From Actinomortierella ambigua (Eukaryota; Mortierellomycota; Mortierellomycetes; Mortierellales; Mortierellaceae), in contig JAAAJB010000128.1 of NCBI GenBank assembly GCA_016098155.1, forward strand, positions 1 to 64,000: 64,000 nucleotides of DNA, given 5' to 3'. The position numbers and the translations under genes are program-made. Under the pieces are notes generated by a model. It did not search any database, had not been told where the DNA came from, and saw only the letters and a list, made by a program, of their open reading frames with translations. Below, one piece after another: positions 1 to 64,000 of this stretch; within the stretch, counting starts at the first letter, position 1, and every line of letters begins with the position of its first letter.

Positions 1-3000
1 GCAGGCAAAGCCAACCATAAACTCCTTGCCGAGGTCAATTGCACCGACATCGACCTTGGTGCGGTCAGGAAAAAGCACGTTCTGCACCGACGGAAGAGGG
101 ATCGCGGTGGAAATGTTAGGCAGCAGGCGCCGGTTATCCGGTGCAAGGATGTGTTGACGTGTGTTACCAACAATGTTGGTGATAAATCGCTGTTTCGCCC
201 TCTTCCGCAAGTCGACCGCGGACAAGTAGAGCTTTCGACCATCGGTGACAATGGCGCCCCGGAGGAGATAGGACGGTAGGACATTTTGCGGTTGTCCAGG
301 TCTCAAGACGTGCGTGTCGGGAAACATCCGTTCAATAGGCGGGCGAGCATTCATCAAGATTTCACTCGAACTCGCGTTCGGTGGGTTGGGTCCGACGAGA
401 GTACTTGCCAAGGCACGCAGCTCGGCCACCGTCGCAGTAGTCGTGGTCCGAGAGAGAGGGTGGAGGTGGGCGGGAGCCAGCATGGACAGCCCCACTGGAG
501 TAACCAGCCTAGTTAGTAGCCAACCGGGGGGTTTGTCAGCCACTGTGCCGATATTGGTACCCGTAATTGTGTACAGGTACCCTTGTATGGCCGACGATCT
601 CGAAAGGTGTGCGAACAATTGGGCTTCCGAGATGTATATGGACCCGTGCCGAACCGGCGACTGCGGTAGTCGCGTTCGCAGACCGGCCATTTTGTCGATG
701 AAATACCGTCTGTACTGCACGGCCAACATGGTGCCGAGAGTGCCGATCAGGTCGGAATCCAGAATGAAATCCTGAACTTGGCCTGGACCATCCTCATAGA
801 TTATTTCTCCGATGGTTGACTCCCTGTGACGTGATCGAATTAGAAGACTCTCTCTTGTGAGACCTTCGGCGACAGCAATATAATTGCCTCGAGCCCTTCC
901 AATGACTTGGTGCTTTGTGGTGCTGGCCCTGAGGGTGCTGCTTGGATCCCGCAGGTACTTCAGAAGAGACCTGAAGAAACCACCGTGATCACCTTTTGTG
1001 CCCGTGCCGTCTTCTTCTTCTTCTGGATCGCCCGCATTCACTGCATCCTCGTTAGACGGCCCCTCGTCGCCGCCATCATCCTGAGTAGCGTCCCCAACCG
1101 TACTGCTGTTGTTGTTCCCTTCCTTGCCCATCGTCTTGCGACGCTTCAAGGCGGCAGCTCTGATGGTGTCGTCGGTCGTATCATCCTTCTTGCCTTTTTT
1201 GAAAATGAGGCTGCGGAGCTCCACCAGATCGTGCGCCGATGCCGTCGTTATATATAATGCCATGCATTTTTGTCCGTGCCGAAGGAGCTCGTTGGATACT
1301 CGCACTATGCGTCGAATTATAGCGATTGTGTCGGCCTGGGCCTGTTTGGCAAGCGAGATTTTTTGTTCGTTGGTGAGCTCATTGATGAAGTTGGCCGTCG
1401 TGATCATTTCGTCCGATATGGCTGCCGTGATCATTTCGTCCGATACGACTTGGTTGATGTTACGGCCAAGCTGGCCGACGGATAGCGTTGTCATTTGGTG
1501 CCTTCGGGTGATGAAGTCGACGTGCTTTTTCTTGTCCGTAGCATCTGCATCAGCGGGGAGAGTTGACTGGGAGGAGCGTGAGGAAGATTGCGACTTGGGA
1601 GGGACTGGTGAAACCCAAGGATAGGGTTTAAATTCGCGGAAAACGACCTGGGCAGGGACAACCGGCTGTCCTTGGACGATTGCAGTAGGCTGGGTCGGGA
1701 CCTTGTGGACTTTAATAGCGTAACGTTCCGTTTGTAAAAGGTGAAAGCCTTTGGTCTGATGCTCTTGCTTGCATTCAAGGGCTCGATCCGTCACAGCAGG
1801 ATGTCGTGCAGCGCGGCGTGCGTCTACTCTCTCCCAATGAGCTTTTTGTCTGTCTGGAAGAGCGTCAAGAGACGGTGGGCGACTGGGGGGTGCATTCCCT
1901 GGATTTGATTTGAAACGGCTGGAATTTTTTTTTAAAAAAAAATGAGAAGAGAGAGAGAGGGAGGGGGTTAGCATGCTGTCATAGTGTGATTAAGAAGGGA
2001 CTGATGATCAACCTGCCCAGTCTTACCTTGGGGTCCGGTGTTGCTGTTGAGGTTGCTGCTGAGGTCGCTGTTGCCGCTGCTGCTGCTGCCGCTGTTTAAT
2101 GAACGAGCGGCGGCGCTCGGATGCAGCCTTGATCCGTCGCTTGAGCGAGAGAACCGCCTCCATGTTGCGGCCCTCTATTTCTTGTTTCGCTTGTTTCTGC
2201 GCTTGAGAAAGCAGCTCCTCTGAACAGTACAGGTAGATGTTGGAGGACGAGGTGAAATTGACTCGTGTAACTTGAGAGTTGGGCACTGCATTCCGGATTT
2301 CGTAGGCGTCGTAGGCAGCCTCGACCTCGGGGTGTTGGACGTACCACACCAATATGCGACCCAAGCTCACTACCGGGTGTCAAAGAAGGCGTTTATTTAT
2401 TATTAGCGTGGTGGTCAGACGAGAGAAACAAGGAGAGAGAAAGAGGTTGGGGGGGGGTTGACTTACAGGAGTTGGGCATACTCTTGATGATTCTCATGTT
2501 GGTGGCAATCCCGAAGCCTGGTAGGTTCCTACTGTAGTCGGTGTTTGACACCACTAGAAGTAGCTGGAACTGCCGACGGGTGAGGCCCGCCTTACTAAGC
2601 AAGGCGTTGATATCGTACTCAACATACCTGCTGCCCCATGGCCGCAGCATTGTTTGAATAAATGGCTCCGCGCAGTAATCGACATCGTTTGCAATCACGA
2701 TGAATTGCATCCCGGAGGTGAAGGCTAGCTCTTGAGCGCGGCGGCGGATTCCGATGTCGGCCTCTCCATTGCACAGGTGGGCAATGGCTCCTGTCTGCCG
2801 AAGTTGATGGATGATTTCTTCTTTGAGGGGGTTTGTAAGGGGGGTCGATTGTCGGATCGCTGACAAGGCTTTCCGGTAGGCTGCTCTTTTAATGCCATGG
2901 CCAGTCTCAGCCCTGCGTTCCATGCTTTGGATGTTCTGTTCCGCTTCTATCAATCGTGTGCCGTTTTCCCGCCGCTCCATACTGGTATGCAATTTTTCCT

Positions 3001-3253
3001 GATTTCCGTCACCGTCTAAAAAATATTCCACGACTGTGGCGCCATCGAAGCGACGCTGTAGCCAGTCGGCTACGACTTTTGCGGTAAGGCGGATATTGTA
3101 CTGAGCCGTCGAACGAAGTGTAGAGAAAATGATGCGTTGAATTTGGTGGTGAAAAGCCCCAATATCGACCAGTAATCTAGTTGATAATGGGATATCGACT
3201 TTGGGCAGAGTTTTTGCAGACCCCAGGACGGCCAGTAATCCTGGGCCGCCCAT
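1..3253 (-). CDS. XPG/FEN1-like nuclease fused to a TnpB/Fanzor-like protein (3' end outside window)
   Basis: Three exons read in phase (3253-2467, 2369-2027, 1918-1; introns have GTAAGT or GTAAG donors and TAG or AAAG-like acceptors), giving 1016 codons with no stop at the edge. Residues 1 to about 310 form a complete FEN1/XPG-type fold: N-terminus MGGPGLL, acidic residues D30 (LLVDIGAF), D80/D82 (FLDGDG), E164/D166 (NGEADIG), D190/D192 (ANDVDY) and D239 (SNTDYS) followed by an H3TH-like GFGIA segment. A Gln-rich stretch ends near residue 376. After a charged, low-complexity part, residues of about 780-1016 resemble the stretch before RuvC-I of TnpB/Fanzor proteins, with RGAIVTDGRKLYL and then GAIDLGKEFMVGFA, where D1005 would be the first RuvC aspartate. 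Family knowledge: Fanzors are RNA-guided nucleases carried by transposons; XPG-type enzymes cut flapped DNA. The fusion and its function are inferences; RuvC-II, RuvC-III and zinc motifs lie outside the window. The ATG fits the usual MG start of XPG-N domains. Confidence 0.7.
1399..1445 (-). repeat. Two 20-bp direct repeats (27-bp period) inside the Fanzor-like gene
   Basis: An identical 20-base unit occurs at 1399-1418 and again at 1426-1445. The 27-base period keeps the reading frame and encodes the duplicated peptide SDEMIT in the linker between the nuclease domain and the TnpB-like part. It looks like a recent in-frame tandem duplication in a low-constraint helical linker. Confidence 0.8.
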
Positions 3254-3567
3254 GTGGAATATGTGAAAGAGACGTGCGAGAGAGAGGGAAGAGGAAAGGA
3301 TGAAGGACGAAAGGGAGCGAAGTTGTCAAGAAAAAGAGGAGAGCAAACGATGAAAGACAATAGAAGAAGAGAAAGACAAGAGGAGAAAGACAAGAAGAAA
3401 GGTATGTGCTGTATGCACATCATGTTGTGATGGGTACACATCTGCTGATCATGATGTGATGTGCTCCTTCCCTTTTGATGACTTTACTTGCAATCTTCCT
3501 TGGATCAATGTAGGGCAGCTACAAAAGACTTTTTTTCTGAAGAGAACTCATCCTGGAAACAATCTCC
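3254..3567. promoter_or_regulatory. Divergent intergenic region between the nuclease fusion and a small gene
   Basis: The two start codons are 314 bp apart and face away from each other. The nuclease side is strongly purine-rich on the plus strand (GAGAGAGA-type runs at about 3265-3400), i.e. a pyrimidine-rich leader in the sense of the nuclease transcript. No clear TATA element was seen. The arrangement suggests that both genes share a promoter. Confidence 0.35.
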
Positions 3568-4019
3568 ATGGAGGACAACGACGACATCTTGGGGCACGAC
3601 GACATCTTGGGCGAGGTCTTCCCCTCCTCTGCTACTGTCTCTCTTCCAGGTTATGGTATCGACACCGGCACCACTGGTACAATTTCCCGGCTCCAGGATC
3701 GCTTATAGTGAGCATGCAGCAGCTACGCCAATACCACGGATGGCATCGGCCAGCAAGAAGACACCTTCAGTGCTGTCCAGCAGGTCTGGACTACCACCGC
3801 CACGGAAGAAGTGAATATTGGCATCATAGCAGCTTCCTTAGAAGCCATCAAGAGGCTCGAAGGTTCTCAAAGCACAATCACGAGGCTGCAGGAAGACATC
3901 ACAACACCGCAGCTTGGGGGAGGGGGTTAGAAAAATCCCCTTTTTTTGTACAAACGAATACTTGACTTTTGTTTTTTTTAGGCCTACGGGAACAAGCTAA
4001 TATCTACACTGTCCGTTGA
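3568..4019 (+). CDS. Small acidic hypothetical protein, divergent from the nuclease fusion
   Basis: Not a family I recognise. Exons 3568-3649, 3713-3925 and 3982-4019 join in phase to a 110-residue protein starting MEDNDDILGHDDILGE. The first intron is 63 bp and removes in-frame TAG and TGA; its acceptor is the weak point. The second has a CTTGAC branch-like site and a T-rich tract before AG. The middle of the protein (IIAASLEAIKRLEGSQ and following) reads as a short amphipathic coiled coil. It has no membrane segment or zinc motif. Its position directly divergent from the XPG/Fanzor-like gene hints at membership of the same mobile unit, but that is inference. If the introns are wrong this is a decayed ORF. 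Confidence 0.35.
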
Positions 4020-4332
4020 ATAAAGCATAACATATGACACTCTGACTACACTGTGCAACAAAAGCAGCAGCTCACTCTATACTCAACCCATGTGCTTACA
4101 ATATGTTCTGTTCTGAAAGAACCAAGGGCAGGTACAGGAGACTATGTAGCCTCTCTTGGCCTAATGATATGTGATTCTGATGGTGTACCGTGGAAACTGT
4201 GAGCCTTGGAACGACTCAACTGACATCTCGCCTCTCTACTCCTTCACATCGGCAAATACGATAATGCATTTCTCCGAGCAGCCTTTGCTAGCTCGCCTTT
4301 CCAAGTGGGTCTGAGCTTCCAGCCGCTGTCCA
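4020..4332. other. Intergenic, no feature seen
   Basis: AT-balanced sequence with stops in all frames. It holds nothing that I can support beyond the probable 3' end of the small upstream gene. Confidence 0.4.
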
Positions 4333-4545
4333 CTAGCGATTGCTTCTGTCGTAGAAGCTCGACCCACATTTCGCCAGCTCTGGATCACAGTCCTTCTTGA
4401 ACTCGGGGACTGCACCGTACGGGAGAATGCACATCACATGGTCGGGTCTTCTTTTCTGCCTGTCCTTGAAGAAGTGTCTGTTGAGAGTATTGTGCCAAGA
4501 TTCAATCAGGTTGTTAGTGTCAGTCGAGTCGGTCGCGGAGCCTTG
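4333..4545 (-). pseudogene. Fragment of a MULE-type transposase
   Basis: A short minus-strand segment encodes TNNLIESWHNTLNRHFF followed by a basic KDRQKRRPD stretch. This resembles the segment after the catalytic core of MULE/SWIM-type transposases, where the usual pattern is TNN(Y/L)xESWHxxLK followed by RRxD. Residues before this segment (a Pro-rich stretch from about 4546 up) do not continue the family and no DDE residues are present, so it is a remnant. It supports the view that 1-5 kb is transposon-rich. Confidence 0.45.
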
Positions 4546-5257
4546 ACGAAAACAAAGAGGTGGAGGCGGCGCGAGGGGTAGGGGCGACAGCGTTAGCACT
4601 GGAGGTACTCGCTCTACTGTAGCGGCCATCGCTACCACATCATCCTACACCATCTGGTTCTATCTCCCACACCATGGGTCACGATGAGGCACGTACCCGA
4701 GATCAATGCTCCAATAGAGCCAGATGACGACTTTGATCGATATCACGACATCGCTGGATCCTTTGACCAAAGTCGATGGCCTGTTCCAAGTGAGAACTGG
4801 ATGGCCTTGCACTACCTCTGCCTCTTGCGCAACCTAGACCATGATCGACAGCGGCAGCGACCTGGGTAGACGTGGATACCACAGTGGGTTCTACAGAAGC
4901 AATGGAGCACTCAGTATTCTACAAAGCCTTACCTTAACGAGGGTGGTTTCCATAGCTGCAACGAGCTGTGTCGGAGGGGTAGAAGGGCGTGGTACATGTT
5001 CTGAGCGCGACTCGGTTTCTGACTCGGCTGTGTCCCCTTCAGTTTCCGTTTCTCCATCTGTAAGGGTGGTTTCGTCAGGGACGGGAAAAGGAAAGAAGTT
5101 GGTAGTGGAAAGTGGCATGAAGGGGCGTTTCTCAGAGGAAAGGCTGGAATGGTGTACCCGACCCTTCCGTGACTGTCACTGGCTCGATGTCGAAACTGAC
5201 AAAAAAAAGGGGAGAGGGGGGACAGCACTCTTCATCGTCACCATTCATTGTTTAGCC
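4546..5257. other. Intergenic upstream of UBA2, possibly transposon debris
   Basis: Short open stretches occur on both strands, including an acidic plus-strand one at 4684-4869, but none has a recognisable motif or credible splice structure. The last 100-150 bp should hold the UBA2 promoter and leader. Confidence 0.3.
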
Positions 5258-8033
5258 ATGTCGCGCGAAGATTACTTGAAGCGAACTATCGGGGGATCCC
5301 TCGTACAAAACATCGCTCAAGCGCGCGTGCTCATGGTGGGCGCTGGCGGCATTGGATGCGAATTACTCAAGAATCTCGTTATGAGTGGTTTCAAGAATAT
5401 CGAAGTTGTGAGTGAGTCGTTCCTTCGCCCCCCCCCCCCTGTATCGAAGGCGCTGAGATCAACAGAGACCGAGAGGCACTGTTTTTCTATTTTGTGTTGA
5501 ATATTCACCAAGAGGTTGTCGCTCTCTCACACTTTTTTTTTCTCTCTTTGTTCACCACCTAGATTGACCTGGATACAATTGACCTCTCCAATCTCAACCG
5601 CCAGTTTCTCTTCCAGAAGCAGCATGTCAAAAAGTCAAAGGCGCATGTATGTGAACGTGAGACCAGCTTGAAATGCTTTGTACGACTTTTTTACCACATG
5701 AAATCGACTATGGTTCTAGGTTTTCTCACTGAGTGCGACACATTGGCTCCTCCTTACCTCCTGCACTGGACCTGAGTAGATAGCAAAGGCCTCAGCACTC
5801 GCATTCAACCCTTCAGTCAATGTCGTGTCGCGGCACCAAAACATCAAGGAGCACGAGTTCACGGTCGAGTGGTTTAGAGGGTTTGATCTGGTCATGAATG
5901 CCTTGGATAACCTGGGTATGACATGCTCTGTTGTTGCTTGTGCACCAATTTGGTCGTTTTGCAATCACGCTTGGTGGCCCACCGTTGATATTGACAATAT
6001 GGTTTTTGTACGTTCATTGTAGATGCCCGACGACATGTCAACAAAATGTGCTTGGCTGCCAATGTGCCGTTAATTGAGTCGGGAACAGCGGGCTACCTTG
6101 GCCAAGTCACTGTGATCAAGAAGGAGGTTACTGAATGCTTTGATTGCCAGCCTAAAGAAACTCCAAAGACGTTTCCAGTCTGCACCATCCGAAGTACCCC
6201 CTCAGCCCCAATCCATTGTATTGTCTGGGCAAAGAGCTATCTTTTTGGTCAGCTACTTGGCAATTCGGAGGAGGATGATGATGAAGTCATATCCAAGGAT
6301 GAGGCGGATGGCGAAACTGGTAAGAGTGTCCTCTGGTGGATTGGTCTTGTGGTGTTACGGCCATCCAAGCTACGCGCATGTGGTGCACTATGATCCTCCC
6401 TCTCTAACTTGATGTATTGTGATCGCGTTTGGAATGGATGCGTGTTTAGCCAAAGAGCTGGCCGCGTTAGCAGCAGAGTCGCAGGCTCTCAAAGCTATTC
6501 TAGAGACAGCCAACACGGATGGTTTTGCCGAGCGTGTTTTCGACAAGGTCTTTTATGCGGATGTTGTCCGACTGCGGTCAATGGAGGAAATGTGGAAGAC
6601 AAGAAAACCTCCGGTTCCCTTGAAGTACATGGACGCAGTCAAGTCATCAAAGGCTGAGGAAGTTGCATCGAGCGATCCAGCGATAACATGTGTGGACTCG
6701 ATATCGGCAGCAGGAAGCAATGGATCAGGCGGAGATAATGTATCGGGTAGCACGCTCAAAGATCAACGTCAGTGGTCTCTACGTGAGAATGCCCAGATCT
6801 TTTGCCAGAGTCTAGAGACATTGACAACACGGCTACAGCAGATGCGCGAATCTGATCCATCTGTGAGCATTCAGTTTGACAAGGATGACCCCGACTCGCT
6901 GGATTTTGTCACGGCAACCTCCAACCTTCGCGCCCATATCTTTGGAATCGAGGAAAAGAGCCGATTTCAGGTGAAAGGTAAAGAGTCATTTTTCTTTGCG
7001 TGTTCTAGTTCTCGTCTTCTGCCATGTGGCCTTCTCGATACTCACCAATCCGTCTTTTCTTTTTCTTCTCTCTCTCCCCCTTTTTGTTATTTTTTAGCCA
7101 TGGCGGGTAATATCATACCAGCGATCGCCACTACCAACGCCATTATTGCTGGAATGATGGTCATGGCGGCATTTAAGATCCTCAGCAACAAGCTAGTCGA
7201 GTGCAAAACTGTATGTGGCTCTCTGCGGCAACATGTGTGCGTGTTTTTTTTTTGGCTTGTACTTTTAATCTTTTACTCACGAATATCGTTTCAACCTTTT
7301 GATGTTTTCAGGGATACCTGGCGTACGGCCGTAACCGACCGAAGCTAATCATCCAAGAACCTCTGGCTAAGCCCAATCCCAGATGCTATGTCTGCCGAAA
7401 CACCTTTCTCGATCTGCGAATCAATGCCGATAAATTTACCGTCAAGAACCTGGTCAATGTTCTGCAAGAGAATGGAATGGAAGAGGTTGAGATACAAGAA
7501 AATGGAAGGTAAACTTATTGCACATGGAAAGGTTCAACAAGCGGGCAATAGACTGACGCTCTTATCCAATAGTACTCATTCTTTTCGCCATGTATACTAC
7601 CCCCATTTCTACTAGGTTGCTCTACGATGTCGAGTTTGAAGACAACCTAGAAACAGCGCTGGCCAAGCTGGGCGTGACGGATGAAAAGCTGCTTGAGGTG
7701 CTTGACGATGAAGACCACAAAGTCGTGCTCCGTATTCTCCAAACGGATGACCAACAACTGGATGGTAAGCCCTATATCTTGGAGGGCGATCTCGTACAGG
7801 CTCTTCGGCAAGTGGTGGCCGAAGGGACTGAAGATGAGGTGAATGTCGCTAACGAGGGTGACACCATGATGAGCGAAGCATCCAACGACAAGAAGCGCAA
7901 GCTAGAGTCAGTCGTCGATCCGAACGACTCGTCTGTTCCGCAAAAGAAACAGGCGCCTGAAGAGGATGCCATCGACGTGGACGAGGTCGTCGTAATGAAC
8001 GGTGAGGTGTATGATCTTATTCTCCTGGACTGA
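5258..8033 (+). CDS. UBA2: SUMO-activating enzyme subunit 2 (Uba2)
   Basis: Catalytic subunit of the heterodimeric SUMO E1, which adenylates SUMO and carries it as a thioester before passing it to Ubc9 in the nucleus. Exons 5258-5407, 5563-5646, 5780-5915, 6023-6319, 6450-6977, 7098-7210, 7312-7508 and 7616-8033 join to 640 residues, the usual family length. Visible: nucleotide-binding [14 protein letters not shown] near residue 27; [11 protein letters not shown]; active-site Cys in [20 protein letters not shown]; zinc ligands CFDC and CYVC; conserved [17 protein letters not shown]; a C-terminal ubiquitin-fold part ending in an acidic tail with a nuclear-signal-like KKRKLE and hydrophobic-acidic DVDEVVVM, like a SUMO-interacting motif. 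All key residues are present. The start ATG begins the conserved [12 protein letters not shown] block. Confidence 0.95.
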
Positions 8034-8391
8034 CGCTGCTGTCCAAAATAATAATAATAATAAAAAAAAAATAGCCGCTGTAAGACAAACGCCTGGCATC
8101 ATCGCCTCGGTCAGCATAACAGCATAGAGCATCGTATATCATTTTTACTCGATTTGTGTAGAGGCAGCACTCAACCTCTTTGTCTGGCTCTGGTGTCACC
8201 TTGACCGCTCAATGATTCATATCAGTCATTCCCTGCAACAAACACGAAAAGTAAGAAGAATTGCTTGTTGCTCTACAAAGCCCTACTGCACAGAATGCTG
8301 AGCATCTACAAAGGGCGGCGTATTTTTTTTATTATATTTTCGAATGCAGGCTTCATCTTCCGTATCGGCACCATTCCAAACACCTCAACCC
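8034..8391. terminator. Convergent 3' ends of UBA2 and RPN2
   Basis: The two genes end tail to tail in 358 bp. On the plus strand an AATAATAATAAAA run lies at about 8049-8070, just after the UBA2 stop. On the minus strand AATAAA occurs at 8333-8328, about 60 bp after the RPN2 stop. Both are plausible polyadenylation signals. Confidence 0.45.
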
Positions 8392-11300
8392 TTAAAAAGG
8401 ATATTCAAATGGCTCAGGGAGAGGAGCCTCTGCATCGTCTGATGCAGCTGACGCCCCACCTGATGCTGCGTTGTTGGGAGTGGCAGCCGTCGATGTCGAA
8501 GTAGGGATCAATGTTTCAGGCTCGTTAGGCTGACGGTCCTTGAGCAGCACAATACCGCCGGAGACAGCACCCTTCTTAACAGGGACATAGCGGCCCTCGG
8601 TATCAAACGAGATGTACTTGAGTTGCGCAGTGACCACACGAGATAGGTTGCCCAACTTCTCCATCTCTGGCTCCTTCTTTGACAACTTTTCCTCTTCACT
8701 CTCCTTTGCTTGATCGCCTTCCTTGACCTCGTCACCACCATCAACATCCGCCACTGAAGGCTTGTCCTCGTCCATAGCCTCGCCAGCACCCTTTGCGACA
8801 CCAGCAGCCTTCTCCTCCTCAGCCTTTGCCTTTCTTGCCTTTGCCTGCGCCTTGGCTGTGGTCGACAGGACTGCCGTTGCGACCTTTTCGACCTTGGTCT
8901 CCTGTGGGGGCTTGGTGGGTGGTGGGTACGCAAAGAGCGAGGGACGAGCGTTCGACGTGAACTCGAGCTCTGGCATGTTCAGGTCCTCGTTAACAGCAAT
9001 GATGGCTGTCGGCGTAAAAGCCAAGCTCAAAAAGTGTGTTGCCGGGTACCAGTACCAGAACTGTGTAAAGAGCGCAGCGCCGACAATCGCCGACATGTTG
9101 TTGTGACCTGAACGCGACTGCATGGAAATCGTCACGTTGCGGCCACCAGCGTCAATGATGCCTTGACCTAAGATGGCTCCAAACTTGGCCAATGCGTCCT
9201 CATTCTTCTTCTTGATGATGTCCTCGTACATTTGGCGAACCTTGGCCACCTTGGGGTTCTGCACATCGTTCTGCTGGATCAGGATCATCGCCAGAGCGAT
9301 AAAGGCGCCTTGGCGGACAAAATCAACGGTGTCGTTTGTCATGGGCTCCAGTAGCTCAATGGCATCCACTAAACCTGTACCAGCACACGAGATACCGAGG
9401 GCCAAGCAGGCACCATAGCGAACGTGCGGATTGTAGCTCTCCGACAGCAGCTGTACGATGCGAGGAACTTGATTGTAGGTGCGGAAAAGGATAAAGCCAA
9501 GTGCTGTGACGGCCGCGCGACGAACGTCATCGTTAACGTCGCTCACAGCGACATGGAGAAGGCGGCGGATCGCCTTGTTGTTGCCCGTGCCGCAGTACGC
9601 CATCGCAATGGTATACATTCCACCATAACGAAGGATGGGGTCTTTGTCGCCCGTCAGCTGCTCAATCAGACCGTCCGCTGCGTCCTCCTTGCCGTACATG
9701 ACCAACGACATGCCAATTGCCAGGCCACGGATAATCTTTTCATGCTGGGTCTCCTGTGCGTACTGAAGCATCTCGTCCAATGCCTTCTCTGATGCAGTGC
9801 CAAGCATCACCATGCCCATGCCCAGACCGGCTGCCTCGCCTCCGATGGCGCTGTCGCTGAATAAGACGTTCTTGAGCTCCTCATAGATTTCTACAAGGTG
9901 GAGTGATAATAGAGGGAGAGTCAGTATGCCGCCATGGTACCATTCTGGCAACCACTACCACCACCACATTGATTAGGTTCTTGACTCAAGCAACGTACCT
10001 TCGTTATCTGTGGCCATGCCGGCTGTGCCAAGACCCAGGCAGGCGCCGTGCTGTAGCACCTCGATCTGAGTGTTCTTGAGGATGTCGCGGAGGTAGTTCA
10101 AGACTTCATCGCCATGGTTGGCATGAATCAGACCAAGGGCAAAGAGCGAGCCGCCTTCTGAATACGGCGAGGCTGTCACACCATCCTGGGGCAGATACGG
10201 TGCCAACAGAGTCTGGCCTTGCGAAAGCTGACCCTTGTGGATGACACCCAATGCGGCCGTGGCACTAAACTTGGACCAATTTGTGGCACGCGATAGCCAC
10301 TCGAGGTTTTGGCGCAAAAAGTCGTCGCTGGTCGTGCCCGCGTTCATGAACGCGTTGGAGAACGTGACGGCAGAGTGATAGATCGACAGACGGGCATCTA
10401 GGGCGTTCTTGGTGTTCTTCAGGATGAGCATGTCGGTCTTGTTGTTCCTGTACAGGAACTCGAGGTGTAGTTTGATGGTCTCCTTGCCGGACAGAATCGA
10501 TCGGATGCGGTCAATCTTCTCCTCAGCATTCGCATCAGCGGAAGTGAGGGCACCAGCAACCTTGTTACGGAACTTTTGTGTTGCATTGCTCTCGAGATCA
10601 AATGCCAGCTGGTATGCCATCAGGGTGTCATCGTTCTCGCCAGAGTTGACCAGCTGCTGCAGAAGAAGAGCCGACTCCTCGGGAGTGTCCAGGTGAACAA
10701 GGCATTGGTTGATGGCGGCATAATCAGGCTCTTTGAGGGTACGGAATTGTTCGACCAAGAGATGAAGCAAGGTGCTACGGTAGCTCTGGTTGAGGATCAC
10801 GGTCATGGTGAGGTTGTAGATGTATGGCAGCAGCTTGGCGGGACCAGCGGCGTCAATACAGTGCTTTACAACATCCAAACGACGTGACTCAAGAGCGATA
10901 CCGACAGCCTACATGGCGGACAAAAAAAGTTTAAGAGTCAGTTTTTTTTTGTTGATCTAGGAACTCGTCCGGAGAAATTGACAAACTCATTTCCAGCCCC
11001 AAGTATTACCTGCTTGTACTCGCCATCCTTGTAACAACGTTCAAACATCTTCTCAACAACGTCCTTCAGGCGTTGGTCCATCTTCTCGATAGCATCCTTT
11101 CCTTCCTCGATGGACAGTAGGCTGATGTACTTGTCAATGCATTTAGCTTGAAAAGGGCAAAGAAAGAGACAGGCTGTGTTAGATTGGAGGTTCTCAGCAC
11201 AACTATAGTCTCAAAGCATTCGTCCATGGCGCCCTTACATATGATGGTGTCGACATATTCGGATTTCACGGAGAGGTCAAACAGCTTTCCTGCACCAAGA

Positions 11301-11884
11301 GCAAAGTTCAACGAGTCGTCAAACTCTCCAAGATGATAGTAGACCTAGAATCCAACATACAAGTGTTAGACTTCTGGATCTGATAGTGTGCAACATTCTG
11401 GTGGCCTATGTGCTCGTCATGACTGAGAGGGAATACGAGTCTATACCTTTGAGGCTACCAAGGCTGCGAGCTGGCGGTCAGGGAAGTCTTCGTCCTCATA
11501 CATCGTCTCACTATTCACGACAGGGGTTGACTTCAGTGGGTCAGTATTCCTCCCATATTTTGCCGGGCTTGTACCAAAATCCTTGTCGCCATTGCACTGT
11601 CCACATTGTTCGTTACATCTTCAATACGGAATCCGCGATTTCTGCCCAAAACTCGTCAACGATGCTGTTGAGCTTGTTAAGAGCGTAGGCTTTGAGTTGG
11701 TCATCCTGCTCGTCCAAGAGCGCGATGAGACCGGCTACAGGAAAGAACGGAGAGGAGAGGAGATAGAGGCCGGAGAAGCCAAATGTTAATCTCTACTTTC
11801 TTTCTTTCTTTCTTTTCTTTTTTTTTGTTCTGGCAAGAATGAAAAGGTCTTTGAGATTGTACCTGCAGATGTCAGTCCAATCAT
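8392..11884 (-). CDS. RPN2: 26S proteasome regulatory subunit Rpn2 (PSMD1)
   Basis: Largest non-ATPase subunit of the 19S base and scaffold for the ubiquitin receptor Rpn13. Exons from the 5' end: 11884-11863, 11734-11617, 11510-11447, 11344-11239, 11146-11010, 10908-9999 and 9890-8392, joining to 951 residues, very close to the animal and yeast lengths. The tiny first exon encodes MIGLTSAG. The middle holds proteasome/cyclosome repeats (for example [15 protein letters not shown] and [15 protein letters not shown]) and the highly conserved block [25 protein letters not shown]-type charged stretch ([18 protein letters not shown] and on) precedes the conserved C-terminal beta part with GGIVLLKD, and the protein ends in PEPFEYPF, the kind of tail that binds Rpn13. 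No anomaly seen. Confidence 0.95.
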
Positions 11885-12233
11885 TCTGAGGTACGACAAG
11901 GGAGTGGAAGCAGAACGCCGAGTAGAGAGACAGAGTGAGATAGAGAAAGGGAGAAAGAGAGAGAGACAATGAAGAAAAAAGAAAGAGGAGAGAAAAGGAA
12001 GGAGAGCGTGTGTGCGTGTGCGTGCAAGAGAGCTTGTTTATGGATGCAAAGGTTGGAATGAGGTCGAGAATGAGAGGAGGAGGAGGATGTGTGTGTGAGG
12101 ACGAAATTGCTGCGACCGTGTGGGAGACGCGTGTACAAATTCATGATTTATGGCCCCACAAGGCCCAGAAAATTACGTCACCGAGACAGAGAGAGAGCGA
12201 CAATGATATATATTCACAAATAATATCCAACAT
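11885..12233. promoter_or_regulatory. RPN2 upstream region and 3' end of the oxidoreductase gene
   Basis: About 350 bp between the RPN2 start and the end of the next minus-strand gene. The plus strand is purine-rich (GAGAAAGAGAGAGAG-type tracts at about 11935-12000, then GAGGAGGAGGATG). I see no clear core promoter motif and no proteasome-type GGTGGCAAA element. Confidence 0.3.
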
Positions 12234-12872
12234 CTACAGTTTGCTCGGTGGGGCAGGGTTGATGGCGACGACCGCCTTGCCAAAGGTCTTGCGGGAGGCC
12301 AGGTCCTGCAGGCCCACCTTGACTTGGTCCAGTCCCTGGTAGACCCTCTCGTAGACAATGGGCACAAGCGTACCCTTGCCAAACATGTCGAGCAGCCGTG
12401 TCCAGACCTCCGCCATTGTGGCCATATCGTGCTTGGCGTATGCGCCCCAATGGACGCCGACAATCGACACATTCTTGAGCAACACGCGGTTCGCCGGGAT
12501 CTTCTCGATCGTGCCCGCTGCAAACCCCACCACCAGCACTCGCCCACACCAGGCCGTGCAGCGCAGCGAATCGTTGATCAGACCGACAGGGTCATACACA
12601 ACATCGGCTCCATGCCCGTTGGTGATCTTGTTCACCTGCGCTACCCAGTCCTTGTCGCGGTAGTTGACCGCATGATCGGCACCGTTCGCCAACGCCACCT
12701 TGAGCTTGTCAGCCGAGCCTGCAGTTGCAATCACCTTGGCACCCAGAGCCTTGGCAATCTGCACGGCACACAGACCCACGCCTCCGGCCGCCGCATGGAT
12801 CAAGCACCATTCATCTATTCATTTAGAAAGTTGGTCAAGCCAAAAGACAATTGGTGCCACACGGTACTGGTT

Positions 12873-12911
<39 letters not shown>

Positions 12912-13627
12912 AGTGGCTGGAAGGAAGAAAGATGGGAGGGGTGTGTGTGCAAAAAGCTCAACTCCCACAGTAAACTCGAAAAGCGAAAGACTCAAACCTT
13001 TCTGCAACTTGGCACGAACAGCAAGAGCTGCATAGCTTGTGGGATATGTAATGAAGAGGCCGGCGGCCTGCTCAAAAGACAGGTTGTCGGGGATGGGCAA
13101 GGCCATGTTTGGGTGGCATGAGAGCCTTTCAGTATAGCAGCCCTGAGCTGTGCCAAACACGCGGTCACCAACTTTGTAATGTGTCTTGGCCTCAGGGTGC
13201 ACATCCACCACAACCCCTGCAAACTGTCGCACATTTTTTTTTTGTGAAGAGTTAGTGGCGTGCCGATACAATGCAGCATGTGTTCATCTGCCGGTTCCGG
13301 GTCCTTTAAAGTCCAAGTACCTCTGCTCCTAGAACAAAGGGCATGGGCGGTTTGACTTGATACTTTTCTTGAGCCTATATCCCCACCAGCAACACAGCGA
13401 ATGCACAGAACGTGAGATGAAGCAGTGACTCGTGGGAACCAGCCATCTCCTCCAAGCGTATAGTATGTCGGGTTTACAAACATGCATACCTGCAGGATGT
13501 CGAAGAAGTTGAGGCCAGCTGCCTTCACGTCGATAAGAATCTCACCCCTCTTAACGACGGCGTCAGGGATAGTCTGCACCTGGAGCTGGTCAACTGCCAC
13601 GGCTTTTTCAATGACAACAGCCTTCAT
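12234..13627 (-). CDS. NADPH:quinone oxidoreductase, zeta-crystallin type (MDR family)
   Basis: Zinc-independent medium-chain reductase that uses NADPH to reduce quinones or activated alkenes in the cytosol. Exons 13627-13490, 13374-13321, 13223-12998 and 12814-12234 join to 332 residues, typical for the family. Visible: N-terminal GroES-like part with LNFFDILQ, FVLGAEFAGVVV across an exon junction, and VGDRVFG; Rossmann part with HAAAGGVGLCAVQIAK as the NADP-binding AxxGGVG motif; GANHAVNYRDKD-type segment (here GADHAVNYRDKD) and GADVVYDPVG. There are no structural zinc cysteines, as expected. The third intron carries a long GA microsatellite. Exact substrate cannot be told from sequence. 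Confidence 0.9.
12877..12904. repeat. (GA)n microsatellite in an intron
   Basis: About 14 uninterrupted GA units inside the third intron of the quinone oxidoreductase gene, read as CT on the coding strand. It lies in what would be the pyrimidine tract of the intron. Confidence 0.9.
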
Positions 13628-13986
13628 GATGTGAATGGGAAAAAAAGGGTGTGAATGTGAGTGAGGTGGAGAATTGTCCGAATGCGATGGGAGGGAGGAA
13701 ACGGTTGAACTTTTTGACCGAGCTCTTCAAAAAAAATCCCCCCCCCCCCACCCTTCCCCCGCATTTTTTTTTCTCCGTGAGCTTCGCCAAAAAACGAGTA
13801 AGGTTGAACCAGTAACCTATGGCAGGTACAGGCCACAGATCGAGTCAATTGTTCTTTACACTCCCCTGTCGGCAACGGTAGGCCATCCTTGTCACACTAC
13901 CGTCATCCAGCGTCGTCCGCGAGTCAATAGGAGACGATTTTATATTATTATAGGTCATGGTATGGTTCGCCCCTCAACGTGGCTGT
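13628..13986. other. Intergenic between oxidoreductase and acyltransferase
   Basis: About 360 bp with a C-rich run (about 13738-13760) flanked by A and T homopolymers. It should carry the oxidoreductase promoter (minus strand) and the end of the acyltransferase transcript. No RNA gene or motif could be supported. Confidence 0.3.
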
Positions 13987-16767
13987 CTATATGATTTCCC
14001 ACTCGGCACCTTCAGGGTTACTCCGAGGGGACGAAAGCCCTTCTCCTCTTGATCCTGCGCCCTGAGGGACTAGGCTTGCCATAAACTCGTCGTGCACCTT
14101 TTCAAAGTCTTCTAGGTGCTCACCTTGCAGACCAAGGTACACATCCACGCCAGTCGGTGGAGCCCCTGTGCCACCTTTAGTAACTCCTCCGCCACCGAAG
14201 AACAAAGGCGGAGGGCCGCTGTCCATCATGACGCACATGCCTTCGCCGCCACCAAACCCACCACGGCCGATGCGCACCTTGTGTGGTGGACCTTGCCCAA
14301 AATCGGCCGAGTAGAAAGCAAGCTTGCGGAATGACCACACTGAAAAGTCTTGGCCAAAGGTGTTCCCACTCGTTGTCTCGATCAGCTGCGGGTCCTCTTG
14401 CTGCTCTATCCAAGTCATGGCAGAGTCGATCTGCTCCGGTGTTTGCAGCAACAATTCGTCGCGGATCAGCCTCGAGGGGAGGGAGAGTGGTGTTGTCAGC
14501 AGGGAATGTACCGGCATCTGTACCACAACGGATCTGTACAGAAGGGTAGTAAACAAAAACAAAACAACACGCAAAGCAAAAAAAAAAAAAAATAAAGAAA
14601 AAAATAGAGTCCGTCAGCCAAGAGCTGAGTAAGGGACAATCATCGCGTGGTTACCAGCTTTTTCAGCTCAATCGGTGGCGGGCACTACTTACAACAGAGC
14701 ATTCCCGATAAATCCCTCGGCAAGCCGGGGTTGTAGCCGATGCCGAACATCCATCAAAATGCTACACATCATCTTGCACTCGGGCTCCATCCGACGGCTG
14801 ATCGTCGTCAACTTCCACAAGTATGCCATAAGAGCATCGCCTGTCGATACCCATTTATCGCTGATCTCCTTGTCGTCAGCTGCACAGGCCGCAGCGGCAA
14901 TGTTCTGCTCCGAGGCAAGCTTCTTGATCTGATCCAGCTGCCGAGGCGTGAAATGTAGCATGCGAAGCTGTGCGCCCTCAAGCTCATGTGTTGCCTCTAA
15001 AACGTCCTCGCGATCGTTGTCAAGCAGTTCTTGGTGGTGCAACAGAGTCTGGCATGTTTCCGACGTCAATGGTGTCGCAGAGTTTGGCTGCCTGCTACTA
15101 GACGTGGCGGCCGACTGAAAGCTCTGGTTGTTGCCTGCAACTGGTCTGTCTTTTATCTTCTCTGTCTCGTCCTTGTCAGCCTTCTCGTCACCCTCCTGTA
15201 CGTCGTCCTGCTTCTCACCATTGATGTCGTCCAAGAGCTGCATTTTCTCTTCTTTCTCGTCCCCTTCTTCCTGCTTCTCCCCCATTGCCTCCGCATGCCT
15301 GTGCTGTTCATCATCCTCTGTTTCACTGCTAGACTCGTCCAAAATAGCTTCAGGGTCAACACTGGCGAGCCCGTTGTCAAACATGATGGGCGGAGGGGGA
15401 GCATGAGTAACATGGTGATGACGATACGTTGCATTGGCGGATGGGTCCTTTGGACGAACGAGTAGCGACCGATCGAGTGATGGAAAGTGTGAATAGTCTT
15501 TGCCTCGTGTTGTTTTGGACCACGCTTCCATAAAGGACACCAGCGAGCTGCCATCCATGACCATTGAATCAGCAGCGATGCCGAGAATCAGCGAGCCATC
15601 CTGGGTGTATGTCACCTGGATAGCCAAGAGTGGGGGGTTCCGAAGCGCTGCTGGGTAGAGCCCGACTGGGTGAAGGTGCCGAGGAAGTGATTTATCCTGA
15701 AAGTTGCCTTGGCGGATCTGATCCAGCGAAAATGAACAGTCAGCCACAGCAAAGAGTACACCCTGATCGTTGCATTCAATGTAGGGCCGCTTGCTCGATC
15801 CGCTACTGCTAGCATCCAGTGAGGCACGACGATGGCTATCATCGGTCACGAGTCGGCCTGCCAGTGGGTAAAAGTCAGATAGGACCAAGGCTAAGGAGGC
15901 TTGCAGCAACATGGGATCCATAAATTGCGTGGCATGGTGCTGGTCATGTAGAACAGCCGACTTTTGTCGATTCCTACGTCCTGGGCTGACGGCCGGCGAC
16001 GATGCTGGCGAGGGCTTGTGGTATACATTCTCGGTCGGCCCGTTCGTGGACTGTTCAGCGGGCTGTCCTTGTTTCTGCTTGCCCTTGTCCTTTTCTTTGA
16101 GGGTCGTACCTTGGTGCTGATGCTGGTGAGTGTTGTTCTCATAAAAATACAAGAGTCGGGTGAAGATACGTGGTCGGATGACGTCCAAACTGGAAAGCTC
16201 GACTCGCCTGAAACGTGGCCGGTGTGTCTCCTTCGCCGGTGCTGATGCTGAAGCCAACCCATGAGCTGGAGCTGGGAATGAGGCTGAGGCTGAAGCTGAG
16301 GCTGGTATTCTTGGCAACTGGGAGCCAGTCTGGGGCACAGTTGTCAAAGGTTGCTGAACACTTTGAGGTCTCTCTGTCGGAGAGAGTTCTTTGTCATGCT
16401 TGCTTCGATGCCCAGTAGCAAAGTGTTGTTGTTGTTCATGGGACTCATGTTGAAGTTGGCTTGGCATCAGCGTGTCCAGAGCATCGTCCTCGTCATTCTC
16501 AGCATCAGAGTCCAGAGGAGTAGGTGTTAGAGGCTTGAGCCAATGACGGTAGCGAAGTCTTGTGGAAGTGGGTGAGCGGCCAACGGGTACTGCACCGTTT
16601 GCAGGTGTGGTGGGCGAGCGAGCTGTCGCCGACGACGAATGCTGGCTTTGGAATGACCGCGACGACGAGGCAGTCGGACTGGCGATGGATGCACCTGCAT
16701 GAGACTGCATAGGGCTAGCATGCAGGCCGATTCGCTCCAGTTCGGCAGGTGACCTTGCGAGGGACAT
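13987..16767 (-). CDS. BAHD/transferase-family acyltransferase-like protein lacking the catalytic His
   Basis: Two exons, 16767-14693 and 14533-13987, join to 873 residues, about twice the usual BAHD length because of disordered inserts. Residues 1-190 are Ser/Pro/Gln-rich. Family features follow: SLDVIRPRIFTRLLYFY near 195, a ASLALVLSDFYPLAGRL block, and the HxxxDG site region LGIAADSMVMDGSSLVSFMEAW, shown here in two pieces: LGIAADSMVMDG then SSLVSFMEAW. The position of the catalytic His is Ser401 while Asp405 and Gly are kept. A long acidic insert (about 470-590, rich in E, D and K) splits the two domain halves. The second half has the structural motif DFGQG (about 769-773) in place of DFGWG. 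Family knowledge: the His is the general base for acyl transfer from CoA. Inference: non-catalytic, or using another mechanism. Substrate unknown. Confidence 0.75.
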
Positions 16768-16929
16768 TGGTGTAAAAGGTCGGTATTGTGGAGGAGTCTT
16801 CTGGGTGGGGGGAAAAGGTCGAAGTGAAGTGCTTTATTTGGGAAAGGGGGCGAACAGTACTCTGAGCTAGACGAAACTCTTGGAGCAACCAATAGTTTGA
16901 CAAGCCACAACCATGACAGGCATGCATGC

Positions 16930-19521
16930 TTAGACGGATGGTTCTGAAGAGAGAAAGAAAGAGCAACGTACCATTGTGTTAGTCAAGGCTGTCCTGTCCA
17001 CCGACAGCGTACATCTGAAGCACAAGACATCCGCACAAATTCCTTCTTCGGCATAAGGGATAGGCCCCTCAGATATGAACATACCGCAAATATGGTTCAG
17101 CCGTTCGGCATGGCCAGGGTTTAATGGGTTGTGCTGCGTGCGGCACCCGCGACCATACCAGCAGTTACTACGGGAGATGACACGGGGCGGCAGCTGAGCA
17201 GGATCAATATTCTTGCGCCACTGGTAGATCGGCCCATGTCTGAAGAAGTCAGTCTCGCATTGAAAGCATAGCAAGTCGCTGCTGGTCACTGTTATTCCTC
17301 GCCGCTGTCCTGTGGTAGGCTGTGGTGGTGGTGGGGCAGTCGCAGATGGCTGTGCCGCTGAAAGTACATGACTTGTACCGTCAGAGGCAGTGGCACCACT
17401 ATTACCATTATCTGCGGTTGTCAAGACGGTGACAGGATCCTGGGTTGTTGATGTGACCAAAGTGGATAATGAAGACGACGGAGGGGACGTGCTCTGAGGG
17501 GCAAGATCGCTCACTGTCTGGGGTGTATCGGTTGTTGATGAAGACAACGAGTTGGATGATGGGGCAGGCGCGGATGCGCGGCTGTGCGCTCGACCTGGCT
17601 GGGCACCAGCAGCGACAGGTGGAGGTGGACCCAGGTAGTAGAATGTGTTATTGTCCATCCCTGCTTTGATCTGCTGCCAAACTGTTGCGGGCATTATACC
17701 CCGTGCAGTCAAATAATCATTGAGGATCCTATCTTCGGCTGGATTCAGGAAACCCAGCACCGGTCTATTCGACCGAATGTGGCTTTCCACGCTCTTGGTC
17801 GTGCACCCGCAGCTTGGGATATGACACATCTTGCCTGAGTGTGGTAAAAAAAAAAAAGAAAAAGAAAAAGAAAAAGTCAACTCCTTGCATCATAGCTACA
17901 TTGGCAACTTATGAGAGACGCCAGAGATCGCCTTACATCGAAATTTGTCCGCAATATCCTGCTTCGTTGGATCATCAATAATCGGTAAAAGGTCCTGGCA
18001 GCCGCGACATTGAGTATGTCCTGGGTGCATGGTCCGCCGCTGGAGGTAGGCAGCATATGTCACTGGTCGGGGGAGAGGCGCCAACCTTACATTGTCAGGG
18101 CACGCATACCCATGAACGTTGTTGGGATCACAGCACGGACACTCCGTTGGACGCTGGTTCACCCAGCGTGGAAAGCCGTTGATGTCCGCACCATCCAGCT
18201 CGTCGCCGTCATCATCATCCTCCTCTTCATCACCATCATCATCATCATTATCACCATCTTCTTCATCATCATCGTTAATATGGCGATGGCGACGACGGCG
18301 ACGAATAATATTAGAGCCGTCGCTGCTTGTACCATCGTCATCCTCCTCTTCCCGAGCCAGATCTGGACGTTTCTGGAGGAAGGCAGCTATGATGTTCTGG
18401 AGTTTGAAGTCGCGGCCGGTGCGCTCGACAACCCTTCGGCACGAAGGACAGTCTGAATGCCTAATAGTTAACAAAATAAGCAATGGATACTTGAGTGTGT
18501 CTATACTCAGCTGAAAAGGATGGCTAAAGAGCTTCATAACTCAAAGAGAGAGGGGGGGGAAGGAGTATTAACGTACGAGGTTAACCACATTTTGCAGCAT
18601 GCTCTGCAGAATGAGTGTAGACACGGTTGAAGGATGAGCGGTCGAACCATGATCGCATGACAAATACCGCACTCGAGCTCGCCTTCAATTTGTTCATCGC
18701 CATTGCTGGATGGAGCCTCAGACCTCCTTTCCAGGGCCTCGGGCTCACTGCTGCTCAACCTAGTTTTTTTGCTGGCATGATCACCACAGCCCTCTGAGCC
18801 CGTCTCGAGATAGTCGTCATCGCCTTTCTCCAAGGTAGCCATCGCTCTCTTGACAGTAGTGGATTGCTGTTGCACCGGGTTCTCAGAGGTTCGCCTATCG
18901 ACAACCATGTAGGAGGGAAAAGTGTCTGTATTTAAGGTCGATTAGTAATAGGTCGGGTTCATTGCCTTCTTTCTCCAGGAGTGCTCCTGCTCACCTGATG
19001 CACACTTGTTTGGCGGAACAAAGGTTATGATATCCTTGTCAAAAACCTTCTTTGCTTCTTGGACGGGCATGCGTACACCGTTGACCCAGACACCATTGCG
19101 CGAGAGGTCGGTGATCCAAAGTGGTGCGTCGTTGTTTAAGAGTGAGCGGGTGGTAAACTTGCAGTGTTCCCCGGAGAGGATAACGCTGTCTACCAGCGCA
19201 TTTGCACTGCATTTGTCTGAGGAGGCAGTGGAGAGAATGAGTGGAGTCAGTATGGTGTATGTATATTCATAAGTGCGCTCTGATCAAAAGCCAAGAGTGC
19301 GAGACGAGGTGGATACCTGCATGTCTCCCCAGAATGGTCCGTGTCGCTGTGAGTTCGATAGTGGCAAACTTGGGGTTGAGGGACTGCAACACAACGGCTG
19401 TTGCTGGATGGACCTCGGGAGTTGCCTGGTCATCAGGCAATTCCTCAAATGCATCGTCGAATGTGAGGGTGGATGTCTCTGTTCCTGAATGGTCCATGTG
19501 GAAGAAAAGGTGAGGTGACAT
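16930..19521 (-). CDS. CHFR: CHFR-like E3 ubiquitin ligase (FHA, RING, Cys-rich and PBZ zinc finger)
   Basis: Mitotic-checkpoint type ubiquitin ligase. Exons 19521-19317, 19216-18995, 18925-18577, 18460-17937 and 17834-17085 join in phase. The end has two readings: splicing at 17085 to an exon 17014-16983 gives 693 residues ending soon after the last zinc ligand, as in animal CHFR; unspliced reading runs to 16930 and adds about 45 residues. FHA domain at about 48-143 (GRH, then SGEHCKF and DLSRNGVWVNG). RING at about 228-275 (CGIC, CLHSFCRACC, CPSCR, with the last pair in the next exon). A run of Asp/Glu encoded by GAT/GAA-type repeats follows (about 300-345). Cys-rich part with CPCCDP, CRGC, CHIPSCGC. 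A PBZ-like finger C-WYGRG-C-RTQ...HIC sits near the C-terminus, which in CHFR binds poly(ADP-ribose). Initiation at an ATG eight codons further in (19497) is possible. Confidence 0.85.
18180..18300 (-). repeat. Acidic trinucleotide-rich tract in the CHFR-like gene
   Basis: Imperfect GAT/GAC/GAA repeats (ATC/TTC on the plus strand) encode a long run of Asp and Glu between the RING and the Cys-rich region. It is interrupted by serially varied codons, suggesting selection for acidic residues rather than pure slippage. Confidence 0.7.
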
Positions 19522-19823
19522 ATGTCTATAGTATTGCCACTTTATATTGATTTGCCACTATCGCGTGGGCTAGTGACTGCTCAACAAATGGTACAGAACA
19601 AAGTATATGCTTTCATGAGGCACTATACCAGAAGCCAGTGATGCAGAAGCGCTGCTGGAGGGGGCCCTGCTTTGAACTATTCAGAAAAATGTGTGTTAGA
19701 GTCTCTGCATATCTGCTCTATCCCCCTCGCTTGTCGTTGCTCGCCCCAACTTACTCTGTGTAGCAGACTGGTATCGGCTCATGTGTGTCTCGATCTCCTG
19801 GCGCGTCAATGCTACTGTCTCGC
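19522..19823. other. Intergenic upstream of the CHFR-like gene
   Basis: About 300 bp that should hold the CHFR-like promoter (minus strand). No motif was identified. Confidence 0.3.
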
Positions 19824-20464
19824 TCATCGTACATATGCCGTAGTCTGTTCCAACAAAGACAGCATGCTTATCTTGCTTCTTGTCGTGCCTTCAAGAACCG
19901 AGATATCCAAAAGCTGTGGGTGATCCTCAGCTATAGGCCGGTCCCAGGCAGCAGAGGTCTTCTTCTGAGAAGCACCACCACAACCATGCCCACCACTTTG
20001 TCTGCTCATTCCGTCGCGGCGGCTGCTGCTGCTGCTGCCACCAAAGCTGGACGCGGACTCTGCAGCTTTAGCAACCTTGTTTCAGTAGTAGGATTCACGC
20101 CGTAGCGCCCACAGCTTTTCCTCTTGTGACAAGAGCTCTCTCCGCTTGTCCTGCAGCTGCTTCCTCACGGCACAAGAGCGCGACGCTTCGCTTCATCAAG
20201 ACGAGCCTTGACAGCTGCCGATATCTCGCCTGCTTAGCCCGCTCCATCGCGACGAAGCTTCTTCAGACTCTCCTGAAGCTTGCCAACTACCTTCCGAAGC
20301 GGTTGAGGCTCGGCTTCCTTTGCCTTGACAGCTACTGATGCGGCTTCTGCTTTCTTATCCACTTGGCTTCTGCTCTTTTTGGTCCGACGGTACTCAGATG
20401 TCAACGGCATTTCGGACGGACGGCCGCGCCGTTTCTTTCGTCGTCTGTCGAACTGGCTTTCCAC
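19824..20464 (-). pseudogene. Decayed coiled-coil ORF, unrecognised family
   Basis: Consecutive minus-strand pieces in different frames read as one protein that has been broken. The first piece (20464 down to about 20234) is highly basic with an AT-hook-like KKRRGRPSE and a heptad-like KLQESLKKLRRDGA. The reading then needs frame changes around 20230 and 20160, and crosses an in-frame stop near 20090. It ends with a piece containing WDRPIAEDHPQLLDISVLEG and TTRSKISMLSLLEQTT. No ATG starts the first piece (it opens at GTG). At least two frameshifts and one stop mark it as a pseudogene. I do not recognise the family; such basic coiled-coil proteins often belong to repeated gene families in these fungi. 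Confidence 0.35.
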
Positions 20465-20675
20465 TGGTTACCTCTGCCTCCAGCTGCCACCAGCATCGCC
20501 AGTGTATCGCTCGTTGAGTCTAACTACCTTATCAAGCACGCAGACAGTGTAGCGGTCGACAAAAATTACTCTAACAAAAAGAGACAACATGTCTATATAA
20601 AGGTCAGTATGTAATTTTTGAAACCCCAAAACACACACAATAGCAATGGCACGTTCTCATAAAAAAAACACGATC

Positions 20676-21588
20676 CTATTGGCAAAAGAGTCCGTGAGCT
20701 TTGCAGGTCGACTTGATCTTCTCTGTGTTGAAAAAGAAAGCCTTGTACAATGGTTGACTGTTCTCGTCGGAGCTCATGGCATGAGCCGGAGACCTGAATA
20801 TAATCCCGGAAGAGTCGACTGCATCAAGCCGATGTGCCTCACTGGAGCAGAGTGCTTCGTAGAGGGTGTTGGTACCCAAGTGCAGGCTGTGGACTGACAT
20901 TCCAGATACTAGAGGTACCAGCCGCTGAGCAAACTTGCTGTATCCTGTCGCCTGGAGAACAGCATTCGCGATCATGACAATGGGGTCGCGTGTGACCACA
21001 TGCGGCGTGTGGGCGCGTTCGCCCGTGCAATCCTTGTTGGGACATCGTTTCGGTACGAATGGTCGAAGTAGCTTGGTGATCTTGACAATCGTACGAATCT
21101 CTTGCTGCTTGAGATCGTCCTTCTTGAACGCGCACTTCTTGACCTAGTTTGCATTGACGCCACACTTGATGGAGTCGCTTCCTTGATGGCTCATTGGCTG
21201 TGTCGCCGGTCTCTTCGCCCTTGTCTTCTAGCTCTTCTCCAATATCCTCCAACGCAAACTTGGGGTCATCAAGCGCTGTCGCCACTGCACTGGTGTTTTG
21301 CGGCTGAGGTCCTCCTGAGGTGCTGGCATATGCTGCAGTTGCCCCACTCATCCCCTGCTGGGGAGATTTCAGCATGGAGACAACAATCTGAGATCGTCGG
21401 ATGGAGCCACCTCCCCTGTCTCTTTTTTTGCAAAGGGCTGCAAAGCTCGTTGCTAAGCTGCTTAATCCTTCATTTGGTTCTTTTTTTAGGGATCTTTGGT
21501 GACGACGATGCCGCCCTGAACGATTTGCCTTTTGCTGGACAAAGCTCTTCTGCTTCTTCTTGTATCTAACTTCGCGAGCCCGGGGATA
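20676..21588 (-). pseudogene. Hypothetical two-part ORF, probably broken, unrecognised
   Basis: The upstream part (21588 to about 21150) is open with a basic start (KKKQKSFVQQKANRSGRHRR) and a later acidic part (LEDIGEELEDKGEETGD); its first ATG is at 21375. The downstream part (21143-20676) is a 155-codon stretch in another frame with protein-like composition, including TIVKITKLLRPFVPKRCP, a CPNKDC pair and PIVMIANAVLQATGYSKFAQ. A TAG directly before 21143 could be a splice acceptor, but no convincing donor in the right phase was seen; otherwise it is a frameshift. It lies between two other broken ORFs on the same strand, so decay is likelier than a working gene. Function unknown. Confidence 0.35.
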
Positions 21589-21641
21589 GGTTTAGGCGCA
21601 GGAGGATTGCCTCTTCATATATTGCTGACGGCTGTTGAATA

Positions 21642-22160
21642 TTAGCGGATGTGGATGTTGATTGTTGAGCTGGCACCCTGAGGCGACTTTTTCAGGCACC
21701 CAGGCGCCCCGATGGCTTTAGACAACGCTTTAACATAAGGGTTCATCTCGGGTCTGGACCACGTGCGCTCGGTGCCTGACAGCTTTTCTGTGTGCAGACT
21801 CTGCAAATGGGCCTGCGTCAACAGACGATGAATGGCCCTCCCGTCCCCTGTATTGCTCTCCTGCTAAACCTCAATCTGATTCTGCAGCCTGCCGATGTCA
21901 CCATTGACCTTGATATGGTGGGTCAGGTTGGAGGCTGGCTGAGTGGCAGCCGGCACTACTAAACCAAGTCCTCGGAGCTTGTAGGCCATGCTCCGACTTG
22001 CATCCCGACCATTGTAGATGGCCAGGGCACGAGCAGCCCTCTGGTACACTGCAAGAGTGTCAGGAGTGGTATCCACGGAGGGGGGGGTTCGTAGTGCCTT
22101 CTCCGCCGTGATCCATTTCGCCGACCCTTGGATGAACACCAAGGGCTGGGAGGATACCAT
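21642..22160 (-). pseudogene. Hypothetical ORF interrupted by one in-frame TAG
   Basis: ATG at 22160 opens 98 codons, then TAG at 21866-21864, then 73 more codons in the same frame to TAA at 21644-21642. Composition on both sides of the TAG looks protein-like (before: VYQRAARALAIYNGRDASRS; after: GRAIHRLLTQAHLQSLHTEK), so a single nonsense change probably broke a 172-residue gene. No intron fits around the TAG. The family is not recognised. Confidence 0.4.
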
Positions 22161-22449
22161 AGCGATGTGTGCGTATGAGTACGTACGTGTGTGTGTGGGA
22201 GGTATGTGAAGAAAGAATGGAAGAGGTTTAGGAAACAGGGGCAAAAGTTGTTAAACTGGCTAGAAACACTTTGTTACACACAACGCCTTCGAGGAAGGAA
22301 ATTTCTTCTAGGTTCTAGCAACGGTTCTTTCTCTCTAGCTACCACTCTTCTAACAAGGTTTGACCACATCTTGTTGGCTTTCACCATCCCTTCCAAAAGA
22401 AGAGTTTTGACATGCTCGAAACTGGAACTACCGTTGTTGAACAGCACAT

Positions 22450-23770
22450 GACCATCCACAATGCCCCATGCTTCTTAAGCTGGTTGGGCTCTGAGTGATA
22501 CGGTGGAAGCCACAGCTCATGGTACCCATGGCTCCGTGATGTCTCCTCTACAGCTAAGGGGACGCGGGTGTTCTAGCTGTAGTGCTATATCATACAGCTC
22601 GGCCTTCGTGAGGGAGCCTTCTTGGCACCTTGATCGACAAGCTGCTGAACCAAGTATCCCTTTGATATTTGAGAAAAGGACTTTCGGCGCGGGCTACATG
22701 TCACCGAGTCATTGAATTCGCATCGATGATACCTGGCATTGCCCAGACAGGAGACAACATTCTCAGGACCTTTTGCCTGGCAGAATGTTGTTGTGGTGGC
22801 CATCAGCACCACTCTTTGGTACCCATGTTGATGTTCTCCGATTCATCCACGCCCACAGCCAGCATGAATCAAATGTACCTCCGCCCTCGTTGCTTGCGAG
22901 CTACCACCATGTCACTTGCAAACCAAGACTATTCATAGCTGTCAGTATCTGGTCCTGTTGGGCGAGAATAGATAACGAAGTCGGTAGTAAAGATCTCTCA
23001 CACCTTGCAACAACCATGGTGTTGGTGACAATATGAGTCGTCTATGTATCCAGACGAACAGTCCATCCTTTAGTTTTCCCGACAATCTCTCCAGTAGATA
23101 GCGCCTGTACTTGGTCTTGATACCGTCTGTCGCGACGTGGTTCTTATCTTTTTTTTTTCACATCGCTGTAGCAGATCCTTACAGTTTGCATAGCTTTGAA
23201 GACAGTCTCGCGCTTTGGCAGCGTGATTCCATTCCACAGACGACCGGTGCGTGCACAAACTCGGCTGACTGTCACCGCCTCTCCTTTGACGTTCATTTCG
23301 GCCACGATCTCTCGAAGGTGAGACCCAAGCACCGACGCCGACAATACTTGTCACGATAATCTTGAGTGCCTGTGCTCTGCAGCGCGTCTCTAATTGTATT
23401 TTGCGACCTTCCCAGATATCGACCTGTAGGTTGACTGTTGACACAACACTGCAAGTTTGTCTCCGCAGACACTATAGCAAAGTAAGACAGCCTGACGTTC
23501 CTCGGATGAAAGCCTCTTCCCTTTGGGTCTTTTGTGATGTACTTGACCATTTTCGATGGGACGAAATGAGAACGATGTGAATTGTCGCCTTGCATGATGC
23601 AATCGACTTGCTATGTGTATTGAACGAAGTCGCGAGTTGCCAGCTATATCACAAAGACTCGGGTCCGGTGCGATGCTTTCTTTTGACATCGATCTACGGC
23701 CCACACAGGATTCCATTTTCGTTCCTTGGCTTGTGCGTGTTAGTGGAAACCCTTTGCCATCCATATCCAT
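22450..23770 (-). pseudogene. Probable decayed DDE (Tc1/mariner-like) transposase
   Basis: Minus-strand fragments in several frames follow the order expected of a transposase. Near 23560-23400 a helix-turn-helix-like piece reads GKRLSSEERQAVLLCY and, after a frame change, GRYLGRSQNTIRDALQ. Near 22740-22700 the piece GNARYHRCEF resembles the DNAxxH site that holds the second catalytic Asp in such enzymes, with Gly in place of Asp. Many stops and frame changes lie between. No terminal inverted repeats were found by eye. This is a weak family assignment from short motifs. Confidence 0.3.
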
Positions 23771-24057
23771 GGGTCTTTGGTTCTGGGGCTGTGCGTGGCT
23801 ACGAGGGTCTCTTACGGAGCTTTGCCACGTGTTCTACGGAAAAGACGGGCGTTGATGTTCTGGGCGAACGGACGAGGATCCGATAGATATCGATAGCATG
23901 CTTTCACCGGTTCTTGTGTGCGAGCATGTGTGCCACAAAGTCCTTCCAGTAGAGTGCTCCTGGACAGGGAAGGCATGTAGGAGGGGAGTACTCCTCTTCA
24001 TTTCTCATTATTTGGTTGAGTGCGTTTCTCGTTCCAACAACGCACTCCCCTGGTTCC

Positions 24058-24058
<1 letters not shown>

Positions 24059-24091
<33 letters not shown>

Positions 24092-24097
24092 ACACAA
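24059..24097. repeat. (CA)n microsatellite
   Basis: A nearly perfect run of CA dinucleotides broken by one TA and one AA near its end. Confidence 0.9.
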
Positions 24098-24226
24098 ACA
24101 CCCTTGGGATGAGTACGTCGCTTTGTAAGGATCATATAGAGTGGGCGCGTATGCTAAACTACAGTATCGCTTTCAAAGAGTGGAGCAGGTACCTTTCTGT
24201 CTGCTGTAGACCCTCTGTCTGTGCCC

Positions 24227-24275
24227 CCCTCCCTCCCTCCCTCTCTCTCTCTCTTTCTCTCTCTCGCTCTCTTTT
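24227..24275. repeat. (CT)n / CCCT pyrimidine tract
   Basis: CCCT units grade into CT units on the plus strand, about 260 bp before the USP37-like start codon. Similar leader pyrimidine tracts occur at other genes in this window. Confidence 0.8.
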
Positions 24276-24532
24276 CGTCCTCGATCCCTGCGGTGCTTTG
24301 ATTGTTGGACTGCATCTTTTGAAGGGGCGGGGGGAGGGAGGGGAGGAGAGGGGCAGGACAAGAAGATTCGACAGTGTTTTGAAGGACGTTCTGTTATTCT
24401 GTTCGTCAAGTCCTACCACGCTTCATTGTCATTTGCATCAGATTTGTCTGCTCCCGCATTGCCCATTTCCTCTCTCTCTATCCCTCCACCCAAGGTCGGG
24501 CGAGATTGACGTCCATTTCGCGAGCGCTACAA

Positions 24533-27500
24533 ATGGCGAGAGATGACCCCTCTGCAGAGTCTTCGCCCGCCTCTGCCTCGTTGTCGACAGCACCAACGAG
24601 CCTTGATACCGTGGCCCAGACCCACTTCAAGTGCTCGGTGACCGTACGTGATCTAGAGCGAGAATCTCTATCACGCAGCCACGACCATGTCCGATGCTTT
24701 ATTGCCCACGATGGTAATGAAAATCTGCTTTGTTGTCTCCTGCGCTCCTGCAGAACGGCGCTGGTCAGGCGAAAGTACAGGGTGCATCTTGCTAGTCGCA
24801 TGTTGCCACTATCCATCCCCACACCACATTCCATCCCTGGGCTGATCGGATCAGCTCCTCTTGAATCACCATCACCATCTACCTGAACTACGCAGGCTGC
24901 ACGCAATGGCTATCAACCATGCACCCGTTCCCGTGCAAAGGGTGTCCTGTTACAATTCATTCTTGTGCCACGTCCGTACTAATCCGCCTTGATCCTTTGC
25001 ACCACAATCTCTTGTCGACCACAGATGCCGCGTCTCTAAACCTGTACATCGACCAGCGTGAAGGACTCGATTATCTCTATCACAGGGTAGGCGCTTTGTG
25101 TACACCCGAGCTTCTCTTTCACAGCAACATGCTTCTCATTCTCATATGAATATCTTTTCACTGACTGAGACAAAGCCCGTCACTTGTTATTATCCTCGCT
25201 CTCCTGCCCTCTACAGTTGACCGACAACATCCGGCATGTGTACGCTGGCAGAGGCCGTAATGTAAATGTACAGCTATCCAGCAAAAAACGCTTGGAGATT
25301 GTGCTTCAATCGGATGACAGTAAGCAACGCCTTTTCGAGCTTCTCTCCAAGATTGAGGCGAGAGGTGAGTAGCGTGTTTGTTACAAAGATCAGCTGTGTA
25401 GCCAAGACGACCTTACATGTGGTAGATCAGCCTTTTTTCTCACATTGGAAACCTGCTATCCTCATTTATACAGAGCTTAGCCATGAACATTTTCCCAAGG
25501 CGATGGCCAAGAGCACCGTGTTTAGGATAGATCCCTCTATTGCCTACGTGACGGCCAGCGACGTATGGACAGAGGAAGTCGAAATGACCACTCCTCCACG
25601 GCTACGGAAGCATGGTTCGGATAGCTCCTTTTTAGTCGAACACGGGGAAAAGAGGACCAAGGCACACTCGTCCATGTGCTATCGATCCCACCAACCACCA
25701 CCAGTTAGCCCTTCGCACGATGATCTACCAGCCGAGTGGCATCCGCCAAGCTCTCCCCTTCAAAATGGACTAGAGGTAGGCCAAAGTTTTCAAGCAACCC
25801 GTGCCGTTCCCTTACTTTCCCGAGTTGGTGATACGCAACGGGACTAACCTCCTTTCAATCCAGCTGATGACCCCCTCGAACTCAAGGACACTAGCTCAAG
25901 CCATTGGTCAAATGCCGTCCATTAGCCGTTCGCCCCCGATAACATCAAAAGGTATGACAGTCGTCTATTATCATCTGTGTAAGGCTACACCAATAACCGA
26001 TTACAGATATGCGACTAACTTATCTCGCACTTTAGATACGCTGCTCGCAAAGTTGAGTGTCTACGCGCCACGTGCAAGTCAACGGGCTGCGTCGTCGCAT
26101 GGCCGAGGTGCTCGATCCTTTGTAGCACAGAAGCCCAAGGTTACCTACGCTGATAGGTATGACTTTCATGACTGCTTTCAAATTAGAGGCTAGAAAGCGC
26201 ATTCTTCACTAGCTAACGCGTGTGTTGGACAATAGCATAAGCAGTTCACGGTGCGCAGACGCTGTCCTACAAGCGGTCCTTGGCCTCGAAGCCATCAAAC
26301 AAGAGCTTCGCCATTCGCATTGGTTATCCGCTATTGATGGTCAAGAGTGTTTATTCAAGTATGTGACCTCAGCTAGCTAGCACCCAGCAGATTTGTAACA
26401 CCACCTATTACCTTCTCATACTGATCTCAGCAAGTCGTCTCTGCTTACTTCTAGGTCTATCGTTGATGTATGCTCCCAGCGAACAAGAGAATGCATCCCG
26501 TTAAAGACTGACAAGATCAAACGACTTGTCACTAAACGGACCAGCAGCAGCAACCCGCTGAATTCGCAGGATGAGGATGCCCAGGTCTTTTTGGAGGAGC
26601 TGCTCAATCAGAGCCGGCAGAGCATTCGTGCAAGGGCCATTAACGAGTATCCATTCGTTGGCAAGTTCGAATGTGATATTGATCACAGACTTGTCTGTAT
26701 GACTTGTGGCAAGGAGAGGATCCATACGGAGCAGAACCAGATTTTAAGTCTAGATTTACAAGAGCGGACAAGGGCAAGGTAAATAGCGTGGACTTGAACG
26801 ATGGCGACCGTTATGAGGGTGGGAGATTCATGCTAAAATCATCAATTGCCTCTTCGAGTAGTAAGCAGAAGGCGGCCACAATCCAGTCGCTGTTACCGCG
26901 GTTTTTCAGTCCGCAGGAGATCTCATTCTATTGTGATGCATGCGAAGGAGAAAAGGCGGTCGCCCACAGGACAGTGAGCCGTTTACCCAAAGTGCTTGTA
27001 CTTCACCTTAAGCGATTTCAGCGGGATGAGCGCGACCACCCGTGGACCAACGATGAACCCGTTACTCTAGAGGATTCCCTATTGCTTGGTACGAATATTG
27101 GTAGATAACCGCATTGGTTCACCAGTATCACCACAACTAGGTCACTAACTCGGTTGTTTTCTATCTCAACAGATCAGTACTGCAATGCTGAGGCATTGGG
27201 CTCTGCGTTGAGATTTGACGAAGGGTAAGTTCACACTGTAAGAGAGAAGGGTACATGGGATAATGGTTTACAGGTCGGCTCAGTAGCTCATGTCTGACTA
27301 CCTTCTGCCCATCCGACAGCCTGGAAAATATACCGGCAACACCAAGCGATGGACTCCCGAGTTCCGATGACTCTCGCTACTCGTCCAGAAGCCCAACTCG
27401 ATCTCTCCCTGCACGGGCTAGCACACGGTCGTCCCAACTATCATTGGTGGATCATGGTAGCTTGGGTTCTGGTCATGACCAGTATCCAACGATTCACTAT

Positions 27501-29369
27501 ATTCTTGATTCCGACGACGAGGAGAACCCTACCCAGCTACCATCGGTAAGAAACACATTTATCCTTGGATTTCAGGAGATATCGCTCCTCAGGAGTGACA
27601 AATGATTTAATATTTTGCTAATGTGGTTGGCGCGTCAACGATCATAGAATACGATCGACTTGGTGGAGGACTCGGACGAAGAGCTGCAATATCGATGGGC
27701 AATAGAGGACTCCATTCGAGTCCAGTCGCTTTCGCAATCGTCAGTCTCTTATGAAGAGCACGAAGACTCAACAAGGATAGGCGATGAGACGCTGACAGAT
27801 TCGATCTATGAAGATATTAAGGCGCTGACAAGCAATGACTTGAGCTTCATGGCCGATGTGCGGGACACGGCCTCGTCATCAAAGCATAACCCAGCATTGT
27901 TGAAAGACGAGTCGTTCACGAATCATCAACAACGGAGCGGCACCTCCACGCCAACGATGGCCCCACCCAAAATGATCCTTCCCGAGCTCTTTGCTATGAC
28001 CAATGGCGGCAATTTACCAACGCCCAGTGCACTGAAGCCCACGAAGGCTGAGGACGATGCCAAGAATTCAAAAGGAAACCATGACCGGAGTCTGTTTAAG
28101 GATGAGAAGGATGACCTAAAGAAAAACATTGATGGCAAAGATGATTTTCAAGGTGGTAACGACGTTGATGGAGACGACTCTGACTCTGACGATGAGGATT
28201 TCAAACGTGCAATCCAGGCGTCGCTTCAGCCTTGTTCCACGACCTCCGTTTCAGAGAAGGAAGTCAAAGAGCAAGAGGATCGCGATTTGGAGGAGGCTAT
28301 CCGGCGCAGTTTGCTTGACCAAGAAGATAACAAGGAGAATATTTCACCTGAGGATTTCGACGACCAAAAGAAGGCCAAGAACGAGGTAGATGGGGACGGT
28401 GGTGGCAAGCAACCTAGCAAGCGAGGAGACATGCATTCAGAAGCAACGGACAACAGCGGCAACAGCGGCAACAGACTATCATTCTCGCAACCCGTCGGCA
28501 AGCGTGATCTGGACCTTCATGGCGGCGGCCGGCGCAGTGGCAATGATCTCAAGCGGGCACAGCTTCGACGATGCAGCTCGATAGATGTGTCGTCCATGAT
28601 GGTGAGAACACGCACGCGGAGCGGCAATAGCAGAAGTGATATCCAGATTCACCAGCATACCACAACCTCATCGTCATCATCCTCACTTCAGCGGACGCCA
28701 TCGGAATACAACCTTCGGAGCTTAGAGTCGCGTGTCTCTAGGAGGGATAGCGCCGAGTCTTCTTCGCTGGCCTCCAAGGGGCTGTCTACCACGAAGGTGA
28801 CCAAACCAGACACAGCTACCTCGAAGAAAGGCGATGGGACTCGACCTGCAAGTGTTGCCGGTAGCACTAGCAGCCTTGGCGTTTTAACCCCACCAACACC
28901 TACGACACCCCCCAAGGAAAAGAGCGCTGGCGACAGTCGCCGAGTTGCATCTCTTTCTTCTCCCTCCACACGTCGATCAATGACGACTGCTTCTCGCCCT
29001 CCTATCACCAGTAGTGGCTCATCATCGACCTCTACCATGCCAAGCAAAACCACACGAGCAGACAACAGCCAGCAGCATGCAGACCAAAGTGACCCGGATA
29101 ACGTTGCGACTCGACCGCCAGGCGATGAAACCGAGCGTGCCGGGCTGTATCGCCTTCGGGCTGTTGTGTCCAAGCCTGCCAGTGGCGGTGGCATGAACGG
29201 TGGCGGCAGTGGACAGCAAGCAGGTTACTATCTTTGCGACAGCCTCGGGTCGGACGGTGTATGGCGGTGTTTTGACCACCAAACAGTGCGGCGAATTGGC
29301 AGCTGGGCTAATATGGACCAGCAGCGTGCACGCATTGGATATCTCGCAATATATGTACATACAGTGTAG
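24533..29369 (+). CDS. USP37-like ubiquitin carboxyl-terminal hydrolase, probably inactive
   Basis: Thirteen exons (24533-24643, 24754-24781, 25025-25086, 25217-25364, 25474-25775, 25864-25951, 26036-26156, 26236-26358, 26455-26778, 26826-27088, 27173-27224, 27320-27545, 27648-29369) join in phase to 1189 residues. Order of parts: PH-like domain at about 30-118 (LTDNIRHVYAG, KKRLEIVLQSDD); Cys box with SSRCADAVLQAVLGLE, Cys293, where the usual GNTCYMN is otherwise lost; DAQVFLEELL; zinc-ribbon pairs CMTC and CDAC; LPKVLVLHLKRF; then a 500-residue insert with UIM-like helices EDFKRAIQASLQ and RDLEEAIRRSLL; and the end of the fold with YRLRAVVSK, AGYYLCD and GYLAIYVH. In USPs the GHY histidine is catalytic; here it is Tyr1143. 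The layout PH-USP-UIM is that of USP37/26/29. Inference: a ubiquitin-binding pseudo-deubiquitinase. The 47-bp intron at 26779-26825 is the least certain junction. Confidence 0.8.
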
Positions 29370-29804
29370 TTTTCTCAACTTCTCATCCTTAATACGGCAT
29401 TACGGAGCGGCACGGCTGAAAGCGGTGTTGTCTTTACAGCATTTCTCATGAGAGTAGGAAGAAAACAAGGCGGGAGAGGAAATCCTTGGTACAACGTTTA
29501 TGAGACCAGACCCCCTTTTTTTGATGAGCGTCGCACTTTGTTCATTCCAATGCTTTTGTAAACTTTACACCTTGATGTGATCAAGTTGCTAGAGTCGTCT
29601 CATGCCCCAGTCGTCTATCGGCGCTCAGGCCAGTCAACCCAATGAACCCCACAACGAATCCAAATGTACTCGTAGAAATGATATTGCAAAACGGCCGTAT
29701 GACATGCCATGTACAAGAATTGACGAAGAAAAGAGAAGGCAGACGAGATGAATGACAAAGATAAAGTGATACAATATGGGTGAAAGAGGACGCACAACAA
29801 CTAA
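29370..29804. terminator. Convergent 3' region of the USP37-like and EDC4 genes
   Basis: Two genes end tail to tail in 435 bp. No canonical AATAAA was noticed close to either stop. No other gene can be supported here. Confidence 0.35.
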
Positions 29805-32800
29805 CTACATGCCCACGCGCTGGATGGCTCGAAGCAGCATCTGTAGTGTCTGTACATGAGGGCTAGGATCGCCACGATGAATGAGCGCCATGTAGACTTC
29901 TTGCAGGTGGGGCTGGATAGAGCGTAGGATCTGGCTAATGTGCTCGCTAATCAGAGGATCCTTGCTGTTCAATCGAAGTAGGCACTCTTGCAACCAAGGA
30001 AGACGCACATTCAAATCGCCGTTCAGCATGTCCGCACCCGCCAGATGATGGATCAAAGCCAGCAAGATTGGCTGGCTCAATGCTCCAACGGGGGCTGCAG
30101 TGACATTGTGTGGGAACACTGTCCGCGGTGAGAGGCTGCTGCAGAGTCGGAGCACCACTGTCGAGTCGTTTGTCGATAGCGCTCGATTGAAAGCGCCTTC
30201 AAAGTCTCCACGGGCGACACACTGGTGGATAATCACGTCGTCTTCGACCATTCCCCGAGCAGCCATTGGCGAGGTAAGCTGCGATGCACGACGTGGGCCG
30301 TGGCTATCCTGCAAAGTCGTATCATCCGGGGCACCCGGATGCGTGCGCTGGAGCTGACCGGGGGCTGCGATAGATCGGCTCAGCTGAGCCTGGATTTGCG
30401 ACAGACCAGCCTGGATGTCGACATTGGTGCTCTTCAGTCCCGTCACAATGGCCTCCAGATTCGTCTGGTCTTTGGTATTGGCCGCCGTCAAGTCTGCTAC
30501 ACCTTCCTCAAAAGTAGTGGTGATTTGCTGGAACATGGCCTGGGTCGCCTTTTGGTACGCAGGGATCAGCACCTTGTTGAAGCTCTCCTTGAAAGACTCC
30601 TCCACCGAAGGTCGGATCGTGAGTGCAACCTGGTTCGTCAACTTTGTCATGAATGTGGAGCTGCCCATCACACGCGACACATTCTCACTCACGGCAGTAT
30701 CGATCGTATTGGGTAAGGACATGACCACTGCATCCGTGATGGTTCTCGAAAGCTGTCGCTCGACCGTGTTGCTGATCACCTTGGTGAGCGAAGGAACCAC
30801 GGACGACTGAATCTCCTTGCGCACCGTCTGCTCTAGCATCTGTTCCGTGTTCTTCGTCAGCGTTTGAGAGACAAGCTTGACAAGCTCCTCTTGGCGCGCC
30901 ACTTGACTCTCCTCCATACGTAAGTACTGCTGCTCCATCTCCTGCTTTACCGACTTTTCAACTCGGGCCGCCACCTTGTCCTCCATGACATGCAACAATG
31001 CCAAAAGGTCCGCTGAGGAGATGGTCACCGTGCTACCGGCTGAGGCGCCGCCAAGCCCAGCCAAAGTTGATTCCAGAGATGGAGGGCCCACTGCTGAAAC
31101 ATCGCCTCCTCCACGCTGCGAAGCTTGTCGGTTTTGACGGTTCGCACCAGTACTCTTGCCTCCTTGCTCAGTTTTGGTGTCTCCTGCTCCAGCAGACACG
31201 CGCGGCTTTTGCTGCGAGGGTACACCATTGTCTTGGCTACCTTTCCGAGAGGTGCGACCAGCATTGAACGCCTTGTTGTTGTTGCTGCTATTGCCGTTGT
31301 TGTTGTTGACGTTATTGTTGACGCTGCTATTGCTGTTGTTGTTGCCGTTGTTGATGCCACCCATTCCAGATTCCTTCTTGTCATTGGCGGACGGTGAGGC
31401 AGCGGTCGACGAGTCACCTCCAGTGGAAGCAGCGAGAGCATTGCGTTTTCGCTCCTTGAGCTTGGCAATAGCACCATTAATCACAGCGCCATGCAGTTTG
31501 AACGGCTTCTCGGGCTCCTTCTCGCCGCTTTCAGAAGCGGCCATCTGTGTTGTGCGTGTCGTTGGGGGCGAGGTGGATGGGTCGGCCTCCATGACATTCT
31601 CGTCTTTCAAGCCGAGCCCAAGAGCACTCGTCTTCGATGTCGACGACGCGCTCGATGACCTCGTCAGAGAGCCCTTGATGGCCTTGCCCTTGTTGCCAGC
31701 ATCGACAGTCTTGGACGCGTTCGATGGGACTGCAGAAACAAAGGTCAAGCAGCGGTGCTTGTCGTGCGGCTCCAGGCCTTTGATGACGTACTGCTGGACT
31801 GCCTTGGACTGGATGCAGTAGACTGAGAAACCGCTGTTCTCCTGCGACGAGTCAGTCACGACAACAAAGCTCACCACCGGTTGAGGCATTGGATATTCAA
31901 TCATAAACTCAAACTTTGCGTTGACCCACGACGATGATGAATCGAATGCAAGGCTCTTCTTGAGGTAGTCGCACTGTGAGAGTTGCCGAGAGACCAGATC
32001 GCCTTCGCCGTCAATTGCAATCTTCAGCCCGAATAAAGAGAGGCGAGCGCTGTTGGCGAGTACAAGACTCTGTGTCTCAAAGTCGTACCCTGCAACGTTG
32101 AACATACGCATATCGTGCACGCGGGTGACTGACTTGCCCAATGAGGAACGGCGTGTTGAGGCCGGTGGCTCCTTGAAAGTGAACTGGTCCAATGGTCCGC
32201 TGCCCGTAACATGCCAAAGTGCCAGCTCGGTTCCACGACGGCAAGCAGTGATCACGCAGCGAGCAGCATTGCCATCCGCAGAGTCGGCAAACAGGGCATT
32301 GGAGACGCCAAGACCGCCATGGGGCACAAACTCTCTCAAGAACGTTGCTTCCATCGTTCCCACCTCCCATAGCTTGACGGATCCATCCTCACTCGCTGTC
32401 ATCAAGACTGTGCCGTCCGGCGAAAATGCAATGTCGTTGATGGGTTGGTCATGAGCCTTGATGACAATGGCATGCTCCAACACCAGGGCTTCCTCCACGA
32501 TAATGTTTTCGACCTTCTCCATCAGCTTTTGGATATCGACAATAATCACGGAGTGCTCGTCGTTGTTCACAAGAGCCAGCACATATTGCTCAGAGGGGCT
32601 CCATGCAACGCGGTTGTAGCGAGCCTGGTCGCCAACTGGAACACCGAGCAACTCCATGTGCTTGGAGTGTGCAATATCGGACGAGTCCACATCCGATCCC
32701 GAGAGATTCCAAATGATAAGGCGGCTGTCCTTGCCAACACTAGCAAGAAGTTGCAATGTGGCTGGATCGCCCGTGCTCTCTGCCGAGAATCCCATATCGA

Positions 32801-34818
32801 TAACTTGATCTGTGTGACCACGAAGCAGCGTTCTGTGTCCATGAGATTGTTGGATCACGCGGATCTTGCCTCCTAAAGAGCGCGATTATCGGCCATTGAG
32901 CAAAGTAAACCGCGGTAAGAGAATTGTTCATATCGATTGTGGTCTCTGTTTGATGCCTTGACCGCTCCTCAAATCTATGGTGCACTTACCCTTAGCGGCA
33001 TAACTAATGTAGCCTTTGCTTACAGCGACCATCTTGCCGTGGTTGTACTCGACCTCTGTGGGAATCAGTGTGATGGGTATAGTCTCCAAGTCTTCTGAGA
33101 AAATAGCATCTGTGTTGTCCAGTCCAGTGTCGTAAACAATCGCAGCAGAGGTTGCTGCATGGCTTAGATAAACACCATCCGGAACACTAAACACGTGTAA
33201 TCAAGTGAGAGTCATTTAGACTAACGCACCCCCCAAAAAAAAACCAAAAAAAAGCATTGACCAAGGAACAGAGCAAACTGCCGAAAGAAAGATACTTACC
33301 CAGAGCTTCCGCGAGCAAGCTTTTGCACACGATGATTCCAGGCCGAATGTGGTGGGAGGAGCTGGTCAACCTGATAGCGCTTCTGATCGCGATCCTGCGA
33401 CCTTGGTTGATGAGTTGCAGGGTCTACATGGGCAGGTGCATCCCTCCGAGGAAGGGGGCTGGCAACCGACGAGCGTTTGGGATGATGAACGGCCTCCGAT
33501 GCATTCGCTGAAATGGGCATAGAAGCCGACAATGCAGTCTGTCCCAAGGCCGCTGTTGACGCTAGGGTCGTCGCTTCTTGCTGCGAAGTAGCAAGAGCAC
33601 TGGTTGGCGTAGCAGTGCGTGAGCTACTTGGCGACACAGTGGCGATGTTGGACACGCTTGAGGCATTCGACGTCTGTGGCGAGTTGCTCGTGAACGACAG
33701 GAAGGGGTTGACGTAGGTAAATTTCGACTTGTTGGAGCTCTGGGGCGTCGACTCGCGCGATGATGGAAGTTGGGGTACGGCGGGAGACGACGTGGCGGAC
33801 TCGCGGGTTGAGCCACCTTGTTTCACCACAGGTTCACGCTTGGTTTCGTGGCCCTGCTGTTCGGCGACAACAGGAGGGGGAGTAGCGGCGGAAGGTGCTT
33901 TGTGAAGTAAGCTCAATAATTGATGTCTAATTGAATCAAAATCCACGATATCCGATGAGTAATTCATGAGAGGAAACCCCACAAAGCTTTCACAGTAGGA
34001 ATATAGGCGAAATTTTACCCATCATCATTTGTCGACGAAGCAGGCGGAGTGGCTACAGGCGGACCAGATTCAGGGTTGGCAGTTCCGAACAATGCCATCT
34101 TGAGTCCCTCAGTCGTTATAGCATGTGGTGACTGAGCAGCTGCAACAGGCTCTGGAGGAGGGATGCCTCCAAAAAGGGCCATCTTCAAGCTTTCAGTGCT
34201 CGCTTGGAGATCCATTTGGGGTGCAGATGTCGTTGCGCGTGGTGGTCCCTGGGCTGCTGTGGCCGGTGTCATATTCTGGCTCGCCGGAGGAGGAGGCGTT
34301 GCCGACGATGGGACACCTGGTGTAGATCCTGCTGAAGGTTGGTTGAGACTCTGCAGCAACGAAGCAAGGGCGTTACTGTTCTGGGAGTTGGGGCGGCTGT
34401 GCGGAGACATGCTCTGGAAACCCATGCTCATAGGTGGCGGAGGACCGGCTGGAGGTCGTTGCTGTCCCTGCTGCATCATGTGCATAAGCATCGGCTGAGG
34501 ATCCATGTCAGGGCGATTGAATCCAAAGCCTGGTGGCATGCCCTGGGCCATGGGCGGCGGCGGGTGTGGTGGGTGTGGGCCTCCATGAAAGAACGGAGGC
34601 AGCACATGACCGTCGACCATGTGAGGTGGCGGACCAAGCCCTACTCCCGAGAAAGGCAGCATTGGGTGCTGTTGCTGTTGCTGCTGGGGGTGTTGTTGCT
34701 GCGGGTGTTGCTGCTGCTGCAGATGTTGCTGCTGCTGCAGATGTTGCTGCTGCTGGCTACCGGCAGGCCCACCACCCTGGAGCATCTCCAACAGGGATCT
34801 TCCGCTATTGTCGGCCAT
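29805..34818 (-). CDS. EDC4: Enhancer of mRNA decapping 4 (Ge-1/Hedls/Varicose)
   Basis: P-body scaffold that brings Dcp2 and Dcp1 together for 5' decapping of mRNA. Exons 34818-34019, 33986-33300, 33186-32990 and 32872-29805 join to 1583 residues. Residues 1-270 are Pro/Gln/His-rich with a polyQ/H run. Two copies of a short motif, ESLKMALFGG and EGLKMALFG, lie near 235-265 and look like linear binding motifs. A Ser/Thr/Pro-rich part follows. The WD40 region spans about 500-945 (GHTDQVIDMGF, DIAFSPDGTVLMTASEDGSVKLW). Next comes an Asn-rich linker near 1080. A long amphipathic helical region at about 1190-1400 contains regularly spaced Val/Ile and Thr. The conserved C-terminal Ge-1 domain starts with HQCVARGDFEGAFNRALS. 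The upstream TTG-led extension has no ATG, so the start at MADNSGRSLLEML is preferred. Confidence 0.9.
34640..34760 (-). repeat. CAG/CAA tract encoding polyglutamine in EDC4
   Basis: On the coding strand CAG, CAA and CAT/CAC codons repeat as QQQQHLQ-like units, with a near-perfect repeated unit of about 24 bases near 34710-34755. Confidence 0.8.
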
Positions 34819-34957
34819 GTTGCTGGATTGAGGAGAGGGGCGTTCTCCCTTCCCAGCACGCTCAGAGAACAATTAAAATGTAAAACCGAGACAGAGAGAA
34901 ACTGGTGACGACATTATAAATCGTCCCCATTTCCTCTCTTTCCTTTTGCACCTCTTC
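34819..34957. promoter_or_regulatory. Bidirectional promoter of EDC4 and VAC1
   Basis: Only 139 bp separate the two divergent start codons, so transcription of both genes must start in or near this segment. It holds an AATTAAAA stretch at about 34870-34878 and a pyrimidine-rich TTTCCTCTCTTTCC leader before the VAC1 ATG. Confidence 0.6.
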
Positions 34958-37114
34958 ATGGCCAGCCCAGCACTCCATCCCCAGCCTGGCCGTCCGCGGA
35001 GGCAGTTCGGGCTTCCTCAACAACAACAACAGCAGCAGCAGCAACCACCACCACCACCACCACAACAACAACAACAACAGCTGAACCTCCACCAACCGGC
35101 TTCGCCACGCTCCAACAGCCCTGGCACACCTACACCGAGCCACAGCCATGGGACTACCTCTTCGCCTGGACAACTACCTGCTGTCCCACCTAAAAGTCCT
35201 TCGCCACTTGCGCGACCAGTGTCCACTACGTCGTCGACCCCAGCCTCTGTTGCTGGGCCTGTCATATGCCCCATCTGTGACCAGACCCTGCCCAACCTGT
35301 ACTTGCTCAACCGACACCTCGATGCTCGACATACTGAGGAGACGGACGAATTCAAGACTGCAGTGAGCAACTTCTTCCGCAATGCCCAAAAGGTGCTCAA
35401 TCCTATTGCAAAAAATGCCTCCACAACCATCAAGAATATACCAGCCAACTCATCGGAGCTACTCAGGAGGATACAGGACCTTGATTTGGACTCTCCCGAT
35501 GGGTCAAGCACCGGCAATGGACCACTGTTGGGAGCTCTTGCGTGGACGGACCCGCGTGCTGATGCCGTAGTTACCAAGAGGCATTGGGTGAAAGAGTCGC
35601 TAGATCGAGAAGGGTGCCATCACAATAACTGTGGAAAGACGCTTGGTATTCGCTATGGCCGGCAACATTGTCGAAGGTACGTACATGACTGAAGCAAGTC
35701 AGCAGTTCCATGGTTATTTTAGGTTCCCTCTGTAATTTATCAGAGCCTCTCAACACTCATGCACCCTTTTTATTTTTATTTTTATCTCGCTCTGGCACCA
35801 TAGCTGTGGGCAGCTTTTCTGCGATACCCATACCATGTTCCAGCTAAAGCTGGATGCAAATGCCCATCACGACCCCTCGGGACTATGGTGCCGCGTATGT
35901 GAGGGCTGCTTTGTCAGGGCAAGGAGAAAGGAGAACAGTCTCAGTTCTGGAGGTAAAGAAGGTTCACCACAATGAACCTTTCCAATGCCGCCCCATCGTC
36001 CAGCATGATGCACAAGAGTTTAACTTTGAGCTGTCTGCATATGTTCGTTCTCTAACTATGTCTTGTTGTCAATTGGCACAAAGGTGTAACAAGAAAGCTC
36101 ACCGCTGACTTTAAGAGCCTACGAGCCAAGAATGCAGAAAAGATCCATCTGGAGGTGAACCGCCTGGAGAAGCGTATCGAGAAACTGGCAAGAATCCATC
36201 AAAAGCATGATCCAACAGGGAGCGCGCTATCATCTTCACCTACTTTGTCGGCCACGGGAACGTGGTCTGGTTCATCCTCACCCCGCACTGGCTCGCTACG
36301 GATCGCTTCGTCATCGGCGTCATCATCGCCATTGTCGGGATCATCCTCAATGCGCGCCAAGGGTCTTTTGCGCTCCATGACGTCGATGAAAGGCCAGCCA
36401 CTCAAAGGTAGCAAGCACTTCCAGACTCTAATGTTATATCCGCAAGTCTTTCCCGAGTGCTAACAGGCGTCTTGGCTGCCACTTTGTTTTTTTTTTCACG
36501 TCCAATAGCGGAGGAGCAGACTGTAGTACCGTGGGAGGACGATTCGTCGGTACCAGCCTGCCACATTTGCTTGTATGCATATACCGGAAAGAATGGATAG
36601 GGGCAAGGGACTGTTTGAGTAGCAAAAATTTCTCATCCACACGTGTATCTTTCTCTTTCGTGCTCATAGATCAATGTTCACGCGGTACGGGAACCGCAAG
36701 CACCACTGCCGCCTATGCGGACGCGTCATCTGCGATAATTGCTCAACAAAAATACCCCTCTATCTCAACATGTCGAGCTGTACGCTGCCGTGCTGCTTTC
36801 AAAGGTTTATGAATTATTTTCTGCTGCTTTATATCGTGGTCTTTTCTTACTCAAACCTGTCTCTATCTTCTGCCTTTACTCATATGAACACGGGATAGAC
36901 TCAGAAAAATCCGAAGCCGTTGGACTCACGCGAGCCTGCACAGATTGTTACAACACGGTTTTCAAACGCCGAGAGCATGCAACGGACCAAAGGAAGACAA
37001 ACGCCGTTATCAAATACTATGGCTCCCTCATGCGCCTTCGCGACCGGATTGATGTCACTTTGCCTCGCTTCCAAGAGATGCTTTCGACCATGGGGTAAGT
37101 TGCTTTTTAGTCTT

Positions 37115-37153
<39 letters not shown>

Positions 37154-37781
37154 CGATCCTTTGGACACATATTCGTCCCTTAACCCATGAGCTTCCATCA
37201 TCTGCCTTTGCCTTACTCCTAGACAAAAATCAGAAATGCACAAAGAGCATCCGGACTATCAACTGGCGGCAAAGACGCGAAAGGAACTTCTGGATGATTT
37301 TGCGCTATTTGATGCCATCAGCAAGAAGATTCATGCACTCCCAGCACATACGGTTCATCAAAAGCAGCTTCAGAGCAACCTGCACTGGTGGGCGACCCAG
37401 TACCTTCAGACGAACATGTTTCCACTCTCTGTAATTCCCAAGGTCTTCCAGAACCAAGGCGAAGGGTCAGGACCGAGCCGTGGCGCTGATGGGGGCAAAG
37501 GCGAGAACGGCAACGACGGTGGCCGTACCAGCGCGAAGAATGGCAGGAGCACGAGCCCTTGGTCGGCGTCTCCATCGACGACGCAGCCTCAAGATGAGAA
37601 GACAATGGAGGCGATGGCACTCCTCTCGGTGCTCCATGAGCAGCGCAGCCAGGTGGAATCATTCATTGAGGATGCCAGCCGGCGGCGTCGGTTTGATGAC
37701 GTCCAGGCACTCAAACAGAGCCTGGACGAACTCGAGACAGAAATTGTGCACCAAAAGACAATTGCAGGCCTTTTGGTGTGA
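34958..37781 (+). CDS. VAC1: Vac1/Pep7, rabenosyn-type two-FYVE Rab5 effector
   Basis: Tethering factor for Golgi-to-endosome and endosome fusion; it binds PtdIns3P and Rab5/Vps21 and works with Vps45. Exons 34958-35676, 35804-35952, 36084-36407, 36509-36572, 36670-36779, 36899-37094 and 37223-37781 join to 706 residues. Polyglutamine and polyproline lie at about 22-45. A C2H2 finger CPICDQTLPNLYLLNRHLDARH-like unit sits near 105-127 (first ten residues CPICDQTLPN). FYVE 1 runs from about 213 (RYGRQHCRSCGQLFC across an intron, then CRVCEGC). FYVE 2 (CHIC, then RYGNRKHHCRLCGRVICDNC, then TRACTDC) is split by three introns. A C-terminal Rbsn helix pair ends the protein (SQVESFIEDASRRRRFDDVQ). 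Two FYVE domains plus C2H2 match yeast Vac1. The donor at 36779 is chosen because it restores phase. Confidence 0.92.
35019..35085 (+). repeat. CAA/CAG and CCA tract encoding Q-rich and P-rich runs in VAC1
   Basis: Repeats of CAA, CAG and CCA encode nine glutamines, six prolines and a further run of glutamines. The tract lies about 260 bp from the EDC4 polyglutamine tract on the opposite strand. Confidence 0.85.
37118..37152. repeat. (GA)n microsatellite in a VAC1 intron
   Basis: About 17 GA units follow the donor of the last VAC1 intron. Confidence 0.9.
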
Positions 37782-37782
37782 A

Positions 37783-37788
37783 AATAAA
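37783..37788 (+). terminator. AATAAA just after the VAC1 stop
   Basis: A canonical polyadenylation signal begins one base after the VAC1 stop codon and lies only 40 bp before the start codon of the next gene on the same strand. Confidence 0.5.
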
Positions 37789-37827
37789 AATTATGTCTTC
37801 TCCCTTCTCGCTGTCCCACATCCCTCC

Positions 37828-40800
37828 ATGCATCATCACAACTCCAACCCCGTTCGCCCATCTCCTCTCAGCCAAGTGAGAAGCATGCCTCATGATTCTG
37901 CACCATCTCCAACGCCAGACAGCTTGCAGGAGCACCCTCTTCACCCCCTGTCACCAGCTGGGCCCTCTCCTTTGCAACCAGGGTCCCAGCCCGCTCCTTC
38001 AGGACCGACGACGCTCGACCGTAGTGACTCGCCAAGGACAACCATGGGAGTACGCTCTCTTTCGCTGGATAAGTCGCTTCCTTTGTTACCAGTATCAGAG
38101 TCCACGCTCCCTTCCTTGCCCCAGGACAGCGCAGCAGCCCAGTCTCCAGCAGTTGTGCCAATGGGTGGACTGTCGAGCACCCTGAGCAGCTTCCTCAGCA
38201 CCAGCAGCCCACCGTCAGGATCGTCTGGTGATCCGCCCGCTACATCTGTCCTACCTTCGACGACAGTCACTCGACAACCATTGGCAGCCTTGCGTCCGGA
38301 CGCGACCTCCCATCACCTGAAGCCCCTGACAGGGCAGGCACTTTTGCAGCAGCACCATCGCCACGCTGCAGACGATCCATCTTCAAGCCGCCTATCTCAG
38401 TCACCAATCTTTGGATCACCTGCCGCCAACCAAGATACCCACTGGGCCCGAATGATTGCACGACATGACCAGCCAAGCGACTCAGAGACAGAGCACAGGG
38501 ACCTCGAGCCAGAAGGCGACGAGGTACAGAAGCCTCAGTGGCAGCAGGCTGACTACGATCACGAAGTGGCTGGCAACGTTGAGATTGAGACAGAGGCCGT
38601 GATAGCCGAGAACACCCAACAGCCATTACCTCCCTCTATTGGAACAGCATCTTCAACAGCGACGCCTTTATTATCCTCATCGAGCCCCAAGGCAACAAGG
38701 TCAAACACCACGATGCCACTTAGACTGCCCAATCTAGGCTCCACACCAAGTATGTCTTTTTTTTCATGACTTTGTGGTGTCCTTTGGTTCTGAGCTTCGC
38801 CGTCTACCTCTCGTCTTGATTCGATGAGTTTGACAACTAATATCCTCTCGACTTTCTTGCTCCTACACCATAGTCATCATGACCACAATACCGACTCCAA
38901 TCCGGCTTGAAGAGCAGCGACCTATCCATCCTCTCTCTCCAGCACCGTCTCCAACCCCCTACCAACAACCTTTACAGCAGTCGCCACAGCCGCAGCCCCC
39001 ACGGGCAAGGTCGCTCGAGTTTATGCCGCAAATCATAGTGCACGAGACGCCAAAACTGCGCGCGTTCGGGTCGGATGAAATTCTTCCTCAGCTACCCAAG
39101 AAGGCTGTTCAGCCTTTGCCGCCATTACCGGCGTCAGCAGCTGCGGCAGGACCGAGGATAAAGCCTTCACTATCCAAGATTGGTGGATTACCTCCGCCAC
39201 CACCGCTCTCGCCAAACACAGTGTCATACCGACCAGCACCGAAGCAGCCACCCAAACCATTCTTTGTGAAACCCCAGCAGCCTCTCTCGCTCACAAACCC
39301 TCCTAGGAGGTGCATTCACCAAGGCAAAATTCTCCAGGTCATCAACACTTCAACAGTCAAAGACCGCTACCTCTTCTTATTTAACGACATCTTGCTGATT
39401 GTCAAACCCATGTCCGATGGTCAGCCTTCGATCGACAGTCGGTTTCAAGTCAAAGACATTCTGGAGCTGAAGAAGATCAGCCTGAGTCTGTCACGCGACA
39501 AGGAGGACCCAAAGACTGGTGTTCTCATGGGTAACCGGAAGATCCCTCAAATCCTTGCGGACTTTATTCACACTTTTGACCAGAATCCAACAAGGGCGCT
39601 CAACACATTCATCCAGAAACGGGCCTTGCACCCAGACCCAAGCTCAGTGGCACATCTGCTCTTCAAGACACCGGAGCTTTCTAAGCCGCAGCTTGCACAC
39701 TTCCTATCCCAGCCAGCAAACAGACATGTATATAGAGCCTTTTTGGACCAGTTCCAGTTTGGTGGTGTTGTGTTGGATGACGCTCTTCGCCTGTTCCTGT
39801 CCAGATTGTGTTTACCGGAGCGAGATTCTGGAAACAAGAGCCCAAGCGAGAGGAGTGCCAAAGGGGTCGACTATCTTCTGGAGGAGTTTTCGAGGCGATG
39901 GTATGAGGCCAATGCCAATCTAGTGGTTTTCGATGCCTTTATCGCGCACAAGCTAGTGATCGCCATGATCGTGCTGAATGCCCAGTTGTACAGCAACGAA
40001 GGCGCTGAAGTAGTGAGGGACCGGGAGGAGGTCGGGATCCTCGTTCGGCCAAGGGTATCATCGCAGCCAACCACACCCACCATCCCATCCATCCCAATAA
40101 TGGAAGGGATTGCAGCTTCGTCCAATACAGGATCGCACTCTAGCTCTGATGTCACAGGCGCAACACCTCAGCAAAACTATTTCAGTCTGGAGCTCGATGA
40201 CCTTTCAACATTTCCAACACCAACGGTCGACACATTTGTCGAGTCATTCCAGTTGTTGGACCAACAGCGCATCGTCCCACGAGATTTGCTGCAGCGGCTC
40301 TTCCAGTCGATCAGCAACCAGGCGCTCGATATCACCACAACGACCAAACAGAATGCCTTCCTGAGCGAGGACACCGCCCTCGCGCCGAACCGCAAGCGAT
40401 GGCCGATCATGATGTCGCCCGCCACTCTCCCACCACGGCTGACGCTGCGGATCCCATCGGACCCCATCACAATCACGGTCCCTGCTCTGAATCCTCATCT
40501 CTCGATCCACTTTGCGGGACGCGATCTCAAGTTTGAACCCCCTGTTCTCGAGTTTGGATCGCATCGTAGCCAAAAGTTTCGGATTGTAGGCACGACACCA
40601 GGGCGTAAGACGCTCACCATCAAGCCAAAGATCAGCTCTGAGAAGGGGGCAGTCGAGCAGTTTTACGATCTACAGGCATTGCCGTTGAAGCACACTGTGG
40701 CTGTCGAGCGGCAGTTCATGCGGCATACATTTCAAATCTCCTTGGTCAACGACATTGGCACCAAGCGTCGATATCTGTTTGGCACGTCGTCGGCCGCGGA

Positions 40801-41641
40801 GAAGGACGAGTGGGCACGCGCTTTAACGGATTGCTTGACAGAGGCTAAAGGACGGGATGCTGCACGGTTGAACCAGCATACGGGACTCGAGCAGTCAATC
40901 GGTTTACAGATTTTGAAGGAGCTGCTACTCGGTGTTGAGGCTTCTGACGAGGACGAGGTTGCAGGCTCGGCCACTACTGCTGCTACTTCCAGTACAGCTG
41001 TTGCAGCCGAAGGTAGTGATCCGAGTACATCCGCCAATGCACCCAACGGTGTAGGAGTAGCCGGCGGAGGTGCAGGCAGTATAACAGGAGACGGTGCAGG
41101 TGGATCACCGTTCGCCACCAGCGCTGTCGGTGTACGAGCGTCAATGATCATTCATGCCAACAGCCCTACACTGGGCAGCCACAGCGATAGTGCTACAGGA
41201 GCCTCAGTTGCCCAGCCGTTGCCGATCACGAAGGATGCGTGGATGTGCAAGATGCCGAAACCTGGCGAGCGAGTTCCAGATCGGCTTGGTTGGGAGCTTG
41301 TCAAGCTCGTGGAACAGAACAGCCTTTTGCCATACGTGTTGGGCTTCATGGGTGCTTTGAGCCGCGATCGCCAGCAGAGAATCGACGCTGCCTTGTCAGC
41401 GAGACAAGGAGAAGATGCGGAGGTGGAAGAAGACGATGATGTTGATCACGACCACATTGTCGCTGGAGACGGGTATGAGGACTCTGATGGTATAGAGTAC
41501 AGCCTCGAGGAAGAAGAGCGAGACTACGCAGAGTCTGAGCTCTACAGCGAGGAAGATGGTGAAGACGATTCGCGCCTCGATCAGTCTGGTGAAGACCGCC
41601 AAGAAGGGGAGCCTGGCGATGGAGAGGCAGCAGAGATGTAG
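37828..41641 (+). CDS. PH-Sec7-PH Arf guanine nucleotide exchange factor
   Basis: Exons 37828-38749 and 38874-41641 join to 1229 residues. The first 440 are disordered (Ser/Pro/Gln-rich, with PPPPP near 415). A PH-like domain at about 454-525 (GKILQVINTSTVKDRYLFLF) precedes a Sec7 domain at about 530-700: PTRALNTFIQKRAL, LAHFLSQPANRHVYRAFLDQ, DDALRLFLSRLCLPE with the catalytic glutamate of the usual LPGEA loop retained as LPE, then MIVLNAQLYSNEG. A second PH-like domain at about 880-965 includes RYLFGTSSAAEKDEWARALT. The C-terminus is strongly acidic. Family role: GDP release from Arf GTPases at Golgi or endosomal membranes. The loop after the Glu carries an insert (DSGNKSPSERSAKG) not usual in Sec7 domains. 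Start ATG is only 46 bp after the VAC1 stop; later in-frame ATGs at 37885 and 38044 are alternatives. The closest named relative cannot be told without a search. Confidence 0.8.
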
Positions 41642-43085
41642 CACTGCCCTCAAACCGCTAGAGAAAGGGGGGACGAGTCATATGCAACACCTTCGGTACT
41701 TCCTCTATGTCCTGGGTCTTCTTTGTAATAAAGGGAGGTGGCCTCATCACGAACCTTTTTGTAAGGAAAGAAAAATACATGTCTCGAATGCAAGCCTTTC
41801 CACGATAGTGCCAATACCTCCCCATTTTAAAATAAGCTGCATCAATACTTTGTCCTGACATCCAACTGCCACTATTTTGCTAGTGCCACGATGTAGGGTG
41901 CCCGAGCCTAGGCGGACAGTAGACATAGTGCACGTAGGAAAGGAATGCTTGAATGAGCAAAGAGAGGAGACGTCCATTGGACATACTTGTTTGTTCATGT
42001 TTTACATGTCCCTGTAGGAGCTATTCGGTATGTCTGGGCGATGTATGCAGCAGTATTTCATTTTTTTTTCAAAAAGAAAGAACCCCGCGAGAGAGGTACC
42101 AAGGACGCGTCTCAAACTATTGCTAGACAACAAACATCCCAACCTTGCTGCCAAGACAGGTGTGTGGTAGGCGCGGAAGCCGATGTCCATGCGGTTGACT
42201 GCCGCCAACACCTGAGTCTTGTTTCGCTTGACCCCACTATTTCGTATTTGAAAAAATGTCTGCCAAACCACGTACATCATGAATTTCAAGCACTAGCGCA
42301 CTATAGTTGCATTATCTCTTATCGCCGAGGGCTAAATGCTGAAGGCGTTGCTGTTGGGAGAATAGTATCGCAGGCGTGGAAGCAAGAGGTCGCCTCAACC
42401 TGCTAATTTGGATAGAAGGAACGTAATACTATCTCTGCACACAGGAACCATTTTGTTTTCATTGCCCTTTTCGCTCCTTCGGCCACTCTCTGGGCCGCTT
42501 TCCCTACAGTTTCGATCAGTCTAGCGTAGTCTATCCCATTCTTGCACTGTTGGACTTTGTCGTAAGCCGAATCATCAAAAAAGGGGTTATCAAAGGAAAA
42601 TGAAAAGTCTTCCTCAAACCTTGATAGAGACACAGATCGACGTAGCTTGCATTTGCGCAAAGGCTGGTGCAATATAGGCTCGAAGAAGGCTGTCTTGGCA
42701 AGCGGGTGTTTTGATCAGACCAGTGGCGGACAAGTTAAGGCACCTATTAGTTTCAAAGTCAACCTACGATCGCCTCTATGGAGTAAAAGCTACAAGATAC
42801 CACTTTCCGTAGATATTCGCTATATACGGCTCTTGACTACAAACGTCAAAAATTTTTCGGTGACAAAGTTAGTACCTCAGATACGCTATATCAATGAGGC
42901 CCGTTAAGACTCAGTCTCTCAGAGTGTGGCGAAGTGGCTTGTAGCTCCGCCCATGGACAGATCCCAAATGTAACCTGTGCGATCCCTGGACTTTTCATCA
43001 TCGCCAACACTTAATCGACGCGTACGATTCTGGGTAGACAGCCTCAGGACGAGTAGTTCGGCAACTTAATTGAATTCCCTTCGCC
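41642..43085. other. Long intergenic region upstream of SNU114
   Basis: An AATAAA at 41727-41732 is a plausible poly(A) signal for the Sec7 gene. The remaining 1.3 kb has only short open stretches without ATG or motif (for example minus 42672-42403). A degenerate Pol III A-box/B-box-like pair at 42927-42986 was considered and rejected as a tRNA. The last part should be the SNU114 promoter. Confidence 0.4.
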
Positions 43086-46000
43086 ATGGATGAGTCACTC
43101 TATGATGAGTTTGGTAACTACCTTGGACCTGATCTCTCCGAGGAAGAAGACGAGGAGGAGGTAGAGGAGTACCAGCAACAGCAGCAGCAACAAGAGGATG
43201 AGACTATGGAGGAGGATCAAGATGATAATGCTATGGATGAAGATGTGCCTTTGCGTCCTAGTACCGCTCTCGCCCGCCTTGGAGGTATGCTAATGACAAG
43301 CCACGCTGTTTCCGAGCTCGTTTCACCAACGGCATTCTAGAGGTCCCATGAGACTAATACCCTGCACTTTTTTTTTGCTACTTTTTGCAGATATTCCACA
43401 GAGTCAGGTTGTGCTTCATGAAGATAGGAGGTACTATCCAACCGCCGAGGAAGTTTACGGTGAAGGCGTCGAGACTCTTGTTGAGGAGGAGGATACTCAG
43501 CCGTTGTCGGAGCCAATTATTCAGCCTGTTAAGGTGAAGTCATTCCAGCTCGAGGAGAAGGATCTTCCAGAGACCAAGTTCCGCAAGCAGTATGTTTTGA
43601 CCTTTGCTTTTCCATCAGTGACCTGCTGTGTAGACCTAGAAGATCGCCTATCAATGTCATGGATTCTCACAATCACGACGTTCTCCAATCTTTTCTTGGA
43701 ACTCATAGGTACATGAGTGATCTGATGGGCTTTGTTCCTCGCATTCGCAATGTTGCATTAGTTGGTCATCTCCATCACGGCAAGACGTCGATTATGGATA
43801 TGCTCGTCAATGAGACCCACACCAAAGACTGGAAGGCTGGCGTACAGGATCGTTACACCGACACCCATCCACTGGAACGTGCTCGAGGCGTTAGTATTAA
43901 GAGCATGCCTTTGACTCTTGTCATGCAGGATACCAAGGATGTGTCGTATCTATTGAACGTCATTGATACGCCTGGTATGTCTATTTTTTTTTTTCACTCG
44001 AGTGAACCTCCTAGTATGTCGAAGATTTTCACTTTCTGACACACATATTTTATTTGAATGTAGGTCACGCCGATTTCATTGACGAAGTGACGGCTGCGAT
44101 TCGCCTGGCGGATGGTGTGGTCCTGGTGGTCGATGCTATTGAGGGTGTCATGGCCAACACGGAGAGAATTCTTCGCCATTGTATCCAGGAGCAGCTCTCA
44201 TTGACATTGCTGATCAACAAGGTTGACCGGTTGATTCTGGAACTCAAACTGCCTCCTACGGATGCTTATTTCAAACTGAAGCACACGATCGAGGAGGTTA
44301 ATACGATCATCAGCCAGACACCAGGCGGTGAGGGTATCCGGCTGTCACCGGAACTTGGCAACGTCTGCTTCGCGTCATCGCAGATGGGTTGGTGTTTCAC
44401 GCTCAAGTCATTCGCCAAGTTGTATGCTGACTCTTACCCAGGCATTGACATTGATGGTTTTTCGCGCCGTCTGTGGGGTAATGTCTACTTCAACCCGGAG
44501 ACTCGCAAGTTTGGTCGCAATGCCCCGGATTCGCGAACTAAGCGCTCGTTTGTGCACTTTATCCTCGAGCCATTGTTCAAGATCTATGGCCAAGTCATTG
44601 GAGAGGATGCCGACAAGCTGAAGGAAACTCTGGACAGCCTGGGAATCTATTTGAAACCAAAGCAGTATGCTATGGATGTCAAGCCCATTCTCAAACTTGT
44701 GCTTGACCAGTTTTTTGGCCCACCTACAGGATTTGTCGACATGGTCTCGCAACACATCCCTTCACCAGCAGACAACGCAGCACGCAAGTTTGAGCACATC
44801 TACACAGGACCTACGGACACAACAACAGCATTGGCAATGAAACGGTGCGACCCCAATGGACCTTTGATGATCTGCATCACCAAATTGTACGGCTCTGCTG
44901 ATGGAGAGAGGTTTGATGCCTTTGGCCGCATTATGAGCGGCACGGTACGAGTTGGTCAGAAGGTTCGAGTGCTTGGCGAGGGCTATTCATTGGAGGACGA
45001 GGAGGATATGAAGGTGCAGCAGGTCGAGAGCGTGCAAGTTTTCGAGTCGCGGTACCGGATCAATACCAATACAGTCTCGGCCGGTAACTGGGTCCTTCTA
45101 GGTGGTGTCGACGCGTCTATCTTCAAGACAGCCACCATTACCGGCATGAGCCCACCTGAAGACGAAGACTTTTTCATCTTCTCGCCACTACGCCATGTTG
45201 CCCAGTCCGTGATGAAGATTGCCATTGAGCCTGTCAACCCATCCGAGTTGCCCAAGATGCTTGAAGGTCTTCGGAATATCAACAAGTCGTACCCTGTCCT
45301 GGCAACAAAGGTCGAGGAGAGCGGAGAACATATCATTCTCACCCCCGGTGAGCTGTATATGGACTCTGCCCTTCATGATCTGCGCAAGATCTACTCGGAG
45401 ATTGACCTCAAGGTCGCCGACCCTGTTGTGAGGTTCTGCGAAACAGTTCTCGACACAAGTAGCCTCAAGTGCTTTGCTGAGACTCCAAACAAGAGGTATG
45501 TGCTCTGCTGTTACGACAATGAATTCACAGCCCCATGTGTCCAAACTCTCGCACTGCCAGAGAACAGAATAACCCTAGTATGTATTACTCACGCCTCTCT
45601 TTTATTTACTGTCTTTGATCTCTCTCCACTCCCAGGAATAAGTTGACCATGATCGCCGAGCCGCTTGAGAAGGAGATTGTTCAAGATATTGAAGCCCTGA
45701 GGGTATCGACAGAGTGGACTGCAAAGAAGCTTGGCTCGCACTTTCAAGAAAAATATGACTGGGACATTTTGGCCGCACGTAACATCTGGGCGTTTGGTCC
45801 AGACATGAACGGTCCCAACATTCTGCTGGACGACACATTACCGAGCGAGGTTAACAAGCCAGTGCTGAAGACGGTCAAGGATTCTATTCGCCAGGGCTTC
45901 CAGTGGGGAACTCGTGAGGGACCTCTGTGCGATGAACCCATTCGAGCCGTCAAGTTTCGTTTGATCGGTGCCGAATTGGCGTCTGAGCCCATCTACCGCG

Positions 46001-46512
46001 GTAGCGGTCAGATCATTCCTACCGCTCGTCGTGTCTGCTATTCGTCGTTCTTAATGGCGACACCTCGATTGATGGAGCCCGTTTACAGCGTTGAGGTGCA
46101 AGCACCTGCTGATTGTGTGTCAGCAGTGTACACAGTTCTGTCGCGACGCCGTGGCCACGTCCTCAAGGATATTCCCAAGGCCGGTTCGCCCCATTACACG
46201 GTCAAGGCCGTGATTCCAGTCATTGAATCGTTCGGCTTTGAGACAGACCTACGGACACATACCCAGGGCCAGGCATTCTGCCAACAAATGTTTGACTCGT
46301 GGCAGGTTGTTCCCGGCGACCCTCTGGACAAGAGCATTGTGCTGAAACCCTTGGAGCCGAGCCCAGCGCAGCATCTGGCTCGTGATTTCATGGTCAAGAC
46401 GCGGAGAAGAAAGGGTCTGAGCGAGGATGTCTCGGTCAACAAGTTCTTTGACCAGGAGATGTTGCTCAACATGGCGCAGTTGGAGGCAGAAGGCTATGGC
46501 TTTAACCTGTAA
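43086..46512 (+). CDS. SNU114: U5 snRNP GTPase Snu114 (EFTUD2)
   Basis: EF-G/eEF2-like GTPase of the U5 snRNP and tri-snRNP that controls Brr2 during spliceosome activation and disassembly. Exons 43086-43284, 43391-43589, 43709-43974, 44064-45495 and 45636-46512 join to 990 residues, close to the animal length. The N-terminus is acidic with a short glutamine run, as in the family. G domain: GHLHHGKTS (G1), RGVSIKS region (G2), DTPGHADF across an intron (G3) and INKVDRLI (G4). Later conserved blocks include [20 protein letters not shown] across the last intron, IWAFGPD and [14 protein letters not shown]. The C-terminal EF-G domain IV/V parts are complete and end EAEGYGFNL. All motifs are intact. 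Confidence 0.95.
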
Positions 46513-46525
46513 TTTTCACCGTTTC

Positions 46526-46531
46526 AATAAA
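46526..46531 (+). terminator. AATAAA after SNU114
   Basis: Canonical polyadenylation hexamer 14 bp after the stop codon, inside the 194-bp gap to the next gene on the same strand. Confidence 0.55.
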
Positions 46532-46706
46532 AAGCGAATGTACACAGGTCCAAGTAGCTTTGTCCTCGGTTGATGAGTTGTAGAGACCGCAAATTCACAT
46601 GGCTAACTGTCCAGAAAAGCCGTTGTCCAGCAAATGTGACTGCGGATTGGAGAATTTAGTCTCTCAGTTTTAGACTGACAAGTTTCTCTTTGACCATTCC
46701 ACCTGC

Positions 46707-48686
46707 ATGTTGAATTCTACATCCAATCATCCTGGCGAAGATTTGTTCGCATTGGTGTGCCCCGACTGCAGCATCGGGCGGATGATCCCTAGCGATGAAG
46801 TTGGATATATCTGCTCAGAGTGCGGGTTCGTTTTGGAGGAGACGCTTTTAGCCATCGAGGATAGGCCACCAAACAGCCTGCTCTTTGCGCTGCCTGACAT
46901 GGCTGCCGAGGAGACAACTATTCTGACGCAGTTTAGCAAGGGTCGCTATGTGGCCTGCGACAAAGTGCTCCAGTCGATGCAAAGATACCGGCGGAGGTTC
47001 ATGGCGATCAAATCTCTCTTGGAAAACGTAGCCCGCACCATGGGCATGACGATGGGGTCAGATGGAGACACCGAAAGAGCCTTTTTCATGTTCAAGCAAG
47101 TCAAGGAACTCACGGGTTGGAGGTTTGGCCGAGCATGCGATACATTGGCCATCGCATGCCTCTTTCTGGCATCGAAGGAGCGCAACCGAGGCTTCTCCTT
47201 AGTCGAGGTCGCCACCAGAGCCAACCAAGAGCCCTCCAAGGTCGGTCACATTTACAAGAAGGCAGTCAAGACTCTTCTGGATGAAGGTCTTATCACTCTA
47301 GACCATCCATGTTTCAAGAAGGAGACGGACCCATGGTTCATGCTGGATCGGCTGATCTTTCTCGGTCACAAGAACGACTCCCGTGGTGTCGATCTGACTC
47401 GTTTGCCACCAGACTACCAGACGGTCCTGGGTGTTGGCATGGATGACATTGAGAAGATCAAGAGGCTGCGCCACATCATGACTTTGGCGGCCAAGTGTTT
47501 GGCTCTGACCCTCGAAACTGCGCAGGGCGATTCGCAGACACCAGAATCCACGGTTGCTGCGTGCGTCGCAACAGCTGTACAAATCGAGGCCAAAGCCAGC
47601 AAAGTAGATGACAGATTTTGGTGTGCGGTGGTCGACTTTTATTATGCCAATCTGCGCACGGCCCAGAAAAGACGAGCGGAACTCAAGAATGCCTTGCAGC
47701 ACATTGCTTCGCAAAACCCTATACTGGCAGGCATTGCTCATCGTTTAAAACAGAGTGACTTCTTTGCCTGCTTCGCCGAAGAAGCTCTAAAGTTCTGGGA
47801 GCCCTCGTGCGAACAGCTTCGTGAACAGATCAGGTCTTTCCAGCAGCGGCCAGCCACCGGAGCTATAGACGAGAGCGATGTTTCGGAGGACGAGGAGGAT
47901 AGGCCCACGGGGATATCGCCCGTGGAGGCATCAGGCACTGAACCAACTCTGGGTTCAGTGCAAGCCCGTCACTTGCAATACCCACCATCCTTTGTGAGGG
48001 CACAGCAGGATCGAGCAGCGCGTGCTCGCCAACTTCAAGAGGCCCAGCAGCAACTACAGTCCGCCGACAAGGGTGGCTCCAGCGTAGCTGCTACCCAACA
48101 TGCACGTCTACCTACCAACAAGGGGCAGCTTTCGGCAGTTCGGCTAGGGTGGATGAAGCACCTGCTGGCTGTGGAGTTTAAGACACCAGTCGAGCTTAAA
48201 GATGCACCTGATTCGATGCTCGAGTATTGGGTGGAGCAATCTACCAGGTCGCCTGCAGACCGAGAGAAGCGATCGGAAGAAGAGCTCAATTCAAGGGACC
48301 CCACGGCGAGGGATATGTGCGATGACGAGATCATGCGCTATCTTCGGCCACCGGTAGAAGTGGAGGAGGCTCGAACGGTGCTTCAGCCCATTTACGACGA
48401 GTACGAGGCCGAGGCGGAGCAGCGCAGCAAAGCTATTAAGAGGACCGTTCGCAAGAGGGCAGCACCTGTGGCGCTCGCTGACGCTGGTCGGGTGAAGCGA
48501 CGGAACCCGGGGCCAGTCAAGGAGACAAGCAAGGCAAGCAGCAGCAGTCAGGATCTTGCTGCTTCTGCTTCAGCACCTCCTCGTCCGCGATCGTCGTTGA
48601 TCAACTGGGAAGCTGTTCAGAGTCTTGAGCGAGAGGAGGCCGAGGCCGGGGCAGCGGTGTGCTCGCAAGGCACTACGGCGAGCTGA
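46707..48686 (+). CDS. TFIIB-family factor, BRF-like
   Basis: Single exon of 659 residues, the only large intronless gene in the window. The N-terminal zinc ribbon CPDCSIGRMIPSDEVGYICSEC-type unit has its cysteine pairs at about 18/21 and 36/39 (CPDC, CSEC). Two cyclin-like repeats follow: the first at about 95-200 with RACDTLAIACLFLASKERN, the second less conserved at about 245-345. The C-terminal half is disordered with an acidic-aromatic segment CDDEIMRYLRPPVEVEEART that resembles the TBP-binding region of Brf1. Family role: bridging TBP and RNA polymerase, for Brf1 in TFIIIB on tRNA and 5S genes. The divergence from ordinary Brf1 and TFIIB (long spacing, no obvious GST..FSxxD B-reader) leaves the paralog open: BRF1, a BRF2-like or a lineage-specific TFIIB relative. 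Confidence 0.75.
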   Translation: MLNSTSNHPGEDLFALVCPDCSIGRMIPSDEVGYICSECGFVLEETLLAIEDRPPNSLLFALPDMAAEETTILTQFSKGRYVACDKVLQSMQRYRRRFMAIKSLLENVARTMGMTMGSDGDTERAFFMFKQVKELTGWRFGRACDTLAIACLFLASKERNRGFSLVEVATRANQEPSKVGHIYKKAVKTLLDEGLITLDHPCFKKETDPWFMLDRLIFLGHKNDSRGVDLTRLPPDYQTVLGVGMDDIEKIKRLRHIMTLAAKCLALTLETAQGDSQTPESTVAACVATAVQIEAKASKVDDRFWCAVVDFYYANLRTAQKRRAELKNALQHIASQNPILAGIAHRLKQSDFFACFAEEALKFWEPSCEQLREQIRSFQQRPATGAIDESDVSEDEEDRPTGISPVEASGTEPTLGSVQARHLQYPPSFVRAQQDRAARARQLQEAQQQLQSADKGGSSVAATQHARLPTNKGQLSAVRLGWMKHLLAVEFKTPVELKDAPDSMLEYWVEQSTRSPADREKRSEEELNSRDPTARDMCDDEIMRYLRPPVEVEEARTVLQPIYDEYEAEAEQRSKAIKRTVRKRAAPVALADAGRVKRRNPGPVKETSKASSSSQDLAASASAPPRPRSSLINWEAVQSLEREEAEAGAAVCSQGTTAS

Positions 48687-48755
48687 CCAAGCGCTGCGTT
48701 GTAGATCACACAATCATCTGGCCTCCTGCATGGGTCATGCTACAATGTGGATGAC

Positions 48756-48782
48756 AACAGCAGCAGCAGCAGCAGCAGCAGC
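48756..48782. repeat. (CAG)n microsatellite, non-coding
   Basis: Eight to nine CAG units about 75 bp after the BRF-like stop codon. Confidence 0.85.
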
Positions 48783-48889
48783 ATATGAATGCAGTCAGCC
48801 CTCTCTCCGATGGAGCCATTATTGATATTGAGCGACGCGAGCAAGTTTTCTTGCCCATATTGAGGGTCTCCACCCCCTCCCTTCCCCTG

Positions 48890-48923
<34 letters not shown>
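48890..48923. repeat. (CT)n microsatellite
   Basis: About 16 CT units followed by a short CA-rich stretch (about 48931-48957). Confidence 0.9.
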
Positions 48924-48930
<7 letters not shown>

Positions 48931-50528
48931 ATACACACACACACCGCACACACAACAGACGCATGTAAAAAAACCACTCGACTTGTACCATAGTTTCTTT
49001 TCTTGTATGATCAAACCTTCGGAGAATAGAGCACAAAGAAAAAAAAAGCCAAAGCGCGTGTCTCCCTTCAATGTCCTCTTGTTCCCATGTCGATCGTCTC
49101 CTGGGAGACCACAAAAGTATTGGACACATTACACACATTATTAGAAAATTAAAGTGAGCTGTTCATTTGAGAGCATTTGTGGCGGGATTGAAGAAAGACC
49201 TTTGGGGGAGGAGGGAATCGCGCAGTGTGGGACACGTCGCGTGTGTTGTCATTGTTGCCGCCCGGCTTCAAAACTAAAGCTTCTTTCTTTCTCTTTGCCT
49301 CTCTCTCTCCATTCTCGTGCATGCATCCATCCCCCCCACTCTGCTCATTCCAAGTCCATCGTGAAGCAGGGACATTCCCGACTGACAGATTACTAGATAG
49401 ATAGAGAGCACTGCACGAACAAAACGAACGAAACCTCCTTGCAGCGAAGCCCAATCCCACATCCAAAATCCTCACACGCTGCAAGCCCCGTCTTTTCACG
49501 ATCCCTTTCCCCTCTTAATTGCTCTCGCTCTCTCTTTTTCTCTTTCTCGTTCTTCCTGTGTCTCCCTCTTTTTTTCCTCCTTTGACACTCTCTACGTCTT
49601 TGTCTCCTGGGGTCATTGTTCCTTGTCCTTCCTCACTTCACCCTGCACACCCCACCACCGACCCCTTCTCATTCCCCCCCTCCTCCTCTTCACTATCCCC
49701 CACCCCCCTACTGCCCCTTTCCCCTCATCTTCATATTCTCTCAGTGTTCCCATTCCTCTTTTTTTTTTCCTCGTTCCCATTGATGCGCTGATCCATCCAC
49801 CAGTAGTCATCATCCATCCCACACTCTCCAGAAAGAAACGCGCATTCTCCCCGAAGGTAGGTTGTTTCCTTCCTCTCCCCCTGCCAAGTCGATTCCAACC
49901 CGAGCCCCCCCCTCCACCCCCTTCTTCCTCGTTATCACCGCGCTAAATGAATGTGAGACAGGGCGTTGGAACGCGATTTCTTTTTTATCGCTCGGCATCA
50001 CCGGGGCCAACCCTCGTCTTTTTATATCGCTCTCTCTCTTAGCAGCAGCAATTACTCTTTTCCTTTGTCAATCATACAGCTCATTTGGCGAGTATCAGCG
50101 ATCAATCTACTCTCTTGTGAGTGGGCTAGAGCAACGGATAAAAAAGATCGAACGTGCATGGTGACATGTCCACCCCCCGGCAGGAGGAGACAAAACAAGA
50201 GCAGGAACATCATAAAAGAAAAAAAAACAAAACTGTCTCGACAACACACGGCAGCCAGTTCCCCTTCTCTTTGTTCCTTGTGCCTTTGCCTCTCACGATT
50301 ACTTTCCAGGCATTCTTTCTGCCTTCTTTTATTAACACAGCCTTTTCCACTCTCTCTCTCTCACAGCACGCACTTGATTCGGATACGACCATCCTTTTTT
50401 CTTTTCTCTCTCTCTCTCTCTCTTTCCCCCGTACTCAACAGTGAGAGCCGTCTTCCAAGAATAGCCACTCATCCCTCCAACTCCACACGCACACACACAT
50501 ACACGGCATCGGCACACACTGCGACCAA

Positions 50529-53500
50529 ATGTCTTGGCTCCTCAAGAGCAAGCGCCTGCAATCGGCCGGCAATGGACCGGCCGGTGTTGGAGGCAGCTCG
50601 CACTCCGGCTTAAATACAGGGTCGGCAGGCGGCGCGGGCGGCGGATCCTATTCACACCACCTCGATGTGTCTGGCGACGATATGATGCGCCAGGCAATGA
50701 TGACCACAAATACTACCACCACCACCACCTCTGCTGCCTCATACACTGATACCCAAAAACGTGCGTTTATGCGGTGGGTCAATGTCCAACTGGCCAAGAA
50801 CCCAGCCGTGACCCCCATGGTCTCCATCGAGAAGGATCTGAGGGACGGCAAGCGACTGATTTACCTACTGGAGATTGTCTCGAACGAACCCCTCAAACCG
50901 GAGAGGGGCAACATGCGTATCCATCAGATGGCCAATGTCGCCAAGGCCTTGGGCTTCCTCGAGAAAAAGTCTGACAACTGGGATCGCTCCATCGCCAACG
51001 AGGACATCGTCGACGGCAACATGAAGCTGACCCTCGGCCTTATCTGGAATGTCATCTATCGTTTCCACGTGCAGCAAATTGCCGCCGCCATTGCAGAGCA
51101 GGACCCTGCACTGGTTGAGGACCTGTTGATGGTAAGTTTCCATTCGCCTCGAGTCCCCCCCCCACCATCCCCTGTAGCCAATCCTTTACTCTGTCGCCCT
51201 ATCTTTACTTTCTGTTGCGCACCAGGCGAGGCGGAGGGCGGTGGAGGACCAAAGGATGGGGGGAAGGTTTGGATGAACTCAACAAACACAAATGCATGTG
51301 TCTGTGTGTGATTCAGTGTTGGGGAAGGACGAGGAGGGGGGAGGAACCATCTGTTTTTTTTAAAGGACCGGGACCAAACCCATCTACTTTGTGCATGGAC
51401 TGCAAAAGTCACACGCAAATATGCGCAATTATCATGTGCGATTAGGGATGTATTTCTATGTGATTATTGTCTAAGCGAGGGCTGTGCTTCCCTCCCTTCG
51501 ACATTGGTCCCAAAAGAGAACGGGAGAGAAGAGGATGGAAAAGAGAGAGAGAGGGGGGTGGGAGAGGGAGACATAGATGGACTGAAAAAAGGTGAAAACA
51601 AGCAGATTCAGACACAAGAGTCGGAAAGACAAAGTTGGGTGGTGTTACGTGGCATTTCCTTGTACAGACTCCAATGTCTTATGAACCACTGCTAACTGCT
51701 TCTACCCCTCTACAAAACTACCCGTTAATTTTGCTATTAGGACGGAGAAGGCAAAAAGAAGGCTGGCTCGTCCAGTCAGGTGGATGCCAAGCAGGCTCTG
51801 CTGCGGTGGGTGCGCAAGCAACTGGAAGACTATTCCGACATTGTGCCAGCAGTACAGGATTTCCACCGGTCATGGCGGACAGGTGTGGCCTTTGCTGCCC
51901 TGATTCACCGCCATGATCCATATGCTATCCCTGAATTCTACACCGTCATCATCCCTTCACCACACGAGACACGCGAGGACTGGCATCATACGCTGAACGA
52001 GGCCTTCCGTATAGCGTACGAGAAGATGAGCGTCCCTCGACTGCTCGACTCTGATGACCTGGCTGATGTTGAAACGCCGGATGAACGGTCCATCATGACT
52101 TATGTAGCCGAGTACTACACGGTGATGTCCAAGCACCAGCTTGAGCAAGACCCCGAGCAAGCGGCCAACTTGCGAGCGCTACGCCTGACAGCAAAGAACG
52201 AGCGACTCACCCTCGCTGGCGAGGACGAGGAGGCCGCGCGGCGAAGGCAGCTGGAAGAAGAAGAGCGACGCAAGCGCGAGGAGGAGGAAGAGCTCGAGCG
52301 GATTCGACTTCGGCGCATGGAAATCGAAGGCTGGTCGCTCCGTGCAGCTGAACGTGCCCGCGAAGAAGAAGAGGCACGGAAAAAGAGGCGAGAGGAAGAG
52401 GAGGAGAAGCGGTTACAACGTCAGCTGCGGCGTGAGCAACGTGAGCGCGAGGCCATGGCCCTGCTCCAGGCAAAGTCGCCCTCGCGCACACCCGTCTCAC
52501 CCGGTGGCGTGAGCTCGGTCATCTCCGAGTCTGAGCATGACGATGACGAATTCCTCGCCACTGGCAATGAAACGGCAGACAGGACATCATCCCAACAACT
52601 GCGGCAGCTCGATCCTGAGGAGCTGGAGCGACGCCAGAAGGAGCTCGACGAGAAGCTGGCCGAGTACCGTCAAGGCATTGTGGAGCTGACCGAGTGGGTT
52701 CGTTCTCAGATTGCCGATTTTCCTACACCACCGGACACGTCGTCACCACTGGAGCGAGGCAAGGATCTGGACCCGCTTGCAGATGCGCTCAAGGAACTCG
52801 AAGAAGCGCTGGCGCTGAAGGAGCACGTCATGTCACATTTGCACGACGTTCGAGAGGAGCTGCTCGAGTTTGAGGATCCCGACTTGACGCCGGAGCAGGT
52901 CAGCGACATGGACAAGAAGTGGTGGGAGCTCGAGACGCTGTGGACGGAGCTGACCGACAAGATTGTCGATGGCAAAGAATCCTGCGAGGAGGTCAAATGG
53001 ATCATCGATTGTTCGCAAGAGATCACACGTGTCAACGGCGAGATCCTAAAGTTTGAGACCCAGCTCGATGCTTTTGCCGAAAAGCGCTCGTCTGAGACTC
53101 CCTATGAGCGTGCCCAAAATACGGTTCTGGAACAACAGGATGTCAACTTGTCCTCCATCAGCTTCCTGCTCAAGACCTATGTCGACTTTTTGACCTCGCT
53201 TATGGACCCCAAGGTTCACCACCACACGGCACCAGAACACCTCACGGCTCTTAACAACGAGCTGACAACGGTGCGCTTGCCTCACCTGAACGCAACGATT
53301 GAAAAGGCTCAACAGAACCTGGCCAACGATCGCCTCTTCCGGTCGTTCCTCAACTCGTACGTGCCATCGGAGGCCTGGATTGGCGAGAGTGTCGAATGGC
53401 TTGCCAACGTCGAGACACCTGCATTTGTGTCCAACGACACTTGGCACGGAGGCGACACCGCGGAGGACTTTGTGAACCGTAACAAGGACCTCGATGACAA

Positions 53501-56500
53501 CCTCGAATTCTTTCGCTCGGAGACTCAGGAGCTTAAAAATGACCTGGAAGAAGAGCAAGGGGACGTGCAGACCTTCCGCACCAGTGGATTCGCCAAGCTG
53601 AAGGATCAGGCGGAAACAATCAACAAGGCTGTGGAGGAGACTCATGATGTCACCGCGGAGGAGACCAAGACTACCGTAGTCGAAATGATGTCGACGGTCG
53701 AGAAGAACCTCGAGAAGGTCGAGAATCTGTTGCCAATCGAGGCCAGTCACTGCCGGTCTTCCCATCGCGTGCTCGACTACCTGTTTGGTGCACGCGAGGT
53801 AGCCAACGATGTCGAGACTTCGTACACCACCATCCAAGCCTGGGAGATGCGGCAACCAGATGACGCGGTCGAGGCTACCGTGGTTGCTGCCGAGAAAAAG
53901 CTCCACAACTTGCAGGACGAGTTTGAGCAACAGCAACAGACCATGTCGAACAGCGACGGCGCAGAGGAGGAAGACGGCAGCAAGGACGTCGACGACAAAC
54001 CTTTTATTTGGGTATCTGTCCAGATTCGGCACGCAGGTCTCGTCCGGGTGGTGAAGGATCTTCGCGTCTACTTTGAACAAAAGCGATTGATCATCGAGGG
54101 CGACCGTCAGATGAAGGCGTTTTTGGAGCGGACTGTCGTCTGCCAGGCCACTCTCCGAGATCTCAGAGCCCAAGTGTACGATCGTGTCACCATGACAGGG
54201 TTCGCACACGAAGACCACTCCAAGTTTGATGAGTTCAAGGCCCTAGTCGCACGTGTAAAGCAAAGCCTGGATGCCCATGAGACGAGTCATTATGCTCAGC
54301 ATCAGGAGATGGGTGCGTCCCTCAAGGCGCTCGTTAGTACCACGCCGGGATCCCGCCAAGACCCCGCCATTGTGCAGAGCAAAATGGAGGGTGTCAAAAC
54401 CCTCTTTGAAGACGTCCGTGGCTTTGTCTCGGATCGCGAGCGCGACGTACGTACGGTGGAGGACTGTCAACGGGCGGCAGCAATGCTTCAGACCCTGCAT
54501 CGGGACTTTCTGGACCTTGCAGGAGAGCTCAAGGCCCAGGAGGAGCAGCCGCCGAGCAGCCGGGAGGACAAAAGTCTGGGCGAGTATGCGGAGCGATCGA
54601 ATGAGCTCGACACCCGGTTAATCGACCTGGAACAGGAGCTGGTCCACCGGTACCTGTCTCAGGATCCGTCATGTACTCCCTTGTTCAAGACCATCAAATC
54701 GTTCCAACTGGCTATTAAGGAGTCGCAGTCGCGTCTACGCTCCGGCATGGAGTTTAAGCAGCAGTGGAACCTGACCCTGGACGAATTTGCCAACCGCGCC
54801 ACGACACTTGAGGCGATCCTTGAGGAGACCGAGCAAGAGATTGCAAAGCGTGGTATTGCCTTCCTGGATGGTCTGGCTGATGGCGACGAACTCTGGAAGC
54901 GTAGCGAGGATATCCTGCACGAAACCGAGGACGCCAACAAAGCGACGACCGAGAGTTTGGATGACTTTAAGGAGATGCGCATGGCAGACTTTTCGACCAT
55001 GTACAAGAGCATCCGCTTGACTGTCGAGCAGTCTGGTGGCCTGGATGCTATGGACCCTGCAGCTGCAGAGCAGTTCCGACTGGCTGAGGCGCGTCGCCGC
55101 AAGCTCAAGGCACAAGTCAAGCAAATCAAAGATCTCGTAGAAAAGGAGGCCTTCCAGCTCGAGATTATTGGTCAGCGTCTTGTATGGTCGCAGCAAGTGG
55201 AGGAGTCCAAGACTGAGATTGAGGAACTCACTCAGGCTTGTCAAAGTAAGTAACGCTATGCCTATTCGCTCTTTTACACTAATATCTAGAACCCAAATCA
55301 TGCAGATACTGACCTTTCATCTATCGCTTGCTTTAATTAGGCATCTTGCAAAAGTACTCGAACCTCGTCAGCATCTCTGACTCTAGTCGGGACACCTCAA
55401 GTAAAGTCGTCAAAAATATAGTGCAAGGTCTTGATAATCATCCTCTATTCATTCAAAGTATGCGATAGGTCATGGTTATATTAACCTCCTTTTCCCGTGT
55501 TTTTTTATACCCTTTTTAATAGGTTTGAACGCCAAGGCGGCGCAGCAACTGAAGGAGGAAGCGGAGCGCTTAAGGTCCAGAGCGGAAGCACAAAAGGAGG
55601 CACGCTATGATGTTGCCCTCGCTATCTACTCCTCTCTGGCCGATCTCGCGTTGGTTCCAACTCCAGGAACGGACGAGGATCCTTCTTCCACGCAGCAGGC
55701 TGTTCCGCTGCATTTGGAGGTCGAGCAGTACGAGTTTAAGAACCGCTTTGTCGTGCTTGACCAGCATCTTAGCCATGTGATCAATACGGCGGAGCATGCA
55801 GGCCGGTTAGCCGATTTTTTGCGGCGGTATGACTTTATGGATGATGGCCTTCGCCGGATGTCCTCGGAACTGCAGGCGGAGCGCGAGGCGGAGCATGTGA
55901 CAATTAAGCGACTGGAGGCGATCCGTAAGGAAGTCAAGAGTCTGGAGGAAGAAGGCTCCACCATGGTCAAGAGCATGCCCAGGCCATCGGATAAAGTCTC
56001 GGAGACTTATGCACCCATGCTCCAGTCGTGCAAGTCAAGCCTCGAGTCCATTGTTCACTGGCGAGCCTTGGCCTCGCGCGGCTTGGATCAGAAACTGGAT
56101 GCGCTGTTTGAGGCGTTCATGGCACTGCTGCAGTATCAGGACCGTCTGCGTAGCTTGCAGGAGGAGCTGAATGCGTACGAGCAGTGGATCGGTCGTTCGA
56201 CCCTCAAGGTGCGTTCGGTGCACGAGCAGATCCGCCAGATGTTCTCGTCCTGGCCCGACTATGCTCTGGAGCAACAAAAGGCGGCCGCTCATGGCGACAA
56301 GCCAATGGTGGTCTTTGATGTCGATGAGTCCGTCGTGGTTGACGAGCTCGATGTGCTTTTAGCCGACATGGAGCAAGAGGGCAAGTTGGTGCGTGCTAAG
56401 AAGATTGAATTCCAGGCTACCAAGGCGCGTGTCGACGGCACCCTCCAACAGGCTACCATCCACTCCAAAGATCTGCAACATGGACTCGAGTGGCAGATGA

Positions 56501-59500
56501 AGAACATTGACACAAAGTTCCGCGACCTGGAGACGGAAATCCGCTCTAAATTCCTGCAGCTGCAGTCACTAGAGCGTCGCGCTGGCTGGGAGAAGGAAAT
56601 TGAAGGCGCCCGTACCTGGTTCAAGGAGTTTGCACGCCGTGTTCTCGAGTTCGCCAATGACCAAGCTCGATGGAAGGCCGAGAACAAAGAGGAAGACATT
56701 TCGGACGCGGCCTCGATCAGGACCTACAAGACCTACCGGACCCACCGCACTATCCACGAGCGCGATACTGCTCGCCGGTATATCGATCAGCTGGGCATGG
56801 CCATCATTGGTTTTGAGGCCGAGGTCGAGCTGTTTGAGAGTCAAGCACGTCCTAAAGTCGACCGGGCTTGGAACGAATTTTGTGCAGCGCTAGCGCTGAT
56901 TGGCCGTGACACCCCGGAAGAATTCTACCAGCGACAGGAGAACCTGGGCAACGATTTTGAGGATCTCCGTGCCAAGATTGGCTACAGTGCTCAGGTCGTG
57001 ACCCAACGCAAGACCCTTGAAGACATGGCAGATCGCCTGGAAGAGCTGGAACAGCTTGGCGAGGACCTCCAGAACAACACGGGAATGTACAAGGGCCATG
57101 ATAACTATGTCCCGAAAGAGAAGAAGTCTCGCAAGCCTAAAGGTGAGTTTTGTTTGTTCTACGTTGCAGTCGCACTCTGCATACACTTTTCCCCACCTCC
57201 CTATCCACCACACATTTTACCCCCCCTCCCCCGCCCAAACTTTTTGCCTTTGGACATGATGGCACCAACATTACATACGACACTGGATATTCTTTCTCCC
57301 TGGATACTGGGATGTAAACACTACAAGGAGCACGGATACCATTTACCCTATCCAACCCCTCCCCTCCCCCATCCCCCACTTCCTTATAATTTGGTGGACT
57401 GAAGAAAAACGATGAGAGCTGGGTACTCAGACCGTACCTAATGATCCTCCCATAGGTTTGTTGTCGTTTGCGGACATGGTATCTCGCATCCGGTCCCTGA
57501 CGCACGAGCTTGAGGTTGATCTTGGGTCGCTGCAGTACCCAAGTGATGACTCGAGCAAAGAGTCCATAGCAGAGTCTGCCAAAGCGAATGAGGCCATCCG
57601 GGAACACGCGAAAGCGTGTGAGGAGCGGGTGCGGGCCATCGCAAAGGAGACCGAGCGACTCGTGCAGTTACGGACGCGACAAGAGCGACAAGACTGCCTC
57701 CGTGGCCAGCAGGATCTTTTGGCACTCAAGGCGACCCACGTGGACAGGGCAGCTGGACTTTTACAGTGGGCTGACGAGACTTTGGAAACTGTGCAAAGTC
57801 AGCTGCAGATGGCCTTTGACGATAGCTCTACCGTGGACGTGAAGGGTGACGATGATGATGATGATGAAGTGAAGGACGATATCAACAACAGCAAGGAAGA
57901 CAACAACGCGGCTGGCGTTTGCTCTTTATCTTCCTCTCCTTCTTCCCGATCTCCCTCCATGCCGCTCCCGATCGTCACTGACGCTGACCCAACGCTTGAT
58001 GTCTCCCCTTCGTCTTATCCTATGTCCGCCTCGTCGACCGTCATGTCGCTTGCCATCAACAATAACCCTTTGCTGACGCCGCTTTCGACTCTGATGACTC
58101 ACTCGGCTCTGTCGGATACCCAACGTGCGCCTATTATCCAATCGCTCGCCCGTTTGTCGCGAACCAGGCTGGAGTCGCTTGCAAGCCAAGGTCAAAAAGC
58201 TCACGAGGAAGTAATGGAGATGCGAGACCACAAAGCCGCCGTTCACGAGGAGATTGAGAGGGCTTTGATGGGCTTCACCGCATCTCCCGAGGAAGCAGAG
58301 GACGAAATTGACGACGACGAGCAACAATCTGAGGACTTTAATATTAATCACACTACCACCAATGAAAAAACCAACACCACCACCACCACAACAACAACAA
58401 CAACATTAACATCGACAACAACAGAAGCAACGGAAACAGACAAAGCCTTTGACCAAAGCAGGAATGGAAAACAGAAGGAGGCCAATTGCCATCAAGAAGA
58501 CGAGATGACGAAGCTGAGCGATACCGAGCTTGTCGCGCAGATTGAAAGGAACAAAGAGCAACTTCGAGAGCTCGACATGACGATGGCTTGTCAGCTGGAA
58601 GCATTTGACGTAAAGACAACATCACTGCTCGATCTCTTGGGCAACCAGATGTCTGTCATGGCAGGTGCTCTGGAGGAACGCCATCGAAGAGATGCTGAGC
58701 TGGCACGGCGTCGTGAAGAAAAGCGCCTTCGCCTCGAGCGCGAACGGGAGGTTCAGGCACTTGAGGCCATGCAGATGCAGCTGGTGGATTGGTCTCTCAA
58801 CATGACTCAGGAACTGGCGCAAGGATGGACCAAGTATAGCCAAGAGTTGGTACAGCAACAACGTGGCCATGAATCTGAGAGCGAGCGCTTCCAGTACGTC
58901 GAATCGCTGCAGGGCCTGCTTTCGTGGACCAAGGATGAGAAGGAACGCCATGCGACCGAGCACCAAAAGGTGCTTGAAGCCATCTCTTTGACGTTCCCGA
59001 GTCAGGAACATGAAGCAGAGCGCTCGCAGCGAACGGAACAAGTCCAACGGGCTTGGTCTTCTTTGGCGGTTGAACTCGAGCGCCATGAATCGCTCATGGT
59101 CCAGCTATTGGAATGGGTGGCACTCAGCGGCAAGGTGACGCGGACGGAGATCGACGGCATCCGAGTGATGGAGAAACGCATCGAGGCCATGCGATGGATG
59201 CACTGGGAGCTGTATCGGAAGGAAGAAGATGCGCTTGACCAGCTCATCGGGTCGATCGAGGTGCAGCTAGACCAGCTAGACCAGGAGGCCGACGCCATCG
59301 AGACACGCCAGGATCGCGACGGCTTTGACGTCTTGGACCCGCAGTCACTGCTTGGCTTCTACCGAAGCTTAGTCCTGCGCCGCCTGGCCGATGCCCGAGT
59401 CCATATCGACACAGCAAAGGCCCAAATGGCTGTGATCCACGAGACCTCGAAGGAAATTGCAGCACACGCAAAGTTCCATGCCGATCTTGTGCGCATCGAG

Positions 59501-62500
59501 ACAACGATTGGACACCAGGCCAGTCTGCTCAAGGCGCGTCGAGGGGCTCTGGAGAGACTCTGCTGCTTCTCACTCAACAGTGATTCGATGGAGCGTGCGA
59601 TTCTGGAGGCGAACGAGGCATGCTCAGATGCCAAGTACCAACTCTCGGTGCTGCATGAGGTCGAGTTCCCTGCTCTGGAGAACACTGCCATGGAGCTTGG
59701 CATGAGTACGGATCTGCATCTCGAAGGCGTCGTCAGCGGTGCTGCCCACTCGATTTCATCGGATGACGACGACAACTCCCATACGGGCAATGTCGAAGAC
59801 GACGAGGACAACACGGCTTTGGGCTCCAAGAGTGTACAGGATGCCATTCAGCGTATCAAGGAGTCACTCCAAGATCTCGAGGTTTTGGTCGAGCACGATT
59901 GCCTGGAGACGCTGATGGCTGCCAAGTTTTACGCGCATGCCAAAGCCACGGAGGACATTCGTCAATGGATTACTGCTTGTCGCGATTCGCTCCTCCAGCT
60001 CCAGTCGGCTACATCGCTGCCCTCCCCACGCCTCGAGGAGGATGAGGGTACCAAGGCTACCAAGGAGGGCGAGAAGGAGGTCCTTCGCATGAGTAGCATG
60101 GAGGAGAAGCTGAGCCAATTTGGCACGACCATCCAGCACTACGATCAACTTTCGAGCGAGTTCCTAGTCCTGCAGGCTTCCATCCCCACTGATCCTCTGG
60201 ACGATGCTCTCCCCACCGACACCGCTCAACAACAGCACCTACAGCAGCAACGTCAGGACAAGATTCATGTCAAGTCTATGCGCCACATTCTCCAGCAAAC
60301 TGTGCAGGAGCGAGCGAAGCGCACGCGCGAAGACTGGGAGCTTCTGAAGGAGGAGTTTTTGGCCAAGGCTCTCAGCTTCGCGCACAAGGGCAGCGACCAT
60401 GATGAAGAGGACGACGTTGTGACGGGCGAGTTGACGTCAGTGACAGGAAGCAGCACCAGTACCAGTAGCACCAGCACCAGCAACGGTGGTGTGGAGAGCC
60501 CACGCCAGCGTCGCCAGCGAGTGCGCAAGAGTTCGTCATCCAGTATCCAGGTCAACAAGACAGCGATTTTGGCTCGATTGGGTAACGAGATCTTGGACGA
60601 GATTGCCAAGGTATCACGCCAGCTGCAGGAGATGTTTGACCAACAGCATCACAGCGATCCATCCGCATCCCCATCCCCGTCATCGTCGTCGTCGCCATCA
60701 CGCGTGTTGGCCGACCCCAATGTCCTGCTGCGGACGGACGAGAACCAGGTCAAAGTGGAGCAGATCGAGGAGCACATCCACCATACTCTGCAGGCCAAGG
60801 TGGACAAGTTTGATAGCCTTGTGCAGGCGGTTGGTGAGCAGGCCGATCAAGAGGATCCATCGGGAGAGCTCAAGCGCGAGCGGATGGTGGGCGTGACGGT
60901 CCAGCGCAGTCTTGTGGCGGAATCGATGCATCGACTGATGGAATCGTGTCAGCGCCAAAAGGACGAGGTCGAGGAAGCCTTCCGTGTTCAACAAGCCATG
61001 CAGATCTTGCAGGATGTGCAGGTCAAGATGGATGGTTTAGTCGACACATTCCCAATGGCCGACAAGTTGATGCAACCACCTGAAGCCGAGAGTCGGATGA
61101 CATCGACCACTCTTCTGAGCGGCTCGAGCGAGCCCTCGACACCAAAGTCTAGAAGAGCTCGGACGACGACGACGACTACCTCCTCACCTTCAACGCCCCG
61201 TGCCAGCCCCTCAACGGCCAAGCAGAACCGTCAGCGAAATACCTCTGCTGCTACAGGCCCGACTGCCTCTCTTCCAACAGTGGCCTCGCCTTCACCAACT
61301 ATTGTCCTTCAATCGCTCAGCCCCGTGGATTTTGAGGAATGGGAGCAGAACTATCGGTCGTTTAGTCATGATCTGCATGCACGGATTGGCGACATTGATG
61401 TGCAGCTCGATACGGTCTCGATCATGGCCGACAAGCTGAACGACTGGCGTTTGGACGACAAGTATGGCGCCATGGTCGAACATTGGCAACAAAAGGTCAA
61501 GCGCCGCGCTCTGAACAAACTTGACGCGCTGGCTGCATTGCTCGAGACAAAGTCGCAACAAGGTTCTTTAGCCTCGTCGCCACCACCGTTGTCGTCATCT
61601 ACGCGCAAGATGGTAGGCCCGGGATCACCTTCCTTGAGCCCTCAGATGCGACCGCGCGTTCGTCAGACGCGCGCGTCAACGAGTGCATCTCGACTGTCGC
61701 TCGCCTTGGACCATCAAGGAGGTAGCCAGCCTTCATCGCCTGTGCCAACCAACAACGGCAAGGTGGTGGTAGGCGGACGTCTTCGAGCCGGCACAGCGCC
61801 GAGTGTGGGTCTACCTCCAGACCATGTGCGCAAGTTTACGATTGTGCAGCCACCAGGACTGAGTGTTTTGTCGCCGACGTTTGCAACGGAGGCCCGACGC
61901 AACAAGCCGATCATGTCGCGTAAGAACGATTCGTGCTCGTCGCTGTCATCCGTTCTGAGTGCGCCCGGTTATATGACGTCGACGTCAGCCAGCCAACTGC
62001 GCTCTTCGACGCCGACTCGAGCATCCTCGTCCTCTCGCCACTTGGCTCGTTCGCAGCATCCACGTTATGATGCTGACCCTAGCAATGCGCTCGATGTCGA
62101 GGTGGCCAAGGTTGTCAACGCGAGCGGTCTCGGCATGCGTGTCCGGAAGCTACCCGTGGAGGGTCGGATCTCGTCAATGTCTACAGTGACGGTGGACTCG
62201 GTGCGGAGTGGCGGTAGCTATCATGGCTCAGACTCGAGCGTCCATATCTTGGGTGGCCCAGCCCCGCTTCCAGGCAATAACAACGACGAGCAAGACTCTT
62301 CGACGCTCTTCAGCAGCCCTGGAGGAAGTGGTGGTCTCAAGACGATCCGCGGCCAAGGGCAGCGATCGAATGCAAAGGCTCTGGGATTCAATGCTGGTAG
62401 TGAGGATGGTCGCTATGTCTTTGGTGACATTGAGCCCAAAACTTGCTACTGCCGCATATTGCGTAGCCGCAAAGTCATGGTCCGCGTTGGAGGTGGATGG

Positions 62501-62992
62501 GTAGATCTCGCAAAGTATGTGGTATTTTATTTTGCTTACAAAATTATGCTTTCTACTTGAAAACAAACTCGATACTTACACAGTCTTTCTCCCTGTCATA
62601 TCTTTAGGTTCATGGAAGATCATGCATTGTTGGAGCAGCGTCGTGCAAGGGCTCAAGCAGGAGGATCGGCTACATCATCACGGAACGGGTCAATGGTGGA
62701 CCTTGGACAGATTTCGTCGGCCAATGTGTCGACATCGTCTCTCTTGTCGTCATGTAATTTGCACAGTGGTGGCAATGGAGATAACCAGACCCGATGCTCC
62801 AACTCGTCTGATTCGGATTCTTCTCAGCATACTCCTCACCACATCGCCATGGCAGGCTCGCACGAGTCGCTCACAAGTGGCAACCGTCGGCCCAAGGAGT
62901 TTGTGTTCCATGTGCGTCCAGGCGATGACATGCAGCTTCAAAAGATCAAGCTTGTCAAGTCTGCCGCGGGTGAGGCCTATGTCGCCATCTAA
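50529..62992 (+). CDS. Spectraplakin-like giant protein: tandem CH domains, coiled coils, GAR domain
   Basis: Exons 50529-51131, 51741-55245, 55341-55457, 55523-57142, 57456-62514 and 62608-62992 join in phase to 3762 residues. A Gly/Ser/Thr-rich head (1-75) precedes CH1 (about 78-180: RAFMRWVNVQLAKN, KDLRDGKRLIYLLEIVSNE) and CH2 (about 215-325: LLRWVRKQLEDY, RTGVAFAALIHRH), i.e. a spectrin/alpha-actinin type actin-binding unit. A very charged helix (EERRKREEEEELERIRLRRME) and about 3,200 residues of mostly heptad-like coiled coil with acidic and Ser/Thr-rich breaks follow. Near the end the GAR motif VMVRVGGGWVDLAKF, split by the last intron, is of the GAS2 type that binds microtubules. The tail is Ser-rich. 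No EF hands or calponin-type repeats were seen. Family knowledge: CH-CH plus GAR proteins link actin to microtubules. The role in this fungus is inference. Confidence 0.85.
57843..57870 (+). repeat. GAT repeats encoding an acidic run
   Basis: Consecutive GAC/GAT codons encode GDDDDDDEVKDD-type sequence in a disordered break of the giant coiled-coil protein. Confidence 0.7.
58371..58430 (+). repeat. ACC/ACA repeats encoding polythreonine
   Basis: ACC and ACA codons repeat to encode an almost pure threonine run within the giant gene, in a disordered segment between coiled coils. Confidence 0.75.
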
Positions 62993-63644
62993 TACCTTCA
63001 TTTTCGCCTCCAATTCGGTTTTTCTATTTCCTTCTCGCTTCTGTTGTTTTTTTTTTTCTTTTACAATCATTTGTACAACACATTTTGTTTGTTTTTATTT
63101 TGTTTTGCTCTACTTCGTTTTCACTGTCATTCTCTTCTTTTTTTTTCTGTTCTCCAAACACCACAGTCGCGTTTTGTCACCGAAAACCGATCATTTAAAA
63201 TCTTTCGATTTTGTTCAACTTCAAACCCATTATCAAAAATGTTATGAAAATAAAAAAAACCCACTTTCAATTGCTGCCGAAAAAAAGTACTGGGCCCTGT
63301 TACCCTGCCTGCTCGCTGCACTGCTCAGCGTTGCACCCACAGTGATAACGGATTTGAGAGTATATGACAAAGAGCCCTTGTACAACGGAGCCGACACGAA
63401 GCAGCACAGCAATACCTGAACCTATTCCGATGCCCGCCTCCATACGAATGGGCCATTCTCGTTTTCTTGCTCATTGCCATTTCATCATTCCGGGCCTACC
63501 ATGGGTTCACACAAGCTCCAAAGACCATCGGTACGAAGAAGCGGTTAAAAAAAGGACGCACCCCAAAATCTCTGCACGCTGCTTATATTTCTTGCCTTGT
63601 TGAAACAAATACCCTTTCAATAGAGAAACGATCAACAAGACCTA
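62993..63644. other. 3' region of the giant gene and upstream of the Sel1-repeat gene
   Basis: T-rich (several runs of eight or more T) and then mixed sequence. An ATGAAAATAAAAAA stretch near 63243-63258 could serve as a poly(A) signal. No gene is supported. Confidence 0.35.
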
Positions 63645-64000
63645 ATGGAGCTTTTCGAAGCTGTCGACCGCGGCGACTCGAGGGATGCGCAGCTGGCACT
63701 GGGCGAAATGTATGAGGAGGGCGAGGTGCTGCCGCAGAGCGCGGAAAGGGCGTTTTACTGGTACCAGGCAGCCGCCAATCAAGACCACGCGCACGCGCAA
63801 TACTGTCTCGGCAACTGTTTCTACTATGGGATGGGCACCGAACAAGACGAGGATGCAGCGCTCTACTGGTTTCGCAAGGCAGCCAAGCAAGGACATGTTT
63901 TCGCCCAAAACGACCTCGGTGCCATGTACGAACTCGGTGAAGGGGTCGAAAGCTGTTTGGCCGAGGCTGATTATTGGTATGGTCTGGCTGCTGCCAGCGG
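63645..64000 (+). CDS. Sel1-like repeat protein (5' part, runs off the window)
   Basis: From ATG 63645 the frame is open to the edge. It encodes tandem Sel1-type repeats of about 36 residues with the usual pattern AxxxLGxMYexGxGVxxdxxxAxxWyxkAA: for example LALGEMYEEGEVLPQSAERA, AQYCLGNCFYYGMGTEQDED and AQNDLGAMYELGEGVESCLA. Such repeats form alpha-alpha superhelices that scaffold protein complexes; fungal examples include Skt5/Chs4 and ERAD factor Hrd3. The visible part has three repeats and does not show which subfamily it is. No signal peptide is visible, which speaks against an Hrd3 type. An upstream exon cannot be excluded. Confidence 0.75.
   Translation, partial: MELFEAVDRGDSRDAQLALGEMYEEGEVLPQSAERAFYWYQAAANQDHAHAQYCLGNCFYYGMGTEQDEDAALYWFRKAAKQGHVFAQNDLGAMYELGEGVESCLAEADYWYGLAAAS

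Follow-up and report, generated by a model that had tools for sequence, protein, structure and literature searches.

A predicted fusion of an XPG/FEN1-type nuclease and a Fanzor1-like nuclease in a mobile element of Mortierellaceae fungi

At one end of a contig of Actinomortierella ambigua (placed in Mortierellaceae, Fungi incertae sedis), a gene appears to begin as an XPG-type nuclease and to continue as a Fanzor-type nuclease. This raises the question of whether one protein contains both enzymes and, if so, what such a combination could do for the DNA that carries it. The window analyzed here comprises bases 1-64000 of contig C33 (64,927 bp), which belongs to a 33.8-Mb genome of 846 contigs. 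The predicted protein almost certainly consists of an N-terminal XPG/Rad2-superfamily nuclease followed by a Fanzor1-like RuvC nuclease; its gene is borne by a mobile element of Mortierellaceae fungi, and roughly the initial three quarters of it lie in the window.

A gene with two nuclease halves at the contig edge

The gene is encoded by the minus strand from 3253 downwards; its spliced frame is free of stops for 1016 codons and reaches base 1, where the contig physically ends. Exon 1 (2468-3253; residues 1-262) encodes an XPG/FEN1/EXO1-type nuclease domain, assigned by family profile and fold, and a predicted phase-1 intron (2370-2466; GT..AG, 97 bp) lies directly 3' of this domain. Exon 2 (2027-2369; residues 263-377) covers the stretch between the halves, with a Gln/Arg-rich run at its end, and a second predicted intron (1919-2026; GT..AG, 108 bp, phase 2) separates it from exon 3 (1-1918; residues 377-1016), which is open at the contig end and encodes the linker and the Fanzor half as far as RuvC-I. 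Within exon 3, the conserved motif LLRGAIVTDG (238-267; residues 928-937) precedes the RuvC-I motif GAIDLGKEF (19-45; residues 1002-1010), all on the minus strand. The candidate catalytic Asp of this motif, D1005 (36-34), occupies a column that is kept in relatives and is the only Fanzor catalytic residue within reach in the window. Two in-phase spliced junctions followed by an open frame ending in a RuvC-I stretch, as read in the initial annotation, were recovered in this gene model with its predicted introns.

Exon 1 contains the full set of seven two-metal-site carboxylates, all where the initial annotation had placed its FEN1-type acidic residues (minus strand): D30 (3166-3164), D80 (3016-3014), E164 (2764-2762), D166 (2758-2756), D190 (2686-2684), D192 (2680-2678) and D239 (2539-2537). 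Relatives were needed for a firmer assignment, because the window protein by itself is too divergent for Pfam, where a scan of it gave no match, and its PDB matches, to Rad2 and archaeal FEN proteins mixed with unrelated ones, are all sub-threshold. In 60 aligned XPG halves (the window and 59 relatives), the rows that bear a residue at the position keep D30 in 37/39, D80 in 44/44, E164 in 54/54, D166 in 55/56, D190 in 51/55, D192 in 53/54 and D239 in 55/56. The Pfam model XPG_I (cut-off 24.9 bits) matches P0017 (25.2) and P0078 (28.1) above its cut-off and P0008 (22.6), P0075 (23.5) and P0010 (23.5) narrowly under it, with weaker or absent matches in other relatives; precomputed database Pfam entries assign XPG_I to P0017, P0054, P0075 and P0078. 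Matches to the fen_arch and rad2 models fall far under their cut-offs, and the A1 profile found chance matches only in the PDB.

The predicted structure of exon 1 is nearest to EXO1 and FEN1, and the XPG half has a PIN-like fold with an I region and H2TH. It shares its fold, the seven carboxylates, the I region and a pre-H2TH motif with EXO1, FEN1, Rad2/XPG and GEN1, and it differs from them in sequence (12-21% identity among the 50 structure matches listed), in being joined to a Fanzor-type nuclease and in being borne by a mobile element. A chance resemblance to XPG nucleases is ruled out by profile and fold. The half also resembles, more weakly, XRN1 (E 8.6e-4) and Rat1 (E 1.7e-2), which would suit a role on RNA, in which it mainly trims or matures a guide RNA or cuts RNA-DNA hybrids rather than DNA ends; since its closest folds and profiles are those of the DNA nucleases EXO1, FEN1, XPG/Rad2 and GEN1, we consider such a role improbable. 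We instead read the XPG half as a predicted nuclease of the 5' flap or 5' exonuclease type. Known activities of EXO1 and FEN1 are the degradation of 5' ends and the cleavage of 5' flaps.

Relatives, domain order and age of the fusion

The part beyond the contig edge can be followed in a paralogue on contig C471, L039. This locus runs from an MG.. start through an XPG-type region (TEADVRIAAE, SCDSDLLFY, LSDNDYVPNIPH) and a linker to YLGIDLGQAF, VVIGIGMGDF and VEEYYTSKKCPTC...YCGTC...MHRDV. We take these last three to be RuvC-I, a RuvC-II region that lacks the canonical Glu, and a Glu ahead of a zinc ribbon followed by the ribbon and RuvC-III, names that were checked against the family alignment. 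L039 is the one nearly full-length paralogue, its XPG half is broken by two stops and one frameshift, and one later exon junction is uncertain; the A. ambigua protein P0005 matches the locus at 91.8-100% per segment. The TNB domain (PF07282) occurs at 18 places in the same genome, 17 of them above cut-off; on C471 and C72 these places follow XPG-type matches downstream on the same strand. TNB is also present in relatives (for example P0006, E 1.7e-13), and the window stops short of this region.

Among 96 Fanzor halves, the rows that bear a residue keep the RuvC-I Asp in 88/88, a Glu just before the ribbon in 59/68, the four ribbon cysteines in 64/68, 62/67, 60/64 and 66/69, and the RuvC-III Asp in 64/66. 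The initial annotation had asked for the missing RuvC parts beyond the edge, and the relatives supply a four-Cys ribbon, the RuvC-III Asp and the pre-ribbon Glu; the canonical RuvC-II Glu is not among them, its position being Gly or Ala in 83/84 (Gly 65, Ala 18, Leu 1). The available text of PMC11423790 places a catalytic Glu of Fz, TnpB and Cas12a in the loop that joins the fifth strand to the TNB domain, and the aligned pre-ribbon Glu of the family fits this arrangement. Fanzor1 proteins (SpuFz1, GtFz1, PpFz1) have the same RuvC-I Asp, pre-ribbon Glu, four-Cys TNB and RuvC-III Asp, to which the family adds a complete N-terminal XPG/FEN1-type nuclease. A profile of eight Fanzor halves (A7) found SpuFz1 (8gkh, E 4.8e-4) as its best PDB match, and P0004 alone found two unrelated proteins and the Guillardia Fanzor1 at E 0.24. 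In the structural comparison envisaged for both halves, exon 1 gave fold matches and the Fanzor half this profile match to SpuFz1, its AlphaFold model (pLDDT 45) being too poor for a fold search.

Three protein searches (E <= 0.01) returned at least 4, 22 and 92 proteins, at least 110 of them distinct; the totals are lower bounds since each search scored the 8000 candidates sharing most words. The named-species matches belong to genera of Mortierellaceae, with the single exception of P0107 (Umbelopsis ramanniana). Among the 110 proteins, 59 have an XPG half, 96 a Fanzor half and 45 both, and the XPG half stands ahead of the Fanzor half in all 45, so that the homologs sought, with an identical domain order, are present in many Mortierellaceae. 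An XPG half in the new matches of the third search is an independent test, because its words and scoring were drawn from part of the Fanzor half alone; it was found in 36 of 84 new proteins and in 34 of the 43 with at least 900 residues. Profile training included some of P0001-P0026 and none of these 84. Several of the nine long new proteins without an XPG half are marked partial or start within the linker, as judged by eye; in P0031 the first residues still belong to the end of the XPG domain (E 3e-4), and in P0110 the Fanzor match opens the protein.

In 17 predicted proteins, representing roughly a dozen species or strains, all 14 checked residues are intact. P0078 matches models for both halves, XPG_I with E 2.7e-6 (above the Pfam cut-off) and TNB with E 7.9e-14 (52 bits), and P0046 matches guided_TnpB (E 1.5e-9) and fen_arch (E 5.9e-5), both under the strict NCBIfam cut-offs. 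The proteins nearest to the window, P0001-P0004, tile the gene, none of them covering both complete halves. Between the XPG and Fanzor matches lies a gap with a median of 495 residues, which, we infer, must contain the linker and the pre-RuvC part of the Fanzor half. The intact sites of relatives, together with the constant domain order, support the original proposal of one gene with two nucleases.

A merger of two adjacent genes by gene prediction could also produce such a protein, and some related gene models are indeed truncated. One, P0090 (Linnemannia hyalina, 1239 aa), has another N-terminus in place of the XPG half ahead of its Fanzor half and is possibly a merged gene model. Such a merger would have to coexist with a window frame that is open across two predicted introns, with an intron in the divergent paralogue L039 whose position, placed by eye, coincides with the phase-1 window intron after the XPG domain, and with a middle stretch that is conserved inside each subfamily and partly alignable between subfamilies. 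Two separate genes are unlikely given 45 of 45 proteins in the same order, and we regard the merger as very improbable. The single fused gene is the reading that we retain.

P0107 (791 aa) has a Fanzor half with TNB (E 1.6e-11) and no XPG half, which makes it a candidate for the unfused state. Scans with one or two short peptide patterns each, a weak test, detected no relative in viral contigs (A2 and A7 patterns) or in genome contigs (A2 patterns), and a DNA search of plasmids gave no match.

To compare the histories of the halves, we used the 35 of 45 two-half proteins that were long enough. Their XPG-half and Fanzor-half distances correlate (Mantel r 0.60; 0/2000 permutations as high); 8 of 17 supported XPG-half splits nevertheless contradict a supported Fanzor-half split, which points to some exchange, gene-model error or noise as well. 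In a Fanzor-half tree of 86 of the 96 halves, rooted on Umbelopsis, fused forms are scattered, and the deepest branch consists of P0003 and P0004, which are alignable with the window subfamily. These two have no XPG half, P0004 being partial and P0003 beginning in the linker; all or part of it is present in sequences related to them, namely the window, P0001 and P0002. The dN/dS of the XPG half is 0.18 between the window and L034 (with dS saturated) and 0.45 between the window and L036, and L039 versus L041 gave 0.50 for the XPG half and 0.51 for the Fanzor half. It is below 1 in both halves for the computable pairs, two pairs having yielded no value, and the inclusion of decayed copies would raise these numbers. 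Judged by trees, distances and substitution rates, the fusion is old and co-inherited.

A dispersed element with defined ends

Within its own genome, the gene has 37 matches (including the window's own three), many of them with stops. Searches with P0007 and P0008 gave at least 46 matches (35 of 148 candidates scored) and at least 48 matches (35 of 152 candidates scored), respectively. Most matches look broken or partial, and they are dispersed.

On the 5' side, C838 and C127 become homologous to the window at 4080-4083, which sets a common 5' terminus near 4083. The non-coding 5' part of the element spans 3254-4083 (minus strand), with 66.6% identity to C838 over 3101-4080; in this 830 bp, several frames are similarly conserved, and an informal look for a coding ORF gave no clear coding signal. 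Beyond the terminus, window 4300-4087 (minus strand) matches copies of another repeat on C687, C512 and C326 at 90-93%. This flanking repeat has a SWIM-like CxC..CxH translation, and its SWIM and MULE labels are ones that we presume by eye and from general knowledge. On C687 and C512 the repeat continues, alike in both, where the window switches to element sequence; the element therefore sits inside a copy of the flanking repeat, since those copies run uninterrupted at the junction. The 5' terminal motif occurs at three places (C838, C33 and C127; control 0), and no common 5' start was resolved among the copies L038, L040 and L047. A Pfam search of the neighboring ORF at 4333-4644 found nothing. 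Also beside the element, on the plus strand at 5165-5450, lies a ThiF/E1-type adenylation domain (PF00899, E 1.1e-10), which by eye opens a UBA2-like SUMO-activating gene.

Copies nearer other subfamilies supplied the 3' end; that of the window falls outside the contig. A 29-base terminus occurs at nine places (reversed control 0), past which the sequences diverge immediately. A search with the C326 tail extends into the coding sequence immediately upstream at seven of these termini and little or not at all at C815 and C339. Two short stretches, C797:2627-3269 and C409:25026-25619, hold a window-like 5' region (70-73%) and the 3' tail within ~650 bp; most of the coding part is absent, as in non-autonomous or 'ghost' copies, and they are apparently internally deleted copies. 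With stretches from both end regions, they would also connect this 3' terminus with the type of element seen in the window. Taken together, these sequences indicate a family that is dispersed, multicopy and mostly decayed, with defined ends, and whose carrier is a mobile element.

Four of the nine 3' termini adjoin the start of a Crinkler-type gene: L059 (C118), labeled by PF20147 (E 1.3e-26), and L062 (C409), L065 (C797) and L067 (C168), labeled by DNA alignment. The other five 3' flanks have no visible similarity. The adjacency may go back to a duplication common to these copies or to preferential insertion upstream of Crinkler genes. It would also suit a fusion co-opted as a host or element defense nuclease against foreign DNA, as would the size and diversity of the family (92 proteins in the third search); the decayed and dispersed state of its copies, in the fashion of a mobile element, speaks against this, and we give defense little credence.

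A different reading assigns the XPG half to the movement of the element, where it would act on flaps, hairpin ends or branch points of excision or replication, with the Fanzor half as a separate retention nuclease. The conserved 5' and 3' termini are not mutual inverted copies, short copies retain parts of both end regions, and a non-systematic inspection recognized no transposase gene, all of which favor a part in movement. A search of seven loci for terminal inverted repeats found pairs of at least 20 bp only in L036 and L035, where they are GA-rich or poly-T stretches. To our knowledge, no transposase chemistry has an XPG-type nuclease as its strand-transfer enzyme, and a transposase elsewhere could act in trans; we consider this reading unlikely and prefer guided cutting coupled to end processing, as set out below.

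A proposed coupling of guided cutting to end processing

In our preferred account, an RNA made from the 3' end of the element would guide the Fanzor half, which would open an R-loop and cut the matching locus, probably an empty site or an element-less allele. The tethered XPG half would then cut the junction between single and double strand or degrade the 5' strands, producing 3' tails, and repair would be diverted from end joining to homologous copying of the element, a homing-like form of retention. We put the probability of the whole account, from a fusion in a mobile element through a guided cut and XPG resection or flap trimming to homologous copying, at about 50%. From the two halves we infer a putative RNA-guided cutting combined with end processing. 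A bolder version, to which we would give somewhat less than even odds, is that the family represents a natural, anciently fused RNA-guided exonuclease, which finds its site, cuts it and resects the 5' ends itself, is coupled to homologous copying and was kept as a mobile-element strategy through the Mortierellaceae radiation.

RNA-guided nucleases of the TnpB, Fanzor and Cas12 type are generally regarded as leaving the processing of their ends to the repair machinery of the host. The natural fusion of a Fanzor with an EXO1/FEN1-type nuclease points to an evolutionary coupling of guided cutting with end processing, one that genome engineers have made by hand. Within the available text of these sources, an EXO1-based editor increases homology-directed repair (PMC11107001), and T5exo-ErCas12a has been built (PMC8945719). 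EXO1-Cas9 and T5exo-ErCas12a likewise combine a nuclease of the FEN/EXO1 superfamily with an RNA-guided nuclease; they are man-made, whereas the Mortierellaceae fusion is natural and involves a TnpB/Cas12 relative.

Fanzor1 itself is already known, and what appears to be new here is the XPG-type nuclease on it. Like the present family, Fanzor1 is carried by mobile elements in fungi, according to the available parts of PMC3627910 and PMC10432273, and the latter describes Fanzor proteins as cutting DNA under RNA guidance and proposes that they aid the spread of their elements. The MCi-2 and MuDr-like elements of Mucoromycota (Bao and Jurka 2013, PMC3627910) are also multicopy fungal Fanzor1 elements; in the portion of that paper available, MCi-2 copies have a nearly identical 3' part and differ in their 5' part, and no nuclease fusion is reported. 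MuDr-like elements have TIRs and 9-bp TSDs in the same account (PMC3627910), whereas no TIRs were seen here. The literature searched on Fanzor, TnpB, XPG/FEN1 and Mortierella, as far as its text was available, held no description of a Fanzor-XPG fusion, in agreement with the initial annotation, which knew of none. With the fusion, the question of what a Fanzor contributes to its element can be put to a direct test (is recombinational copying promoted by guided cutting?), and the family offers ready-made two-nuclease enzymes for assay.

The conserved 3' terminus at nine places is where a putative guide (omega) RNA would be expected. RNA folding of the 3'-terminal region in three copies was not significant (z -1.5, -0.4, 0.5), and compensatory changes were seen in 0/14 pairs of this region. 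The 3' terminus on C326 (L052:1970-2040) contains an 8-bp perfect inverted repeat, CTATTGTG/CACAATAG, within a larger imperfect palindrome, and the other 3' termini keep this type of inverted repeat in part only.
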